NCBI GenBank assembly: GCA_017935565.1
Contig: JAGBHK010000008.1
Coordinates: 114,940-178,939, forward strand
Direction of reading: 5' to 3'
From: Lachnospiraceae bacterium
GTDB lineage: Bacteria > Bacillota > Clostridia > Lachnospirales > Lachnospiraceae
DNA length: 64,000 nt
The position numbers and the translations under genes are program-made. Every line of letters begins with the position of its first letter. Positions within the stretch are counted from its first letter, which is position 1. Positions 1 through 64,000 of the stretch are shown here, piece by piece. The notes beneath the pieces were generated by a model. That model had not been told where the DNA came from. It worked only from the letters and a program-made list of their open reading frames with translations, and searched no databases.

Positions 1-470
1 TTAACCCAAACACCGCCATTAATTTCACCATGGTTACGATTAAGATTTGACTCTAAAGCATCCTCTATGGAAATAAACTCCAACGAAAGTTGCTCCTCCT
101 CCTCATAATCTTCTAACTGTGTTTCACCTATTTCATCATACACTTCGCAATAATAGTAAAAGTTTTCCTGTTCAAAAACTGTATTTTCAAATACTCTACT
201 TTTACTCAAACGAAGCGCAGAACCAAATTCTCTGATACTTTCAGGAATAACTTTAAGCCCTGTCTCTTCCTTCACTTCACGGATAAGGCCTTGTTCAAAG
301 CTTTCACCTTCTTCAATTCCACCACCTGGAAACTCATAATAATCATATTTCATATTATGTATCAGTCCCAGTTTATCACCTTTCACAATGATGCCTCTCG
401 CTGAAGGTCGTTTTGAATGTGGCCATTTCTCATCATAATCTTTTAAATCAATTGTAAATAAACGCTTCAT
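1..470 (-). CDS. Nudix hydrolase, 3' part missing (window edge)
   Basis: The first 156 codons of a Nudix-fold protein; the frame is still open at base 1, so the C-terminus lies outside the window. A full Nudix box is visible: a GGGIEEGE stretch followed by [11 protein letters not shown], which gives the G-x5-E-x7-REUxEExGU pattern that binds Mg2+ and cleaves nucleoside diphosphates linked to another moiety X. Substrate cannot be read from this. The start ATG (468-470) follows AGGAG. The gene begins 11 bases after the LURP-one-like gene, which itself follows a macro-domain gene, so it is the third gene of a probable operon. The macro-domain neighbour makes ADP-ribose or a related nucleotide a fair guess, but that is inference. 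Confidence 0.88.
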
Positions 471-481
471 TTTTTCTCCTA

Positions 482-952
482 TCAATCTCTCGAGCATTTC
501 TCCGCATCAATCGCTAGCACAACCATCAACGCACACAATGCATCACTTGAATTTCTAACATCAATCGTATATGTATCTGTCCAATTAAATATTTCTTTCG
601 AAACATCCGCAATTCTACCGCCATTTGAATCCATTATCTGATAATCCCATTCGAAGAAATTACCATCCACATGCCATCCATTGTAATCTATATTAAAAGC
701 AGGCTTAAAAAAAGTAAATTCCTTGCTGATGCATCCAATATATTCATTTTTTAGGTACATTTCAAACTTTGGAAGGAGTGTCAATATTTTCTCTTGAATA
801 CAGCCAAGTTCACGCCCTGCTGAATCATAAATTTTTAGGCAATGGCCCCATGATAACTCACCTTTCACGACATACACTACATTTCCGTATTCATCATATA
901 CATCATAACTATCAAACCATGTAAACATTCTTTCTTTAAATAATAATTTCAT
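482..952 (-). CDS. LURP-one-related / tubby-C-like domain protein
   Basis: A 156-residue protein with the pattern of the LURP-one-related (LOR, DUF567) family: short beta strands with repeated [20 protein letters not shown] and [12 protein letters not shown]-type turns, as in a 12-strand tubby-like barrel with a central helix. Bacterial members have no settled enzymatic role; membrane lipid binding is proposed for the fold. There is no signal peptide, so it should be cytoplasmic or membrane-associated. I chose the ATG at 950-952, because GAGGTGG lies just upstream; a GTG two codons earlier sits inside that site. It stops at TGA, 11 bases before the Nudix gene, and starts 27 bases after the macro-domain gene. 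The family call is good; function is unknown. Confidence 0.8.
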
Positions 953-979
953 ATCCACCTCAATTTTTTTATATCAAAA

Positions 980-1483
980 CTACTTGCTTAATTCTGTGTC
1001 AAATGCTTTTTTGCCTTCATCTTTATAAAATACCCAATAAATTTTGTCAATTACACCTGGGTTATTTTCCAAAAAATTCTTCACAACAGGAACACCAACT
1101 TCAGCCGCTTTTTCGTATGTAAATCCCATTGTTGTAGCCCCCATTGCAGGAAATGCAATCGTTCTAAATCCACTTTCAACGGCTGCCTTAAGCGTATTTT
1201 CATAACACATTGCTAATTTTTTCTCACATTCATCAGTACCATTAAAATAAGGAATAGCTACATGAATAATATGTTTACATGGCAAATCATACCCTTCTGT
1301 AAGCAATACGTGTCCTGGATCCACCATACCACATTTATGGCACTCCATAAAAAGTGACATACCTCCTGCTTGCATAATCGCTGTTGTTGCTGTACTACCA
1401 CCCATAAAAACTCCATTATGACCACTTACAACAACATCCGCTTCTTTAAATTTTGCTAAATCGCCTCTTAATGTTTCTATCAT
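980..1483 (-). CDS. Macro-domain protein (ADP-ribose-binding type)
   Basis: A 167-residue single-domain protein. The ligand loop VVVSGHNGVFMGGSTATTAI near the N-terminus and a second loop IAFPAMGATTMGF near residues 115-130 match the two phosphate/ribose-contacting loops of macro domains, which bind ADP-ribose and often hydrolyse O-acetyl-ADP-ribose or mono-ADP-ribose from proteins. The first loop differs from the usual NAAN-GGG form, so activity is not certain. The start at 1483 is preceded by AGGAG at a 7-base gap; an upstream in-frame start at 1513 would lie inside the promoter region. It heads an operon with the LURP-one-like and Nudix genes. The combination suggests handling of ADP-ribose or a related nucleotide. 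Confidence 0.85.
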   Translation of the reverse strand: MIETLRGDLAKFKEADVVVSGHNGVFMGGSTATTAIMQAGGMSLFMECHKCGMVDPGHVLLTEGYDLPCKHIIHVAIPYFNGTDECEKKLAMCYENTLKAAVESGFRTIAFPAMGATTMGFTYEKAAEVGVPVVKNFLENNPGVIDKIYWVFYKDEGKKAFDTELSK

Positions 1484-1502
1484 ATTTTTTCTCCTGTTCG
1501 TT

Positions 1503-1514
1503 ATTGATATCAAT
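1503..1514. promoter_or_regulatory. Perfect 12-bp palindrome over macro-operon start site
   Basis: ATTGATATCAAT is a perfect palindrome just downstream of the -10 box at 1516-1521, so it should straddle the transcription start of the macro-domain operon. A repressor could bind here. It may also be chance in A+T-rich DNA. Confidence 0.35.
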
Positions 1515-1515
1515 T

Positions 1516-1544
1516 ATTTTATCATAAAATATAGGGCATAACAA
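1516..1544 (-). promoter_or_regulatory. Promoter of macro-LOR-Nudix operon
   Basis: On the minus strand, TTGTTA (1539-1544) and TAAAAT (1516-1521) are separated by 17 bases, a sigma-A-type promoter reading into the macro-domain gene. Confidence 0.55.
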
Positions 1545-1554
1545 TTATTAAAAC

Positions 1555-1583
1555 TTGATTTTTCTTACACCTTATTATATTAT
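1555..1583 (+). promoter_or_regulatory. Promoter of small membrane protein gene
   Basis: TTGATT (1555-1560), a 17-base spacer and TATTAT (1578-1583) form a sigma-A-type promoter reading right, divergent from the macro operon promoter. Confidence 0.55.
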
Positions 1584-1634
1584 TAGATTTAGGAAATAAC
1601 TTGATTATAGTAGTTGAAATAACGGAGGTAATTT

Positions 1635-1829
1635 ATGAAAAAAATCAAGAAATTTATTTTAGAGGTTGTAATTGATTTTATTTTAGTATTAATAATGAGT
1701 ATCGTATTTAAACTAATCGGTTGGTTAGATATTTCACCACTCATAAATGCAGTAGCTTGTACTTGCGGATTTATTGTTGGTAAGATAATTGTAGCATTTA
1801 TTAATAACAGAAAGAAAAAAGAAGATTAA
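1635..1829 (+). CDS. Small two-helix membrane protein, unknown
   Basis: A 64-residue protein with a basic N-terminus (MKKIKKF), two hydrophobic segments at about residues 10-29 and 37-56, and a charged tail ending KKKED. It is probably an inner-membrane hairpin with both ends in the cytoplasm. GGAGGT lies 5 bases before the ATG and a sigma-A promoter is visible upstream, so it is likely expressed although short. It stands alone on the plus strand between two minus-strand units. I do not recognise a family. Confidence 0.65.
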   Translation: MKKIKKFILEVVIDFILVLIMSIVFKLIGWLDISPLINAVACTCGFIVGKIIVAFINNRKKKED

Positions 1830-1833
1830 CATT

Positions 1834-1883
1834 AAAAGAGTCAATATCTAAGCGTAACAAATCACTTAAATACTGACTCTTTT
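1834..1883 (-). terminator. Hairpin terminator, copy A of a repeated element
   Basis: Arms of 21 bases (1834-1854 and 1863-1883) pair fully on the minus-strand transcript, with some G-U pairs, and are followed by UUUU. On the plus strand the same pairs become A-C mismatches, so it fits best as terminator of the minus-strand gene ending at 1895. The sequence is clearly related to the hairpin at 5990-6055. Confidence 0.7.
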
Positions 1884-1894
1884 TTCGTAATATT

Positions 1895-3067
1895 CTACTT
1901 TTCAATAACCTCAATATAATCAATATTAGGCGCGTACGCACTATCATTTAATAAACTAATAGTATTTGTGCCCGCATTCAATGTAATATCTAAAGATATC
2001 GTTCCCATGTCAGAATTCCAACTTCCATTTGATATACAATCTAATGTTACAGCTTCAGCATCATTTACTTTCACACAAATTTGTCTGTCCTCTTGCGTAT
2101 AATACATTATTTTCAATGTGTAGTTTCCGCCATTTTCTGAAATCACTTTATCAAAATGTATCTCTCCACCGTTACCAACATATCCCACATAATGTCCTGA
2201 TGTTCTAGCATCTCCTACAATTGTTGCCGCCTCAGCCTCATAAACTGCTGACATTTTTCCATTTTCATCAAAAGTTTCTTTGCCAGTATACAAGATACCT
2301 GATTTATCCTGTGAATAAACCAATGCAATGATATCTCCTTCTTGTACCTCAAACTCAATTTTAGACTCATATGCTACTATGTCTAATTCTTTTAATCCAT
2401 CATTTCTGTATGCGTATACTGTTATGTGTTTATAAATTTCACTAGTATATACAGGCTCAAAGAACGCTAGCTTACCGCTAAATCTTTTTATCTCATAAAT
2501 TGACGATATCGTGTCTAATGCATCAAACTTGTCCGTATCAACTACTTCTGTGTCAAATGCTCTATGTTCAGGCTTGCTTAAATAGAACCATAATCCACTC
2601 ATTTCGTCTTCCACATATCCCTCAGTAAAGTTAGCGCTATCTTGTAATATCCAATCCAAATCGCTTACCTCATCATCTCTAGAGGAAAACTTAAGTGGGT
2701 CTGTGTTGTATACTTTTAATTCCATGTAGTCATTTAATCCGTCTTCATCAGTATCTGGATTATACATATCAGTTCCAGCATTGTGCTCATCAATATTTTT
2801 GATACCGTCACCATCCAAATCTGAGTGTTGAGTACCATAATCTGCATTAACTATATCTATAGTTTCATCCTCAACCTCATATCTACCTATATTTTCATCC
2901 TTAACAATGGTGTCATCATCCAATGATACTACAATCTCTTCTTCGGCTTCATCCGACGAATCATTATCACCAGATTTAATCATGACAAGTGCTATAATAA
3001 CCGCAATCACAACTATCGCCAGCACAATTCCTAAGATCATAAACAATTTTTTCTTATTTGTTTTCAT
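1895..3067 (-). CDS. Membrane-anchored protein with Ca-binding repeats and C-terminal CBM-like domain
   Basis: A 390-residue protein. Residues 8-30 form one hydrophobic anchor after a KKK start, so the bulk is extracellular. Residues 83-125 hold thrombospondin type 3-like calcium repeats (DLDGDGIKNIDE, then DTDEDGLNDYME), common in surface proteins of Clostridia. The last 115 residues or so begin YEAEAA and end in NIDYIEVIEK, the usual start and end of a CBM6/CBM35-type beta-sandwich that binds sugars. The middle region is not recognised. The gene starts 10 bases after the end of the papain-like protein gene and is very likely co-transcribed with it. It could tether or present that protein at polysaccharide, which is inference. 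Confidence 0.75.
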   Translation of the reverse strand: MKTNKKKLFMILGIVLAIVVIAVIIALVMIKSGDNDSSDEAEEEIVVSLDDDTIVKDENIGRYEVEDETIDIVNADYGTQHSDLDGDGIKNIDEHNAGTDMYNPDTDEDGLNDYMELKVYNTDPLKFSSRDDEVSDLDWILQDSANFTEGYVEDEMSGLWFYLSKPEHRAFDTEVVDTDKFDALDTISSIYEIKRFSGKLAFFEPVYTSEIYKHITVYAYRNDGLKELDIVAYESKIEFEVQEGDIIALVYSQDKSGILYTGKETFDENGKMSAVYEAEAATIVGDARTSGHYVGYVGNGGEIHFDKVISENGGNYTLKIMYYTQEDRQICVKVNDAEAVTLDCISNGSWNSDMGTISLDITLNAGTNTISLLNDSAYAPNIDYIEVIEK

Positions 3068-3076
3068 ATATCTTCC

Positions 3077-4924
3077 CTACTTACTTTCTACGTAAAGTCT
3101 ACATCTTGTTTCTCCACGTCTAGATTCTTTTGTTGAATGTACCACTGTAAATTCTATATACTCTCCAGTATTTTCATTAGTAAATTGCTTGTTTTCATCA
3201 AGTAATATAATTTTATTATCCTTGATTTTATACTGTCCTATATAAGAATAATCCATTTCCAAATGAGTATCTTTTTCATTAGTAATATCAAAAATCTCAC
3301 CTGAATTGTATGTTCCAAACAATCTAACTGTCGCAGTATTACCTTCCATTGTGTACTTAGCATTGCATGAAATTATATTTTTCATTCTGCTTTCACTACT
3401 ATCCATATACTGCATTTTTCCATTATCATTAACAAACACAAACTTTAGAGTTCCACCATCTTCTGTTGATGTTTGAAAACTGGTCTGATTCGAGTCAAAA
3501 TTGTATTTATAACTTTCACCAAACTTATAATTGCCTATATATTCTTCTACCTCTACTTTCGTAAAATCAATATAGTTAAATTTACTTGCATCTTCCTCAG
3601 AATATACCCAAGCAGTATCTTCGATACTTTCTCCCTTACTATTCTTCAAATATCTGTAAATAAAATCATCAGGCCTGTTACAATCATAGACATAAACTCG
3701 TACAGTATCGTCATCAATCATTTCTGATTTATATGCTACAAGCGCATGTCCACCACCATTTACATGAGGAGATACAATAACAGGGATTCCTTCAGATAAC
3801 TTACCACACATCAATTCAACATAACTCCAATGGTTATCCTTTACAGCTGGTCCTAACAATTTATTCGCAGCATTACATCTATAGAAACTATCCTCTAGCA
3901 AACTAAAAAATGCTGTATCTGAATCAGATAAATCATAGTCATCTGAATCATCAGTTATAGGAGACCAATACGAATTCTTTTTGTCTGCTACAGTATATCC
4001 ATCTCTAGACAAAGAATCATTAATATTCAAGGACGGTGTGGCATGTTTCACGCTTTCTATATCTAAATCATCCATAGGTGAATCACCATAAATCACATCA
4101 GCCCAATCATGCTCTAATACTACCTCATCCTCAATTGGTGGTCTTAATCCTAAAAACTTCATTATAGCTAAATACGCGTATCCTGCACATTTACCTCCAC
4201 CACCAACTACATCAACATTTTCAAAAGGAAAACCGTCAGTTTCAGGTCTAAATCCAGTGTCAGTGTTGAACCATTCTTGCTGCAATTTAATATTATTTTC
4301 CTGAATATACTCTTCAAGTTCGTCCTCAGACATTGTCTGAGTGTCATATGCAAATCTTAACTTATCCGGTATAGCGTCTTCACTGTAAAATTCAACTTCC
4401 CAATATCCGCCATCCATCAATGAAGATATAATATCTTTCATATGAGATTTAATACCAATAGTAGCTTTGTATTCTGTAGTACTACTGTCAATTACAGTTA
4501 ATAAAAGTGTTCCATTTGCTAATTTATTGTCATACCACTTTTCTGGGTCTGTCCATTTCGTAGCATCAAACAATCCATCACCCTTATGTAACCAAATTAA
4601 AACTGGCTTACACTTATTGTACTCATCATTTCTAGCTGCATCGATTTCAATATCAACCACTGTATTGCCTGATTCCGCACGCTTTTTAATGAGTATACCA
4701 GTATTTTTAATATCCTCCTCGCTGGTGCAATACATCGTATTTTCAATCTCTTTACCATTCTCATCTAAGTAGTGATAACGGTGAAATGATAATCCAAACA
4801 ACTGCTCTGTCAATGACAGATTAGGATTGTCAACATCTGCTAATGTTATCTTAGCACTTCCAACTGTTATTATCACACATAATAACAATGCAAATAATCT
4901 TTTTGATACATTAAGTATTTTCAT
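3077..4924 (-). CDS. Secreted protein with papain-like Cys-His-Asx arrangement
   Basis: A 615-residue exported protein with a signal peptide (MKILNVSKRL plus a hydrophobic run to about residue 29, ending LAD). The region 240-420 looks like a papain-fold (transglutaminase/C39-like) peptidase: GGGGKCAGYA with Cys246 at the head of a helix, GGGHALVAY with His393 at the start of a strand, and YVYDCNRP with Asp414/Asn416 as third residue. The N-terminal 200 residues and the last 190 are unrecognised; the C-terminus reads like beta-sandwich sequence. A GAGGAG site precedes the start. It lies between a lipoprotein gene and the Ca-binding/CBM-like protein, all on the minus strand. Protease activity is inferred from motif order only. 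Confidence 0.62.
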   Translation of the reverse strand: MKILNVSKRLFALLLCVIITVGSAKITLADVDNPNLSLTEQLFGLSFHRYHYLDENGKEIENTMYCTSEEDIKNTGILIKKRAESGNTVVDIEIDAARNDEYNKCKPVLIWLHKGDGLFDATKWTDPEKWYDNKLANGTLLLTVIDSSTTEYKATIGIKSHMKDIISSLMDGGYWEVEFYSEDAIPDKLRFAYDTQTMSEDELEEYIQENNIKLQQEWFNTDTGFRPETDGFPFENVDVVGGGGKCAGYAYLAIMKFLGLRPPIEDEVVLEHDWADVIYGDSPMDDLDIESVKHATPSLNINDSLSRDGYTVADKKNSYWSPITDDSDDYDLSDSDTAFFSLLEDSFYRCNAANKLLGPAVKDNHWSYVELMCGKLSEGIPVIVSPHVNGGGHALVAYKSEMIDDDTVRVYVYDCNRPDDFIYRYLKNSKGESIEDTAWVYSEEDASKFNYIDFTKVEVEEYIGNYKFGESYKYNFDSNQTSFQTSTEDGGTLKFVFVNDNGKMQYMDSSESRMKNIISCNAKYTMEGNTATVRLFGTYNSGEIFDITNEKDTHLEMDYSYIGQYKIKDNKIILLDENKQFTNENTGEYIEFTVVHSTKESRRGETRCRLYVESK

Positions 4925-4965
4925 TTATTGTTTTCTCCTCTTTATGTGTAAATAAAATGTCAATA

Positions 4966-5805
4966 TTAATAATCTTTTTCAACCACTTCGCCTATTTCAA
5001 TAATTTCAAACTCATTACTTGGATTGCCGAATACTCTGATAACACTAACATCACACTTTGCTTTACATTTAATATAATCAATTCTTTTTTCAGAATATCC
5101 AACTAACTGATTAAATAATTCTTCATTGTCCTTTTTATAGATAGTTACCGTCGAGACAACTCTCTTATTTTCTGATAACGAATCCATATCAACAGAATCA
5201 TTATCTTCGTACCAGTAACATGTATACATAATGTATGCATTCTCACTATCTAAATTTTCATACATTTCATTATATATACTCATTATAAAATTGCCTTCGC
5301 CAACCTCAAACAAATCGCACTCATTAATAAAATACTTCTTTGCTTCGTCAACATCGCCATTTACAGATACAGTCTCATTATTATTTACGATTTTATAATC
5401 AGTTACTGTGCCTTTTTCAGTTGTATCAGCATCCTTAGCTGCATCGTATGCTATGTATAAATGGAAATCATTGTCCGAATCGGTTGTCAATCCATAACAA
5501 TAATACCAAAGTGTTTCATACTGTTCTTCCGACAAAAGGAACATTTCTTTTACGCCATCAAACTGAGCATATAATTCATATATAACTTTTTCTTCGCCAT
5601 CTACTGTTCCTTTTTCAGTATATAAGTCTTTGAATTCTACTTCAATCCATTCAATGTCTTCCTCTGACTTTTCGTTACTTGTTTTTCCTCCATCACTTTC
5701 TTTTTTGCTTTCCTTGCTGTCACTTGCCTCATCCTTAGAGCACGCAAACAAACTAGTAATCGCTAATGCTACAATAAGCATCATTGTAAATAATTTTTTC
5801 ATCAT
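4966..5805 (-). CDS. Lipoprotein of unknown function
   Basis: A 279-residue protein with a classic lipoprotein signal: two Met, KK, a hydrophobic run and the lipobox LFAC with Cys22 as the lipid-modified residue. A low-complexity linker rich in Ser, Lys, Glu and Asp follows (to about residue 52), then a globular acidic domain rich in Tyr and Trp (ELYAQFDG, EEQYETLWYY). I do not recognise the domain. RBS AGAGGTG precedes two consecutive ATGs. It is the first gene of a probable three-gene unit with the papain-like and CBM-like proteins and has a good promoter upstream. Confidence 0.8.
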   Translation of the reverse strand: MMKKLFTMMLIVALAITSLFACSKDEASDSKESKKESDGGKTSNEKSEEDIEWIEVEFKDLYTEKGTVDGEEKVIYELYAQFDGVKEMFLLSEEQYETLWYYCYGLTTDSDNDFHLYIAYDAAKDADTTEKGTVTDYKIVNNNETVSVNGDVDEAKKYFINECDLFEVGEGNFIMSIYNEMYENLDSENAYIMYTCYWYEDNDSVDMDSLSENKRVVSTVTIYKKDNEELFNQLVGYSEKRIDYIKCKAKCDVSVIRVFGNPSNEFEIIEIGEVVEKDY

Positions 5806-5861
5806 CTTTTTTCACCTCTTATTCTTATTTAAACCTGCACCATTTTGCAAGTTCGATATGA

Positions 5862-5890
5862 ATTATATAACACACGAACTCATTATACAA
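5862..5890 (-). promoter_or_regulatory. Promoter of the lipoprotein operon
   Basis: On the minus strand, TTGTAT (5885-5890), a 17-base spacer and a consensus TATAAT (5862-5867). It reads into the lipoprotein gene at 5805 and probably also the next two genes. The rest of 5806-6076 holds only the hairpin at 5990-6055 and an SD-ATG-TAA remnant near 5960-5965. Confidence 0.65.
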
Positions 5891-5989
5891 TCATCATATT
5901 AACGAAATAAAGGTGGTTAATTCTCTTTTTTTGCGTAAATATGATGATTTTTGTCCTTTTTACATCGTTTTTTCTCCTGCATCAATCTA

Positions 5990-6055
5990 AAAAAAGAGTC
6001 AGCATTCAAGCGTAACCGGTTTTCCAGACCGAATCACTCGAATACTAACTCTTTT
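5990..6055 (-). terminator. Hairpin terminator, copy B of a repeated element
   Basis: On the minus strand a 21-bp stem with G-U pairs is followed by a run of seven U, giving a strong terminator for the gene ending at 6077. Its arms match the hairpin at 1834-1883. Copy B has an extra internal hairpin (CGGT...ACCG) of about 15 bases where copy A has one base. Confidence 0.75.
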
Positions 6056-6076
6056 ACACTAAATGTAGCAAATTTT

Positions 6077-6667
6077 CTAATATATTACGTTATCACATTT
6101 AGAAAACTTAACACTTTTTCTCACTTCACCACCTACAACAACATCTATAACCACACCATCAATTAATTTTTCAATATCTTCTTCCGTCATATCACCAACA
6201 TACACATACAAACCTACAGGTAAGGTTATAGAATCACCACTATTTATAAAATGATTCATGTCTAATGTATGTTCATATGAATACAATATATTCTCTTCAA
6301 AATATTTAATTTCAGACAATACAGCATCTACTCTCACCTGATCCTGTATACAAAAACTTTTAACCCTCACATCGAAACTTATATACCTATAATCTTCAGG
6401 ATTATCACTCTTTGTTCCCTCATATGAATAAATAGTAATCCCATTATGTTCCTCTTTATCTAGATAATCTACGTCAACCTCCTCCCCAATATCACACTCT
6501 ACACTCTCCGCATTAGACATTATTCCAAAATTATATGTAAACGAAATAACACATAGCGTTAGAATACATAATGTAACAAACACAATAATTGATATTACTA
6601 TAAAATTAATGATTCTTATAGTTATTGACCTCTTTTTCTTTTTACTAACAATGTTTATATTATCCAT
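6077..6667 (-). CDS. Single-pass membrane-anchored protein, unknown
   Basis: A 196-residue protein: a basic N-terminus (SKKKKRS), one long hydrophobic helix at about residues 18-47, then an acidic extracytoplasmic domain of about 145 residues with alternating hydrophobic strands. No family is recognised. The ATG at 6665-6667 is chosen over the TTG directly before it; GGAGGG lies 8 bases upstream. Its own promoter (6760-6788), a structured 5' leader (6690-6751) and its own terminator (5990-6055) show a one-gene transcription unit. The context of exported proteins suggests a surface role. Confidence 0.7.
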   Translation of the reverse strand: MDNINIVSKKKKRSITIRIINFIVISIIVFVTLCILTLCVISFTYNFGIMSNAESVECDIGEEVDVDYLDKEEHNGITIYSYEGTKSDNPEDYRYISFDVRVKSFCIQDQVRVDAVLSEIKYFEENILYSYEHTLDMNHFINSGDSITLPVGLYVYVGDMTEEDIEKLIDGVVIDVVVGGEVRKSVKFSKCDNVIY

Positions 6668-6689
6668 CAACTATTCCCTCCACAATAAA

Positions 6690-6751
6690 AGCCATAGGTC
6701 ACTGATACGAGGGATTCTTATAATAAGAGCGCCTACGTATCTACTATGGCT
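6690..6751 (-). promoter_or_regulatory. Structured 5' leader hairpin of the 6667 gene
   Basis: On the minus transcript an outer 8-bp stem (AGCCATAG/CTATGGCT), a second stem of about 9 bp (GATACG-AGG with a bulged A) and an inner 5-bp hairpin stack into one rod. The predicted transcription start lies at its first bases, and it ends in GGCUUUUAUU directly before the ribosome binding site. It could act as an attenuator, RNA stabiliser or translation control element. Confidence 0.55.
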
Positions 6752-6759
6752 ACACTTTA

Positions 6760-6788
6760 AATATATCATTCTACACATCTTATGTCAA
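6760..6788 (-). promoter_or_regulatory. Promoter of the 6667 gene
   Basis: On the minus strand TTGACA (6783-6788), a 17-base spacer and TATATT (6760-6765), close to the sigma-A consensus. Transcription would start near 6753, at the edge of the leader hairpin. Confidence 0.7.
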
Positions 6789-6810
6789 TAAATGAAAGAG
6801 CCATAAATAT

Positions 6811-6846
6811 ACAAAAGCCGGTCATGCACATATGCACAACCGGCTT
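6811..6846 (-). terminator. Terminator of the leuB-ilvD-ilvB-serC operon
   Basis: An 8-bp GC-rich stem AAGCCGGT/ACCGGCTT around a 16-base loop. T-rich sequence lies on both sides (TTTTGTATATTT on minus, TTATCTTTTT on plus), so it may work in both directions. It lies about 45 bases after the serC stop. Confidence 0.75.
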
Positions 6847-6890
6847 ATCTTTTTCACATTACTATAATTATTCAGAGCTCGCTCGAAAAA

Positions 6891-7973
6891 TTACATATTT
6901 TCTTCTTCAAACTTCTTCATAAATGCAACTAAAGCTTCAACACCTTCGATTGGCATAGCATTGTAGATACTTGCTCTCATACCACCAACTGTTCTGTGTC
7001 CCTTAAGGTTTTCGAAACCAGCTTCCTTAGCTTCCTTTACAAATTTAGCATCAAGTTCTTCATTACCTGTTACGAATGGAACATTCATAAGTGAACGATC
7101 CTTAGGTTCAACTGTACCCTTGAATAACTTGCTCTGATCTAAGAAATCATAGAGAATCTTAGCTTTCTTTTCGTTGTGTTCTTTCATTGCTGAAAGACCA
7201 CCCATCTTCTTAATCCACTTAAATACCTTACCGCAGATGTAGATGTTGTAGCAAGGAGGTGTGTTGTACATAGAACCATTATCTGCATGAATCTTATACT
7301 TCATCATTGTTGGAGTTCCTGGAAGTGTATCTTCTGTAATAAGGTCCTCTCTAATGATTACGATAACTGTACCAGCTGGTCCAATATTCTTCTGAACACC
7401 ACCGTAAATTACGCCGTACTTTGTTACATCAACTGGCTCTGATAAGAAGCATGATGAAACGTCAGATACGAGTATTTTGCCCTTTGTATTTGGAAGTTCT
7501 TTGAACTTTGTTCCGTAAATTGTGTTGTTTTCACAGATGTATACATAGTCAGCATCTTCTGGAATATCAAGGTCTGAACAATCTGGGATGTATGAGAATG
7601 TCTTATCTGCTGAAGAAGCAACTTCTACTGCTTCACCATAAATCTTAGCTTCCTGGTATGCCTTCTTTGCCCACTGACCTGTTACGATATGAGCTGCCTT
7701 CTTATTCTTCATAAGGTTCATTGGAATCATTGCGAACTGTAATGAAGCACCACCCTGTAAGAATAATACTTTATAATTATCTGGAATGTTCATTAAATCT
7801 CTTAAATCAGCTTCTGCTTCATCAATGATTGCCTGGTAAGCCTTTGAACGATGGCTCATTTCCATAACTGACATACCAGTTCCTTTGTAATCAAACATTT
7901 CCTCTGCTGCTTCTTTTAATACTTCTTCAGGTAACACTGCTGGACCTGCTGAAAAGTTATATACTCTTGACAT
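6891..7973 (-). CDS. serC: Phosphoserine aminotransferase
   Basis: A 360-residue fold-type I PLP enzyme that converts 3-phosphohydroxypyruvate and glutamate to phosphoserine in serine synthesis. The start RVYNFSAGPAVLP, the LFLQGGAS loop, the PLP lysine in YGGVQKNIGPAG and the C-terminal GHRTVGGMRASIYNA are all typical, and the length is the family norm. An AAGGAG site precedes the ATG. It is the last gene of the leuB-ilvD-ilvB-serC unit, 15 bases after ilvB, so serine and branched-chain amino acid synthesis appear co-expressed. No serA is in the window. Confidence 0.97.
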   Translation of the reverse strand: MSRVYNFSAGPAVLPEEVLKEAAEEMFDYKGTGMSVMEMSHRSKAYQAIIDEAEADLRDLMNIPDNYKVLFLQGGASLQFAMIPMNLMKNKKAAHIVTGQWAKKAYQEAKIYGEAVEVASSADKTFSYIPDCSDLDIPEDADYVYICENNTIYGTKFKELPNTKGKILVSDVSSCFLSEPVDVTKYGVIYGGVQKNIGPAGTVIVIIREDLITEDTLPGTPTMMKYKIHADNGSMYNTPPCYNIYICGKVFKWIKKMGGLSAMKEHNEKKAKILYDFLDQSKLFKGTVEPKDRSLMNVPFVTGNEELDAKFVKEAKEAGFENLKGHRTVGGMRASIYNAMPIEGVEALVAFMKKFEEENM

Positions 7974-7988
7974 AATAATATCTCCTTC

Positions 7989-9668
7989 TTATTTGTTTTC
8001 TAAATCTTTAGCATCAAATGCTTCTGCAATTGCTCCGCCCGGTGCAACCATTGGGAACACCTTGTCATCTTCTGCAATCTGGCATTCGATAACAACTGGA
8101 ACATCCTGGTTAAGTGCTTCTGCAAGTACTGAATCAACTTCATCCTTAGATGTGATTCTATATGCCTTAGCACCCATAGCTTCTGCAAGTTTAACAAAGT
8201 CAACTGCATCATTTAATATTGTATTAGAATATCTCTGGCCATAGAACAATGTCTGCCACTGTCTAACCATACCAAGTACGTGATTGTTAATAACAACCTG
8301 TACGATTGGAACATTATATCTAACTGCTGTAGCGATTTCGTTCATATTCATTCTGAAACAACCATCACCTGCAATATTGATAACCTTCTTGTCAGGTCTT
8401 GCAATTTTAGCACCAATAGAAGCGCCAAGACCGTAACCCATTGTACCAAGACCACCTGAAGAAATAAGCGTTCTTGGTTCTTTGTATTTATAGAACTGAG
8501 CAGCCCACATCTGATGCTGACCAACCTCTGTTGTGATAACAGCTTCACCCTTTGTAGCCTCGTAAATCTTTTCGATTACGTATGGACCTGTAAGTGCATC
8601 CTGATTGTATGAAAGTGGGAATTTTTCCTTCATTTCTTTAACTTCAGCAATCCATTCTGCATGGTCTTGTGAATCAAGTTTAGCATTAATTCTAGCAAGA
8701 ACCTCTTTAGCATCACCGATAATGCTTACATCTGTCTTAACATTCTTGTTGATTTCAGCTGCATCAACGTCAATGTGAATAATCTTTGCATTATTAGCAA
8801 ACTTGCTAGCATTACCTGTTACTCTATCACTAAATCTTGCGCCGATTGCAATAAGTAAATCACATTTAGAAACACCGAAGTTAGATGCCTTTGTACCGTG
8901 CATACCAATCATACCTGTGTAAAGTTCATCATTGTTATCAAATGCGCCCTTACCCATAAGTGAATCACAAACTGGAGCATTAACTTTCTTAACGAACTCT
9001 GCTAATTCTTCGTTAGCTGCAGCTGCGATAACACCACCACCAATGTAGATAAAAGGCTTCTTAGCTTCCTTGATAAGTTCGATAGCTGCATCTACAGAAC
9101 AATCACAAATTGTTTCTGTCTTTCTTTCAATCTTCTTAGGTTCAACTGGAGTGTATTCGCAAACACCTGCTGTAGCATCCTTTGTAATATCCACAAGTAC
9201 AGGACCTGGTCTGCCAGATGCTGCAATGTAGAAAGCTTCTCTAATTGTATCAGCAATATCTTCTACATTCTTAACAATGTAGTTGTGCTTTGTAATAGGC
9301 ATTGTAACGCCTGCAATATCGATTTCCTGGAAAGAATCCTTACCAAGAGCTGGTTTAGCAACGTTTGCAGTAATAGCTACAAGTGGAATAGAATCCATAT
9401 AAGCTGTAGCAATACCTGTTACTAAGTTTGTTGCACCAGGACCTGAAGTAGCCATACAAACACCAACCTTACCTGTTGCTCTTGCATAACCATCAGCTGC
9501 ATGTGATGCGCCCTGCTCGTGAGATGTAAGAACATGCTTAATCTCGCTCTGGTGCTTATATAAAGCATCATAAACATTTAAAATTGTACCACCTGGATAA
9601 CCAAAGATTGTATCAACTTTTTGTTCTTTTAAACATTCAATAATAATTTCCGAACCATTTAACTGCAT
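7989..9668 (-). CDS. ilvB: Acetolactate synthase, large (catalytic) subunit
   Basis: A 559-residue thiamine-diphosphate enzyme joining two pyruvates, or pyruvate and 2-oxobutyrate, in valine, leucine and isoleucine synthesis. The N-terminal GYPGGTILNVYDAL with the catalytic Glu in TSHEQGASHAADGYARATG, the FAD-linked middle domain, and the GDGCFRMNMNEIATA...NN ThDP motif are all present. The WQ residues (MVRQWQTLFY) usual in anabolic enzymes are also there. The RBS is AAAGGTTGAG. No ilvN regulatory subunit or ilvC lies next to it; the neighbours are ilvD and serC. The regulatory subunit is either elsewhere or not used. Confidence 0.96.
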   Translation of the reverse strand: MQLNGSEIIIECLKEQKVDTIFGYPGGTILNVYDALYKHQSEIKHVLTSHEQGASHAADGYARATGKVGVCMATSGPGATNLVTGIATAYMDSIPLVAITANVAKPALGKDSFQEIDIAGVTMPITKHNYIVKNVEDIADTIREAFYIAASGRPGPVLVDITKDATAGVCEYTPVEPKKIERKTETICDCSVDAAIELIKEAKKPFIYIGGGVIAAAANEELAEFVKKVNAPVCDSLMGKGAFDNNDELYTGMIGMHGTKASNFGVSKCDLLIAIGARFSDRVTGNASKFANNAKIIHIDVDAAEINKNVKTDVSIIGDAKEVLARINAKLDSQDHAEWIAEVKEMKEKFPLSYNQDALTGPYVIEKIYEATKGEAVITTEVGQHQMWAAQFYKYKEPRTLISSGGLGTMGYGLGASIGAKIARPDKKVINIAGDGCFRMNMNEIATAVRYNVPIVQVVINNHVLGMVRQWQTLFYGQRYSNTILNDAVDFVKLAEAMGAKAYRITSKDEVDSVLAEALNQDVPVVIECQIAEDDKVFPMVAPGGAIAEAFDAKDLENK

Positions 9669-9686
9669 ATTTTCTCAACCTTTCTC

Positions 9687-11354
9687 TTATATATTACTCT
9701 TAAGTACTGCACCCTTGCTTGCACTTGTAACAAGGGAAGCATATCTTCCAAGGTAACCATCCTTAACTTTTGGTTCTCTTGGCTGCCATTTAGCTTTTCT
9801 AGCTGCAAATTCTTCTTCTGAAATTGCAAGTTCAAGTAAGTGATTGTCAATATCAATATTGATGATATCGCCTTCTTCAACTAATGCGATAGGACCACCT
9901 ACTGCCGCTTCCGGACAAACATGACCAATTGAAGCACCTCTTGAAGCACCTGAGAAACGACCATCTGTAATAAGAGCTACTGATGAGCCAAGTCCCATAC
10001 CTGCGATTGCAGATGTAGGATTAAGCATTTCTCTCATACCAGGACCACCCTTAGGGCCTTCATATCTGATAACTACTACGTCGCCAGCAACGATTTTGCC
10101 TGACTTAATAGCGTCAATTGCATCTTCTTCACAATCAAATACTCTTGCAGGACCTGAATGCTTAAGCATTTCAGGAACAACTGCTGAACGCTTAACAACA
10201 CAAGTATCTGGAGCTAAGTTACCACGTAATACTGCAATACCACCAACTTCACTGTATGGATTTTCGATTGGACGGATAACTTCTGGATCCCTATTTACAC
10301 AGCCTTCGATATTTTCTCCAACTGTCTTACCTGTAGCTGTAATCAAATCTGTATGTAATAAGTTCTTTTTATTTAATTCATTCATTACTGCGTATACACC
10401 GCCAGCTTCATTTAAGTCTTCAATGTATGTATGACCAGCTGGTGCAAGGTGGCAAAGGTTAGGAGTTCTAGCACTGATTTCATTTGCAATATCAAGGTTG
10501 ATATCTACGCCAGCTTCATTTGCGATAGCTGGTAAATGAAGCATACTGTTTGTACTACATCCAAGTGCCATATCTACTGTTAAAGCATTTTCGAACGCTT
10601 CTTTTGTCATAATATCTCTTGGCTTAATTCCTTTTTCAAGGAGTTCCATAATCTTCATACCTGCATGCTTTGCAAGTTTGATTCTTTCTGAATAAACAGC
10701 TGGGATTGTACCATTTCCTGGAAGACCCATACCAAGAGCCTCTGTTAAACAGTTCATACTGTTTGCTGTGTACATACCTGAGCATGAACCACATGTTGGA
10801 CAAGCCTTTGCTTCGAACTCTTCAACATCTTCGAGAGTCATTGTTCCAGCTGCATATGAACCAACTGCTTCAAACATACTTGATAAAGATGTCTTACAAC
10901 CCTTTACTCTACCTGCAAGCATTGGACCACCACTTACAAAGATTGTAGGTACATTAAGTCTTGCTGCTGCCATAAGAAGACCTGGTACATTCTTATCACA
11001 GTTTGGAATCATAACCAATGCGTCAAATTTATGAGCCATTGCCATACACTCTGTTGAGTCAGCAATCAAATCTCTTGTTACTAAGGAATACTTCATTCCT
11101 GAATGTCCCATTGCAATACCATCACATACTGCGATAGCTGGGAACTGGATTGGTGTACCGCCTGCCATTGCAACACCTAACTTAACTGCATCTGCAATCT
11201 TATCAAGGTTCATATGACCTGGTACTATCTCATTGTATGAGCAAACAATACCAACAAGTGGCTTATTTAATTCTTCCTTTGTAAGGCCTAAAGCATTAAA
11301 CAAAGAACGATGTGGTGCCTGCTGCATACCTTTTGTTACTGCATCACTTCTCAT
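9687..11354 (-). CDS. ilvD: Dihydroxy-acid dehydratase
   Basis: A 555-residue Fe-S dehydratase that forms 2-oxoisovalerate and 2-oxo-3-methylvalerate from the dihydroxy acids. Cluster ligands are visible in PNCDKNVPG and [19 protein letters not shown], and the C-terminal half has [20 protein letters not shown]. Length and N-terminus ([18 protein letters not shown]) are those of the bacterial enzyme. It sits between leuB and ilvB with gaps of about 20 bases, so the three are surely one transcript. Confidence 0.97.
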
Positions 11355-11374
11355 ATCTATTACCTATACCTTTC

Positions 11375-12457
11375 TTAAACTCTTTCACAAATCAAGTCGC
11401 CCATTTCACTACATGAAACCTGCTTCATGCCTTCGGACATAATGTCGACTGTTCTATAACCATCTGCAAGTAAAGACTTAATAGCGTCTTCAATCGCGTT
11501 AGCTTCTTTGTCTAAATCAAATGAGTATCTTAACATCATAGCTGCTGAAAGAATAGTTGCTATAGGGTTTGCAATATTCTTTCCTGCAATGTCTGGAGCA
11601 GCGCCATGGCTTGGTTCATATAAACCAAACTTGCCTTCTGCTAAGCTTGCTGATGATAACATACCGATTGAACCAGTAATCATACTAGCTTCGTCTGATA
11701 AAATATCACCAAACATATTCTCTGTAAGGATAACATCAAACTGCGATGGGTCCTTTACAAGCTGCATTGCACAGTTATCAACAAGCATATGCTCTAAAGT
11801 CACATCTGGATAATCTTTTGCAACTTCATTAACAACCTTTTGCCATAATCTTGAAGAATCTAATACATTTGCCTTATCAACGCTGATAACCTTGTTACTA
11901 CGCTTTCTAGCAATGTCAAATGCCTTGATAGCAATTCTTCTAATCTCATTTTCATCGTATTTTAATGTATCAATAGCTGTCATAACACCATTAACTTCTT
12001 CTGTCTTTCTTTCGCCGAAATAAAGACCACCTGTTAATTCTCTAACAACCATCATATCAAAGCCTGCGTCTGCAACACTTTCTTTAAGTGGGCATGCTGC
12101 TTTAAGTTCATTATATAAATATGCAGGTCTTAAATTTGCAAATAAGCCTAAACCCTTTCTAATTGCCAACAAACCTGCTTCAGGTCTTAAATTTGGAGGT
12201 AACTCATACCATTTATCAATACCGACTCGACCACCGACGGCTCCAAGTAACACCGCGTCACTCGCCTTCGCTGTAGCGAGAGCCTCATCTGTGAGTGGTA
12301 CTCCGTGTGCATCGATAGACACACCACCCATAAGGACTTCTGTGTAGTTGAAAGTATGACCATACTTTGCACCAACTGCGTCCAATACTTTTCTTGCTTC
12401 ATTAACTATTTCCGGACCAATGCCGTCGCCAGGAATAACTGCTACGTTAAAATTCAT
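11375..12457 (-). CDS. leuB: 3-Isopropylmalate dehydrogenase
   Basis: A 360-residue NAD-dependent enzyme of leucine synthesis that oxidises and decarboxylates 3-isopropylmalate. It shows [12 protein letters not shown] at the N-terminus, the LLGAVGG loop, the substrate Arg motif in [13 protein letters not shown], and the metal-binding and NAD-binding stretches [12 protein letters not shown] and [12 protein letters not shown]. It is the first gene of the amino acid operon; a promoter and a leader hairpin lie upstream. leuA and leuCD are not in the window. Confidence 0.97.
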
Positions 12458-12493
12458 AACTTTTGCCTTCTTTCCATTCGTAATTTAACATAG

Positions 12494-12524
12494 TATAGTG
12501 AGCATTTTATAAATACTCGCTATA
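12494..12524 (-). promoter_or_regulatory. Leader hairpin in leuB 5' UTR
   Basis: Imperfect inverted repeat in the roughly 65-base leader: TATAG-C-GAG-T-ATTT pairs with AAAT-G-CTC-A-CTATA, one mismatch and one wobble. No U-run follows, so it is not a simple attenuator. No T-box or leader-peptide pattern was seen. Confidence 0.45.
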
Positions 12525-12531
12525 TCTTTCT

Positions 12532-12560
12532 ATGATATAATATTTTTCAAGTAATTTCAA
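12532..12560 (-). promoter_or_regulatory. Promoter of the leuB-ilvD-ilvB-serC operon
   Basis: Minus strand: TTGAAA (12555-12560), a 17-base spacer and TATCAT (12532-12537). Confidence 0.55.
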
Positions 12561-12581
12561 CAAAAAGTTGTTGATTTAGCG

Positions 12582-12618
12582 AAAAAAAGTTGCAAAGTTT
12601 TTACACCTTGCAACTTTT
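12582..12618 (-). terminator. Terminator of the MATE gene, overlapping its stop codon
   Basis: On the minus strand AAAAGTTGCAA pairs with TTGCAACTTTT and is followed by a U-run. The upstream arm encodes the last residues of the transporter, and its stop codon lies in the loop. Confidence 0.8.
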
Positions 12619-13992
12619 CTCTTCTTTTCTATCTTCTTTAGGTAAATTTTTAAAAAATACTACCACAAATGGTATTGTAACCAAAAATGCTAAAACATCA
12701 GTCAATGGCTGAGATAGTACAATTCCTTTTTTACCAAATGCAGCCGACATTATATAAATTGTAGGTAAAAACAAAAGTCCACTTCTCATTGATGAAAGAA
12801 CTGCCGCGGAAATACTTTTTCCTACACTTTGAAGCATCATTGTCGCACAAACAGCTAGTGGTTGGAAGAACAATGCTCCAAAATAGAATTTAAGCGCAAA
12901 TGAACCAATTTCGATTACATCAGGGTCATTTCTAAATAATCTCACCAATTCTTCCGTAAAGAACATTCCAATAACTGCAAATGTACCAAGTAACACTTCG
13001 CCAATAATCAATGTTGAGAAGAATCCTTTTTTTACACGACTATATTTTCCTGCACCATAGTTAAAGCCTGCAACAGGTTGATATCCCTGTCCAATTCCAA
13101 GCCCTACCGCAAAAATAAAGAAACTAATTCTCGAAACTATTGAAATTGCAGCAACTGTAGCATCATCGTATGCTCCAGCTTTATTGTTTAAAACCATTGT
13201 AGCAAAACTTGTTAGTCCTTGTCTAACAAAACTTGAAAGTCCCGTTACGCAAATATTTTTCATTCGAATCAATAAATTTTTGAATCCCACAAACAAATTT
13301 TTTATTCTTAATTTGCTCTGTGTTTTACCAATCAAAAACAAACTAAGTAATATACAGAAACTTATCGTTTGTGAAACTGCAGTGGATATTCCCGCACCTG
13401 CAATACCCATATTAAATATCTTAATTAATACAAAATCACCAAATATATTAATAACTGCACCAGATATAAGGCCAATCATTGCAAGCGCGGCCTTACCCTC
13501 ATATCTTAAAATATTATTAAGAACAAAACTACCAGTCATAACTGGAGCCGCTAACAATATATAAAATATATATGTTTTTGCATATGGAAGAATAGTTTTT
13601 GTACTTCCAAGCAAAATCGCCAAAGGCTCAATGAAAATCAAACCAAATATAGTAACAATAAGTCCTGCAATAAGCGCCGCAAAGAAACTTGTTGACGCTA
13701 TATCTGATGCTTCATCCATATCTTTTTTCCCTAAACATCTGGAAATAATACTACCTGCACCATGACCAAACATAAAGCCAAACGCTTGAATTACAGCCAT
13801 AAACCCAAAAACAATGCCAACAGCACCACTTGCACTAGTTCCCAAAGTACTTACAAAATAGGTATCTGCCATATTGTAAATATTAGTAACCAGCATACTA
13901 ATTGTTGTTGGAATACCAAGGGTAATAATAAGTTTAGTAACTGGCGTTTCCGTCATTTTTATATATTGAGCATTTGAATTATCAGCCATCAT
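12601..13992 (-). CDS. MATE family efflux transporter
   Basis: A protein of about 463 residues with twelve predicted membrane helices, in two MATE repeats. The first begins TPVTKLIITLGIPTTISMLVT and carries the family's NMADTYFVS. It exports cations, drugs or metabolites using a Na+ or H+ gradient; substrate cannot be told. I chose the two ATGs at 13989-13992, since GGTGGTGAG lies directly upstream. An in-frame ATG 60 bases earlier would add residues coded in the 5' leader just after the promoter. Promoter and terminator make it a single-gene unit. Confidence 0.9.
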   Translation of the reverse strand: MMADNSNAQYIKMTETPVTKLIITLGIPTTISMLVTNIYNMADTYFVSTLGTSASGAVGIVFGFMAVIQAFGFMFGHGAGSIISRCLGKKDMDEASDIASTSFFAALIAGLIVTIFGLIFIEPLAILLGSTKTILPYAKTYIFYILLAAPVMTGSFVLNNILRYEGKAALAMIGLISGAVINIFGDFVLIKIFNMGIAGAGISTAVSQTISFCILLSLFLIGKTQSKLRIKNLFVGFKNLLIRMKNICVTGLSSFVRQGLTSFATMVLNNKAGAYDDATVAAISIVSRISFFIFAVGLGIGQGYQPVAGFNYGAGKYSRVKKGFFSTLIIGEVLLGTFAVIGMFFTEELVRLFRNDPDVIEIGSFALKFYFGALFFQPLAVCATMMLQSVGKSISAAVLSSMRSGLLFLPTIYIMSAAFGKKGIVLSQPLTDVLAFLVTIPFVVVFFKNLPKEDRKEEKSCKV

Positions 13993-14042
13993 CTCACCAC
14001 CATTTTTTATATTCAATATTAATATTTTCATCACATAATAAA

Positions 14043-14071
14043 AATATACCAAAGAATAGTCGTTTATACAA
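14043..14071 (-). promoter_or_regulatory. Promoter of the MATE gene
   Basis: Minus strand: TTGTAT (14066-14071), a 17-base spacer and TATATT (14043-14048); start near 14036, leaving a leader of about 45 bases. Confidence 0.65.
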
Positions 14072-14158
14072 CTTACTCCTTGATATACTCGTTATTTGCG
14101 TAGATTTATCAATATGAATCAGAAATTTTAAATTTTTATATTTATCACTTATAGTGGA

Positions 14159-14309
14159 GAATATTAGTTTTTCTTAGTGTTTTGTGCGTATCCAGCGACT
14201 TGCTGACACGATGTCAGCAAGAGGCTTATTTAAGCCATGGATGGCGCATATAAGCCGTTCGCGTCAAACATATAAACATATACCAAAACACTTAGAAAAA
14301 CTTATATTC
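14159..14309. repeat. 151-bp structured inverted-repeat element (MITE or ncRNA)
   Basis: This fills most of the gene-free stretch 13993-14336. Outer arms 14159-14184 and 14284-14309 pair over 26 positions with only two T-T mismatches. Inside, TGCG and ATCCA (14185-14194) pair with TGGAT and CGCA (14238-14248). That second stem encloses a perfect 9-bp hairpin (14199-14221, loop ACGAT) and a 6-bp hairpin (14223-14236). The result is a multi-branched fold closed by a long rod. There is no coding frame. It lies between the end of yajC and the MATE promoter. Either a miniature inverted-repeat element or a structured RNA fits; no known RNA family is recognised. Confidence 0.7.
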
Positions 14310-14336
14310 GTAACATTAAGTGCATAAATATAAAAA

Positions 14337-14663
14337 CTATACTTCGCTTGCCTTTTCAATTTCAACAACAGCCTGCTTCTTCATTGGAATTCTACAGTTC
14401 TTGTTGTTACCAAATTCAACGATAATTGTATCATCCTGAATATCGATTACTGTTCCGTAAAAACCAGCTGTTGTAAGAACATAATCGCCTACTTCCATAG
14501 AAGCAATCAACATATTGTGTCTCTGCTGTTCCTTCTTCTGTGGTTTTACTATTAAAAAGTAAATACCAAGACCAAAAATTGCAATATACGCAATCATAAT
14601 TATCCAGCTTGCTCCTGCATTTGGCTGTGCTGCTTCAAGTAAACCTAAAGTATTTGTTATCAT
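14337..14663 (-). CDS. yajC: Preprotein translocase subunit YajC
   Basis: A 108-residue protein with one N-terminal membrane helix (WIIMIAYIAIFGLGIYFLI), followed by the YajC signature VKPQKKEQQRHNMLIASMEVGDYVLTTAGFYGTV, split here at PQKK. It is a cytoplasmic SH3-like domain that joins SecDF in the holotranslocon. The gene follows tgt by 27 bases, the usual tgt-yajC arrangement. SecDF lies about 31 kb away, next to SCIFF. Confidence 0.95.
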   Translation of the reverse strand: MITNTLGLLEAAQPNAGASWIIMIAYIAIFGLGIYFLIVKPQKKEQQRHNMLIASMEVGDYVLTTAGFYGTVIDIQDDTIIVEFGNNKNCRIPMKKQAVVEIEKASEV

Positions 14664-14690
14664 TATTATTTCCTTCTTTCTTTTAATAAT

Positions 14691-15827
14691 TTATTTTTCA
14701 TAACCCTGTTCAAAGCCTTCGAGTTTTGCTTTCTTATACTCTTTGTATCTTCCTTGCTCAATGGCTTCTCTGATTTCTTCCATCATTGTATTATAAAAAT
14801 ACAAGTTATGCAATACACATAATCTCATTCCAAGCATTTCCTTTGCTTTTAAAAGGTGTCTGATGTATGCCCTACTATATGTTCTACATGCAGGACACTG
14901 ACAACCTTCCTCAATAGGACGAGAATCCAGTTCATACTTTGCATTGAAAAGATTTATCTTTCCATGATTTGTATACAAATGACCATGACGACCATTTCTT
15001 GTAGGGTACACACAATCAAAGAAATCAACACCTCTATCAACTGCCTCAAGTATGTTCGCTGGTGTTCCAACGCCCATGAGATATGTTGGTTTATTTACAG
15101 GAAGATGTGGTACTGTAGCATCAAGCACACGATACATATCCTCGTGACTTTCACCAACTGCCAATCCTCCGATTGCATATCCATCTAAATCCATTTCGGC
15201 GATAGTCTTTGCGTGTTCCACACGAACATCTTCCAAAATACCGCCTTGATTAATACCAAACAACATTTGATGCTTGTTGATAGTATCATCTAAACTATTA
15301 AGTCTAGCCATCTCATCCTTACATCTTTTTAACCATCTTGTTGTCCTGGCTACTGAATTTTCAATATATTGTCTTTCTGCCAAAGCTGGAGGGCACTCGT
15401 CAAAAGCCATGGCTATAGTAGATGCAAGATTTGACTGAATCTGCATACTTTCTTCAGGACCCATGAATATCTTTCTTCCATCTACGTGGGAATTAAAATA
15501 CACGCCTTCTTCTTTTATCTTACGAAGGCCTGCAAGTGAAAACACTTGAAATCCACCTGAATCTGTAAGAATTGGTTTGTCCCATACCATAAATTTATGC
15601 AATCCACCCATCTGCTTTACAATCTTATCACCTGGTCTTACATGAAGATGATAAGTATTTGAAAGTTGAACCTGAGTCTTTATTCCCTGTAAATCTTCTG
15701 TCGACACTGCACCTTTAATAGCTGCTGCTGTACCAACATTCATAAATACAGGCGTCTGAATTACACCGTGAACTGTATGAAATTCTCCTCTTTTGGCCAT
15801 GCCATCCTGTTTCAATAATTTGTACAT
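14691..15827 (-). CDS. tgt: tRNA-guanine transglycosylase (queuine/preQ1)
   Basis: A 378-residue enzyme that swaps guanine 34 for preQ1 in tRNAs with GUN anticodons. The barrel has the catalytic Asp in LTDSGGFQVFSL, the second Asp region DCVYPTRNGRHG, and the zinc site CQCPACRTY with a later His in RLCVLHNLYFYN. Length is the family norm. It follows aroC by 12 bases and precedes yajC, in what looks like a serS-glyA-aroC-tgt-yajC transcript. Confidence 0.97.
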   Translation of the reverse strand: MYKLLKQDGMAKRGEFHTVHGVIQTPVFMNVGTAAAIKGAVSTEDLQGIKTQVQLSNTYHLHVRPGDKIVKQMGGLHKFMVWDKPILTDSGGFQVFSLAGLRKIKEEGVYFNSHVDGRKIFMGPEESMQIQSNLASTIAMAFDECPPALAERQYIENSVARTTRWLKRCKDEMARLNSLDDTINKHQMLFGINQGGILEDVRVEHAKTIAEMDLDGYAIGGLAVGESHEDMYRVLDATVPHLPVNKPTYLMGVGTPANILEAVDRGVDFFDCVYPTRNGRHGHLYTNHGKINLFNAKYELDSRPIEEGCQCPACRTYSRAYIRHLLKAKEMLGMRLCVLHNLYFYNTMMEEIREAIEQGRYKEYKKAKLEGFEQGYEK

Positions 15828-15839
15828 AAATTAATATCC

Positions 15840-16937
15840 TTATTCAAAAAATTTCTTAATTCCACTGACTGTGGAAGTCATTGACATAAGTAACATATCT
15901 AAAACTGTAATTGCTGTCATTGCTTCAACTACAACTACTGCTCTTGGAACGATAATTGGATCATGACGACCTTTTATCTGAACCTTTATATCTTCACCAA
16001 CCTTATTTACAGTTTCCTGCTCTTTAAATATTGATGGAGTTGGTTTAATAGCCGCACGCAATACTATCTGGCTTCCATCTGAAATTCCACCTAAAATACC
16101 GCCTGCGTTATTAGTTTTTTTAGAAACGTTACCGTTTTCCATTACAAATGAATCATTATTATCATATCCATTTGACTTAGCAACCTCAAAGCCGGCACCA
16201 ATTTCAAAGCCCTTAACAGCGCCAATAGACATAATTGACTTAGCAAGATTTGCATCTAACTTTTCAAATACAGGTTCACCAACACCAGCCTTAAGTCCAT
16301 CAACAGTACATTCTATAATACCGCCTGTAGAGTTAAGCTCTTTTAACATCTTATCCAGATATTCGCAGGCTTTAACTGCCGCATTGCTATCTGGCATAGC
16401 TACTGCATTATTATCTCTTTCATCTTTATCAAAACGGGTATAGTCAATTTCTATATCCCCAATAGACTTTGTATACGCATAAACACTTACACCAAGTTCT
16501 TCAAGTAACTTTGCTGCAATGGCACCTGCTGCCACTCTGCCTATTGTTTCTCTTCCCGAAGATCGACCGCCACCTCTATAATCTCTAAAACCATACTTCA
16601 TATCAAATGTATAATCTGCATGACCTGGTCTGTAGTAACTTGCAATTTCACTATAATCAGATGAACGCTGTGTCTGATTATATACAACCATTGAAATAGC
16701 TGTTCCTGTTGTTTTACCTTCAAATATACCTGAAAGAATTTCAACCTTATCCGCTTCATTTCTAGGAGTTGTGTACTTAGACTGTCCTGGTTTTCTTCTG
16801 TTTAAATATTTTTGAATATCATCCTCACAAAGTTCAAGTCCTGCTGGACATCCATCAACTGTAACGCCTATAGCCTTACCATGTGACTCGCCCCAAGTTG
16901 AAACCTTGAAAATATTTCCGTAAACTGAACCTGACAT
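15840..16937 (-). CDS. aroC: Chorismate synthase
   Basis: A 365-residue FMN-dependent enzyme, last step of the shikimate pathway (EPSP to chorismate). Signatures are TWGESHGKAIGVTVDGCPAG, RPGHADYTFDMKYGFRDYRGGGRSSGRET (here cut in reading at Y), and GRHDPIIVPRAV near the C-terminus. I chose the third possible start, ATG 16935-16937, because MSGSVYGNIFKVSTWGESHG matches the family N-terminus and AAAGGA lies 10 bases upstream. An ATG at 16946 and a GTG at 16967 are in frame but have poor spacing. It follows glyA, with a hairpin in between. Confidence 0.95.
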   Translation of the reverse strand: MSGSVYGNIFKVSTWGESHGKAIGVTVDGCPAGLELCEDDIQKYLNRRKPGQSKYTTPRNEADKVEILSGIFEGKTTGTAISMVVYNQTQRSSDYSEIASYYRPGHADYTFDMKYGFRDYRGGGRSSGRETIGRVAAGAIAAKLLEELGVSVYAYTKSIGDIEIDYTRFDKDERDNNAVAMPDSNAAVKACEYLDKMLKELNSTGGIIECTVDGLKAGVGEPVFEKLDANLAKSIMSIGAVKGFEIGAGFEVAKSNGYDNNDSFVMENGNVSKKTNNAGGILGGISDGSQIVLRAAIKPTPSIFKEQETVNKVGEDIKVQIKGRHDPIIVPRAVVVVEAMTAITVLDMLLMSMTSTVSGIKKFFE

Positions 16938-16967
16938 ATTTGTCATATCCTTTCCATTATTAAGCAC

Positions 16968-16991
16968 GGCTGCCGCTTGTTAGCGACAGCC
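16968..16991 (-). promoter_or_regulatory. GC-rich intercistronic hairpin between glyA and aroC
   Basis: GGCTG-C-CGCT, loop TGTT, AGCG-A-CAGCC: nine pairs with one mismatch. No U-run follows on the minus strand, so it is more likely a processing or mRNA-stability hairpin than a terminator. It ends about 30 bases before the chosen aroC start. Confidence 0.5.
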
Positions 16992-17005
16992 TATGTAAAT
17001 TTTCC

Positions 17006-18247
17006 TTATGAGTAAAGTGGATACTTATCTGTTAATGTCTTAACAAGTTCCATAGCCTTTGCTGAATTTGCATCAACATCCTTAACAAGAAGTGAAATTG
17101 CTTCAGCGATAACATCCATATCCTCTGCAACCATACCTCTTGATGTAACAGCTGGTGTACCAAGTCTGATACCGCTTGTTACGAATGGAGAAGCTGGGTC
17201 TCTTGGGATAGCATTCTTGTTACATGTAATATTACCTGCATCAAGAATCTTCTCACATTCCTTACCTGTGATGTTCATATTCTGTAAATCAACAAGCATT
17301 AAGTGGTTGTCTGTACCACCTGATACAAGATTGAAACCTCTGTCCATAAGGCCCTTAGCAAGTGCTGCTGCATTAGCCTTAACGTTCTGCATATATACTT
17401 TGTAGCTGTCATCTAAAGCTTCCTTGAAACATACAGCCTTAGCTGCGATAACATGCATCAAAGGACCACCCTGGATACCTGGGAATACAGCCTTATTGAA
17501 GTTGAACTTTTCGTTCATTTCAGCATTTGAAAGGATCATACCACCTCTAGGTCCTCTAAGTGTCTTATGTGTAGTTGTTGTTACAACATGTGCATGTGGG
17601 AATGGATTCATATGAAGTCCTGCTGCAACAAGACCAGCGATATGAGCCATATCTACCATAAGGTATGCACCAACTTCATCAGCGATTTCTCTGAATTTCT
17701 TGAAGTCGATTTCTCTTGGATAGGCACTAGCACCAGCAACGATTAACTTAGGCTGTGCTTCTTTAGCTATTCTTAAAACTTCATCATAATCAATGTAACC
17801 ATCTTCATTTACACCGTAAGATACGATGTTGAAGTACTTACCAGACATATTAACTGGTGAACCATGTGTAAGGTGACCACCATCTGCAAGGCTCATACCC
17901 ATAACTGTGTCGCCTGGCTTAACGATTGCGAAAAATACTGCCATATTTGCCTGTGCACCTGAGTGTGGCTGAACATTTGCATATTCACAACCAAAAATCT
18001 TCTTTGCTCTTTCAATTGCAAGATTTTCTACAACGTCAACATACTGACATCCACCATAATATCTCTTTGCTGGATATCCTTCTGCATACTTATTTGTAAG
18101 TGGGCTACCCATAGCTGCCATAACAGCCTTGCTTACAAAGTTCTCTGATGCAATAAGTTCGATGTGGCTATTCTGTCTAGCAATCTCATCGTTCATTGCT
18201 GCTGCAACTTCAGGGTCAAAATTTAATACTTCGTCAAATGAAAACAT
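17006..18247 (-). CDS. glyA: Serine hydroxymethyltransferase
   Basis: A 413-residue PLP enzyme converting serine and tetrahydrofolate to glycine and methylene-THF. It has [26 protein letters not shown], the PLP lysine motif [14 protein letters not shown] and GIQGGPLMH. The start follows a GGAGG site. It follows serS by 29 bases with no terminator in between, which links serine charging and serine use in one transcript. Confidence 0.97.
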
Positions 18248-18276
18248 TTTTTATTCCTCCGTTTATATGTTTATTA

Positions 18277-19560
18277 TTATTTTCTAATCTCTGTTTTTCC
18301 ACCCATATAAGGTCTTAAAGCTTCTGGAATTCTTACTGAACCATCCGCCTGCAAGTTATTTTCAAGAAATGCAATAAGCATTCTAGGTGGTGCTACTACT
18401 GTGTTGTTAAGTGTATGTGCGAAATACTTTTCACCATCACTACCCTTAACTCTTATCTTAAGTCTTCTAGCCTGTGCATCTGAAAGATTTGAACAGCTAC
18501 CTACTTCAAAGTACTTCTGCTGTCTTGGTGACCAAGCTTCAACGTCAATTGATTTAACCTTAAGGTCCGCTAAATCTCCTGAACAACATTCAAGTGTTCT
18601 AACAGGAATATCAAGACTTTTGAATAAATCAACTGTGTTTTGCCATAATTTGTCAAACCACATCTTGCTATCTTCAGGCTTACATACAACTACCATTTCC
18701 TGCTTCTCAAACTGGTGAATTCTATATACACCTCTCTCTTCAATGCCGTGTGCACCCTTTTCTTTTCTGAAACATGGTGAATAGCTTGTAAGTGTATGTG
18801 GAAGTTCCTCTTCAGGAATAATAGTGTCAATAAATTTACCAATCATTGAGTGCTCGCTTGTACCAATAAGATATAAATCTTCGCCTTCAATCTTGTACAT
18901 CATAGCTTCCATTTCAGCAAAGCTCATAACACCTGTAACAACTTCACTTCTAATCATGAAAGGTGGTACACAGTATGTGAAACCTCTGTCAATCATAAAG
19001 TCTCTAGCGTATGAAATAACAGCTGAATGAAGTCTTGCGATATCACCCATTAAATAGTAAAATCCATTACCAGCAACCTTTCTTGCACTGTCAAGATCAA
19101 GACCCTTAAAGCCTTCCATAATCTCTGCATGGTATGGAATCTCGAAGTCTGGAACTACTGGTTCGCCGTATTTTTGTATTTCAACATTCTCACTGTCGTC
19201 CTTTCCGATTGGAACTGACTCATCAATGATATTTGGAATAACCATCATTATCTTTGTAACTTTTTCAGAAAGTTCTGCTTCTAATGCTTCTAATTCAGCA
19301 AGTTTAGTTGCAGCTTCAGTTACTTTTTTCTTAACTTCTTCTGCTTCTTCTTTTTTACCCTGAGCCATCAACGCTCCGATTTCTTTAGAAATCTTGTTTC
19401 TGTTTGCTCTCAAGTCATCAGCTTCCTGCTTAGCAGCTCTGCTTTTCGCATCAAGTTCAATCACCTCATCAACTAAAGGTAACTTGCTATCTTGAAACTT
19501 TTTCTTAATATTTTCCTTTACTATATCAGGATTTTCTCTGACAAATTTTAAATCTAACAT
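18277..19560 (-). CDS. serS: Seryl-tRNA synthetase
   Basis: A 427-residue class II synthetase. The N-terminal part to about residue 110 is a long coiled-coil arm that grips the tRNA-Ser variable loop (many K/E/A heptads). The catalytic domain has the motif 2 loop FRKEKGAHGIEERGVYRIHQF and the motif 3 stretch NNTVVAPPRMLIAFLE. The serine site reads GTSEHSMIG where many SerRS have PTAEV, a variant that also occurs in Clostridia as far as I recall. It has its own promoter and no T-box leader. Confidence 0.97.
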   Translation of the reverse strand: MLDLKFVRENPDIVKENIKKKFQDSKLPLVDEVIELDAKSRAAKQEADDLRANRNKISKEIGALMAQGKKEEAEEVKKKVTEAATKLAELEALEAELSEKVTKIMMVIPNIIDESVPIGKDDSENVEIQKYGEPVVPDFEIPYHAEIMEGFKGLDLDSARKVAGNGFYYLMGDIARLHSAVISYARDFMIDRGFTYCVPPFMIRSEVVTGVMSFAEMEAMMYKIEGEDLYLIGTSEHSMIGKFIDTIIPEEELPHTLTSYSPCFRKEKGAHGIEERGVYRIHQFEKQEMVVVCKPEDSKMWFDKLWQNTVDLFKSLDIPVRTLECCSGDLADLKVKSIDVEAWSPRQQKYFEVGSCSNLSDAQARRLKIRVKGSDGEKYFAHTLNNTVVAPPRMLIAFLENNLQADGSVRIPEALRPYMGGKTEIRK

Positions 19561-19602
19561 TTAAATCCTCCATTCATAATGGTATTTTGTCCATATTTAT
19601 CC

Positions 19603-19631
19603 ATTATAATTGATAATCAGTATATTTACAA
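19603..19631 (-). promoter_or_regulatory. Promoter of serS
   Basis: Minus strand: TTGTAA (19626-19631), a 17-base spacer and consensus TATAAT (19603-19608). The leader is short (about 35 bases), which leaves no room for a T-box. Confidence 0.7.
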
Positions 19632-19647
19632 GTTTTATTTTTATTTT

Positions 19648-19829
19648 ACTTCAATTCGCAAAGTATGTTTTTTTATCTATTGACAGATTTTTATTTGTTT
19701 TAATAACACTACCGTATTACTAGAAGATTATTATTTTCCTAATCACATAATCTTCCAGATATACGTACGTGTTATTAAAACAAATAAAAATCTTTCAACA
19801 CTTAAAAAACATACTTTGAGGATTGAAGT
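19648..19829. repeat. 182-bp near-perfect palindrome (MITE-like)
   Basis: Two arms of about 84 bases (19648-19731 and 19746-19829) are inverted copies of one another, around a 14-base centre. They include a perfectly matching 25-base block (19685-19709 and 19769-19793). Each arm carries TTGACA or TTGAAA followed by TAATAA, so weak promoters could face each other. It fills most of the 336-base gap between serS and the DUF1294 gene, upstream of the serS promoter. Size, terminal repeats and lack of coding sequence fit a miniature inverted-repeat element. Confidence 0.75.
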
Positions 19830-19896
19830 GGTTTTATTAATACTTATTTCATGATAAAATAGTTTACAAATAACTAACATAACATTGGAGGTATTT

Positions 19897-20172
19897 ATGA
19901 ACGACACACTTATTATGATTTTAATCATATATCTTGTAATCATCAACGTTGCAGGATTTATATCTATGGCTTTGGACAAGCATTTTGCTATAAAGGGCAA
20001 ATGGCGTATTCCGGAAAAAACTCTGTTTTTATTTGCTATTTTAGGAGGTTCAATTGGTTCAAATGCTGGTATGCAAATATGCAGACACAAGACTAAGCAT
20101 TGGTATTTTGTAGTATTTATGCCGCTTATTCTTATAATCCAAATTGTGCTTGTAATTATGCTATTTAGTTGA
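19897..20172 (+). CDS. DUF1294 family membrane protein
   Basis: A 91-residue protein with two to three membrane helices. The family signature is clear: NVAGFISMALDKHFAIKGKWRIPEKTL (quoted up to the basic stretch as MALDKHF), then LGGSIGSNAGMQICRHKTKHW. The function of the family is not known; basic residues between helices suggest nucleic acid or lipid contact, but this is not shown. GGAGG lies 5 bases before the chosen ATG; a start 12 bases earlier overlaps that site. The stop is TGA. Confidence 0.85.
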   Translation: MNDTLIMILIIYLVIINVAGFISMALDKHFAIKGKWRIPEKTLFLFAILGGSIGSNAGMQICRHKTKHWYFVVFMPLILIIQIVLVIMLFS

Positions 20173-20195
20173 TAGAATAGTAATAGATTTTTTTG

Positions 20196-20210
20196 GTGTA
20201 TATATTACAC
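20196..20210. promoter_or_regulatory. Inverted repeat upstream of the GH43 gene
   Basis: GTGTA-TATAT-TACAC, a perfect 5-bp inverted repeat with a 5-base spacer that also holds a possible -10 (TATATT). It lies 18 bases before the GH43 start and could be an operator. Confidence 0.35.
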
Positions 20211-20227
20211 TGGAATGGAGGAATATT

Positions 20228-21175
20228 ATGAATACAGAATACAATAAACCACTTGTTTTACAGAGAGCGGATCCATATGTTTACCGCCACACAGATGGTT
20301 ATTATTACTTTACAGGTTCTATTCCTGAATATGACTGTATCGAACTTAGAAGAGCTAAAACTCTTAACGAACTTGCTGATGCAGAAACTTTTGTAGTTTG
20401 GAGAAAGCATGAAACTGGTGAAATGAGCCAGCACATTTGGGCTCCTGAACTTCACTATTTAGATGGATGTTGGTACATATACTTCGCAGGAAGTATGGTA
20501 GATGATATTTGGAGACTTCGCCCATATGTACTTAAATGTACAGGCCAGGATCCTCTTCATGATGTATGGGAAGAATGCGGTATGATGCAGCCTGCTGATG
20601 ACGATCCAAAGACATTCATTGATTTTTCTCTTGATGCTACAGTATTTGAAGCAAACGGCAAGAGATATATGTGTTGGGCTGAAAAAACTGGCGGACAGTT
20701 TGCAGCATCAAATCTTTATCTTGCAGAGATGGAATCTCCTACAAAACTTAAAACTCCACAGTTTATGCTTACAACTCCTGATTATGATTGGGAAAGAATT
20801 GGTTTTTGGGTAAATGAAGGACCAGCCGTTATTAAAAATAATGGTAAGATTTTCCTTACATTCTCAGCAAGTGCTACAGGCGCATGCTACTGTATGGGTA
20901 TGATGGAGGCTGATGAAAACGCAGATTTACTTGACAGAAACTCTTGGACAAAATCTAGATATCCAGTATTTGGCACACAGCCAGAAAAAGAAATCTACGG
21001 ACCAGGACATAATAGTTTCACAGTTGCTGAAGATGGCGTTACACCACTTTGCATCTATCATGCAAGACCTTACGAAAAGATTTTAACTGAAGACCCATTA
21101 TATGATCCAAACCGTCATGCAATGGTTATGAAAGTTGAATTTGACGAAAACGGAAGACCTGTATTTAAGGCTTAA
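20228..21175 (+). CDS. Glycoside hydrolase family 43 (arabinosidase/xylosidase type), cytoplasmic
   Basis: A 315-residue five-bladed propeller enzyme without a signal peptide. The three acidic residues of GH43 are visible: base Asp15 in RADPYVY, the pKa-modulating Asp in FSLDATVF, and the acid Glu in WVNEGPAVI. A second conserved stretch, IWAPELHY, is present. Such enzymes remove terminal arabinose or xylose from imported oligosaccharides of plant cell wall; the exact linkage cannot be read. GGAGG precedes the ATG. It stands alone, without transporter or regulator next to it. Confidence 0.9.
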   Translation: MNTEYNKPLVLQRADPYVYRHTDGYYYFTGSIPEYDCIELRRAKTLNELADAETFVVWRKHETGEMSQHIWAPELHYLDGCWYIYFAGSMVDDIWRLRPYVLKCTGQDPLHDVWEECGMMQPADDDPKTFIDFSLDATVFEANGKRYMCWAEKTGGQFAASNLYLAEMESPTKLKTPQFMLTTPDYDWERIGFWVNEGPAVIKNNGKIFLTFSASATGACYCMGMMEADENADLLDRNSWTKSRYPVFGTQPEKEIYGPGHNSFTVAEDGVTPLCIYHARPYEKILTEDPLYDPNRHAMVMKVEFDENGRPVFKA

Positions 21176-21189
21176 TATGTAAAATATTA

Positions 21190-21232
21190 AAGAGGCAATC
21201 ATCTATGAATTTTCACAGATAATTGCCTCTTT
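21190..21232. terminator. Bidirectional terminator between GH43 and the 85-aa gene
   Basis: AAGAGGCAAT-ATCT arms pair with AGAT-ATTGCCTCTT, followed by TTTCTT on the plus strand and an A-rich start giving a U-run on the minus strand. It serves the convergent genes ending at 21175 and 21234. Confidence 0.8.
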
Positions 21233-21233
21233 C

Positions 21234-21491
21234 TTACTTATCAAAATCAATAATATACTTCTGTCCATTCTCATTTATGGTTAAAACAGATAAATTGAAA
21301 TCTTCATCCATTACAGTAATAACATACTCGAAAACTGTATCTTCAAAGAACTTTGAAATAATAAGATAATTTCCATTCTCCTTATCCTCTATCTGCTCAC
21401 ATATATCATCGTATATATCCTTACCGCTAACCTCACGTGTATATCCTGATTCTTTAATCTTGTCCTCAATAGCTTTATATAATTCTTCCAT
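21234..21491 (-). CDS. Small acidic protein, unknown
   Basis: An 85-residue protein with many Asp and Glu, a helical N-terminal third (MEELYKAIEDKIKESGY) and three or four predicted strands, ending in IDFDK. No membrane segment or known motif. AGGAGG lies 5 bases before the ATG and overlaps the end of the phosphatase gene, so the two are translationally linked. It may act with the phosphatase; that is inference. Confidence 0.7.
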   Translation of the reverse strand: MEELYKAIEDKIKESGYTREVSGKDIYDDICEQIEDKENGNYLIISKFFEDTVFEYVITVMDEDFNLSVLTINENGQKYIIDFDK

Positions 21492-21500
21492 TCAATCCTC

Positions 21501-21965
21501 CTAAATCACACCTTGTTTTCTTAAATATCTAAGAAATCCGAGACATCCTTCATATACTTCCTCATATGTTTCATTAAACTTTCCTGTGTACCATGGGTCA
21601 TCTATATCTCTTGGATTGCCAGAATAATCTAAAAGTCTGCTCACCTTTCCTTCCGGGTCGCCTTCAACAATTTTTAAAATATTTTTTACGTTTACTGTTT
21701 CCATACCAATAATATAATCATATGAATTATAATCGTATTTTCTAAGTTGTACTGCATACTTGCCATCACAAGATATACCAACGCTTCTTAACTTTCTAAC
21801 AGTCCCAGGATGAACAGGATTGCCTATCTCTTCAGTACTTGTCGCTGCCGAACCAATAAAAAACTGCTCCGACATACCTTTCTTTTCAACCATCGCTTTT
21901 AAAATAAATTCTGCCATAGGCGAACGACAAATATTGCCATGGCATACGAATAAAACCTTTATCAT
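21501..21965 (-). CDS. Low molecular weight protein-tyrosine phosphatase
   Basis: A 154-residue LMW-PTP/arsenate-reductase-fold enzyme. The P-loop C-x5-R-S is CHGNICRS (Cys8, Arg14) at the N-terminus, and the general acid is in DIDDPWYTG near residue 125. It should remove phosphate from tyrosine in proteins, in Firmicutes often in control of capsule or exopolysaccharide kinases, though arginine phosphatases share the fold. The gene is followed at once by an 85-residue unknown protein. No tyrosine kinase is in the window. Confidence 0.92.
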   Translation of the reverse strand: MIKVLFVCHGNICRSPMAEFILKAMVEKKGMSEQFFIGSAATSTEEIGNPVHPGTVRKLRSVGISCDGKYAVQLRKYDYNSYDYIIGMETVNVKNILKIVEGDPEGKVSRLLDYSGNPRDIDDPWYTGKFNETYEEVYEGCLGFLRYLRKQGVI

Positions 21966-22042
21966 CTGCTAAATAACTCCTTAATATAATAGTCACATAT
22001 AAATCTCTTATAGTATACCACACTAACACACTTATTTACAAC

Positions 22043-22079
22043 AGAAAAAAAGTGATACAATCCGAAAATTGTATCACTT
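22043..22079 (-). terminator. Terminator of the Dlt-like operon
   Basis: Perfect 12-bp stem (22050-22061 with 22068-22079) and a U7 run on the minus strand, 12 bases after the stop of the SGNH gene. Confidence 0.85.
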
Positions 22080-22091
22080 ATATTTTATCAA

Positions 22092-23045
22092 TTAATCAAA
22101 CTTTAAACCTGACTGTTCTACGCTTTCGTCCCAAGATTTATATTTCTCATCTCCACGATGATCAACCAAATCAAATTCTGTTGAAAGATAGTTACCAAAA
22201 TATGCTGTAACCTTCTTAGCACCTTCATAGTTCATATGGTTACCACCATCTCTTGTATCCTTTGACCAATCAATACCCATTTCTTTATGAACAAAGTTCA
22301 TATCTAAATAAGTAACTCCGTGCTTAATTGCCCAATCACTTACTGTATTATACTTTGCATATGTCCAGTTAGTTGGAGCTGGTGTAGATACAAGTACAAG
22401 TTCTGCACCATTTTCCTTACAAAAATCTTTTATCTCAACCAAATAATCTTCAACAAGTCTTGCGAACTTCTTTCTCTTATCAGTCTCTTCCATCCATTCT
22501 CCACCTTTATATGGTACAATTTCTGTTCTGAGTCTGAAACCTTTTCTTATAGTTTCCTTAGAAATATGGTCACGATTATCCGGATCAACAAATTCTTTCC
22601 ATCTGTTGTGATATTGTAAAACAGGTAATAATTTAGATGCTTTATTTGTAATCTTTGCATCTGGATCCTGATCAATACCAGCATATCTGAACAAGCAGTT
22701 CGTTTCAAGAATTACAATCTTTGGTGACTGTTTTTCAAAACAACCCTGTAAAATAGTCTTAGTATCACATAAACGCTGTGCAGATGTACCACAAATATAT
22801 GATGTGATACCATAATCCTTCCAAATCTGTAAAGGACTGTATGCCGAATATGTTTCACTATCGCCTACGATTACAACATCAATAGTATCTTCTGCTTCTC
22901 TGTTGAATTCAAAAATCTTATCTTCAACATGATCAACATTATACGCTGCAACTTCTGGCTGCATAACTACTGATAAACCTATAAGTATTCCGAACAATCC
23001 TGCAAGAAATACTAAACCTCTTATAACCTTTTTTAAATTCTCCAT
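22092..23045 (-). CDS. DltD-like SGNH hydrolase-fold protein
   Basis: A 317-residue protein with an N-terminal membrane helix (about residues 8-28) and an extracytoplasmic SGNH/AlgX-like domain. The nucleophile motif is VVIVGDSETYS, and the C-terminal Asp/His pair lies in DGGNHMNYEGA. In Dlt systems DltD takes the acyl group delivered through the MBOAT channel to the teichoic acid; in alginate systems AlgJ/AlgX acetylate the polymer. It ends an operon with adenylation enzyme, decarboxylase, carrier protein and MBOAT protein, so the same part is likely. It is shorter than DltD (about 400), so the call is by fold and context. Confidence 0.8.
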   Translation of the reverse strand: MENLKKVIRGLVFLAGLFGILIGLSVVMQPEVAAYNVDHVEDKIFEFNREAEDTIDVVIVGDSETYSAYSPLQIWKDYGITSYICGTSAQRLCDTKTILQGCFEKQSPKIVILETNCLFRYAGIDQDPDAKITNKASKLLPVLQYHNRWKEFVDPDNRDHISKETIRKGFRLRTEIVPYKGGEWMEETDKRKKFARLVEDYLVEIKDFCKENGAELVLVSTPAPTNWTYAKYNTVSDWAIKHGVTYLDMNFVHKEMGIDWSKDTRDGGNHMNYEGAKKVTAYFGNYLSTEFDLVDHRGDEKYKSWDESVEQSGLKFD

Positions 23046-23070
23046 AAGTTCTTTCTCCTATACGTCCAGG

Positions 23071-24618
23071 CTAATAACCTGCGTAAATCATTTCAACTAT
23101 ACTGTAACCACTTCCGTATGCTCCGAAGATGACAACAACTATTATAGCTGCATACCAGAAAGCCCATCTTGCAGGAAGAATCCAGTGCGAAATTTTTTCT
23201 CTAAGGTCAATACCTTTTTCGCGGATAAATCCTACAACCGTAACTATTATAAGACCAATTGCCACAACAATCAAGTCTTTTTCATCCATTTTTACACTAC
23301 CAACTTTTTCAAACCATTCTGATATTCTAAAGTCAGTAATCATTTTCCAGAACATTTTAAATCCATCTGTCAATGTATTTGCTCTAAAGAACAACTCACC
23401 AACATTTACAATGATGAAAAGTTTTATTGCCTGGAATAATCTGTAACCCTTTGATTCCCTATTAATCTTTAACTTAGTTGTAAGTTTTTTAACAGGTTCT
23501 TCTGTAATATTCTCAATAAATATTAACACAAAATAGTACATTCCATAGAATATAAATGTCCAGTTTGCTCCATGCCACAAACCATTACATGACCATACGC
23601 AGAAAAGTGAAATAGTAGGTGCAACAAATTTGCTTACGTTTCTACCATACCTTTCCTTGACCTTCTTTGCATAGTTCTTAACTGGTTTTGCAAGGGATAC
23701 TGTATAAAAAATATAATCCTTGAAAAAAGTACCCAATGTGATATGTCATCTTCTCCAAAACTCTGAAGCATCTCTAGCCATAAATGGCTGGTTGAAATTC
23801 TCTGGAAGTTTAATACCAAATATTTCACCACTACCAATGATAATATCCATACAACCCGAGAACTCCATATAAAGCTGCATTGTATAGCAAAGTACACCAA
23901 ATGCAACCATTGCACCGCCCCAAGTATCATAATTATCAAAGATATTATCTACTGTAGGATACAATCTATCTGCAATTACGAGTTTCTTAAAAAGACCCCA
24001 TACAATTCTCTGATATCCGAATTTGATATTAGTGAATTTGATTCCTCTGCATTCATATAAATCATCAGCAACCTGATTAAATCTACATATAGGTCCTTCC
24101 ATAATAGTTGGGAAGAAACTTAAATACAATGCAATCTTAAGTACATTATGCTCCGCTTTTTGTGTTCCTCTATATACATCTGTCAAATATGAAATAATCT
24201 GTAATGTATAGAATGAAATACCTATTGGAATCATAAACTTAATTGGCTGATATTTCCAGTCTATAAAGTTTCCAACCACTGCCGAAACAGTTCCTCCAAA
24301 GAAATTAAGGTATTTCAATATTATCAAAATTCCAAGATTAGCAAGTATACCAAATGCTAACACTAGTCTTTTCTTTTTAGTAACAGCTTTTGCTCCACCA
24401 TTTTCTGTAAGTTCTACATTTTCAAGCCAAATGCCCACATAATGTGTTACAAATGTTGCGCCAATAATGTACACAATTAATTTTTTACTGATGATGTAAA
24501 AAAACACATAATTTGCCGCCAACAGTACAAACTTACGATATTTTTGTGGTGTTAACTGATATACTAAAATTACTATAGGTAAGAAGAGGGCAAAATAGTC
24601 TATTAAATGATAAGACAT
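23071..24618 (-). pseudogene. DltB/AlgI-like MBOAT acyltransferase split by in-frame TGA
   Basis: Two frames, 23746-24618 (290 codons) and 23071-23745, are in the same reading phase and separated only by one TGA (23746-23748). The upstream part ends ASEFWRR and the downstream part starts HITLGTFFKDY. MBOAT proteins have RRWHxxL here, so TGA stands where TGG (Trp) is expected. Read through, the product is about 515 residues, the normal length, with many membrane helices. The catalytic His in NGLWHGANWTFI lies after the stop. Both halves are otherwise intact. TGA is a true stop elsewhere in the window (484, 53504, 54075, 20172), so recoding is not general. Nonsense mutation, sequence error or local readthrough remain open. 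Confidence 0.85.
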
Positions 24619-24621
24619 CTT

Positions 24622-24852
24622 TTACGCTTCCTCTCTAAGTCTGCAAATCATCTTCCAAAGACTCTCTGCTGAATTGAAATTTTCTGCTACTAACTCCTGT
24701 GGCAATACTTCTACATCAAATGCATCCTCGATTTCAGATACAAGTGAAAGTATACCAAATGAGTCTAAAATATGATCATCAATAAGTGTTGTACATGTGT
24801 CATAATCAACACCTGGCTGTATTTCTTCTAAGATTTCAATTAATTCTTCCAT
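24622..24852 (-). CDS. Acyl/aminoacyl carrier protein (DltC-like)
   Basis: A 76-residue four-helix carrier protein. The phosphopantetheine Ser is in DDHILDSFGILSLVSEIEDAF, where the DS motif starts helix II, as in DltC and other ACPs. Acidic, as usual. It lies between the decarboxylase and the MBOAT gene, whose ATG follows its stop by a few bases. Context says it carries an amino acid, or the product of its decarboxylation, not a fatty acid. Confidence 0.9.
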   Translation of the reverse strand: MEELIEILEEIQPGVDYDTCTTLIDDHILDSFGILSLVSEIEDAFDVEVLPQELVAENFNSAESLWKMICRLREEA

Positions 24853-24869
24853 TTTCTTTCGTCTCCTTT

Positions 24870-26051
24870 TTATGAATTGATTAAATTAGTTTCTTTCATC
24901 TCTCTTGCAACTGTAAAGCCATCTTTTTCTGAATAGAATAATATCTGTGGCAATTCTCTACTTAAGAATAATGCCATACCTTCAGTTACTGAATAAGCTC
25001 CACAATTTTCAAAGATTATGCAATCTCCTTTTGATAACATTGGGAACATAGCGCCTTTTAAAATAACATCATTAACAGTACACAATGAACCACAAATGTT
25101 CCAAGGTAGGTTCTGCTCTTCTTCATTAACAGTTCCATCTGCATTTACTAACGTCAAATGAGGTCTCTTCATACCCATTATCTGTCCGTAATAATTAAGT
25201 TGATGTATACCACCATCTACTATAGCGTAATTAATATCTTCTGTATTCTTTACGTCCATAACCTTTGTAAAGTAGTATCCACAACAAGTTGCTATAAAAC
25301 GTCCCATTTCAATAGTGATATGTTCATAGGCCGTTATTCTATCAAGAAGCTCCTTAAGTCCTTCAAGTTGCTCTCTAGCATCTATAGGTGTATCTGTTTC
25401 AAAATATGTTACAGAAAGACCTGGACCATATTCTAACTCCTTGAGAGTGATACCATAAGTATCTCTTATATATATAGCATATTCTTCTAAATTAGCAAGT
25501 TCTTTTTCGACTTTTTTCAATTTTTTTTGTGTTCCGGAATAGAAATGAATTCCATAAACTTCCATTCCATCATCATCTTTGGCTTTCACAAGAACTTTTT
25601 CTAAATTTTCCTTGTCCATACCAAACTGATTTCCACTTGAAAGTCTCAAAATAACTTTTATTTTTTTATCCTGTTCTTTACATACCTTTGATAAGATATC
25701 GTAGTGTTCCATTGACTCAATGGTAAATATACCTTTTCCACCACTTATATCCATAATTCTTGTCATAGACTCATATGTTTTATTAACACCTGATACTACT
25801 ATTTTTTCAGGGTCAATGCCTGCTCTATAACAAATTTCATATTCTCCTGGTGAACAGACTTCATACTTTTCTGTATAGTCATTCATTGGCTTAATAAGGA
25901 AAGGATTTGCCTTCATAGCGTAACATGGTACCGCTCTATCGCCTAATATTTCCTTAATTAAATCCATTCTTTCTTTCAATTTATCTAAATCGAAAACATA
26001 ACTTGGAGTGGCCAAATCATTTAACACTGTTTTGAATGCATTACTTTCCAT
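24870..26051 (-). CDS. Fold-type III PLP-dependent decarboxylase (DAP/BtrK-like)
   Basis: A 393-residue enzyme of the diaminopimelate/ornithine decarboxylase family. The PLP lysine is Lys47 in CYAMKANPF; also visible are GIHFYSGTQ, the Gly-rich phosphate loop LEYGPGLSV, EMGRFIATCCGYY, and the second active-site Cys in CGSLCTVND. Family members decarboxylate free amino acids, but BtrK acts on glutamyl-carrier protein. Since this gene sits between an adenylation enzyme and a carrier protein, a carrier-bound substrate is likely (inference). The start at 26051 is chosen because GGAGG lies 5 bases upstream; it overlaps the end of the adenylation gene by 11 bases. Confidence 0.85.
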   Translation of the reverse strand: MESNAFKTVLNDLATPSYVFDLDKLKERMDLIKEILGDRAVPCYAMKANPFLIKPMNDYTEKYEVCSPGEYEICYRAGIDPEKIVVSGVNKTYESMTRIMDISGGKGIFTIESMEHYDILSKVCKEQDKKIKVILRLSSGNQFGMDKENLEKVLVKAKDDDGMEVYGIHFYSGTQKKLKKVEKELANLEEYAIYIRDTYGITLKELEYGPGLSVTYFETDTPIDAREQLEGLKELLDRITAYEHITIEMGRFIATCCGYYFTKVMDVKNTEDINYAIVDGGIHQLNYYGQIMGMKRPHLTLVNADGTVNEEEQNLPWNICGSLCTVNDVILKGAMFPMLSKGDCIIFENCGAYSVTEGMALFLSRELPQILFYSEKDGFTVAREMKETNLINS

Positions 26052-27564
26052 CTTTGCCTCCATTCTGATACAACTCTTTTAAGTATCCTCTGTCAATCTT
26101 TCCATTTTTTGTAAGTGGCATTTCCTCCACCTGCATAAATACATTAGGAACCATAAACTCAGGAACTTTTGTCTTCATATCATCGATAATTGACTTCTTA
26201 TCATCTGTTCCAACATAGAAGCAAACAACTTTATTCTTGCGCTCATCAAAGAATGTACATGCTCTTTCAACACCACATAAACTATTCAATGCTGTGTCAA
26301 TTTCTTCAAGTTCGATTCTATGTCCCATATGCTTAATCTGGAAATCTTTTCTTCCTGCAAAATACATCTGGCCATCTTCTCCATAATATGCCAAATCACC
26401 TGTGTGATAAATAAGTTCAGGGTAATTTGGATTAAGCGGATTAACTGTAAATGCCTTTGCTGTCATTTCCGGATTGTTATAATATCCAAGTGCCAACGCT
26501 GTTCCCGCAACACATACTTCACCAGAAACCTTAGGTTCTGTAACTTCTTTATTTTCATCATCAAGAAGGAATACTCTTTCATTAGGGAATGCTTCACCCA
26601 TTGGAAGTTTTTCATCTTCTGAAAATTCTCTATCCAAAATATAATAAGTACAGTTACATGTTATTTCTGTTGGTCCATAAAGATTTACAAACATTGCATT
26701 TGGATAATGGTTTCTCCACTGATTAAGCTGCTTAATTGGCATCATCTCACCACTAAACATAATCTTGTTTATAGCTGATGGAACCTTGTACTTAAGTCCG
26801 TGTAAACGATTTAATAAGCAAAGTGCCGAAACCGCCCAAATAAGTGTTGTAACCTTATTGTCTTCAAGCATGTCCACTACATTGTTAGGGAACATAAAGT
26901 ATGCTTTAGGAATAATAACAAGTGTAGCACCTGTCTTTAAACATGAATATATATCCTTAACTGAAACATCAAAATCAAATGGTGCTTGATTACCGATAAC
27001 ATCATTCTCTGTAATATTAAATATTTCAGTGAAATTATCAATAAAGTCGATTACCGAACGGTGACAAATAACAACACCCTTTGGCACACCTGTTGAACCT
27101 GATGTGAAAATTCCATACAATGGATCAGTGTTCAAACTCTGCTTTCTAATTTTTGAAAGCAAGTCCATATCCACGTCACAACCCAAATCAGAATCCATCC
27201 ATACGATTCCTTCGTATCCTGTTTCATTAAGCTTTTCCTTATGCTCTTCTTTTGTAATAACAATTTCTGGATTAAGCACTGAAAGAATCTGTTGAATTCT
27301 CTGCAATGGGAAACTTGGGTCTATTAATACATAGAAATCTCCCGCTGATACAATACCCATAAATATCTGTAATGTATCAACACTCTTCTCCATAAATACA
27401 GCCACTGGTTTGCGAGTTTCAATCTTTCTCGCAATGCATGTACCTATCTGTCTTGCTCTTGTCTGCAATTCCAAATATGTGCACTGTTTTTTCTCATCTT
27501 TTGCTGCAATTTTTTCAGGAAATCTAGCTACTGTACTATCTAGATACTCTAAAATATTATTCAT
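26041..27564 (-). CDS. Amino acid adenylation enzyme, DltA-like
   Basis: A 507-residue ANL-superfamily enzyme. Motifs in order: TSGSTGVPKGV (A3), NLYGPTEIT (A5), YHTGDLAYY (A7), GRKDFQIKHMGHRIELEEID (A8), and the catalytic Lys in LTKNGKIDRG (A10). The length and single-domain form match DltA, which activates D-alanine and loads DltC. Substrate residues cannot be read safely by eye. GAGGG precedes the chosen ATG (27564); an upstream in-frame start has no such site. It is the first gene of the operon. Confidence 0.88.
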   Translation of the reverse strand: MNNILEYLDSTVARFPEKIAAKDEKKQCTYLELQTRARQIGTCIARKIETRKPVAVFMEKSVDTLQIFMGIVSAGDFYVLIDPSFPLQRIQQILSVLNPEIVITKEEHKEKLNETGYEGIVWMDSDLGCDVDMDLLSKIRKQSLNTDPLYGIFTSGSTGVPKGVVICHRSVIDFIDNFTEIFNITENDVIGNQAPFDFDVSVKDIYSCLKTGATLVIIPKAYFMFPNNVVDMLEDNKVTTLIWAVSALCLLNRLHGLKYKVPSAINKIMFSGEMMPIKQLNQWRNHYPNAMFVNLYGPTEITCNCTYYILDREFSEDEKLPMGEAFPNERVFLLDDENKEVTEPKVSGEVCVAGTALALGYYNNPEMTAKAFTVNPLNPNYPELIYHTGDLAYYGEDGQMYFAGRKDFQIKHMGHRIELEEIDTALNSLCGVERACTFFDERKNKVVCFYVGTDDKKSIIDDMKTKVPEFMVPNVFMQVEEMPLTKNGKIDRGYLKELYQNGGKDGK

Positions 27565-27610
27565 TTTTCTACCCTCTTTGGTCAAATAATTAATAGTTTG
27601 AAAATTAAAC

Positions 27611-27645
27611 AAACTCAGTTTATAACTTTATCATAAACTGAGTTT
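27611..27645. terminator. Terminator of the transglutaminase/DUF58 operon
   Basis: Perfect 13-bp stem AAACTCAGTTTAT/ATAAACTGAGTTT around a 9-base loop, with T-rich flanks. It lies just after the gene ending at 27664 and before the Dlt-like operon. Confidence 0.75.
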
Positions 27646-27653
27646 TGTGTCAA
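27625..27653 (-). promoter_or_regulatory. Possible promoter of the Dlt-like operon inside the terminator
   Basis: Minus strand: consensus TTGACA (27648-27653), a 17-base spacer and TAAAGT (27625-27630). The -10 lies in the hairpin loop, so promoter and upstream terminator share DNA. Confidence 0.4.
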
Positions 27654-27663
27654 CCAAAAGCGT

Positions 27664-30177
27664 CTATTGGGAATTATTGCCGTCCTTAATAATTTTGCAA
27701 TAAATTTCATAACAGAAATTCATTTCCTCTTCGGTAAAATTGTTATTAGAAAATGCGCTTGCTTTCACAATTTTCATATATTTATCCCAATCTTCTTTTG
27801 AAATATCTATATAATTTTCTTTTAAAATTTCTTCATATTCTAAATCAGTTATTAAAGATTTAGAAACTTTTCCTGTAAATCTTAATTTTTTATAAATTTT
27901 TCTGTTAATAAGTTTAATAACATTTAATGTTTTCTTTTGTCTTTTTTGTTCAAGAAGATTCTTTTCTGCTTTATCTCTAACAATATAAATAATAACAATT
28001 GTAGCTGCAATCACAACAACTAAAACAATGGCAATAATAACATAAATTAAAAACTTATTAGAACTATCAGCTTTATTTGATGTTACAGCACTAGTTGTTG
28101 TTTCTTCTTCCATTTTAGTTGTAGTCTGCTCTTCTGTCTCTTTTTCAGCAGGTTTTGTTGTAGAACTTTCCTGTGGTTTTGTAGTTGAAGGTTGTGTAGC
28201 ATCAGGTCTTGTCTCTGACTGTGTCTCTTTTTCTGAAGTTTCTGTTTCCTTTTCATCTTCATCAACAATAGGACGTTTAAAATCAGAATCCCATGCTTTT
28301 TCTACATAACCTTCTGTAACCTCAACAGGCACCCAACCAATTCCTTCAAGATAAATCTCAACCCATGCGTGAGACATATTATCCATAACAGTTGCAACAT
28401 ATCTGTCATCATCATATGTAAATGTGCTGTTTGGTACCATATAACCTGTCACCATTCTTGCAGGCACACCCATTTCTCTTAAAATAAGAGTAGCCGCACT
28501 TGCATAATGAGTACAATAACCTTTTTTACTCTTACTTAAAAAGTATTCAATAGGATCTGTATCATCATCAATACTCTTAAGATTAATATTGTACTTTGTA
28601 TTTTTTTCCATCCACTGAGCAACTCTATATGCTTTAGACATACGATTATAGTTCTTTGTTGAAACTTTCATTCCATCAAATTCATCGTCACCTTCCATAT
28701 ACAGTTCTTCAGCTATTTTGCCTGCACTAGGAACATCACTAGAAATTCTAAGATATTGCTTCATTACAAAATCATTATACCAATCTTCCCATTCTAGTTC
28801 ATCTCCACTGTTTAACATAAAGATTTTTGCTTCGAATTGATCCGCAAAATACCATACCCAAAATTCAATTTCTTTTAAACTTCTTTTCTTTGATAAACAA
28901 GCATCACCTTCTGGATATATCTTATCGTCATCTATTTCAGCGAAATATGGAAAATACGCTCTTGTTCCCACAGAATTAACATACTCAATCTTAATATATT
29001 CGCCATAAGATGTATCTGTAAGACTCTCTGCATCATAGCCATCAAGAGCCTTTGATACTGGCAAAAAGTTTAATTCTTCTTTTACAGTTTCATAATCATA
29101 ACCTGCATCTTTACATGCATTTTTAAAAGATTTTTCGTCATATGTCCATTCGCCATCTTCGTAGTTGCCCACACTATAACCTTTTAAATAAACATTACCA
29201 TATGGTCTGTTATCCATTTCAACTGACAACATTTCAACATTTTGATAAACCGGTGCATCATTGGTAATCTTTTCAGTATCAGATGTTCCCAAACCAGGAA
29301 TAAGTTCCCATAAAGTTAAATCCGAAATCATATCTGTAAGATTAAGATGAAAATATCTTACTTCTTGCGAGTAATCCGTAAGTTTACTTGCCTGATTCTC
29401 GCCAACCAATTTCACGCCAAAACTTGACACCAACGCTATGGCCCCTACAAGCACCCACACATATTGTCTTATTGTTTTTTTCTTAATTTCTCCATTCACA
29501 GAAATTTGTTTAAAATCCTGCACTTTCCACGATGAAGCATTGGCCACCAAGACACCTACAAACATTAATACAAGTCCCATAATATCTGGCGATAATGAAA
29601 CAATAAATTCCATTATAAGTGCTGCAATCGGAACCAAAACAGTCACCATATTTTTTCCTGAAATCTTTGCTATACACAAGAACAAAAAAGCAAGCACTAA
29701 TGTAAGAAAGTTAATAGTTGAAGCCACAGCTGAAAAACTTCCATCTTCTACTATATAATTAGTACCATAATAATCGTTCCAATCATTTATGTAATATTCT
29801 GCTATCTTTAAGATACCACTTACAACTTCATATAAATGGTCATACACAAATAAATATAATACCACTGATACTATACCAGTAGCCATAACCGCCAGACATA
29901 ACAGATTGCATTTTACTCTTGATAAATAATAACTTATTTCAAGAACTGCACTAACTATCACTACCATAAGGACCATTACGAAAAAGCCCATTGCATCAAA
30001 TTCAGCCCATGAATATAAATCCATAAGAATAAATCTAGCCGCAGTCACAAACAAAAGTACACACACTGCATCAATAATAATCTGCGAAATAGCATGGCCG
30101 ATTATCTCTTTACGATTACCAGTTTTTAAATTGTAATTCATGGAATTATTCCATATAATTTTTTCTATCTTACTCAC
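27664..30177 (-). CDS. Membrane transglutaminase-like protein (TgpA type)
   Basis: An 837-residue protein. About six membrane helices lie in the first 260 residues, then an extracytoplasmic region with a transglutaminase core: Cys near residue 555 in KKGYCTHYASAATL, His near 603 in MSHAWVEIYLEG, and GWVPVEVTEG where the third residue is Glu rather than the usual Asp. A Thr/Lys/Glu-rich linker (about 660-715), another membrane helix and a cytoplasmic tail of about 100 residues follow. With DUF58 and MoxR genes directly upstream, it forms the widespread MoxR-DUF58-transglutaminase set, thought to act on cell-envelope proteins. The reaction is not established. Confidence 0.88.
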   Translation of the reverse strand: MSKIEKIIWNNSMNYNLKTGNRKEIIGHAISQIIIDAVCVLLFVTAARFILMDLYSWAEFDAMGFFVMVLMVVIVSAVLEISYYLSRVKCNLLCLAVMATGIVSVVLYLFVYDHLYEVVSGILKIAEYYINDWNDYYGTNYIVEDGSFSAVASTINFLTLVLAFLFLCIAKISGKNMVTVLVPIAALIMEFIVSLSPDIMGLVLMFVGVLVANASSWKVQDFKQISVNGEIKKKTIRQYVWVLVGAIALVSSFGVKLVGENQASKLTDYSQEVRYFHLNLTDMISDLTLWELIPGLGTSDTEKITNDAPVYQNVEMLSVEMDNRPYGNVYLKGYSVGNYEDGEWTYDEKSFKNACKDAGYDYETVKEELNFLPVSKALDGYDAESLTDTSYGEYIKIEYVNSVGTRAYFPYFAEIDDDKIYPEGDACLSKKRSLKEIEFWVWYFADQFEAKIFMLNSGDELEWEDWYNDFVMKQYLRISSDVPSAGKIAEELYMEGDDEFDGMKVSTKNYNRMSKAYRVAQWMEKNTKYNINLKSIDDDTDPIEYFLSKSKKGYCTHYASAATLILREMGVPARMVTGYMVPNSTFTYDDDRYVATVMDNMSHAWVEIYLEGIGWVPVEVTEGYVEKAWDSDFKRPIVDEDEKETETSEKETQSETRPDATQPSTTKPQESSTTKPAEKETEEQTTTKMEEETTTSAVTSNKADSSNKFLIYVIIAIVLVVVIAATIVIIYIVRDKAEKNLLEQKRQKKTLNVIKLINRKIYKKLRFTGKVSKSLITDLEYEEILKENYIDISKEDWDKYMKIVKASAFSNNNFTEEEMNFCYEIYCKIIKDGNNSQ

Positions 30178-30197
30178 AATTTTTCCCTTACCTGTAA

Positions 30198-31298
30198 TTA
30201 CAATAATATTTCTACCTGCGACAATGATGTAGATAAATCTTCACCAGAATACTTAGCCACAACTGTACCATTCTTTGTCAATTCTAAATTCTCATTAATG
30301 CTTAACGCATAAATAAATGGCTCATTCTTATACTCATGCTTGTATTCTTCTACAAGATCAATATCTTTTTCCTTCCACAAAACCTTCATCAATGTTCCGA
30401 TACAATAAAACATACTTTCTTCATCATCAACTCTAAGTCTGTTCATGCGTCCTTCCACACTATCGTACCACGCAACATAATGGCAACATTTTGCATCCAT
30501 AATTGAAAAAGAAATACTAACTGCTGCCTCCATAAAATCTTCAACTGCATTTTCCTTCTTTAACAATTTTTCATCGTTAAAATCAATTATCAGAACCACA
30601 GCACATGCCTTAGGCAATGATGGGTCCTTTACAACAATATCTTCCTGTTTTGCTGACATTTTCCAATGCACACTTTGTAATTTATCCCCCTTTTGATATT
30701 CACGAATTTGGAATATCTCATTGTTATCATAACCTGGAGTATGCTCGTCATAAACATTTGCTTCTCCATAAAAATTCCTTGTCCCTAATGTAATATTTAC
30801 TGGAACATAGTTTAATTTAGGAATAACTTCAATATTAACATTCATTTTTCTTCTTATATCAATATGAAACAATCCTGTGACATCATAAATTCGTATTTTT
30901 TTTGAATGAACTTCATATTCACCAAACTTCTCAAAAAAAACATTACTTCCAAAACTTGATACCCCTTTATGTGCGCCAGACATATTCATAATATATTTAT
31001 TCTTTCTACCCGACATAACATTAACTATTCTTAAATAGGCTTTCATTCTTGTAACAGGAATAAAACAATTGTTATACACATTAATCTTCACCAAATTGCC
31101 TTTTCCAGTTTCTGCAATGCCTACAGGGACACTAAGGTCATATTTCAAAGTAATTTTTTGATAAATTGCCCATATTGCAGACACGACAAAAAGTGTTGCT
31201 TCCATAAATCCTAGCAACACAATCGCCTCATTCTCATATAAAATCCCTGCATATACAGTTAATACTATTACTATAAGAAATCTCAAAAAACTAAACAC
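30198..31298 (-). CDS. DUF58 domain protein
   Basis: A 366-residue protein with two N-terminal membrane helices (about residues 4-45), a beta-rich middle part, and the DUF58 signature IREYQKGDKLQSVHWKMSA followed by VVKD. The end has a von Willebrand A-like pattern without a full MIDAS. The family usually pairs with MoxR ATPases, as here; the MoxR stop and the DUF58 start overlap by 8 bases. It probably bridges the ATPase and the transglutaminase-like partner at the membrane. Confidence 0.9.
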   Translation of the reverse strand: MFSFLRFLIVIVLTVYAGILYENEAIVLLGFMEATLFVVSAIWAIYQKITLKYDLSVPVGIAETGKGNLVKINVYNNCFIPVTRMKAYLRIVNVMSGRKNKYIMNMSGAHKGVSSFGSNVFFEKFGEYEVHSKKIRIYDVTGLFHIDIRRKMNVNIEVIPKLNYVPVNITLGTRNFYGEANVYDEHTPGYDNNEIFQIREYQKGDKLQSVHWKMSAKQEDIVVKDPSLPKACAVVLIIDFNDEKLLKKENAVEDFMEAAVSISFSIMDAKCCHYVAWYDSVEGRMNRLRVDDEESMFYCIGTLMKVLWKEKDIDLVEEYKHEYKNEPFIYALSINENLELTKNGTVVAKYSGEDLSTSLSQVEILL

Positions 31299-32250
31299 TA
31301 TACTCCGCCTTCTGCATATAAGATGCTGGTTGTTTTACTACTGAAACAATTTCATTCAAAACTGCCTGTGGTGTAACATGAGCAACTCTTGCCTTTGTAT
31401 TTAACTGAATTCTGTGTTTTGCCACATCAAAGAATATATTAACAACATCCTCTGGCAACACATAGTTTCTTCCCTGTAAATATGCCCATGCTTTAGCCAT
31501 TTTCACTGTAGCCATTGACCCTCTTGTACTCAATCCCAAATCAATGTAACCATGTTGTCTTGTTGCCTGAGAAAGCAATGTAATATACGCTAATACCTTT
31601 TCATCAACAAATACTTTTTCTACAGCTTCTTTCATACCAATTAACTGTTCTTTATCAAGAATAGCGTTAACATTTTCTATATTAGAAGAGTTTCTTCCCT
31701 TTAATATTTCAATCTCATTATTAATATCCGGATATCCCATACTTAAACTAATCATAAAACGGTCAAGCTGAGATTCAGGTAACATTTGAGTACCAGAACT
31801 TCCCTTTGGATTCTGTGTAGCCATTACGATAAACGGACTTGGAACATTTCTACTTGTTCCATCCACTGTAACCTTGCCTTCTTCCATTACTTCAAGCAAA
31901 GCCGACTGTGTCTTTGGTGAAGTTCTGTTAATTTCGTCTGCAAGGAAAAGGTTACACATAATAGCACCATTATAATATACAAACTGACCTGTTTCCTTCT
32001 GATACATATTAAACCCTACAATATCTGCAGGCATAACGTCAGGTGTAAACTGCATTCTCTTATTATCTAACGATAAAGCCTTAGAAAATGCCATAGCCAA
32101 TGTAGTTTTTCCAACACCTGGAACGTCTTCAATTAATATATGTCCTCCCGCCAATATTGTTGCAAAAGTCTTACAGATACATTCATCCTTACCTGTAACC
32201 GCCTTTTTTACTTCCTCAATTACTTTGTTTGCTGTTTCATTAAAAACCAC
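31291..32250 (-). CDS. MoxR-family AAA+ ATPase
   Basis: A 319-residue AAA+ protein with Walker A DVPGVGKTTLA, Walker B LFLADEINRTSPKTQSALLE, sensor 1 MATQNP and the arginine finger region LPESQLDRFM. MoxR proteins act as chaperones that activate partners, typically those next door (DUF58). I chose the GTG at 32250: GGAGGAG lies 6 bases upstream, and this gives the family length. An upstream in-frame start at 32367 would run inside the glycosyltransferase gene. Confidence 0.92.
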   Translation of the reverse strand: MVFNETANKVIEEVKKAVTGKDECICKTFATILAGGHILIEDVPGVGKTTLAMAFSKALSLDNKRMQFTPDVMPADIVGFNMYQKETGQFVYYNGAIMCNLFLADEINRTSPKTQSALLEVMEEGKVTVDGTSRNVPSPFIVMATQNPKGSSGTQMLPESQLDRFMISLSMGYPDINNEIEILKGRNSSNIENVNAILDKEQLIGMKEAVEKVFVDEKVLAYITLLSQATRQHGYIDLGLSTRGSMATVKMAKAWAYLQGRNYVLPEDVVNIFFDVAKHRIQLNTKARVAHVTPQAVLNEIVSVVKQPASYMQKAEYSV

Positions 32251-32266
32251 TTTTTTCTCCTCCTGC

Positions 32267-33427
32267 TTACTTATCTTTCTTGTTTTCCTCAATATACTTT
32301 GTATATATCTCAACTGCATTCTTTGCAAAAGTTTTTGATGAATATCTTTCTGCAGTTTCCAACGCATTTACAGAAAGTTTTTCCTTCTCTTCTTTTGATA
32401 TATTAACATATTTTGTTAATTTTTCTATAAATTCATCTGCAGTTTCATACTGCCATCCATTATAGCCTTCAATAACTAATTCATTTAAACAATCATCTTT
32501 CTTACACAATATAGGTAAACCTGATGCTAAAGCTTCTACGTAAGTCAACCCTTGAGTTTCACTAGTTGAACCGCATACGAATAAATTTCCTGCTCTATAA
32601 TACTTTGGAACCTCAGTAGGCAATACCATCCCAACGAAATTAAATCTATGGTTATTAGGCAATTTCTTTGCCTTTTCTTCTAAATTTTCACGATAAGGAC
32701 CATCTCCTACAATCATTAACTTAACATCTTTTTCCATTTTAGATACTATTCGCATAATCTCAATAGTATTCTTTTCCTTAGCAAGTCTACCAATGGCTGC
32801 AAGAACAATTTCATCCTCTTTATATCCCATTGACTTTCTAATCGTTTTACCACAATCATCCAGCCCTTCCTCTTGAAACTTGTCCAACACAATTCCCGTA
32901 GGAAGTACATGAATAGGTTTCTTAATCTTATATCCTTCAAGTAAAGTCTTAACCTTAGCTGTAGGAACAATCATTGCATCACATTTCTTCGCAACATTTC
33001 TAGAAAGATTAGACACAATTGTTCTTCCGATAATTCTAGATGGTACAATGTAATGAGTATAATCTTCATAAACTGTGTGATATGTATGAACGAGTGGAAT
33101 ATTAAGTTCTTTTGATATCCTCTTTGCAAATGCAAATGTACTAAATTCACACTGCGAATGTACAACCTCTGGTCCCCATTCTTCAATGTGTCTCATAACT
33201 TTTTTCATCCTTTTTGCGCGCAATCTAGCCTCTGGATAAATGTGGTCAGCACTTACAGAACCAATATAGTAAACATTATCCTTCTTATATGTTTTAAAAG
33301 TTGACGATAATGTAACAATTCGTACTTCATGACCTTGTTTAATTAATTCATCTCTTAAATTCTGTATTGATGTAACAACACCATTAACCGTTGGCAAATA
33401 CCAATCGCTCGTAATAAGCACTTTCAT
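32267..33427 (-). CDS. GT4 glycosyltransferase (diacylglycerol glucosyltransferase type)
   Basis: A 386-residue GT-B enzyme. The N-terminus VLITSDWYLPTVNGVVTSI, the acceptor-side EARLR, and the donor-side GRLAKEKN with the E-x7-E in STSETQGLTYVEALASGLP match GT4 enzymes that use UDP-glucose, among them the 1,2-diacylglycerol 3-glucosyltransferases making glycolipid anchors. Exact acceptor unknown. The start at 33427 is preceded by GGAG; an earlier in-frame start is not. It is followed by MoxR, with 16 bases between. Confidence 0.88.
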   Translation of the reverse strand: MKVLITSDWYLPTVNGVVTSIQNLRDELIKQGHEVRIVTLSSTFKTYKKDNVYYIGSVSADHIYPEARLRAKRMKKVMRHIEEWGPEVVHSQCEFSTFAFAKRISKELNIPLVHTYHTVYEDYTHYIVPSRIIGRTIVSNLSRNVAKKCDAMIVPTAKVKTLLEGYKIKKPIHVLPTGIVLDKFQEEGLDDCGKTIRKSMGYKEDEIVLAAIGRLAKEKNTIEIMRIVSKMEKDVKLMIVGDGPYRENLEEKAKKLPNNHRFNFVGMVLPTEVPKYYRAGNLFVCGSTSETQGLTYVEALASGLPILCKKDDCLNELVIEGYNGWQYETADEFIEKLTKYVNISKEEKEKLSVNALETAERYSSKTFAKNAVEIYTKYIEENKKDK

Positions 33428-33481
33428 AACATACTCCATTCTCATTGCATTAATTAACATACTAAAACATTATATCATTAT

Positions 33482-34384
33482 TTATACACCTTCGCAATTA
33501 AAATCAGGAACAAAACTTTCCATTGCAACATCCTCTTCCTGAATAAATGCATTTTCTACTCCGATATCTATTGCAAAATCAATCAATTTGTCATACTCGT
33601 CCATATCTATTTTTTTCTTTAATTCTGGAAATTTGTCACTCTCCAAAATATGTTTCATCGGCGTATACTGGCTCATAATACTCATATAAATATTATTACC
33701 ATATTCGTTGTATAAATATTCAATTACTTTCTTCGAATCATTTACATTTCCAGGAAGCACTAAATGCCTCACAATTACTCCACTTTTCAATAATCCAGTA
33801 TTCTCATCGAAGTCATTCTTTCCAACTTGTCTATACATTTCTGCAATAGCACTTTTAGCAACATCAACGTATCCTTTTGCATTACTATATTTGTAAGCCA
33901 AATCATCATCAAAGTATTTCATATCTGGCAAATATATGTCCACCAATCCCTCTAACATTTTCAAACTTTCGACTTTTTCATAGCCACTGCTATTATACAC
34001 AACAGGTACATTCAAACCATTGTTCTTAGCAATTTTAATGGCCTTCGCCACCTGTATAATATAATGCCCCGCTGTCACTAAATTAATATTGTTGGCGCCT
34101 TTATTTTGCAATTCAATAAAAATTTCAGAAAGTCTTTCCACCGTAATTTCCTTACCTTTATCACAATTAGCAATGGAATAATTCTGGCAAAAAACACATT
34201 TCAATGAACATCCTGAAAAAAATACAGTTCCTGAACCACTTGTTCCTGATATACACGGTTCTTCCCACATATGCAATGCAGCCCTCGCCACGTATATTTT
34301 ATCATCGCATCCACAATATCCTATTTTTCCACTAGCCCTATCAACTTGACATTCTCTAGGACATAATACACACTTATTTTGCAC
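33482..34384 (-). CDS. Radical SAM protein, PflA-like (COG1313 type)
   Basis: A 300-residue protein with the SAM/4Fe-4S motif C-x3-C-x2-C in SGCSLKCVFCQNYSIA and an N-terminal cysteine pair set (NKCVLCPRECQVDR...GYCGC) that may hold another metal. It resembles pyruvate formate-lyase activating enzyme, but the subgroup with this N-terminus is of unknown target. It overlaps the LysR gene by 11 bases, so the regulator may control it. No glycyl radical enzyme is in the window. Confidence 0.88.
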   Translation of the reverse strand: MQNKCVLCPRECQVDRASGKIGYCGCDDKIYVARAALHMWEEPCISGTSGSGTVFFSGCSLKCVFCQNYSIANCDKGKEITVERLSEIFIELQNKGANNINLVTAGHYIIQVAKAIKIAKNNGLNVPVVYNSSGYEKVESLKMLEGLVDIYLPDMKYFDDDLAYKYSNAKGYVDVAKSAIAEMYRQVGKNDFDENTGLLKSGVIVRHLVLPGNVNDSKKVIEYLYNEYGNNIYMSIMSQYTPMKHILESDKFPELKKKIDMDEYDKLIDFAIDIGVENAFIQEEDVAMESFVPDFNCEGV

Positions 34385-35270
34385 ACTGAAGCACCTCTAA
34401 ATATTTCTTACACAACGGACTCATAACCGTTCCTTTTTTCACAATATATCCAATAGTCATTATTTCATCAGAATTTAGTTTTACCGCCTTGTAATCCTTA
34501 CCATTCAAATCCTCACATATGATTCCTGAACACAATGTGTAACCATTTAATCCCACCATCAAATTAAGTAATGTAGCTCTATCGCTGGCTTTTATCAACT
34601 GTTTATATTTGTATGTGCTCAAAACCTCTTCCGAAAAATAGAATGAATTATATTCTCCTTGGTCAAAAGATAAGCATGGATACTCTGATAAATCCGACAT
34701 CTCAATAATATCCTTATCAGCTAACGGATGATTTTTCCACAAATATACATAAATATTACAATCCATCAATTCATGAAATTCCAATCCATTTTCTTCAAAA
34801 ATCTTATTTAAAACTTTTCTATTAAAATCATTTAAATATAAAATACCAACTTCACTTGTAAGATTTTTTACATCCTCAATAACTTCATATGTCTTTGTTT
34901 CATGCACTGCAAACTCATATTCATCCATACCAAATTGTTTGACCATTTCAATAAAGGCATTAACCGCAAATGTATAATGTTGCATTGAAACACTAAATTT
35001 TTTCTTGGTTTTTTCTTTGGAAATGTACTTGCTTTCCATAAGTTCATACTGTAAAACCACTTGTCTGGCATATCCAATAAACTCTTTTCCTTCAGCAGTA
35101 ACAACGATTCCTCTGTTAGTTCTGTGAAATAATTCAACGCCCACTTCCTCTTCCAATTCCTTGATAGATGTCGAAAGGCTTGGCTGTGAAATAAAAAGTT
35201 TTCTTGCTGCCTCATTCATAGATGTTGCATCTGCAACGGTAATAGCATATCTTAACTGCGTTAAAGTCAT
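34374..35270 (-). CDS. LysR family transcriptional regulator
   Basis: A 298-residue LTTR with the N-terminal winged helix (MTLTQLRYAITVADATSMNEAA, then SQPSLSTSIKELEEEVGVELF, each shown in part) and a C-terminal periplasmic-binding-like domain of two halves. The ligand is unknown; the arrangement resembles CysB/CbL-like members only loosely. TAGGAG precedes the ATG. It is cotranscribed with the radical SAM gene through an overlap. Confidence 0.92.
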   Translation of the reverse strand: MTLTQLRYAITVADATSMNEAARKLFISQPSLSTSIKELEEEVGVELFHRTNRGIVVTAEGKEFIGYARQVVLQYELMESKYISKEKTKKKFSVSMQHYTFAVNAFIEMVKQFGMDEYEFAVHETKTYEVIEDVKNLTSEVGILYLNDFNRKVLNKIFEENGLEFHELMDCNIYVYLWKNHPLADKDIIEMSDLSEYPCLSFDQGEYNSFYFSEEVLSTYKYKQLIKASDRATLLNLMVGLNGYTLCSGIICEDLNGKDYKAVKLNSDEIMTIGYIVKKGTVMSPLCKKYLEVLQCAK

Positions 35271-35307
35271 TTAATCATCTCCTATATTTGTAGGTCTTTT
35301 ACTATAT

Positions 35308-35339
35308 AAAGGGCAATACGCACATTGCGAATGCCCTTT
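35308..35339 (-). terminator. Hairpin after aspS
   Basis: AAAGGGCA/TGCCCTTT stem of 8 bp with further pairing in the loop (TTCGC/GCG). The T-run is short (CCCTTTATATAG), so it may be a weak terminator of the aspS operon. Confidence 0.55.
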
Positions 35340-35346
35340 AAACGTA

Positions 35347-37149
35347 TTATTCTTCAGTTGTTTCTTCTGCCTTGCTAATAGCAATTGCCAACTCTTCAAG
35401 CTGTTTTGCATCAACTACATTTGGAGCGTCTGTCATAAGACAAGATGCATCCTTAACCTTAGGGAATGCAATTACTTCTCTAATACTATCTTCTTTAGCC
35501 ATAAGCATAATAAGTCTGTCAAGACCATATGCAAGACCTGCATGTGGTGGAACACCATACTTAAATGCATTAAGAAGGAATCCAAATCTATCATATGCAT
35601 CTTCCTTACTAAATCCAAGCACCTCAAACATCTTTTCCTGAACATCACTCTGATAAATTCTTACAGAACCACCACCGATTTCAGTACCATTTAAAACAAT
35701 GTCATATGCTTTAGCACGAACTCTTGCAGGGTCAGAATCAAGATACTGTAAATCCTCTTCCATAGGCATTGTAAATGGGTGATGCTTAGCTACAAATCTC
35801 TCTTCCTCTTCAGAGTACTCGAGTAATGGGAATTCAGTTACCCATAAGAAGTTAAACTGGTTCTTATCAAGAAGTCCTAATCCGTCTGCAATATGAATTC
35901 TAAGTGCACCAAGCACTGCAAATACTGTATCATTCTTATCTGCTGCAAATAAAAGTAAATCGCCTGGCTTACCTTCCATTGCATCTACTAAAGCCTTAAG
36001 TTCTTCTTCACTCATAAACTTAGCAAATGATGACTTATATGTGCCATCTTCGTTTATTGATAAATAAGCAAGGCCCTTTGCACCGTAACCTTTAGCAAAT
36101 TCTACTAAAGCGTCAATCTTCTTTCTTGGCATATCACCCTGGCCATTTGCATTGATACCACGTACCGAACCACCATTCTCAAGAGCACCTGTAAACACAC
36201 CAAATCCACAGTTCTTAACGATATCTGAAACATCCTTAAGTTCCATACCAAATCTTGTATCAGGCTTGTCAGAACCAAATCTATCCATAGCTTCCTTGTA
36301 TGTCATTCTCTGAATTGGAAGCTTAACATCAACACCAATTGACTCTTTAAACATCTTAGCCAAAAGTCTTTCATTAACATCAATAACATCATCAACATCA
36401 ACAAATGACATTTCCATATCTATCTGTGTAAATTCAGGCTGTCTGTCAGCTCTTAAGTCCTCATCTCTAAAACACTTAACTATCTGGAAATATCTATCAT
36501 AACCAGAGCACATAAGCAACTGCTTAAAGAGCTGTGGTGACTGTGGTAATGCATAGAAATTACCTGGATGAACACGGCTTGGTACAAGATAATCTCTTGC
36601 GCCTTCTGGTGTACTCTTTGTAAGTACAGGAGTTTCAATTTCAAGGAAACCTTCTTCAGCTAAAAATGTTCTAACAAGTGTTGCAACATTGCTTCTTAAA
36701 ATAAGATTCTTCTGAAGATTTGGTCTTCTTAAATCAAGATATCTATACTTTAATCTCAAATCATCCTTAGAACTTGTATTCTCTTCGATTGGGAATGGAG
36801 GTGTTAAAGCCTCTGATAAAATTCTAAGTTCTGTTGCTCTAATTTCAATATCACCTGTTGCAAGGTTTTCATTAACAGCTGCTTCTCTCTTTGTGACCTT
36901 ACCTACAACTGCAATAACAAATTCAGAACGTAAAGTTTCAGCCTTTGCAAAGCCTTCTGCCTTAACATCATTTTCATCAAATACTACCTGTAAAAGCCCT
37001 GAACGGTCTCTTAAATCAATAAATATAAGACTACCAAGGTTTCTTCTCTTCTGAACCCAGCCCATTACAGTAACTGTTTCGCCAATATTCTTATTTGATA
37101 CTTCTGTACATCTATGACTTCTATGAAGTCCTTTCATTGATTCTGCCAT
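35347..37149 (-). CDS. aspS: Aspartyl-tRNA synthetase
   Basis: A 600-residue class II synthetase of the bacterial type: N-terminal OB fold (VMGWVQKRRNLGSLIFIDLRD), flipping-loop and motif 2 (FRDEDLRADRQPEFTQIDME, ending there), the inserted GAD domain, and motif 3 (GLAYGLDRLIMLM). It may charge tRNA-Asp only or also tRNA-Asn; not decidable here. The ATG at 37149 is chosen; an in-frame GTG lies 6 bases upstream, closer to the AAAGGA. It follows hisS, the usual order. Confidence 0.97.
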   Translation of the reverse strand: MAESMKGLHRSHRCTEVSNKNIGETVTVMGWVQKRRNLGSLIFIDLRDRSGLLQVVFDENDVKAEGFAKAETLRSEFVIAVVGKVTKREAAVNENLATGDIEIRATELRILSEALTPPFPIEENTSSKDDLRLKYRYLDLRRPNLQKNLILRSNVATLVRTFLAEEGFLEIETPVLTKSTPEGARDYLVPSRVHPGNFYALPQSPQLFKQLLMCSGYDRYFQIVKCFRDEDLRADRQPEFTQIDMEMSFVDVDDVIDVNERLLAKMFKESIGVDVKLPIQRMTYKEAMDRFGSDKPDTRFGMELKDVSDIVKNCGFGVFTGALENGGSVRGINANGQGDMPRKKIDALVEFAKGYGAKGLAYLSINEDGTYKSSFAKFMSEEELKALVDAMEGKPGDLLLFAADKNDTVFAVLGALRIHIADGLGLLDKNQFNFLWVTEFPLLEYSEEEERFVAKHHPFTMPMEEDLQYLDSDPARVRAKAYDIVLNGTEIGGGSVRIYQSDVQEKMFEVLGFSKEDAYDRFGFLLNAFKYGVPPHAGLAYGLDRLIMLMAKEDSIREVIAFPKVKDASCLMTDAPNVVDAKQLEELAIAISKAEETTEE

Positions 37150-37164
37150 TTTCACAATTCCTTT

Positions 37165-38424
37165 CTATTTCAAAGCCTCTCTATAGAAGTCCACAAATTC
37201 TGTATAGCCCTGTGCCTCAAGTTGTTCCTTCTGGTGCTTTTTGTTTTTATTCATTCTAGCAACAAGAACCTGCTTTCCTGCTTTTCTGGTTTCTTGTGCC
37301 TGTGCAATTATATCACAAAGTCTATCTTTTGCGATACCTTTTTCTATAAGAAATGCAACTTTTTCACTTTCATTTGGAATCTTAAAACCACTTTCAAGAA
37401 GTAAAAGTACAATTCTTTCAAAACCAATTGAAAATCCGCACGCAGGAACGTCATTACCAGTAAACTTACCAACCATCTTATCATAACGTCCACCGCCGCC
37501 GCAGCTTCCACCGAATTCTGGGATTGCAATTTCAAATATTGTTCCTGTATAGTAAGACATACCTCTTACCAATGTTGGGTCAAATACAATTTCAAATTCT
37601 GAAGCCTTTGTAGCTTTAACACTATCAATAATCTCAGAAAGATTTTCTTTAACATCTTCATCAAGATATTCACCAAGTTCAGTAGCTAAATACTCTAATC
37701 CATTTTCCGCGCTTTCAATTCCCTTAAACAAACCAAGATATTTATCAACGCTTTCCTGTCCAAAACCAGACTTTACAAGTTCTTCAGCCACCCCATCAAG
37801 TCCAATTTTATCCATCTTATCCAAGATAATAAATACTGTGTCAAACTCTTCTTCTGGGAAACCACTGTATGCAGCCATTGCCTTTAAGATTCTTCTTTCA
37901 TTGATTCTAATCTCAAATCCCTTAAATCCAAGTTTTCCTAAAGTTGTTGTAGTTGCAAGGATAAGTTCTATTTCAGCAAGATTGCTTGGCTCTCCTAAAA
38001 TATCAATATCACACTGCATAAACTGACGATATCTACCTCTTTGAGGTCTGTCAGCTCTCCACACATTACCCATCTGTAAAGCCTTAAAAGGTGATGGGAG
38101 ATTAGCCATATTGTTTGAATAAAATCTTACAAGTGGAACAGTAAGGTCATATCTCATACCAAAATCCACTAAATCACTTTCAGTTTCGGCTGTTTCAAGA
38201 TTTAATTTCTCGCCTCTTTTTAACACCTTAAATATAAGTTTTTCATTTTCGCCACCCTGCTTATTGCTAAGATTTGCAATATTTTCCATGCAAGGTGTCT
38301 CTATAGAAGTAAAGCCAAACTTTGCATAAGTTTCTTTAATTACTCCCATAACATAATCTCTAATTTTCATTTCCTCAGGTAAAATATCCTTCATACCTGT
38401 TACTGGTTTCTTACTTAAAGCCAT
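37165..38424 (-). CDS. hisS: Histidyl-tRNA synthetase
   Basis: A 419-residue class II synthetase with motif 2 region (WRADRPQRGRYRQFMQCDID), the histidine-binding stretches RYDLTVPLVRF and LVRGMSYYTGTIFE, GGGGRYD, and motif 3 CGFSIGFERI. The C-terminal anticodon domain ends normally. The RBS is AAAGGG. It lies between hemZ and aspS; no T-box leader is possible in the short gap. Confidence 0.97.
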   Translation of the reverse strand: MALSKKPVTGMKDILPEEMKIRDYVMGVIKETYAKFGFTSIETPCMENIANLSNKQGGENEKLIFKVLKRGEKLNLETAETESDLVDFGMRYDLTVPLVRFYSNNMANLPSPFKALQMGNVWRADRPQRGRYRQFMQCDIDILGEPSNLAEIELILATTTTLGKLGFKGFEIRINERRILKAMAAYSGFPEEEFDTVFIILDKMDKIGLDGVAEELVKSGFGQESVDKYLGLFKGIESAENGLEYLATELGEYLDEDVKENLSEIIDSVKATKASEFEIVFDPTLVRGMSYYTGTIFEIAIPEFGGSCGGGGRYDKMVGKFTGNDVPACGFSIGFERIVLLLLESGFKIPNESEKVAFLIEKGIAKDRLCDIIAQAQETRKAGKQVLVARMNKNKKHQKEQLEAQGYTEFVDFYREALK

Positions 38425-38445
38425 AATATTTGCCCTTTCTTTTGC

Positions 38446-40503
38446 CTACTCAGCCAATTTTTTAATATCTTTATTGACATCCACTTCATGAACAACTTTC
38501 ATAAATGCCAAGAAAACTTCCATATCAAAGTTCTTTACTTCTTCTATCATAAGTTGTACCGCTGTGTCAATATCTAATGCTTTTCTGTATGGTCTATCGG
38601 ATGTCAATGCAATAAAAACATCGCAGACACGAAGTATCCTTGCACCAAGAGGAATATCTTCTCCTTCAAGGTTTTCCGGATATCCAGAACCATCATAATT
38701 TTCATGGTGATACAATATACTCTCTAAAATAAAATCACTATATCCACCATCTTTTAATATATCATAACTAAGTTTAGAATGCATCCTCACATATCGCAAC
38801 TGTTCAACTACGAAACTCTGCTCATTTTCAATATATGTGGATAATTTCATCTTTCCTATATCATGCAATACACCTGCAATAGCCAATTCGTTAATCAAAT
38901 CTTTGGATAATCCCATTTTCTTTCCGATTGCACATGCCATATTACTTACATATATACCATGTTCAACAGCCTCACTTATCTGAATATCCAACATATCATT
39001 AATTGTTTGCAAATCATTTTTTTCAATAGCTTCGCTGAAAATGTTTTTCTTTACAGCCTCAAAGAACGTTCTCTTTCTGTCAATCATTTCATCAATACGT
39101 TCAATATACTGCTCAACATTTTTAACATTTTCAACTCTCTCAATTCTCTCGCCGTCAGGATATACATATTTTGTCATTGAGCCTGCCCCAAGTGCAACAA
39201 TTGTCTGCTTTTCTTCCATAATGAGAATATTGTAAACTCCCATTTTACCAGGAACAGAGTAACCTACATTTTCCATATTACCAGTCATGTTTTTCTGTCT
39301 GTATAAATAATATGGAACCATTCCCATATCTCTCGCCGCATTTTCAGTGAGTTTCATTATTTCCTGACTATTTGTAGAAGTTAATTCCTTATAATCATCC
39401 TTAAACATATTAAGTCTAGCTGCTCGTTTTATTGCTAAAGAATGAATTGTAATACTGTCTGGATTCAACTTCTTAACTTCTTCCATCGTGTATCTAACAT
39501 CTGTTACATCCTCATTTGGAAGCCCCACTATAAAATCCATATTAATATTATCAAAGCCTAATTCTCTTGCCAAAGCAAAAGCCTCTTTAATTTGTTTGGT
39601 GGTATGATGTCGACCAATTATTTTCAATGTCTCATCCTTCATTGTCTGTGGGTTAATTGAAATTCTTGAAACCTTGTGTTTCTTCAACACTTCCAATTTT
39701 TCCCTTGTAATACTATCAGGACGTCCAGCCTCAACCGTAAATTCTTTGCTATTAGTCAAATCAAAAGAACTCTCTATCTTTGACAGAAGTCTATCCATTT
39801 GTTCAGCCGACAATGTTGTCGGTGTTCCTCCACCGATATACACCGAATTAAGCGTTTTAAACTTAAACTCATTTGCTGCATAATCTATTTCTTTTTCTAA
39901 TGCCGCAACATATGAATCCGTCATATCCTTATATTTGCTTATAGGATAAGATGTAAAAGAACAGTACAAACAAGTACTTGGGCAAAATGGAATTCCCACA
40001 TACAAACTATAACCATCCTTATAGTCAATATCTTTGAGCAAATCGATTTCATTTCTTGCAATTTCCATACTTAAATCCAATTTTTCATCAGAAATAAAGT
40101 AAGAATCTTTTAGGATTTTTTTAACATCCTCATCTGTATAATCATTTCCACTTTCCAATAGGCCTACCGCCAATTTCACAGGTCTAATGCCTGTAAGTGT
40201 GCCCCATGGCAATTCCTTGTCTGACTTTTGACGCAACGCATTATACAAATTTCTTTTCAAAATATTCTTTACTTCTTTTCTCTCTGAATCTGAATACTTT
40301 TCAGAGCAAGAAATCTTCTTTTCACCAGAGATAGAAACTGTAATCTTGGAATTTGTTATCTTTACATCTATCGTAAACTCTATTAAATTTTCATCCACTT
40401 TCTCTGATTTTGTAACCACTTCTGTGTCATTGTAAAATGCACGAACCAATGTCCAGACATCATACTCAAAATCAGGTCTGTTTAAATTCAATAATATTGC
40501 CAT
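38446..40503 (-). CDS. HemZ-like radical SAM protein fused to HD-GYP domain
   Basis: A 685-residue fusion. Residues 1-490 are a HemZ/CPO-like radical SAM protein: C174-x3-C178-x2-C181 in FCPSTCLYCSF, YIGGGTPTTL, EAGRPD, and the typical N-terminal HemZ domain with WGTLTGIRPVK. Residues 515-685 are an HD-GYP domain: HDIGK at 547-551, HHE at 599-601 and DGSGYP at 604-609, then ARILRVCDVF and the SDRPYR stretch. HD-GYP domains cleave cyclic di-GMP. HemZ itself is of uncertain role (coproporphyrinogen dehydrogenase annotation rests on homology). Start ATG 40503 overlaps the stop of the MBL gene (TAATG), with GGAGG upstream. Confidence 0.9.
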   Translation of the reverse strand: MAILLNLNRPDFEYDVWTLVRAFYNDTEVVTKSEKVDENLIEFTIDVKITNSKITVSISGEKKISCSEKYSDSERKEVKNILKRNLYNALRQKSDKELPWGTLTGIRPVKLAVGLLESGNDYTDEDVKKILKDSYFISDEKLDLSMEIARNEIDLLKDIDYKDGYSLYVGIPFCPSTCLYCSFTSYPISKYKDMTDSYVAALEKEIDYAANEFKFKTLNSVYIGGGTPTTLSAEQMDRLLSKIESSFDLTNSKEFTVEAGRPDSITREKLEVLKKHKVSRISINPQTMKDETLKIIGRHHTTKQIKEAFALARELGFDNINMDFIVGLPNEDVTDVRYTMEEVKKLNPDSITIHSLAIKRAARLNMFKDDYKELTSTNSQEIMKLTENAARDMGMVPYYLYRQKNMTGNMENVGYSVPGKMGVYNILIMEEKQTIVALGAGSMTKYVYPDGERIERVENVKNVEQYIERIDEMIDRKRTFFEAVKKNIFSEAIEKNDLQTINDMLDIQISEAVEHGIYVSNMACAIGKKMGLSKDLINELAIAGVLHDIGKMKLSTYIENEQSFVVEQLRYVRMHSKLSYDILKDGGYSDFILESILYHHENYDGSGYPENLEGEDIPLGARILRVCDVFIALTSDRPYRKALDIDTAVQLMIEEVKNFDMEVFLAFMKVVHEVDVNKDIKKLAE

Positions 40504-41138
40504 TAAGACAACCTCCACAATGGTTTTTCATCCATAATTGTTGTTTCAAATTCATGTCCTGGTAATACTAAAAGTTCATCATCAAGACATAACAATTTTT
40601 CAGTAATAGACCTTACTATTTGAGACATACTTCCAGTTGGAAAATCAACTCTTCCATAACTTCCTGCAAACAATGTATCCCCGCTTATGAGTACACTGTC
40701 TTCTTTAGAATTAATCAAATAGCAACAACTACCTTTAGTGTGTCCTGGAGTATGAATCACTTTTATCTCAAAGCCACACATTTCAATAACTTGACCATCC
40801 TTTAACAAAATGTCAGGTTTAGCAACAACTGTTTCAAAAGTTTCAATTGAAAGATTAAGTTCTACATTTCTTACCACTTCATCTTCCTCTTCGTGACAAT
40901 ATAAAGGAACCTTATACATTTCCTGATACTTAGTTGCTCCACCGATATGATCATAATGACCATGTGTAAGAAAAATACCTTTTAAATCAATTTTTTCTTC
41001 TTCAATAAGTTCTCTTATCTTATCACTATTTGAAGCCGGATCAAAAATAATCCCTTCCTTAGTTGTTTCATTATATACCAAATAGCAATTGGTCCTAACT
41101 GGTCCAAGCACCATCCTTTTAATTGTTAAATCGCTCAT
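40503..41138 (-). CDS. MBL-fold hydrolase (glyoxalase II-like, YcbL type)
   Basis: A 211-residue metallo-beta-lactamase fold protein with THGHYDHIGG, HTPGHTKGSCCYL and SGDTLFAGSYGR, the two-metal site of the glyoxalase II group. It is short, lacking the C-terminal glutathione-binding domain of GloB, as in YcbL. Substrate unknown. In Firmicutes the gene commonly lies between relA and hemZ, as here. The stop shares a base with the hemZ start. Confidence 0.9.
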   Translation of the reverse strand: MSDLTIKRMVLGPVRTNCYLVYNETTKEGIIFDPASNSDKIRELIEEEKIDLKGIFLTHGHYDHIGGATKYQEMYKVPLYCHEEEDEVVRNVELNLSIETFETVVAKPDILLKDGQVIEMCGFEIKVIHTPGHTKGSCCYLINSKEDSVLISGDTLFAGSYGRVDFPTGSMSQIVRSITEKLLCLDDELLVLPGHEFETTIMDEKPLWRLS

Positions 41139-41156
41139 AAATATATTCTCACACCT

Positions 41157-43457
41157 TTAATTTCCGCTTCTTACAATATCAATGATACTATCAATTTGTC
41201 TTAACTTTTCAACAAGTTTTGTAAGTTCACTTTTTCCACCAATAAGGAACGACATCGTAATAGTTGCAACACCTTGCTTACTTGTTCTACTATTAATTGA
41301 TTCCACATCAATATCTCGCTCTGTTAAAACTTTTGAAATATCTGCAAGAAGACCTTTTCTGTTATTTGCAAATATCTGTATTTCAACAAGATATTTTCTA
41401 TCTTCAGTATTTTCTTCTTCTCCGATATCCCATTCAGCATCCATAATTCGTACTCTATCCATCTCATCAAGATTAATAACATTTATACAATCTGTTCTAT
41501 GAATAGAAACGCCTCGTCCTCTAGTTACAAATCCAACGATTTCATCGCCAGGAACAGGATTACAACATTTTGAATATCTTACAGAAACATCATGTGTTCC
41601 ACGAACAAGAATTCCACCTTTTGACTTAACCATATACTTCTTATCTTTATTTGATGTAAGTTCTTCAAGAATCTGGTCGTCAGTAACTTTCTTCTTGTTC
41701 TTTTTCTCATACTCTTCTAATAATCTATTGACAATCTGACCTTCTTTAAGACCACCATGTCCTACAGATGCAAGTATTGATTCCCAATCTTTAAAATTAT
41801 ATTTAGCAAGGACTCTATCCATATATTCTGGTTTTGACAAGTCGCTAAATGTAATACCTTTAGCCTTGCAATACTTATCCATAAGTTCCTTACCACGAAG
41901 AATATTATCTTCCTTCAATTCAGCCTTAAACCACTGATTGATTTTATTTTTTGCCTGTGTACTTTTAACTATACTTAACCAGTCTCTACTTGGTCCTTTA
42001 GAGTTTTGAGAAGTAATAATCTCAATTCTATCTCCGTTTTGAATAACATAATCAATGTTAACAATTTTACCATTTACACGGGCACCAATCATCTTATTAC
42101 CAACAGCACTGTGAATACTATAAGCAAAGTCAATAGGTGTAGAACCATTTGGTAAATTCTTTACATCACCTGTTGGTGTAAAACAATACACATCTTCAGA
42201 AAAGAGATTTAAATCGCTCTTTAACAAACTCATAAATTCTCTGTTATCAGACATATCACTCTGCCATTCAAGAATTTGTCTAAGCCAACTAAGTTTCTCC
42301 TCTTCCTTATCAGCTGTGTGTTTTCCATTTGGGTCTTCCTTGTACTTCCAATGTGCTGCAATACCGTATTCAGCAATCTTATGCATTTCCTTAGTTCTTA
42401 TCTGAATTTCAAAAGGTTGCCCCTCTGGTCCAATAAGAGTCGTATGTAATGACTGATACATGTTTGCTTTTGGCATTGAAATATAATCCTTAAACCTACC
42501 TTGAATAGGTTTAAAGTAATTATGTATAATTCCAAGTGCCGCGTAACAATCTTTAACCGTATCTACAATGATTCTAATAGCAAATAAGTCCATAATCTGG
42601 TCAAATGTTTTATTTTGATTAACCATTTTCTTATAGATACTAAAAATATGTTTCATTCTGCCATATACAACAGCATCAATTTCTGCATCATCCATATAAC
42701 CTTTAACTTCGGCTACAAGGTCTTTTATCATCTGCTCTCCTGAACTTCTTTTAACATTTCTCTGAATAGATATTTCGTTAAACTTTTCAGGTTCTAAATA
42801 TTTTAACGATAAATCGTCTAACTCGATTTTAACCTTACTAATACCAAGGCGGTCTGCTATAGGAGCGTAAATATCCATAGTTTCTCTTGCTTTTTCATTT
42901 TGTTTAGATGTATTCATATACTCCAACGTACGCATATTATGTAAACGGTCAGCAAGTTTAATAAGTATTACTCGGATATCCTTTGACATAGCTAAAAACA
43001 TTTTTCTTAAATTTTCAGCCTGTTTATCCACTTTATCTTTTGAATAAGACAACTGTGTTAATTTTGTAACACCGTCAACTAACAATGCAACCTCAGCACC
43101 AAACATCTGAGTAATCTCATCCAATGTAAGCACTGTATCTTCAACAACATCGTGCAAAATACCTGCAACAATAGTTTCCTTATCAAGTTCTAACTTTGCA
43201 AGAATTATGGCAACAGAAACAGGGTGAATAATGTATGGTTCACCCGATCTTCTTTTTTGGTCAATATGTGCCTCGTATGCAATTTTATATGCCTTTTCAA
43301 TCATTGAAATATCATCTGATGGATGATATTTATTAATTTCCTCGATTAATTGATTGTATAATTCCTCTGGATTTTCGAATTCATCAGGATTTTTAACCTT
43401 TTGAATTTCCTCGATTATAAAAGGCCCATCCATTTTTACAATTTTTTCCTCAGTCAT
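41157..43457 (-). CDS. relA: Bifunctional (p)ppGpp synthetase/hydrolase
   Basis: A 766-residue Rel protein. HD hydrolase domain (GEPYIIHPVSVA, ILHDVVEDT, LADRLHNMRTL), synthetase domain (GRMKHIFSIYKKM, MYQSLHTT, the latter with EIQIRT), TGS (VYCFTPTGDVKNLP), a zinc-finger/helical part with SKCCNPVPGDEIVG, and a C-terminal ACT domain. Both active sites look intact. The ATG at 43457 is chosen over a TTG 15 bases upstream; GGAG lies before it. Placed after apt, linking purine salvage and the stringent response. Confidence 0.96.
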   Translation of the reverse strand: MTEEKIVKMDGPFIIEEIQKVKNPDEFENPEELYNQLIEEINKYHPSDDISMIEKAYKIAYEAHIDQKRRSGEPYIIHPVSVAIILAKLELDKETIVAGILHDVVEDTVLTLDEITQMFGAEVALLVDGVTKLTQLSYSKDKVDKQAENLRKMFLAMSKDIRVILIKLADRLHNMRTLEYMNTSKQNEKARETMDIYAPIADRLGISKVKIELDDLSLKYLEPEKFNEISIQRNVKRSSGEQMIKDLVAEVKGYMDDAEIDAVVYGRMKHIFSIYKKMVNQNKTFDQIMDLFAIRIIVDTVKDCYAALGIIHNYFKPIQGRFKDYISMPKANMYQSLHTTLIGPEGQPFEIQIRTKEMHKIAEYGIAAHWKYKEDPNGKHTADKEEEKLSWLRQILEWQSDMSDNREFMSLLKSDLNLFSEDVYCFTPTGDVKNLPNGSTPIDFAYSIHSAVGNKMIGARVNGKIVNIDYVIQNGDRIEIITSQNSKGPSRDWLSIVKSTQAKNKINQWFKAELKEDNILRGKELMDKYCKAKGITFSDLSKPEYMDRVLAKYNFKDWESILASVGHGGLKEGQIVNRLLEEYEKKNKKKVTDDQILEELTSNKDKKYMVKSKGGILVRGTHDVSVRYSKCCNPVPGDEIVGFVTRGRGVSIHRTDCINVINLDEMDRVRIMDAEWDIGEEENTEDRKYLVEIQIFANNRKGLLADISKVLTERDIDVESINSRTSKQGVATITMSFLIGGKSELTKLVEKLRQIDSIIDIVRSGN

Positions 43458-43502
43458 ATAAACACGCTCCAATGTTGGTTTTAGTATAATTAATTAACCG
43501 CC

Positions 43503-44027
43503 TTATTTACCATCATATGCAATAACACTATGCACTTCAATATCTTTAAGTTTTTCCCTTCCATTTAAGCCCTTAAGTTCAACCAAAAATACCGCGCCTA
43601 CCACTTCTGCGCCCAACTGTTTAACAAGTTTAATAATCGCTTCAATAGTTCCGCCTGTTGCAATTAAGTCGTCTACAATCAATATCTTCTGTCCAGGTTT
43701 TATCGAATCCTTATGCATCTCTATAGTTGCAGAACCATATTCGAGATCATATGAAACTTCAACTGTCTCACAAGGTAACTTTCCTTTTTTTCTAACCGGA
43801 ACAAAAGGTTTTCTTAAATTATATGCAATAGGAGTGCCAAAAATAAAGCCTCTTGATTCAGGACCGACTACAACATCAAAATCAAGGTCTTTTACCTTAT
43901 CCTGCATTAAATCCACAGCTAAATGAAGACCATCTGCATCCTGTAATACAGTTGTAACATCTCTAAAAATTATCCCTTTCTCTGGAAAATCCGGAATACT
44001 TCTAATATACTCTTCAATGTTTTTCAT
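43503..44027 (-). CDS. apt: Adenine phosphoribosyltransferase
   Basis: A 174-residue type I PRTase making AMP from adenine and PRPP. It has YIRSIPDFPEKGIIFRDVT (read from Y to T), the base-binding VVGPESRGFIFG, and the PRPP loop ILIVDDLIATGGT. AAAGGAG precedes the chosen ATG at 44027; eight earlier in-frame codons belong to the leader. It sits between recJ and relA, a common clostridial order. Confidence 0.96.
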   Translation of the reverse strand: MKNIEEYIRSIPDFPEKGIIFRDVTTVLQDADGLHLAVDLMQDKVKDLDFDVVVGPESRGFIFGTPIAYNLRKPFVPVRKKGKLPCETVEVSYDLEYGSATIEMHKDSIKPGQKILIVDDLIATGGTIEAIIKLVKQLGAEVVGAVFLVELKGLNGREKLKDIEVHSVIAYDGK

Positions 44028-44086
44028 AATTCCACTCCTTTGTAAATTCATAATTATCTTTTAATTATACAACAAATTCCTACTTA

Positions 44087-45850
44087 TTAACAATAATTAT
44101 TTACAATAATCTGAATATTTTTCATACCATTGTACTCATTTATGTCTGGATAAAAGATGCAAGACATAAATATATCATTACTTTTTCCCACAAATGCCCG
44201 TTGCAATTCATCATTTCCAAACTTACTAATGATAAACTCTGTTATTTCCTCGGTCTTATTAAAAATAACACCTTCGATGCAAATCCCAGATGCATCACGT
44301 AAACGTAATTTTACGACATTTTTATTTTTTCCAATTATATTTATTTTTTCCACTTTAGCTTTACTTACAGCAAAAACCGGCTTTTCATTACCTTTTCCAA
44401 AAGGTTCTAATTCTTTCAGTTCATTTACCAAACTAAATGTTATTCTATCCGCATTAAGCACAGAATCAATAACTATTTTTCTAACCATATCTTCATCGGT
44501 AAGCATACATTCCTTATTAATTTGTTCTCTAAATATGTTTAAATTCTCCGCCTTCAAAGATAAGCCCGCCGCCATTTTGTGACCGCCAAATTTTAAGAAT
44601 AAATCCTTTACTTTGTTAAGATTTTCAAACATATCATAATTTTCTATAGAACGTCCAGACCCCTTTATAACTCCAGTTTCTTCAGTATCTGTCAGAACAA
44701 TTGTTGGTTTATTATACTTTTCTTTTATTCTACCTGCTATAATCCCAGCAACAGATTCATGTATATCTTTTAAATAAATAACAAGAACTTTGTCATTCAC
44801 ATATTTTTCAGCCATTTCCACAGCTAAACTTACTCCCTGTTCTGTTATATTTTTTCTACTTTCATTAAGATTTCTAATATTTTCAGCCATTTTCATTGCC
44901 TGATTTTCATCCAAACAACTTAATAACTCATAACCTAATTTTGCAGTTTCTAATCTTCCACTAGCATTCAAACAAGGTCCAATAACAAAACCAATATGAT
45001 ACGCAGAAATATTCGTCTTTACCAACTGACAAGCATTAATAAGTGCATTTAATCCAATATTTTTTGTTTTATGAATAGCTGCCAAACCATGTTTTGCAAT
45101 AATTCTATTTTCGTCTTTCAAATCAACAATATCACCTATCGTTGCAATTGCCGCGAATTCTATAAACTCGTATGCTTGCTTAATATCTATTCCGTATGTT
45201 TCATACAAACCAATAATAAATTTAAATGCGATTCCTCCGCCACACAAAAGTTTAAATGGGTATGTACAATCTGGTTGGTGAGGATTAACCGTTGCATCTG
45301 CATTTACTCTTAAATACTTCTTTTCACCAGAAATCTCCTCAAATAAAACTTCATGATGGTCAGTGACAACAATAGTCATGCCTAATTCTTTTGCTAAGTC
45401 AATCGCTTCAAAAGCCGCAATACCATTATCACAAGTAATAATTGTATCTACACCGTCCGCATATGCTTTTCTAATAATATTCTCATTAATCCCATATCCA
45501 TCCTTCACTCTGTCAGGAATATCATATGAAACATTTCCTCCTACATGAGTTATACCATGAACAAGAATATATGTTGAACATATCCCATCAATATCATAAT
45601 CCCCGACTACTCGAATCTTCTTTTTCTCGGATATTTTGAGTTTTATAATATCGACTGCCTTTTTCATATCCTTCATTAACCAAGGCGAATACATCAGACT
45701 CAAATCAGAGGACAAATACTTTCCAATATCATTTTTTTCCACGCCTCGATTACGAATGATTTTTGCCATAATATTGCTTATATTATATTCTCTTGCAATC
45801 TCATCATATTCAATTTTATCTCCATATCTTGTCCATTTCTCTTTAACCAT
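44087..45850 (-). CDS. recJ: Single-stranded-DNA exonuclease RecJ
   Basis: A 587-residue 5'-3' exonuclease of the DHH family. Motifs VGDYDIDGICSTYI and VVTDHHEV bear the metal ligands, and the DHHA1 part has GSGRSIENYDMFENL and KFGGHKMAAGLSL. A C-terminal OB fold follows. AGAGGTAGT precedes the ATG at 45850; an earlier in-frame start lies in the hairpin region after secDF. It works in recombination and mismatch repair. Confidence 0.95.
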   Translation of the reverse strand: MVKEKWTRYGDKIEYDEIAREYNISNIMAKIIRNRGVEKNDIGKYLSSDLSLMYSPWLMKDMKKAVDIIKLKISEKKKIRVVGDYDIDGICSTYILVHGITHVGGNVSYDIPDRVKDGYGINENIIRKAYADGVDTIITCDNGIAAFEAIDLAKELGMTIVVTDHHEVLFEEISGEKKYLRVNADATVNPHQPDCTYPFKLLCGGGIAFKFIIGLYETYGIDIKQAYEFIEFAAIATIGDIVDLKDENRIIAKHGLAAIHKTKNIGLNALINACQLVKTNISAYHIGFVIGPCLNASGRLETAKLGYELLSCLDENQAMKMAENIRNLNESRKNITEQGVSLAVEMAEKYVNDKVLVIYLKDIHESVAGIIAGRIKEKYNKPTIVLTDTEETGVIKGSGRSIENYDMFENLNKVKDLFLKFGGHKMAAGLSLKAENLNIFREQINKECMLTDEDMVRKIVIDSVLNADRITFSLVNELKELEPFGKGNEKPVFAVSKAKVEKINIIGKNKNVVKLRLRDASGICIEGVIFNKTEEITEFIISKFGNDELQRAFVGKSNDIFMSCIFYPDINEYNGMKNIQIIVNNYC

Positions 45851-45875
45851 ACTACCTCTTGTATTATAGCATTTT

Positions 45876-45898
45876 AGCTGCCCCAAAAAAGGGCAGCT
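45876..45898 (-). terminator. Hairpin between secDF and recJ
   Basis: AGCTGCCC/GGGCAGCT, perfect 8-bp stem with a loop of T's on the minus strand. No U-run follows the stem, so it is a weak terminator or a processing site. A TATAAT-like box follows just before recJ. Confidence 0.5.
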
Positions 45899-45907
45899 AT
45901 ACTATAA

Positions 45908-48139
45908 TTATTTTACATCATATTTTTTCTTTGACATCATATACCATAAGTTACCAGCAATACATACTGATGAATATCCACCTGCTAAAATACCTACAAT
46001 AAGTGGTAATGCAAATTCCTTAATAGATTGAACACCAAGGAAGTATAAAATCACAATAGTTATAAGTGTTGTAAAGCTAGAATATAATGTTCTTGTAAGT
46101 GTCTGTGTAATACTCTTATTTGTGACCTCTTTAATATCAACCACTTCAATAACTTTCTTCTTAGCTGGTACACCTGGACGAGCATACTCATCCTCATCGT
46201 CTTCATCTTCCTTAGGAAGATATTCTCTAATTCTATCAAACACTACAATTGTAGCATTTATAGAATAACCTAAAATAGTAAGTATACATGCAATAAATGT
46301 ATTTCCAACTGTAATCCATGATAAAGAATAGAATCCTATCACAATAAGAATATCATGAATAAGTGCTGCTACAGACCCTATACCAAACGTAAACTTGCTA
46401 AATCTAAATGCAATGTAAATAAGAATACATACAACTGATACAAGCACTGCTGTTATAGCACTCTTTATCATTTCTCCACTGATTGTTGAACTTACATCCA
46501 CAGTTTCAAAACTATCTTCTATAGCACCATACTTATCTATAAGCATAGCCTTTATGTCATTATAAACATCTTCGTCAAGTTCCTGTGTTCTAAATACATA
46601 TTGATTAGTTCCATTAATTGCATTAGCTAATACATCTCCATCGCCTTTAATTTCGATAATATCTTTAAGAACAGTATCATTAAATTCCTCAATAGTAAAG
46701 TTTTCTTCAAAATCTACTGTAGTTGAAACACCACCTACAAATTCAACACTAAAGTTTAACGGATTACCGTTTTTAGCGTTATTAACAAACATTGAACCAA
46801 GTCCGATTATAATAACCACAATTGATGCTGTAATAAAGTATTTTCTCTTTCCAACAAAATCTATAGGCTTTCTTTCCTTAGCAACGCCATACATTGAAAC
46901 CTTATTAAAGCCCATATAATATAAACAGTATACTAATACTCTTGTTACAACCATTGCTGAAATCATAGACACAACAATACCTACTGCTAATGTTTGAGCA
47001 AATCCCTTTACAGGACCAGAACCCAAACTCATAAGCACAATTGCAGCTATCATAGTTGTAATATTTCCGTCAACAATTGCCGATGTAGCCTTCTTAAAAC
47101 CGATACGTATAGATTCTTTAACTTCGTTTCCTGCTGCCAACTCTTCTTTGATTCTGGCAAAAATAACAACATTTGCATCTACAGCCATACCAATTGACAA
47201 AATAATACCCGCTATACCAGGCAATGTAAGGGACCAGTTAAATCCATTTATAGCTAACATTTCCATAGCAATATATGCAACAAGGGCTATTGCAGAAGCA
47301 AAACCAGGCACTCTAAATACTATTGTCATAAAAATCATAACCAAAATAGTTCCAATAAGTCCAGCCTTAAGGCTTGTTGAAATAGCATCCTCACCCAACT
47401 TCGCACCAACTACTTTCGATGCTAATACCTTAAGTTCAATATCAATAGAACCAATGCTTATGTTGTCAGCAAGTAATTTAGCCTCATCCATATCTGCCAT
47501 ACCAGTTACAACAGCTGTATTGCTATCAATTCTTTCACTAGCTCTTGGAGCACTCTTAACTTCTCCATTATATACAATGTACACTCTGCTATCTAATTGC
47601 TTTGATGCATATTCAGTTGCATCAGCAAATTTCTTTTGTCCTTCTTCTGTAAATGTCATATTTACAACATATGGTGTGTCATAACTACCATCAGTAACAG
47701 TTGCAGCCTTTGCAGAAACCACATCCGCTCCTGTAAGCCATACTTTTTCATTTTCACCTTCATACTCTGTGATAAACTCTAAAGAGCCAGGATTACCTAA
47801 TGATTCCAAAACTGCTTCTTCATCATCAGCATCAGGAATTTCAACATTTATTCTGTTGTCGCCTTCCTTATATACATCTGCATCAACTCCAGGGAATGAA
47901 GCATCTGCTCTTAATTTAAGTTTATATACTGTGTCATTTAAAACTTCCTCTTCAGGAACATCTCCAACAACTTCAAAGGTTACACTAACACCACCATTAA
48001 GGTCCAAACCAAGGGCAATATTCCCAACGCGTCCTTTGTTCATTCCTTTGTAATTTACACCAAAGATACATACATAAACCATAAATGCAGTACCTAACAA
48101 TGCAAGTACAAACAATACTATACTCTTTTGCTTACTCAT
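45908..48139 (-). CDS. secDF: Fused protein translocase SecDF
   Basis: A 743-residue membrane protein with SecD (about residues 1-410) and SecF (about 430-743) in one chain. SecD begins with one helix then LGLDLNGGVSVTFE, the P1 domain, and VDANVVIFARIKEEL; SecF has NFSVEFVGGVSTTVDF and INATIVVFDRIRE. Twelve helices in all. It uses the proton or sodium gradient to aid export through SecYEG. It follows scfB by 17 bases, the typical place in Clostridia. Confidence 0.96.
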   Translation of the reverse strand: MSKQKSIVLFVLALLGTAFMVYVCIFGVNYKGMNKGRVGNIALGLDLNGGVSVTFEVVGDVPEEEVLNDTVYKLKLRADASFPGVDADVYKEGDNRINVEIPDADDEEAVLESLGNPGSLEFITEYEGENEKVWLTGADVVSAKAATVTDGSYDTPYVVNMTFTEEGQKKFADATEYASKQLDSRVYIVYNGEVKSAPRASERIDSNTAVVTGMADMDEAKLLADNISIGSIDIELKVLASKVVGAKLGEDAISTSLKAGLIGTILVMIFMTIVFRVPGFASAIALVAYIAMEMLAINGFNWSLTLPGIAGIILSIGMAVDANVVIFARIKEELAAGNEVKESIRIGFKKATSAIVDGNITTMIAAIVLMSLGSGPVKGFAQTLAVGIVVSMISAMVVTRVLVYCLYYMGFNKVSMYGVAKERKPIDFVGKRKYFITASIVVIIIGLGSMFVNNAKNGNPLNFSVEFVGGVSTTVDFEENFTIEEFNDTVLKDIIEIKGDGDVLANAINGTNQYVFRTQELDEDVYNDIKAMLIDKYGAIEDSFETVDVSSTISGEMIKSAITAVLVSVVCILIYIAFRFSKFTFGIGSVAALIHDILIVIGFYSLSWITVGNTFIACILTILGYSINATIVVFDRIREYLPKEDEDDEDEYARPGVPAKKKVIEVVDIKEVTNKSITQTLTRTLYSSFTTLITIVILYFLGVQSIKEFALPLIVGILAGGYSSVCIAGNLWYMMSKKKYDVK

Positions 48140-48156
48140 AACTTACGCCTTTCTCA

Positions 48157-49512
48157 CTAATTATCAGCCAAAGCTGCCTTTATCATAATCGCACATTCAA
48201 CTCTTTTTCTTTCCATCTCACATCCGATATCATATGCATCATTGATATGACCATGGAATTTAAATGAATTTGCAGCACATCCGCCACTACAATAATATCT
48301 TGCAAAGCAATCCTTACATTTTGGCTTTGCATATACATTACATAATTTAAAATCATCCTGAATATCAGTTCTTGTGATACCGTCATAAACATTACCCATA
48401 AGATAATCTTCTTCTCCAACAAACTGATGACATGGATAAAAATCGCCCCAAGGTGTAACTGCCAAATATTCTGTTCCAGAACCACATCCTGACAATCTCT
48501 GTGCCACACAAGGTCCCTGTGTTAAGTCAATCATAAAGTGGAAGAAATTAAATCCTCTGCCTTCTTTTTCTCTCTTTATGTATTCCAATGCAAGTTTGTC
48601 ATACTCTTCCATTATTTTAGGCAAATCTTCTTCTCTAATAGAATATGGTTCTTCAGGTGCACCTACAACAGGTTCAATCGACATATGCTTAAATCCCAAA
48701 TCTGCAAAATGCTTAACATCCTCAGAAAAATCAAGATTTTCTCTTGTAAATGTACCTCTTACGTAATAACTCTTATCACCACGGCTCTTTGCAAACTTTT
48801 GGAATTTTGGAACAATAAGTTCATAACTACCTTTACCATTTCTAAATGGTCTCATATTATCATTAACTGACTGTCTACCATCAAGACTCATAACAACATT
48901 TGCCATCTCTTCGTTAGCAAATTCCATAATCTCATCATTTAATAAAACACCGTTTGTTGTAAGTGTAAATCTAAACTTCTTGTTGTTTGGTTCTTCAAGA
49001 CTTCTACCATACTTAACAAGTTCCTTTACAACATCCCAGTTCATAAGTGGCTCTCCACCAAAGAAGTCAACCTCAAGATTTACTCTATTGCCAGAATTTG
49101 CAACAAGGAAGTCTAATGCTTTCTTACCAACTTCAAGGCTCATAAGAGCACGTCTTCCGTGATATTCTCCTTCTTCAGCGAAGCAATACTTACAGGCAAG
49201 ATTACAATCATGGGCAATGTGAAGACACATGGCCTTTACAACGGTCTTTCTCTTCTTAAAATCGGTAATATATTGCTGATAAACATCTTCTGTGAACAAC
49301 ATTTCTTCATCGGCAAGTTGCTTTACTTCTTCGTAACTTTCCTTTATGTCTTCTTCACTATATTTATCTTTTAAAGAAGTTAAAATTTCTTCGTATGAAC
49401 TTTCTTTATACATAGGTATCACGTCATATGTAATATCATCCACAACATGTACTGAACCACTATTAACATCTAAAACTATATTATAGCCATTACTTTTATA
49501 TCTATGAATCAT
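48157..49512 (-). CDS. scfB: SCIFF peptide maturase, radical SAM/SPASM
   Basis: A 451-residue radical SAM enzyme that makes Cys-to-Thr type thioether links in the SCIFF peptide. The N-terminal ~85 residues act as the peptide-binding RRE region. The SAM cluster is C103-x3-C107-x2-C110 (HDCNLACKYCFAEEG). The C-terminal SPASM part is Cys-rich (CVAQRLSGCGSG, YPCHQFVGEE, KCKDCFARYYCSGGC) for two further 4Fe-4S clusters. Start ATG 49512 has GGAGG upstream; the frame is open further 5' but that is the hairpin spacer after scfA. It lies between scfA and secDF, the standard context. Confidence 0.95.
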   Translation of the reverse strand: MIHRYKSNGYNIVLDVNSGSVHVVDDITYDVIPMYKESSYEEILTSLKDKYSEEDIKESYEEVKQLADEEMLFTEDVYQQYITDFKKRKTVVKAMCLHIAHDCNLACKYCFAEEGEYHGRRALMSLEVGKKALDFLVANSGNRVNLEVDFFGGEPLMNWDVVKELVKYGRSLEEPNNKKFRFTLTTNGVLLNDEIMEFANEEMANVVMSLDGRQSVNDNMRPFRNGKGSYELIVPKFQKFAKSRGDKSYYVRGTFTRENLDFSEDVKHFADLGFKHMSIEPVVGAPEEPYSIREEDLPKIMEEYDKLALEYIKREKEGRGFNFFHFMIDLTQGPCVAQRLSGCGSGTEYLAVTPWGDFYPCHQFVGEEDYLMGNVYDGITRTDIQDDFKLCNVYAKPKCKDCFARYYCSGGCAANSFKFHGHINDAYDIGCEMERKRVECAIMIKAALADN

Positions 49513-49538
49513 GGTATCCTCCATTCTAAACATCACAA

Positions 49539-49564
49539 GGGGATGCCGCAAGGGCGACACCCCC
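49539..49564 (-). promoter_or_regulatory. Intercistronic hairpin 2 (scfA-scfB)
   Basis: Eleven pairs, two of them wobble, GGGGGTGTCGC with GCGGCATCCCC around loop CCTT on the minus strand. It sits about 27 bases before the scfB start. Confidence 0.65.
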
Positions 49565-49592
49565 AAGGAAACTTTTCCTATTCGACTAACAA

Positions 49593-49614
49593 GACGAGAG
49601 CCTAAGCCCTCGTC
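49593..49614 (-). promoter_or_regulatory. Intercistronic hairpin 1 (scfA-scfB)
   Basis: Nine pairs, one wobble, GACGAGGGC with GCTCTCGTC around loop TTAG on the minus strand, starting 9 bases after the scfA stop. With no U-tract it may act as a 3' stabiliser for scfA mRNA or as a partial terminator, so that peptide is made in excess over enzyme. Confidence 0.6.
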
Positions 49615-49622
49615 CACATTAA

Positions 49623-49772
49623 TTACTTATTATTTTTATTTTCGCAGCTCTGATTACCAACTGTACAAGATGTCTTACAAGCTGACTGGCAAGATGTCTG
49701 ACATTCGCCACAACCACCCTTTGCCATTGTATTCTTTAAAGTCTTATTGCTAAGTGTCTTAATGTGTTTCAT
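49623..49772 (-). CDS. scfA: SCIFF precursor peptide (six cysteines in forty-five residues)
   Basis: A 49-residue peptide found by reading the minus strand. It begins MKHIKTLSNKTLKNT, a leader for maturase binding, and its core has six cysteines (positions 21, 24, 28, 32, 36, 43), in GGCGECQTSCQSACKTSC and NQSCEN. Thr and Ser residues between the cysteines are the likely thioether partners. AGGAGG lies 8 bases before the ATG. It precedes scfB and secDF. SCIFF is near universal in Clostridia, but the biological role of the mature peptide is still unknown. Confidence 0.95.
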   Translation of the reverse strand: MKHIKTLSNKTLKNTMAKGGCGECQTSCQSACKTSCTVGNQSCENKNNK

Positions 49773-49812
49773 ATCTAAATCCTCCTATTATGAAAGTCAT
49801 ATTTCTTTAGAC

Positions 49813-49841
49813 AGTTTACCACATTTAACAAACTATGGCAA
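49813..49841 (-). promoter_or_regulatory. Promoter of scfA-scfB-secDF
   Basis: Minus strand: TTGCCA (49836-49841), a 17-base spacer and an extended -10 TGGTAAACT (-10 at 49813-49818). The -35 overlaps the end of the Na/Pi cotransporter gene. Confidence 0.5.
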
Positions 49842-51593
49842 CAAATATTTTTGTTTATATTCTTTATACTGTGTTTTAAAGTCTTCATCATCATGCTTTA
49901 CCTTGTCAATATAACTGTGAGCATCGAACTCATTAGCTAAAACTTCAATTACACATACCGCAATATTTGAACAATGGTCTGAAACTCTTTCCAAGTTTGT
50001 TGTGAAATCAGAGAATACAAATCCAAGCTCAATTGTACACTTGCCCTCTTTAAGTCTGGCAATATGTCTAGCCTTCAATTCATCACAAAGATTATCGACA
50101 ACTTCTTCTAATGGTTCAATAGTCTTTGCCATTTTCATATCTTTATCAACAAATGCCTTCGTTGCATTTTCAAGAATTTCGTCGATTGCATCCTTAAGAA
50201 CATGTAATTCAGCCAACGCATTTTCTGAAAAACTCTGTCCCTTATCATTTAATTCCTTTGCAGCCTCATATAAATTAACTGCATGGTCAGAAATTCTTTC
50301 AAAATCACCTATACAATTCAAAAGCACTGATACATTATTACTTTCAACAACTGTTAAATTTTTGCTACTAATTTTTATAAGGTAAGTACCAAGCGCATCT
50401 TCGTACTTGTCGATTCTATCTTCCAATTCCACAACTAATTTAGCATCTTCTTCATTGTAATTATCCGCAAGTCCAATTGCCTTTGTGATACATTCACGAG
50501 ATAACTCCGCCATCTTTATTGCTACTGTGTTACACTGTTCAATAGCAAATGCAGGTGTATCCAAAAATCTTTCTTCAAGAACCCGGAAATCCTTATCAAC
50601 TGCAATATCTTCTTCTGTATCTTTAATTGTAAGACATGCAAGTTTTTCAAGACCTCTTGTAAACGGAAGTAATAACAATGTTACTGTCACATTAAATGTT
50701 GTATGCACAATAGCAATACTTGTTTCTGTTACAACTGAATCCGCAAATGGGAATTCAAAAATAGCATTTAATACATAATATCCAATTAAAAATATTGTTG
50801 TTCCTATAATATTAAAATACAAATGAACTACAGCTGCTCTTCTAGCATTCTTTGATGTACCTACAGACGATAACATAGCTGTTACGCAAGTACCAATATT
50901 CTGTCCTAAAATGATTGGTATAGCTGCACCAAACTGAATTTTTCCAGTTTGCGACAAAGCCTGCAATATACCAACTGAAGCCGATGAACTCTGAATAATT
51001 GCTGTAAGAAGCGCACCTGCAAGCACTCCAAGTATAGGATTTGTAAACATAAGTAAAATCTCACCAAATGCAGGAACATCCTTAAGAAACGATACAGCGC
51101 CGCTCATTGTATCCATACCATACATAAGTATACCAAATCCAAGTGCTATAAGACCAATGTTCTTTTTCTTTTCTGATTTAAAGAACATAATAAGTACCGC
51201 ACCTACAAGAGCAAATATAGGCCAAAAGTTCGAAGGTTTGAGCATCTGTACAATAAAGCTTTCACCTTCAATCCCCGACAAAGAAAGTATCCAAGCTGTA
51301 ATTGTTGTACCGATATTAGCACCCATGATAATACCAATACCTTGTCTAAGTTTCATAATTCCAGCGTTTACAAAACCTACAACCATAACTGTTGTAGCAG
51401 ATGAAGACTGAATTATACATGTTACAACTAAGCCTAATAAAACACCTTTAAGAGTATTATTTGTAAGTTTCTCTAAAATCTTCTCAAGTTTACCACCAGA
51501 TAATTTTGTAAGGCCATCACCCATTTGGTCCATTCCGTAAAGGAATAACGCAAGACCTCCTAATAAAGTTAACACATTAAAAATGTAATCCAT
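49833..51593 (-). CDS. Na/Pi cotransporter with C-terminal PhoU-like domain
   Basis: A 586-residue transporter of the NptA/YjbB type. Two inverted repeats each hold a QSSSA motif (IIQSSSATTVMVVGF and IIQSSSASVGILQAL), which line the phosphate/sodium path in SLC34-like carriers. After about nine helices, residues from about 340 on form PhoU-like helical bundles (NLERVSDHCSNIA, DFERISDHAVNLYE). It takes up or exports phosphate, probably regulated by that domain. The ATG at 51593 with AGGAG upstream is chosen; the longer frame reads through the leader. scfA follows it. Confidence 0.92.
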   Translation of the reverse strand: MDYIFNVLTLLGGLALFLYGMDQMGDGLTKLSGGKLEKILEKLTNNTLKGVLLGLVVTCIIQSSSATTVMVVGFVNAGIMKLRQGIGIIMGANIGTTITAWILSLSGIEGESFIVQMLKPSNFWPIFALVGAVLIMFFKSEKKKNIGLIALGFGILMYGMDTMSGAVSFLKDVPAFGEILLMFTNPILGVLAGALLTAIIQSSSASVGILQALSQTGKIQFGAAIPIILGQNIGTCVTAMLSSVGTSKNARRAAVVHLYFNIIGTTIFLIGYYVLNAIFEFPFADSVVTETSIAIVHTTFNVTVTLLLLPFTRGLEKLACLTIKDTEEDIAVDKDFRVLEERFLDTPAFAIEQCNTVAIKMAELSRECITKAIGLADNYNEEDAKLVVELEDRIDKYEDALGTYLIKISSKNLTVVESNNVSVLLNCIGDFERISDHAVNLYEAAKELNDKGQSFSENALAELHVLKDAIDEILENATKAFVDKDMKMAKTIEPLEEVVDNLCDELKARHIARLKEGKCTIELGFVFSDFTTNLERVSDHCSNIAVCVIEVLANEFDAHSYIDKVKHDDEDFKTQYKEYKQKYLLP

Positions 51594-51708
51594 ATTTTTT
51601 CTCCTATCATTCGAAAAGTTATCGTATACATTTTTCATTCTATAATGTGCAATTTACAAAGTCAAAAAAGATTAGGTTAAACTTATGTTAAGTTTATGTA
51701 AAATCGCA

Positions 51709-52065
51709 TTATGAAACCATTCCACCTATTGTTCCGCCTATTACACTTGATAAAAACGCTATGATAGCCATACTTCCATTGCCATATAATTCACCTGTAC
51801 CAATCACTGATATCAATGTTAAAACAATAAAATACACTAAACCTGTAATTGCACCCCATAAAAATTTTCTTGTCTCTTTTATTTTTCCTATAATAAAACC
51901 AGCAACAATATTTGCCATAGTATAAATAACTATAATTCCGATTTTTATTGCCTTATCACTCATTCTAAATTTATAGGCCAATAATGACAACAACAAAACC
52001 CCTAACATAGTTATAACAACACTACAAACAATCACTTTTACAATTTGAAACAAACTTCTTTTCAT
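51709..52065 (-). CDS. TIGR04086 family membrane protein
   Basis: A 118-residue protein with four predicted helices (MKRSLFQIVKVIVCSVVITM at the start, then YTMANIVAGFIIGKIKETRKFLWGA). The Gly-rich pattern and the length match the TIGR04086 group, which in Clostridia is often found next to SCIFF, secDF and yajC. Here a cotransporter gene lies between it and scfA. Function unknown. It is divergent from the CNNM-type gene. Confidence 0.75.
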   Translation of the reverse strand: MKRSLFQIVKVIVCSVVITMLGVLLLSLLAYKFRMSDKAIKIGIIVIYTMANIVAGFIIGKIKETRKFLWGAITGLVYFIVLTLISVIGTGELYGNGSMAIIAFLSSVIGGTIGGMVS

Positions 52066-52138
52066 AAATTTAACACCTTAAGTACCTTTTTTTTACATTA
52101 TATGTGTGCCGTTTAATTATATGTAACAGATTTTTAGT

Positions 52139-52167
52139 TTGACTTTATTTTCCACATAATATATAAT
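52139..52167 (+). promoter_or_regulatory. Promoter of the CNNM/CorC-type gene
   Basis: TTGACT (52139-52144), a 17-base spacer and consensus TATAAT (52162-52167). Confidence 0.75.
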
Positions 52168-52174
52168 ATTGAAC

Positions 52175-52201
52175 TTATAAAGCACATATTTTGCTTTATA
52201 A
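52175..52201 (+). promoter_or_regulatory. 5' UTR hairpin of the CNNM/CorC-type gene
   Basis: Perfect 10-bp stem TTATAAAGCA/TGCTTTATAA with a 7-base loop, at the very start of the predicted mRNA and 11 bases before the AAAGGAG site. Possibly mRNA-stabilising; no U-run follows. Confidence 0.45.
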
Positions 52202-52228
52202 TATTATTAATAAAGGAGTTGATTTATT

Positions 52229-53503
52229 TTGGACAGTTCCAGTTGGATAATGCTTATTATTCTAATTATATTGGTATTGTTGTCAGCCTTTTTCTCATCA
52301 GCAGAAACGGCACTTGTAACTGTAAACAAATTAAGAATTAAAACACTTGCAGATGAAGGTAATAAAAGAGCTATAACCTTATTGAAAATTACAGAAAATT
52401 CAGGAAAAATGCTCAGTGCGATACTTATTGGAAACAACCTAGTTAATATTTCGGCATCATCACTTGCCACAGTTTTTGCTCAAAATCAATTTGGTAATTA
52501 TGCAGTTAGTATTGCCACAGGAATTTTAACACTTGTAGTTCTTCTTTTTGGAGAAATCACACCAAAGACACTTGCTACAATTTATTCCGAACCACTTGCA
52601 AAATTTTATGCACCAATAATTTGGGGCCTTATGTGTATTCTTACACCTGTTATTTTCATAGTAAATAAATTATCAGCTTTTATTATGTTTGTTATGCATG
52701 TTGATCCTAATAAAAAAGGTAATACATACACAGAAACGGAACTTAGAACAATTGTGGATGTAAGTCACGAAGAAGGTGTTATCGAAACCGAAGAACGAGA
52801 AATGATTAAAAACGTTTTCGACTTTGGTGATGCCCTCGCAAAGGATATCATGATTCCACGTATTGATATGTGTATGATAGATATAAATTCAACCTATGAT
52901 GAGTTGATGGAAACATTCCGTCAAACTAAATACACACGTTTTCCTGTATACAGTGAAAATACTGATAATATCATTGGTATGATAAATATCAAAGATATTT
53001 TATTATTTGACAAAGCAAAAGATTTATTCCAAATGAAGAACTTTTTAAGAAAAGCTCACTTCACTTACGAATTTAAAAGTCTTTCAGAACTTATGATTGA
53101 AATGAAGAAAGATTCTATTAATATCATAATAGTTCTAGATGAATATGGCGCTACCGCCGGACTCATCACATTGGAAGATATGATTGAAGAAATTGTTGGT
53201 GAAATCAGAGATGAATACGATTATGATGAGGAAGATGAAATCAAAGAAATCAATGAGTTCGAGTACATCGTTGATGGTCAAACAAAACTCGATGATTTAA
53301 ATGAACATCTCCCAACACCATTAACCTCTGAAGACTACGATTCTGTTAGCGGTTTTATCATTGATAAATTAGACCGTCTCGCAGATATAGGTGACGAAGT
53401 AATTCACGAGAATATTCGTTTAGTAGTTGAGACTATGGGAAAAAATCGTATTGAAAAAGTACATGTATATATATCCCCTGAATCAGAGGAAGATGATAAA
53501 TAA
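52229..53503 (+). CDS. CNNM/CorC (HlyC) family transporter
   Basis: A 424-residue protein: DUF21/CNNM membrane domain (about 1-190, three to four helices, with FFSSAETALVTVNKLR and FGEITPKTLA), a pair of CBS domains (about 205-330, MIPRIDMCMID and VLDEYGATAGLITLEDMIEEIVGEI), and a C-terminal CorC_HlyC domain (about 345-420). These proteins export or sense Mg2+ or Co2+; the older name hemolysin is misleading. The start is TTG with AAAGGAG 10 bases upstream; a TGA in frame just upstream rules out a longer form. Confidence 0.92.
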   Translation: MDSSSWIMLIILIILVLLSAFFSSAETALVTVNKLRIKTLADEGNKRAITLLKITENSGKMLSAILIGNNLVNISASSLATVFAQNQFGNYAVSIATGILTLVVLLFGEITPKTLATIYSEPLAKFYAPIIWGLMCILTPVIFIVNKLSAFIMFVMHVDPNKKGNTYTETELRTIVDVSHEEGVIETEEREMIKNVFDFGDALAKDIMIPRIDMCMIDINSTYDELMETFRQTKYTRFPVYSENTDNIIGMINIKDILLFDKAKDLFQMKNFLRKAHFTYEFKSLSELMIEMKKDSINIIIVLDEYGATAGLITLEDMIEEIVGEIRDEYDYDEEDEIKEINEFEYIVDGQTKLDDLNEHLPTPLTSEDYDSVSGFIIDKLDRLADIGDEVIHENIRLVVETMGKNRIEKVHVYISPESEEDDK

Positions 53504-54088
53504 TCATTTAACTTCTTTTATGCAGGCAGCAGACATATAACCAGTTTTTAAATCAAGTTTACTTGATTTAAAATTGTATCCACAATAGACGATAATCAAT
53601 GTATTATCGTCTATTGTATTTTTATAGGTTTCACCATCATTGTAGGCTGGTAAATACATACCTTTTGTACTTTCATCTATAAGGTTAGAAATAATTTCCA
53701 CTTTTTCACTATGAGATTCAGTTTCAAAATATTCTTTTTCGCTCCATACACCATCTACAAAAGTATAATAGCCATCATCTTCAACATATAACAATACATT
53801 TATATATTCCCAAACAAGGCTTTTCATATCAATACTTTCATAAAATAACAACGACATTTCCTCAAAAATAGTATTTGACATTATTTTCAAATCCACTTCA
53901 TATTCACCATTTTCTTTAAGCCCTAAGAAACCGGCATTAAGCCCATCCACTACTATTTCATCCATATTATTATTTAAAATAATTTGATTCATTTGGTTCT
54001 CATTCAATGCTTTAATTTTTACATCATTAATTGTAAAAAACGCCATAAGTATCAATCCAAATACTATAGAATAATCAATAAGCTTCAT
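53504..54088 (-). CDS. Tad-like operon: N-anchored protein, 194 aa
   Basis: A 194-residue protein with one N-terminal helix (MKLIDYSIVFGLILMAFFTI) directly at the start and an extracytoplasmic domain of mixed strands and helices, Glu/Asp/Tyr-rich. No family recognised. Its form (short N-terminus, single helix, globular tail) is that of a minor pilin or TadE/F-like pseudopilin. It overlaps the gene before it by 14 bases and is the last gene of the operon. It ends at TGA, next to the stop of the convergent transporter gene, so no room is left for a separate terminator. Confidence 0.7.
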   Translation of the reverse strand: MKLIDYSIVFGLILMAFFTINDVKIKALNENQMNQIILNNNMDEIVVDGLNAGFLGLKENGEYEVDLKIMSNTIFEEMSLLFYESIDMKSLVWEYINVLLYVEDDGYYTFVDGVWSEKEYFETESHSEKVEIISNLIDESTKGMYLPAYNDGETYKNTIDDNTLIIVYCGYNFKSSKLDLKTGYMSAACIKEVK

Positions 54089-54506
54089 TCTTCACGGTTC
54101 CTCCATAGCGATATACAATATTTCCAGATTTATCTTCAACCCATATGTTTATGTAGTCGCTTTTTTCAAGATAATATATACCACTCTGCTCTAATTCGTC
54201 CTCTATATGATTTTCATAATAAGTGTCATTGTAATATGTTGCTGATTCTCCGTTTTCTTTAGAACTATGAATGATTTTTACATTATATCCGTTTGACAAT
54301 GAAAAAATCCTATTTCGCATTGAATTATAAACATCTGAATCTATCATTCCAGTATTTCTAAAATTATCAACATTATATGTTATCTCTGCCATAATATAAT
54401 TATGTTCTAATCTTTTTGCATTTTCACTGTAAAGATAAACAGGAATTACAAACATCTGAATAGCACATAAAAGTATAGCAACAACTTTACCAAATGTATC
54501 TTCCAT
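54075..54506 (-). CDS. Tad-like operon: pseudopilin-like protein, 143 aa
   Basis: A 143-residue protein beginning MEDTFGKVVAILLCAIQMF: a short start, then one hydrophobic helix to about residue 25, then a soluble domain with YNVDNFRNTG and IWVEDKSGNIVYRYGG. The start pattern M-E-x-[S/T]-[L/F] is shared with the two genes before it. GGAGG lies 6 bases before the ATG, inside the 48-aa gene, and both ends overlap neighbours, so translation is coupled. A pseudopilin/TadE-like role is inference. Confidence 0.7.
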   Translation of the reverse strand: MEDTFGKVVAILLCAIQMFVIPVYLYSENAKRLEHNYIMAEITYNVDNFRNTGMIDSDVYNSMRNRIFSLSNGYNVKIIHSSKENGESATYYNDTYYENHIEDELEQSGIYYLEKSDYINIWVEDKSGNIVYRYGGTVKNEAY

Positions 54507-54633
54507 TAACTGCCTCCATTATCATATTATATGTATCTTCAAATTGATTCTGCATAAAGAACAGCATTGCCATGCCCATTACAAAAACAAAAATCGAAAA
54601 CCCCATATAGATAGCCTTTAAACTCTGTTCCAC
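54487..54633 (-). CDS. Tad-like operon: 48-aa single-helix protein
   Basis: A small gene starting at GTG (54631-54633) and ending at TAA (54487-54489). The product begins MEQSLKAIYMGFSIFVFVMG and is a single membrane helix with a short tail that ends GRYIW. AGGTG lies 6 bases upstream and overlaps the stop of the 150-aa gene; its own 3' end overlaps the next gene by 20 bases. The first five residues resemble those of the neighbour (MENSLKG), which supports a real product related to pilin-type helices. Confidence 0.6.
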   Translation of the reverse strand: MEQSLKAIYMGFSIFVFVMGMAMLFFMQNQFEDTYNMIMEAVNGRYIW

Positions 54634-54642
54634 AATTTACAC

Positions 54643-55095
54643 CTAATCCTGTTGTACAAACTCAATACCAGTAACCGTATTGTTCCCATCAGTAACAACT
54701 CTTCCCTTAAAATTGCCATAAGGATTAATGTATGTATCTTTCGAATTATCCATAGCCAAGCTGTATGTATTACTATTGTCTGAAACATAGTCGCCACTTG
54801 TTAAATCAAATTCAGTATTATAATATGTGGAACTCTTTCCAGTTTTAACGTATACGCCAACTGTATCACTAGAATATTTCTTAATTACATTTAATACCTC
54901 ACTTCCAGATACTACCGCACCGTCGTATATGCTCTTGTCGCCTGCTGCAAATTCTGCATTCAAACCGCCAATCTGATTCACACCATTAGTCGCTGTATCT
55001 TTCGCCTCTCTTGAAATAAAAAATCCCAACGAAATTACTAGACATGTAATAATTGTTCCTGCTGCCAACATTAATCCTTTTAAACTATTTTCCAT
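54643..55095 (-). CDS. Tad-like operon: pilin-like protein, 150 aa
   Basis: A 150-residue protein, MENSLKGLMLAAGTIITCLV at the start, giving one N-terminal helix, then an extracellular domain rich in Gly, Ser, Thr, Asn and Tyr (SSTYYNTEFDLTSGDYV). That composition is typical of a major surface subunit. No classic Flp motif (G-x4-EY) is present, so processing by a TadV-type peptidase cannot be claimed. GGAGG lies 9 bases before the ATG. It follows the TadB/C-like gene and is the best candidate for the main filament subunit. Confidence 0.7.
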   Translation of the reverse strand: MENSLKGLMLAAGTIITCLVISLGFFISREAKDTATNGVNQIGGLNAEFAAGDKSIYDGAVVSGSEVLNVIKKYSSDTVGVYVKTGKSSTYYNTEFDLTSGDYVSDNSNTYSLAMDNSKDTYINPYGNFKGRVVTDGNNTVTGIEFVQQD

Positions 55096-55113
55096 AATAT
55101 AATTCCTCCATTT

Positions 55114-56655
55114 TTAAAATATTTTAATTTGTCCCATTCCTTCCACCACAAAAGGAATAATAAGTTTCGTAATAATAACCATACACAAAGGAACAAATGA
55201 TATTACTTTAGCTATCATCGAACGCTCCTCCACCATAAAGTCATTATCTTGCTTGTGTTTCGCAATATAGTATTCTCTTTCCTTATCTACATCCCCAAAT
55301 GCCTGATTAATACTCATATAGTCACACGCTCTAAAATTATCCATAAGTCTGTCAAACCCTAAAAATCCGCTTTTCCCTTTGATTTCATCAAAAACTTTCA
55401 TCCCCATATATGGATACTTGTACAAAATTTCTTCAAGCACTCCTTTAAAACTATACGAAAAAATCTCCATTTGGTTTAAAATGTCTTTCACAGAAATTCT
55501 ATCCGTTTCCTTCAACATAAGAATAATTGTTTGAAATCTAACAAGTTCTTCCTCACGGTTCATAAGCATAAGACTTTCCTTCAAAACAACTTCAAAATAT
55601 TGGTATGCATACATTATTATCCCACATATAAACACGCTAAGAATCATCCACATACTATGAAATTTAACACCTGTACTCATAGTGATACTTACAATTAAAA
55701 TCATTGATACACACATAGCAATAAATGTCATCACCAATCTTTTAACATAAAACTCGATAATATCATAAGGATATCCAATATTTTTTAATTTTCTTTCTAA
55801 CTCCAATGATTTTTTATGCTTCAGCCTAATTATCTTAAGAACTAATTTTCTCATTAAATCGTTGTCAGATAATCGTTTTACCCATTCTGCTTTTTCCATA
55901 TCCCTCACGTAAGGATACTTAAGTTTCAAAACAAAATTATAGATTGCAAAGCTAATAATACCAAGGATAATTGTTGTCAATATTCCAAATAAACCACTAT
56001 GCATAGAACTTAATTCAGGTATATTTGAAATCGACCATTTCTCTATAGGTTTTATAGCAAAAACAGGAATAATCGTTATACCCAAAAGCCCCATAAACAT
56101 ATTATTAACTTTGTTTCTCTTTAAAATTTCAATTCCAATATCATCCTTTAAATACGATAAATTCTTTATAAAATAAGACTCACCATCCACCTTTTTATCT
56201 CCATACAAAACTACATTTTTACACATCATATAAAATGTCCTAAAATATGAATTTGGTGCAATTTCATCATAATCGGTAATTTTAGTCAAATGATAATCCT
56301 TTAGACTTGAATACATTTTTTCACCATGTATAGCCATATTATAATCTGCTATATTTATGGCTTCCTGCAAGGCTTCTTCTAGCATTCCATCAAATCTAAA
56401 TCGATACTTCACATCTTCCAAAAACTTTTGCAACGAATACAACAAAGACATTTCCAATTTATCAAATTGCGCATAGATTCTATTGCTGGCCAATGCATAC
56501 AACACCAGAAACACAATTAAAGTATAATAAATTGAAAATTCTGCAAACATCATCAAAAGTAATGCTGCTATCATCACCGTTAAATAAACACCTATTAGAT
56601 AATCTGCCGTCTTTCTTATCAAAGAAAATCTGGTCGTAGGATATAATATCGACAT
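55114..56655 (-). CDS. Tad-like operon: double-length TadB/TadC-like platform protein
   Basis: A 513-residue membrane protein with helices near residues 18-58, 190-245, 310-360 and 485-505. Two cytoplasmic stretches resemble T2SSF/GspF halves: LQKFLEDVKYRFRFDGMLEEA after the first helices, and FQTIILMLKETDRISVKDIL before the last. This looks like TadB and TadC in one chain, the inner-membrane platform on which the ATPase acts. Similarity to the family is weak and the call rests partly on position between the ATPase and the pilin-like genes. Confidence 0.65.
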   Translation of the reverse strand: MSILYPTTRFSLIRKTADYLIGVYLTVMIAALLLMMFAEFSIYYTLIVFLVLYALASNRIYAQFDKLEMSLLYSLQKFLEDVKYRFRFDGMLEEALQEAINIADYNMAIHGEKMYSSLKDYHLTKITDYDEIAPNSYFRTFYMMCKNVVLYGDKKVDGESYFIKNLSYLKDDIGIEILKRNKVNNMFMGLLGITIIPVFAIKPIEKWSISNIPELSSMHSGLFGILTTIILGIISFAIYNFVLKLKYPYVRDMEKAEWVKRLSDNDLMRKLVLKIIRLKHKKSLELERKLKNIGYPYDIIEFYVKRLVMTFIAMCVSMILIVSITMSTGVKFHSMWMILSVFICGIIMYAYQYFEVVLKESLMLMNREEELVRFQTIILMLKETDRISVKDILNQMEIFSYSFKGVLEEILYKYPYMGMKVFDEIKGKSGFLGFDRLMDNFRACDYMSINQAFGDVDKEREYYIAKHKQDNDFMVEERSMIAKVISFVPLCMVIITKLIIPFVVEGMGQIKIF

Positions 56656-56703
56656 TCTTTCTCAATCCTCTTTGTCATTTGGGATGTCAAAAAAAATCGC
56701 GAA

Positions 56704-58293
56704 CTAAACTGATATATTAAATTTTTCATCAAACTCCTCTTTTTCTGAATCTTTCAAATGTTTACGTATATCATCAATGCAATATTTTGAAAAATTAGCG
56801 CATTTAACATACTTACCGTCCCTATATTCAATGATATTTCTAATCTCATATCCTCGCGTATTTGCATTTGGTACAATTTCAGAAATACGTTCCACATACC
56901 TGTGACCATAAATATTTTTTTCTAAATGCACATCAAACCTTATCGCCTCAACCACCTGCTCTAATGCCACGCCTTCATTGGTAAAAACATTGTTGGATAA
57001 TAAACTGTTTCGCATATACTTTATAAGACTATCTGTCGTTTTCGCATGATGGGTAAACATCGTAAACAATGAGCCTGTCTGCGACATTTGAATAAGCCAC
57101 GATGCAACACCGCTTGTCGCAACCTCACCCAAAATATTTACTGTGCCATCAGTTTTTTTCTGTATATCCAAACCTTCTTGTCCAGAAATATAATCAGTTT
57201 CCCTAAAAGTCAATATATTCCTATCACTGTAGATTTCCCTTAAATGAAGTTCAAAAGCCATCTCTTGAATTCTAAGAGTATAACCTTTTGGTATAAAATC
57301 AATTAAACTCATAAGAAGAGTGGTTTTTCCACTTCCCTGCGCTCCTGTCACCGCTGTTACCTGACATCCCTTCACTATAAACTTCAAGACATCGCATACA
57401 ATCTCAAAGCCTTCATCCACTATAAGATTCTCAAGACTTTTCTTTTCAACAGTATCAAACTTTCTTACAAAGAAGGCAAAACTTTCAGCAAACGGAGGCC
57501 TGACAACAACAACTCTGGAATTATCCTTCATCTCATTTACAATGTATCCCTTCGACATTGATAGCTGCCCCGGCGAACCAAATCTGTAAATATTCATACA
57601 AATTCTTTCTAGTTCACCTTCAGATTCAAATGAAAGAAAATCAAGATGAATATTAATACCCTTAAACAATATCCACACACTATTAAACTCATCTTTTCTT
57701 CCTGACACGCCACCTGATACACCTTCTATTTTCATATCACGCAAGTCATCAATTACACCTAATCCTCTAAAATGCGCATACAATCTTTGGACTATAATAT
57801 CGAGTTTTTCATTGTCATTTAGTCTTCTGAAACATCCGTCAAACACTTTCTCAATATCTGAGCTTTTAACTGAAATACTGTCATCTCCGCCTTCATTTAA
57901 AGTATCTAGCACACCCGTCTCATCAATAATCTTTTCCATAGCCTCATTCTTATACTTTTTTTGATACAAAAACAGAATGATATCAAACTTTTCTCTAACA
58001 GATAATTTATATTTATCAGAAAACGGAATTATCTTTTCATATTCATCAACATTAACTAACAACTTTTGTGCCAATATATTTTTGATGGTACCTTTTATGT
58101 AATTTTTAGCACTACTATCTCCAATACCACAATTCTGCAAAGCCTGACGCAAATCTTGTTTCTTTTTCTTTAACCTATTCACTTCATTTTCATCAAGTCC
58201 TATCTCATACAAATTCGCACGTAAAATATCATTTATTTCTTCGCTAAGCCTCAATAAAAGTTCAGCAAATGCATTCGTTTTAATCTGCTTCAT
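56704..58293 (-). CDS. Tad-like operon: secretion ATPase, TadA/VirB11 type
   Basis: A 529-residue ATPase. The N-terminal 200 residues are helical and poorly conserved, then the CpaF/TadA N-domain (RFGSPGQLSMSKGY, VVVVRPPFAESFAFFVR) and the motor: Walker A GAQGSGKTT at 317-325, Asp/Glu box region near 340-375, Walker B ILGEV at 387-391, and a His-box like FTHHAKT at 413-419. The usual GEVRG-E of TadA reads GEVATSG here, so it is a divergent member. It powers assembly of pili or pseudopili. It overlaps the TadZ-like gene by 14 bases. Confidence 0.8.
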   Translation of the reverse strand: MKQIKTNAFAELLLRLSEEINDILRANLYEIGLDENEVNRLKKKKQDLRQALQNCGIGDSSAKNYIKGTIKNILAQKLLVNVDEYEKIIPFSDKYKLSVREKFDIILFLYQKKYKNEAMEKIIDETGVLDTLNEGGDDSISVKSSDIEKVFDGCFRRLNDNEKLDIIVQRLYAHFRGLGVIDDLRDMKIEGVSGGVSGRKDEFNSVWILFKGINIHLDFLSFESEGELERICMNIYRFGSPGQLSMSKGYIVNEMKDNSRVVVVRPPFAESFAFFVRKFDTVEKKSLENLIVDEGFEIVCDVLKFIVKGCQVTAVTGAQGSGKTTLLMSLIDFIPKGYTLRIQEMAFELHLREIYSDRNILTFRETDYISGQEGLDIQKKTDGTVNILGEVATSGVASWLIQMSQTGSLFTMFTHHAKTTDSLIKYMRNSLLSNNVFTNEGVALEQVVEAIRFDVHLEKNIYGHRYVERISEIVPNANTRGYEIRNIIEYRDGKYVKCANFSKYCIDDIRKHLKDSEKEEFDEKFNISV

Positions 58294-59089
58294 GATAGCC
58301 TGCCTTCTTCAAAATCATATTTGTTGCGTTAAAAAGGTTGTTGATGAAATCAAAATTATTGTCTGTTCTCTTTGAAAAAATATTTTTCGAAATAAAAGGA
58401 ACCACCTTACCTTCCTGAATAGAATCATGGAAACTAATATTGTACGGTATAGCTGCAATCTGCTCCCTTTTTATTCCATATTTTTTTCTAATATGCGCTA
58501 TATTTTCCCTTGAATTACTATCATACCTACCCACTAAAAACACTGTTTTTTGCATTAATTTTTCATTTTGCATAATATCAAGCATATCTTCCATACCCTG
58601 GTGCAAATTACACACAATAACATCCGCATGACGCAAAATCTTCTTTGACAAATACTTACTGCCATTAATATTATCAATGAAATTAATATCACCAATGTTC
58701 TCCATCATGTTAAGTAATGTTTCAATATTCCTACCGTTTTCTCGCTCTTCCACGCCTAAATGCAATTGACGTGACGGTGGTATGTAAAACATACTGGTAT
58801 CCTTAACATTTACCATATTATCAATGATATCTTCCTCGCATATATTGTTTAGCTTTATTTTGTCAAATAGATCATCCATTCCCTTTTGATTGTAATATGC
58901 AAAATTATCATTAATAACCATCTCATCATGTTTTCCTTCCAAAACAGATTCAATAGATTTACTACAATAATCCACTTGCATCAATACAACTTTAAGAGAA
59001 TATAACAAAGATGTCATTGTACTGACTGCTAACATATTTCCGGAAGTCGCACTTTTACCTGCAACATTACTCCAAAATGCAATATTCAT
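58280..59089 (-). CDS. Tad-like operon: TadZ/CpaE-like ParA-fold protein, degenerate Walker A
   Basis: A 269-residue protein of the P-loop ParA/MinD fold as judged by the start MNIAFWSNVAGKSATSGNML and the later DVIVCNLHQGMEDMLDI. The phosphate loop reads VAGKSATSGN instead of KGGxGKST, so the signature Lys is lost or moved and ATP use is doubtful. TadZ/CpaE proteins place the pilus machine in the cell. AAAGGTGATG precedes the start. It opens the seven-gene operon. Confidence 0.7.
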   Translation of the reverse strand: MNIAFWSNVAGKSATSGNMLAVSTMTSLLYSLKVVLMQVDYCSKSIESVLEGKHDEMVINDNFAYYNQKGMDDLFDKIKLNNICEEDIIDNMVNVKDTSMFYIPPSRQLHLGVEERENGRNIETLLNMMENIGDINFIDNINGSKYLSKKILRHADVIVCNLHQGMEDMLDIMQNEKLMQKTVFLVGRYDSNSRENIAHIRKKYGIKREQIAAIPYNISFHDSIQEGKVVPFISKNIFSKRTDNNFDFINNLFNATNMILKKAGYHEAD

Positions 59090-59139
59090 TTTTCATCACC
59101 TTTCTTATAAAACATAGGAATAAGTGACTGAACTGTCGT

Positions 59140-59169
59140 TTGACATATTAAGATTTAAAAATTTATAAT
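59140..59169 (+). promoter_or_regulatory. Promoter of pyrBI
   Basis: Consensus TTGACA (59140-59145), an 18-base spacer and consensus TATAAT (59164-59169). The leader of about 118 bases is A+T-rich with a second TATAAT at 59253-59258; no PyrR-binding or attenuator hairpin was recognised. Confidence 0.7.
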
Positions 59170-59293
59170 TTAAGATTGAATATATAATAACCTCTTTTTT
59201 GAAAAAAGTAAATATGTTTTTTTATATTTTTAAATTGATTTTTTTCTCAATATATAATAAGATATCTTTAGTAAAAAAATATGGAGGTACAGT

Positions 59294-60211
59294 ATGAGAC
59301 ATTTATTAAATCCATTGGATTTATCTGTTGAAGAATTAACAAATGTGCTTGATTTAGCAGCAGATATTGAGAAAAATCCAGATAAATATAGAGAAGTGTG
59401 TAAGCATAAGAAGTTAGCCACACTATTTTATGAACCAAGTACAAGAACCCGTCTTAGTTTCGAGTCAGCGATGATTAATTTAGGTGGTAGTGTAATTGGT
59501 TTTTCTTCTGCCGATTCGTCATCAGCTTCAAAGGGCGAAAGTGTTGCCGATACAATCAGAGTAATCTCTTGTTATGCAGATATTTGTGCAATGAGACATC
59601 CTAAAGAAGGTGCTCCAACTGTTGCTGCAGAATTTTCTAGAATTCCTGTTATAAATGCAGGTGATGGTGGTCATCAGCATCCAACACAGACATTGACAGA
59701 CCTTATGACTATTCGTTCATTAAAGGGACGTCTTGACAATCTTACAATCGGTTTCTGTGGCGACTTAAAATTTGGTCGTACAGTTCACTCATTAATCAGT
59801 GCATTAGTTAGACACAAAAACATTAAATTTATACTCATATCACCTGAGGAATTGAAGATTCCAGACCATATTAGAGAAGACGTTTTAATTGCAAACAACA
59901 TTCCTTTTGAGGAAGTAACTACATTAGATGATTCTTTAGCAGACTTAGACATCTTATATATGACTCGTGTACAAAAAGAAAGATTCTTCAATGAAGAAGA
60001 ATATATAAGACTCAAAGATTGCTACATTCTTACAAAGGAAAAGATGGAAAAGGCAAATGAAAATATGCTTATCCTCCATCCACTTCCAAGAGTAAATGAA
60101 ATTTCAGTTGAGATAGATGATGACCCAAGAGCAGTTTACTTTAAACAGGTTCAGTACGGCGTGTACGTAAGAATGGCTCTTATTATGACTCTTCTTGGCT
60201 TACATGTATAA
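59294..60211 (+). CDS. pyrB: Aspartate carbamoyltransferase, catalytic subunit
   Basis: A 305-residue enzyme joining carbamoyl phosphate and aspartate in pyrimidine synthesis. The carbamoyl phosphate site [16 protein letters not shown], the aspartate-side residues [21 protein letters not shown], and HPLPRVNEI are intact. GGAGG precedes the ATG. The regulatory chain gene pyrI follows at 25 bases, so the holoenzyme should be of the E. coli (2 x c3, 3 x r2) type, controlled by CTP and ATP. Confidence 0.97.
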
Positions 60212-60235
60212 TTTCAGAAAGGATTCGGTGACATT

Positions 60236-60658
60236 ATGTTAAATGTAGGAAGTATCAATGAAGGCTTTGTATTAGACCATATTAAAGCTGGAAAATGTAT
60301 GGAAATATATAAGCACCTTGGTTTGGACAAGCTTGACTGCCAGGTTGCTATTATCAAAAATGCTAAAAGTAACAAAATGGGCAAAAAAGATATTATTAAA
60401 ATCGACTGCTCACTTGACAATATTAATCTCGACATTTTAGGTTACATTGACCACAACATCACAGTGAACATCATTCACAATGGCGAAATTATCGAGAAAA
60501 AGCAGTTAACATTGCCAAAGGTTATTAAGAATGTTTTAAAGTGTAAAAATCCTAGATGCATCTGCTCTATCGAACAGGAACTTGAACAGGTATTTACACT
60601 TACTGATGAAGAAAAACAGATTTACAGATGTAAATATTGTGAAGAAAAATATAACTAA
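60236..60658 (+). CDS. pyrI: Aspartate carbamoyltransferase, regulatory subunit
   Basis: A 140-residue chain with the N-terminal nucleotide-binding part (GFVLDHIKAGK, KSNKMGKKDIIKI) and the C-terminal zinc site C-x4-C (KCKNPRCICS) and C-x2-C (YRCKYCEEK). It mediates allosteric control of PyrB. It follows pyrB in one transcript and is followed by a strong terminator. Confidence 0.95.
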   Translation: MLNVGSINEGFVLDHIKAGKCMEIYKHLGLDKLDCQVAIIKNAKSNKMGKKDIIKIDCSLDNINLDILGYIDHNITVNIIHNGEIIEKKQLTLPKVIKNVLKCKNPRCICSIEQELEQVFTLTDEEKQIYRCKYCEEKYN

Positions 60659-60664
60659 AATCAA

Positions 60665-60702
60665 AAAAGAACTGTCAAACGAAATACGACAGTTCTTTTT
60701 TA
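60665..60702. terminator. Bidirectional terminator between pyrI and rnpB
   Basis: Stem AGAACTGTC/GACAGTTCT, extended by A-T pairs, loop of 11, with T6 on the plus strand and T6 on the minus strand. It ends both the pyrBI and the rnpB transcripts. Confidence 0.85.
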
Positions 60703-60715
60703 ATATTCAGCAAAA

Positions 60716-61062
60716 CTATAAGCCGGGTTATGTATTAGATGATCATCTATCTAGTTCTAATGTCGCCATTAGAATCAAGCGACCTACCTGAAACTAAGCG
60801 GGCAGCTTTTAAACGTTTCTATTCGGTCTTGCTTCGAGTGGGGTTTACATATGCCCTCGCTGTTACCAGAGAGGCGGTAGTCTCTTACACTGCCTTTCCA
60901 CCATCACACCGCCCTTGCGGGCAATGCTGTTTATTTCTGTTGCACTAGCCTTGGAGTCACCTCCACCAGACGTTATCTGGCACCCTGCCCTATGAAGCCC
61001 GGACTTTCCTCACCTGCACCCTTTCGTCTGTGCAGCCGCGACCATCTGTCTTACTAAAATTG
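60716..61062 (-). ncRNA. rnpB: RNase P RNA, bacterial class A
   Basis: The catalytic RNA of RNase P, which trims the 5' leader of tRNA precursors. On the minus strand the universal GAGGAAAGTCCGGGC (60997-61011) is followed by ATAGGGCAGGGTGCCAG, then GTGCAACAGA, GGTAAACCCCA-like and AGCAAG blocks, and the 3' end CCCGGCTTATAG pairs with the GTCCGGGC part. The match to the E. coli layout marks class A rather than the Bacillus class B. Ends are set from the promoter (start about 61063) and the CCGGCTTATAG end, so each is certain to a few bases only. It fills the 454-base gap between pyrI and the kinase gene. Confidence 0.95.
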
Positions 61063-61069
61063 CGTTGTA

Positions 61070-61098
61070 AATATACCACTAGCCTTAAGATTTGTCAA
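61070..61098 (-). promoter_or_regulatory. Promoter of rnpB
   Basis: Minus strand: consensus TTGACA (61093-61098), a 17-base spacer and TATATT (61070-61075), one of the best promoters in the window, as fits a stable RNA gene. Confidence 0.85.
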
Positions 61099-61112
61099 GT
61101 TTTAGGCTAAAT

Positions 61113-62774
61113 TTACACCCTAAAGCAACTTCCACCAATAAATTCTCTAAGCAATGAGTTCTTCGATACTTCTTCGCTACTTACTCCCAAGAAATAGTCA
61201 AGGAATTTAATAAGTCTCTTCGCTTCCAAATAGCATGGGCTATCCTGTGGAATTCCAAATAACAATGGCTCTGCATACTGTTTTAAAACACTTAATTCAT
61301 AAATTAAAGCCGAATTAAACATAGCGTCCGCCTCTTCCTGATATGGGAAAATGTGATTTTCTTCACCATTTCTAACAGATTTCCAGCGCATTAATGTTTC
61401 CTCTGCATTAGTACCTCTAGTTCGTGCATCTCTTACCATTCTACGAATAAGTCTTCCATCTGTTGTCGGAATTCTATTGTGTTCATCGACATTGAGCTGA
61501 GTCAATGCACTTATGTAAATCTTAAATTTAAGACTCTTATCAAGAGAATATGATAATTTATCGTTAAGGCAATGAATACCTTCGATAATAAGGATATCAT
61601 CTTCTTCCATTTTTAATTTCTTGCCCTTATATTCACGCTTACCTGTAACGAAATTATAGGTAGGCATATCAACTTCCTTACCATCCTTAAGGTCAGTCAT
61701 ATCTTTATTAAACTGTTCTACATCCAACGCTTCAAGAATTTCGTAGTTGTAATTACCTTCCTCATCTCTTGGTGAATTTTCTCTATTTACGAAATAATCA
61801 TCCACACCTATTGTGTGAGGTTTAAGTCCAAGAACTTTAAGCTGAATTGCAAGTCTATGTGAAAATGTAGTTTTACCTGATGATGAAGGTCCTGCTATCA
61901 TTACAAACTTAACATTTCCACGCTCAACTATCTGATTTGCAATCTCTGCAATTTTCTTTTCCTGTAACGCCTCCTGAATAAGCATAATTTCATTAATTCT
62001 GCCTTTTGCAATCTGCTCATTCAACGCTCCAACAGTATCAACTTCAAGCATTTTACTCCAGATTGCAGACTCTTTTAACACATTAAAAACTTTGTGTTGA
62101 GGTTTAAATGGAGGTACAATCTTCGGTTCATTCTTCACAGGTAATTGTAATACGAAGCCCTCATCATAAGGATAGATTTCAAAATACTTCAAATAACCTG
62201 TACTTGGAACCATATAACCATAGAAATAATCTTCGAAACGGCTCAAGCGATATACATTAACCCTAGAACTACGTCTAAAATTAAACAATTTCACCTTATC
62301 TTCCATTCCATGCTTTGCGAACAAATCAATGGCTTCCTTAGTACTCAAACTATCCTTATCGATTGGAATATCCTGTTTTACAAGGTTCTCCATTTGCTTT
62401 TTAACACTCATAAGAAGTTCTTTTGTTACCGTCTGCTTGCCCTTCATTGTACAGTAATATCCTTTACTCAAAGAATACTGAACTGAAATCTTATCAATAT
62501 TCCTAGCACCACAAATATCGTAAAAAGCTTTAAGCATAAGCAATGTTGCACTTCTTTTATACGCCTCGTTACCACATGTTTCCTTTGTGGTAATAAAAGT
62601 TATCACATTGCCTTCTACAGCCTCCTTATACAACTCACTCAACTTACCATCACACATCGCCAAAACAATATCATCTTCAAAGTTCTTCTGATATTCTTTT
62701 GCAATATCCAATAGTTTTGTACCGGCGCTATATTCTCTGCTTTCGCCCTCTACATTAATCTTTACTTTGTTCAT
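61113..62774 (-). CDS. Nucleoside kinase (TGS + uridine kinase-like)
   Basis: A 553-residue protein. Residues 1-60 are a TGS-like domain (VKINVEGESREYSAGTKLLD), 60-200 resemble the tRNA-SAD/editing part of threonyl-tRNA synthetase, and from about 285 on there is a uridine kinase/phosphoribulokinase domain with Walker A AGPSSSGKTTFSHRLA and the IIEGIHCLND stretch. This architecture is common in Clostridia and usually annotated nucleoside kinase; its true substrate is not known. It is preceded by trmK in the same direction. Confidence 0.9.
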   Translation of the reverse strand: MNKVKINVEGESREYSAGTKLLDIAKEYQKNFEDDIVLAMCDGKLSELYKEAVEGNVITFITTKETCGNEAYKRSATLLMLKAFYDICGARNIDKISVQYSLSKGYYCTMKGKQTVTKELLMSVKKQMENLVKQDIPIDKDSLSTKEAIDLFAKHGMEDKVKLFNFRRSSRVNVYRLSRFEDYFYGYMVPSTGYLKYFEIYPYDEGFVLQLPVKNEPKIVPPFKPQHKVFNVLKESAIWSKMLEVDTVGALNEQIAKGRINEIMLIQEALQEKKIAEIANQIVERGNVKFVMIAGPSSSGKTTFSHRLAIQLKVLGLKPHTIGVDDYFVNRENSPRDEEGNYNYEILEALDVEQFNKDMTDLKDGKEVDMPTYNFVTGKREYKGKKLKMEEDDILIIEGIHCLNDKLSYSLDKSLKFKIYISALTQLNVDEHNRIPTTDGRLIRRMVRDARTRGTNAEETLMRWKSVRNGEENHIFPYQEEADAMFNSALIYELSVLKQYAEPLLFGIPQDSPCYLEAKRLIKFLDYFLGVSSEEVSKNSLLREFIGGSCFRV

Positions 62775-62796
62775 TTATACCACTCCTTTCGTTTAT

Positions 62797-63486
62797 TTAA
62801 AGTCTGGCAAGAGCTTCATCTACGACCTTTAACTCTTCACCAATCTCTTTCATACGTACATTTGATTTATCAGAACCATTTGCCTTTAAGTTATCTAATA
62901 TGGTCAAATATTTATCTTTCTCCTTAAGCAAATATTCTTTTAATACTTCACTTTTTGCTTCTATCAATAATTTTCCATACTTATAACTTACTTCATCGTA
63001 ATCTTTTAATGAGCCTTTCTTGGCTTTGATTATAACGTAATATTTCCCCATATCCACAAGCATTTCCTCGCGAATAATGTCGTAACCATTGCTGGCCAAA
63101 TAACGTCTTACATCCTCCCATTCAGAATGCGGAGAAAGAATCAATTCATCAACTGACGCCAAAACTTCTTCACCACGCATCAAGATATCCACTATAAGCG
63201 CTCCACCCATTCCTGCAATAAGAACTGAATCAGCTTCATTTGAAAATAATTTGTCCAATCCATTTGACAATCTTGTCTCAATCTTGTCACATAAACCTTC
63301 TTTTTCAATGTGTTCTTTCGCCCTAAGCAATGGTCCTTTATTAATATCCATAGCGTATGCATATGGAACAACTCCATTTTTTACAAGATAGATAGGTATA
63401 TAACCATGGTCTGTTCCAATATCCGCTAATCTGTTTCCTTCACTTACAAATGAGGTAACCTGCATAAGTCTTTTTGATAGTTGCAT
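62797..63486 (-). CDS. trmK: tRNA (adenine(22)-N(1))-methyltransferase
   Basis: A 229-residue SAM-dependent enzyme of the TrmK family: LADIGTDHGYIPIYLV (SAM loop), DSVLIAGMGGALIVDIL and LSPHSEWEDVRRYL. It methylates A22 in tRNAs, chiefly Ser and Tyr. A helical C-terminal part follows the Rossmann domain, as usual. The ATG at 63486 with GGAG upstream is chosen over the start 12 bases earlier. It follows rpoD by about 20 bases, the usual Firmicutes order. Confidence 0.93.
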   Translation of the reverse strand: MQLSKRLMQVTSFVSEGNRLADIGTDHGYIPIYLVKNGVVPYAYAMDINKGPLLRAKEHIEKEGLCDKIETRLSNGLDKLFSNEADSVLIAGMGGALIVDILMRGEEVLASVDELILSPHSEWEDVRRYLASNGYDIIREEMLVDMGKYYVIIKAKKGSLKDYDEVSYKYGKLLIEAKSEVLKEYLLKEKDKYLTILDNLKANGSDKSNVRMKEIGEELKVVDEALARL

Positions 63487-63506
63487 TATAAACTCCATTC
63501 CGTATT

Positions 63507-64000
63507 TTACTCTAAATATCCTTCTAGTTTTTCCCTACGACTCTTCTGACGTAATTTACGCAATGCCTTCGCTTCAATTTGGCGAATTCTTTCTCTGGTA
63601 ACACCAAATATTTCGCCCACTTCCTCCAAAGTTCTCTGTCTTCCGTCATCAAGTCCGTATCTTAATATAATAACTTTCTGCTCTCTATCAGTTAAAGAGC
63701 CTAAAACTTCAATAATCTGTTCCTTCAACATTACCATCATCGCTGATTCAGATGGTGTTTTTGTATGTTCATCCTGAATAAAATCTCCAAGATGGCTATC
63801 ATCTTCTTCACCAATAGGTGTTTCAAGAGATACTGGTTCCTGCGCTATTCTCATAATTTCGCGCACTCTATCCACAGGCATGTCCATCTTTTTAGCAATC
63901 TCATCTACAGATGGTTCTCTTCCGATTTCCTGCAATAACATTTTAGATGTCTTCGACAATCTGTTAATCGTTTCAACCATATGCACAGGAACTCTTATAG
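63507..64000 (-). CDS. rpoD: RNA polymerase primary sigma factor, 5' part missing (window edge)
   Basis: The last 163 codons or so of the housekeeping sigma factor; the frame is open to base 64000, where the upstream residues read RVPVHMVET, the end of region 2.4/3.0. Region 3 ([17 protein letters not shown]) and region 4 follow: [15 protein letters not shown] and the helix-turn-helix [20 protein letters not shown] that binds the -35 box. The TTGACA/TATAAT promoters listed here are its targets. The start lies outside the window. Confidence 0.96.

Follow-up and report, generated by a model that had tools for sequence, protein, structure and literature searches.

A dlt-related operon with a built-in PLP decarboxylase in Lachnospiraceae: a probable carrier-fed envelope acylation system

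The stretch of Lachnospiraceae DNA analysed here (the window, 64,000 nucleotides) carries on its minus strand, at 22092-27564, genes for a loader, a fold-III PLP decarboxylase, a carrier, an MBOAT protein and an SGNH protein, in that order, all five as announced by an earlier, sequence-only reading. Judging from sequence comparison and from known analogues, these genes probably encode a carrier-fed, dlt-related envelope acylation system with a built-in tailoring step, in which an acidic amino acid, attached to the carrier via its side chain, loses its alpha-carboxylate there and is then exported in the form of GABA or beta-alanine. D-alanylation of teichoic acids by Dlt is the textbook means of tuning surface charge in Gram-positive bacteria. 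In the scheme that we propose, the loader would adenylate Glu or Asp and pass it to the carrier via the side-chain carboxylate, as suggested by the pocket lysine and by related operons. The decarboxylase would then remove the free alpha-carboxylate of the carrier-bound amino acid, so that Glu would yield GABA-carrier and Asp beta-alanyl-carrier; the active-site motif and the linked genes point to this step, as do the precedents of BtrK and VinN/VinL/VinO. By a reaction modelled on PatA and DltX, the MBOAT protein would transfer the carrier-bound aminoacyl group to the tyrosine of its own C-terminal hexapeptide, and the membrane-anchored SGNH protein would take it on its GDS serine and hand it to an envelope glycan, the putative acceptor, thereby adding a cationic amine. 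Loading, decarboxylation on the carrier and an amine on the envelope had already been suggested by the earlier reading, and this is supported here: the decarboxylase falls outside the LysA group, the neighbourhood is not lost in other genomes, and the loader is not an ordinary DltA.

The loader gene (26041..27564, minus strand), encoding a DltA-like AMP-forming aminoacyl-carrier ligase, starts with an ATG, upstream of which lies a TTG at 27612, and its product scores above cut-off with the AA-adenyl-dom model (341.6 bits). It overlaps the decarboxylase gene (24870..26063, minus strand; Orn_Arg_deC_N and Orn_DAP_Arg_deC). The overlap had been given as 11 bases, which is correct for a start at the second ATG of the decarboxylase gene (26051), and becomes 23 bases with the first one (26063). 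As a GGAGG-like stretch precedes ATG 26051, this is the better-spaced start. The carrier gene (24622..24852), coding for 76 aa with a DSF motif, the interrupted MBOAT gene (23071..24618; PF03062), whose frame ends in MIYAGY, and the gene for the SGNH (DltD/PatB-like) protein (22092..23045), with one N-terminal helix, follow on the same strand. Two minus-strand terminator-like hairpins flank the operon, one 3′ of the last gene (22050..22079, 13 pairs and a T run) and one 5′ of the loader (27611..27645, 16 pairs); four were found in the 64-kb window, against 1.6 expected. A TTGACA/TAAAGT promoter-like site (27653-27625) overlaps the hairpin 5′ of the loader, and sigma-70-like sites overall were no more frequent than chance predicts (28, against 29.2 expected). 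Upstream genes for transglutaminase, DUF58-like and MoxR-like proteins were left out of the system, because none of these queries had a match at the loci examined in other genomes.

Against the DltA equivalog TIGR01734, the loader scores 313.1 bits, below the cut-off of 559.85. In a tree of 67 chosen loader rows it belongs to a clade separate from six DltA-type rows, which are the plus-strand members of nine DltA-type loci scoring 501-565 bits; two of the nine are above the cut-off, and L085 is the only one among the six used. The pocket residues, whose reading had been called for, are D V K S M S L C N, compared with DLMSLCTVA and DLMSLCTVC in the nearest DltA-type rows. An ordinary DltA is thus rejected by cut-off, pocket code, tree and gene linkage. 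No protein above the DltA cut-off was found in the 61 relatives searched either.

The lysine in the loader code is Lys203, at position 239 in GrsA numbering, which the pocket positions follow. A surfactin code predicted for Glu/Asp has a lysine at the same place, according to PMC10548584. The pocket lysine would therefore fit an acidic substrate and not a ready-made omega-amino acid. The code DVKS..CN is present in 63 of the 70 decarboxylase loci where a code could be read, and five decarboxylase loci have IARSCSQAS, without the usual amine-binding Asp; over the whole table, no code was obtained for 7 of the 143 loci, the loader being absent from the stretch or a duplicate, and L207-L209 were excluded. 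DVKS..CN does not require a decarboxylase, since it is also found in 9 of 66 loader loci devoid of one (five with a formyltransferase, four without any of the tailoring genes searched), the 60 extra loci of this kind being the best-ranked part of the loader list and not a random sample. Related loaders with a DAK code adjoin an Asp/Glu-type racemase gene (PF01177) in 26 of 33 loci, compared to none in the 33 remaining non-decarboxylase loci. Tailoring genes were counted anywhere in each locus stretch, on any strand and at any distance.

The decarboxylase retains the PLP lysine and the active-site cysteine that had been described. The lysine is present in 106 of 106 aligned relatives, although a strict pattern matched only 54 of 76; with the first ATG as start, the Lys47 of the earlier reading becomes residue 51. 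The cysteine (C328, in C-T-V-N-D) is found in 105 of the 106. The same number of relatives read C[TS]..D, as does BtrK, whereas all 17 LysA rows read CE..D. With the lysA equivalog the enzyme scores 171.8 bits for a cut-off of 297.9, and the best LysA match of the genome is a different gene, itself below the cut-off with 269.5 bits. In a tree of 53 out of 131 rows, the cassette decarboxylases form a clade (99/98), and the LysA clade (99/100) is free of cassette rows. L200 and L208, labelled cassette in the tree, have no recognised loader and are placed beside LysA. The comparison with BtrK and LysA had been expected to tell the two apart: the enzyme does stand away from LysA, but it is not nested with BtrK, which lies outside the cassette clade. 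The cassette enzymes form a clade of their own, with an active-site motif resembling that of BtrK, the forks between groups being weak (87/68, 84/84). An ordinary LysA is rejected by cut-off, motif, tree and gene linkage.

Relatedness to LysA (172 bits) could also point to an export of lysyl groups: the loader would attach meso-diaminopimelate through one of its ends and the decarboxylase would act at the opposite one, a chemistry that would spare the activated end. We regard this as very improbable, as 105 of 106 relatives have Thr or Ser where LysA has a Glu after the active-site Cys, and no further support was found.

Many fold-III relatives of the enzyme act on free substrates, and its best-scoring solved relative is an Aquifex LysA (99 bits, compared to 92 for SbnH and 87 for BtrK, which the PDB lists as L-glutamyl-[BtrI acyl-carrier protein] decarboxylase). 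The presence of CT..D does not prove carrier binding, since SbnH acts on a small-molecule conjugate, and since the motif also occurs in a plasmid-borne enzyme (L100) whose gene has no annotated carrier gene in its vicinity. A free amino acid might accordingly be decarboxylated, for instance Glu to GABA, and the product loaded afterwards, nothing taking place on the carrier. This order of events appears unlikely to us: the pocket lysine would suit an acidic substrate, the motif is CT..D and not CE..D, and the gene is tightly linked to those of the loader and the carrier. Moreover, as stated in PMC11284099, VinN accepts the acid but not its decarboxylated counterpart, and VinO decarboxylates 3-methylaspartyl-VinL after loading by VinN. 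We thus keep decarboxylation on the carrier as the preferred reading.

The carrier scores 30 bits with the DltC equivalog (cut-off 68) and 32.6 with the AmcB carrier model (cut-off 80). A D-S-hydrophobic pattern was found in 56 of 72 carriers, and a looser one in 62 of 72; three misses that were inspected keep the Ser as SS or NS. At Treponema loci, a carrier was recognised in only 2 of 8 cases.

The MBOAT gene is interrupted by an in-frame TGA at codon 291 (23746..23748, minus strand), which the earlier reading had overlooked, ahead of the WHG histidine and of the C-terminal shuttle motif. Related MBOATs have stop-free frames, that of L018 being open over 516 aa, and the copy in this genome therefore looks broken. 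Compared with three relatives, pN/pS is 0.27-0.31 before the stop and 0.20-0.25 after it, with synonymous sites near saturation. These values make an old pseudogene unlikely; the stop either arose recently or reflects an error of assembly. As the sequence stands, the export part is probably off in this genome. With the LTA_dltB model (cut-off 375 bits), the two pieces score 89.7 and 30.4, and the intact L018 protein 137.7. WHG is present in every one of the 62 complete MBOAT frames found at these loci, and each of them ends in x[IVLM]Yxx[FY]. Such an acyl-shuttle hexapeptide is known from PatA and DltX, according to PMC12148441. It is not special to the decarboxylase cassette, being common to MBOATs of other loci, including two more in this genome.

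As for the SGNH protein, Ser63 (of GDS), Asp266 and His270 are invariant in 30 rows, and the protein has an SGNH fold that is PatB-like in fold comparison. DltD was absent from the list of fold matches, which excludes nothing. The loci contain 49 long SGNH-like frames, of which 32 have both the GDS-like and the D.G.H patterns.

Decarboxylase relatives were found in 76 of 348 Lachnospiraceae genomes. The neighbourhood is kept at these 76 loci: a loader adjoins in 73, a carrier in 71, an MBOAT in 61 and a recognised SGNH in 50, in a gene order that varies. With 73 of 76 loci from other genomes and changing orders, the linkage between loader and decarboxylase is more than chance. The other four genes generally resemble dltABCD, which is what one would see if a LysA gene had been inserted by chance into an ordinary dlt operon. 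We consider such an accident extremely improbable, in view of the conserved linkage, the other pocket code, and scores that miss the equivalog cut-offs of DltA, DltC, DltB and LysA alike.

The link with export has to be weighed separately. At 15 of the 76 loci no MBOAT was recognised, related loaders also occur beside sugar-type genes without MBOAT, and a Paracoccus trio (L094) has no MBOAT annotated. Loader, carrier and decarboxylase might hence make an aminoacyl group for a sugar or small molecule inside the cell, the MBOAT and SGNH genes being neighbours for another reason. This is quite unlikely, in our opinion, as the 61 other loci do have the MBOAT gene, which may precede or follow the trio, and contig ends truncate some of the 15. 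Most related loaders without a decarboxylase also read A C D E. We therefore retain the envelope as the probable destination of the tailored group.

How does the cassette compare with known systems? With Dlt (DltA, DltC, DltB, DltD, DltX) it shares a loader, a carrier, an MBOAT and an SGNH in one operon and, judged by gene content, a carrier thioester as acyl donor. It differs by the extra decarboxylase, the non-DltA pocket, the missed family cut-offs, and a hexapeptide fused to the MBOAT where Dlt uses the DltX microprotein. The MBOAT-SGNH pairs of the PatA/PatB type have a C-terminal Tyr hexapeptide on the MBOAT and an SGNH partner of PatB-like fold, as here, but the cassette has a carrier and a loader; non-Dlt pathways of that kind are presented in PMC12148441 as having no carrier and using acyl-CoA.

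The VinN/VinL/VinO trio of vicenistatin, and related trios for macrolactam starter units, comprise an adenylation enzyme, a stand-alone carrier and a PLP decarboxylase; decarboxylation after loading would be a shared logic. VinN/VinL/VinO feeds a polyketide synthase, where the cassette has MBOAT and SGNH genes instead. In butirosin biosynthesis (BtrJ/BtrI/BtrK), BtrK is a decarboxylase of the same fold, with LCT..D, that acts on a glutamyl carrier protein; its position outside the cassette clade sets it apart, and BtrJ is another kind of ligase. Finally, the exosortase A-associated ligase and decarboxylase (TIGR03098 and TIGR03099) also represent a set of AMP ligase, carrier and PLP decarboxylase among polysaccharide genes, but the window proteins score below their cut-offs (loader 214.2 of 592.35 bits, decarboxylase 161.8 of 478.45). 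The Paracoccus trio mentioned above, located among glycosyltransferase genes, scores close to these families.

Loaders of the window kind are present in 144 of the 348 genomes. In some related loci a formyltransferase or GNAT gene lies between loader and carrier, in the slot of the decarboxylase, so that the tailoring step looks swappable. It is an even bet, to our mind, that Lachnospiraceae possess a large class of Dlt-like systems for envelope acylation that chemically modify an amino acid, either once it is carrier-bound or before that, and then export it. The options would be decarboxylation, N-formylation or N-acetylation from the same slot, and D-acidic amino acids via the linked racemase, the tailoring gene setting the surface charge as cationic, neutral or acidic. 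The recurrent flanking genes encode signalling proteins (single-linkage flank clusters, one representative of each scanned), so we name no acceptor polymer; teichoic acid is neither supported nor excluded. In the titles and abstract openings listed from open-licence papers, we found no description of this gene combination or of GABA on envelope polymers, which does not prove the system unpublished. If the proposal is true, common gut and rumen bacteria would decorate their envelopes with GABA, beta-alanine and other tailored amino acids that nobody looks for, and each operon type would predict one chemical group detectable by mass spectrometry.

The neighbourhood of the decarboxylase gene, which lies in the minus-strand cassette at 22092–27564, is kept in other genomes, a check that the sequence-only reading had called for. 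The enzyme was found in 76 of 348 Lachnospiraceae genomes, that of the window included (E <= 1e-40), and in 4 of 299 genomes sampled across the phylum (E <= 1e-30). Linkage was then counted over 76 decarboxylase loci from genomes other than the window's, taking as neighbours same-strand genes no more than 6.5 kb away; with loci truncated by contig ends left in the total, a loader was present at 73, a carrier at 71, an MBOAT gene at 61, a recognised SGNH gene at 50, and all five genes together at 46. With loader, decarboxylase, carrier, MBOAT and SGNH written A to E, the orders were ABCDE (30 loci), ABCD (9), DEABC (9), ABC (7) and others, and this variation between loci makes the linkage more than the inheritance of a single block. 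Scanning the genome collection with a pattern yielded 25 loci. Eight are from Treponema; there the loader adjoins the decarboxylase in 8/8 and a carrier is recognised in 2/8.

Around the cassettes, signalling genes recur, mostly on the same strand (for example at the comparison loci L075:3-2132 and L030:732-3290, and in relatives). Of 90 loci, 29 have a GGDEF/HD/response-regulator cluster and 22 a Cache-histidine kinase cluster, one representative of each having been scanned. Upstream of the window cassette, on the minus strand at 27664-32367, lie a gene for a transglutaminase-core membrane protein and, by eye, DUF58-like and MoxR-like genes; these had no match at cassette loci of other genomes. 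The window's own genome also holds a second Dlt-like set (L068, G000:C21:22000-34000), from which the decarboxylase is absent. Beside a carrier-like gene, an MBOAT gene and an SGNH gene it has a distant loader, which scores 104 bits and has the code DAKYFVLGS.

The decarboxylase scored below the LysA cut-off (172 versus 298 bits), and the best LysA match of the window genome is a different gene. From the active-site Cys, the motif C[TS]..D was read in 105 of 106 relatives, as well as in BtrK, SbnH and five plasmid-borne references (two with an annotated adjoining carrier gene, L100 without), whereas all 17 LysA rows carry CE..D. In a tree of 53 rows, cassette decarboxylases formed a clade of 26 (99/98) and LysA a clade of 17 (99/100), while BtrK grouped with the plasmid references (94/89); forks between these three groups were weakly supported. 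L200 and L208, marked as cassette rows and both without a loader, were placed beside LysA. Missed cut-off, motif and separate clade together exclude a LysA identity, and the enzyme appears to be a branch parallel to BtrK. The likeness to BtrK on which the earlier proposal drew is seen in the active-site motif; in this tree, with its weak deep forks, BtrK lies outside the cassette clade. One locus, L174, whose loader code is of the DAK class, has the decarboxylase inside a single open frame of 1114 aa (L174:3913-7257), with a membrane segment, Ig-like repeats and a transglutaminase-like end by eye.

Nor is the loader an ordinary D-Ala DltA, a possibility that would have spoken against the earlier proposal. 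It missed the DltA cut-off (313 versus 560 bits) and fell outside the clade of six DltA-type rows (SH-aLRT 100). Specificity positions were taken from core motifs, following what we take to be the GrsA numbering; the window code is D V K S M S L C N, against DLMSLCTVA, DLMSLCTVC, DLASVVGVA and DLSSLIGVG in DltA-type rows. Lys is also the third letter in a surfactin domain with code DAKDLGVV, for which a Glu/Asp substrate is predicted (PMC10548584). The code could be read at 70 decarboxylase loci, window included: 63 had DVKS..CN, 5 IARSCSQAS, 1 DAKSAVLGV and 1 another code; the 66 loader loci lacking the decarboxylase had DAK (33), DVKS..CN (9), SM (9) and others (15). An Asp/Glu-type racemase gene was found at 26 of the 33 DAK loci (L219, L223-L228 and others; example L223:6203-6922) versus 0 of the remaining 33. 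The single racemase scanned belongs to PF01177 and exceeds both the amino acid racemase and the cysteate racemase cut-offs. Since acidity is common to Asp, Glu and cysteate, the racemase linkage gives independent support for tying the pocket Lys to an acidic substrate. DAK racemase loci often carry a lipoprotein-like gene (24 loci) and an Ig/transglutaminase-type gene (25 loci), and they perhaps use a D-acidic amino acid as surface decoration. The IARSCSQAS loaders (L075, L162, L184, L185, L187) make a separate decarboxylase-linked group, with Ile for the usual amine-binding Asp and Arg for Lys. SM..LALDI loaders (L202, L203, L213, L215, L242, L251, L258, L262, L263) also lack that Asp, and perhaps load acids with no amine at that place.

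Other enzymes were found in the tailoring position. At 5 of the 9 DVKS loci lacking the decarboxylase, a formyltransferase gene (PF00551 in the four scanned) stands beside the carrier, either between loader and carrier (L217:3556-4440, L235:6322-7188, L248:3822-4703, L249:3448-4302) or adjoining the carrier (L265:2-850). A GNAT acetyltransferase gene occupies the loader-carrier slot at L201:6195-6989 and L221:6192-7055. Racemase, SM and decarboxylase loaders fell mostly into distinct groups of the loader tree; 4 of the 5 formyltransferase loaders grouped beside the main decarboxylase group, with one decarboxylase loader among them. Judged from these sequences, the tailoring step appears to be swapped between related loci.

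The window MBOAT frame is broken by an in-frame TGA at codon 291, a stop that the sequence-only reading does not mention; the codons for the WHG histidine and for the C-terminal hexapeptide lie downstream of it. The MBOAT of L018 is open (516 aa), and those of relatives likewise have no stop. Constraint is similar on either side of the TGA, so the break either arose recently or comes from an error in the assembly, which is 81% complete and in 45 contigs. The biology of the cassette was read from relatives with an intact MBOAT. All 62 complete MBOAT frames in the inspected loci have WHG and end in x[IVLM]Yxx[FY], which resembles the FXYXXF motif of PatA and DltX. PMC12148441 describes acylation of the motif Tyr by PatA, places FXYXXF on DltX in Dlt, and has the carrier protein missing from MBOAT-SGNH pathways other than Dlt. 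The cassette shares the carrier with Dlt and the shuttle fused to MBOAT with PatA, and thus unites the two arrangements.

What was observed directly is the gene content and its conservation, the motifs and clades, and the pairing of pocket codes with neighbouring genes. Fold-III enzymes take off the alpha-carboxylate, so the amino acid would hang from the carrier by its side-chain carboxylate, and the product would be GABA if Glu is loaded and beta-alanine if Asp is. BtrK is named in the PDB as L-glutamyl-[BtrI acyl-carrier protein] decarboxylase. For vicenistatin, PMC11284099 has VinN load 3-methylaspartate onto VinL before VinO decarboxylates it, and loading has to precede decarboxylation. 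Searches of an open-licence library of papers gave no description of this gene combination. We infer with fair strength that the loader substrate is an acidic amino acid and, with moderate confidence, that decarboxylation takes place on the carrier. The aminoacyl group would then pass to the Tyr of the MBOAT hexapeptide, to the SGNH serine and on to a polymer, for which an envelope glycan is a moderately supported acceptor.
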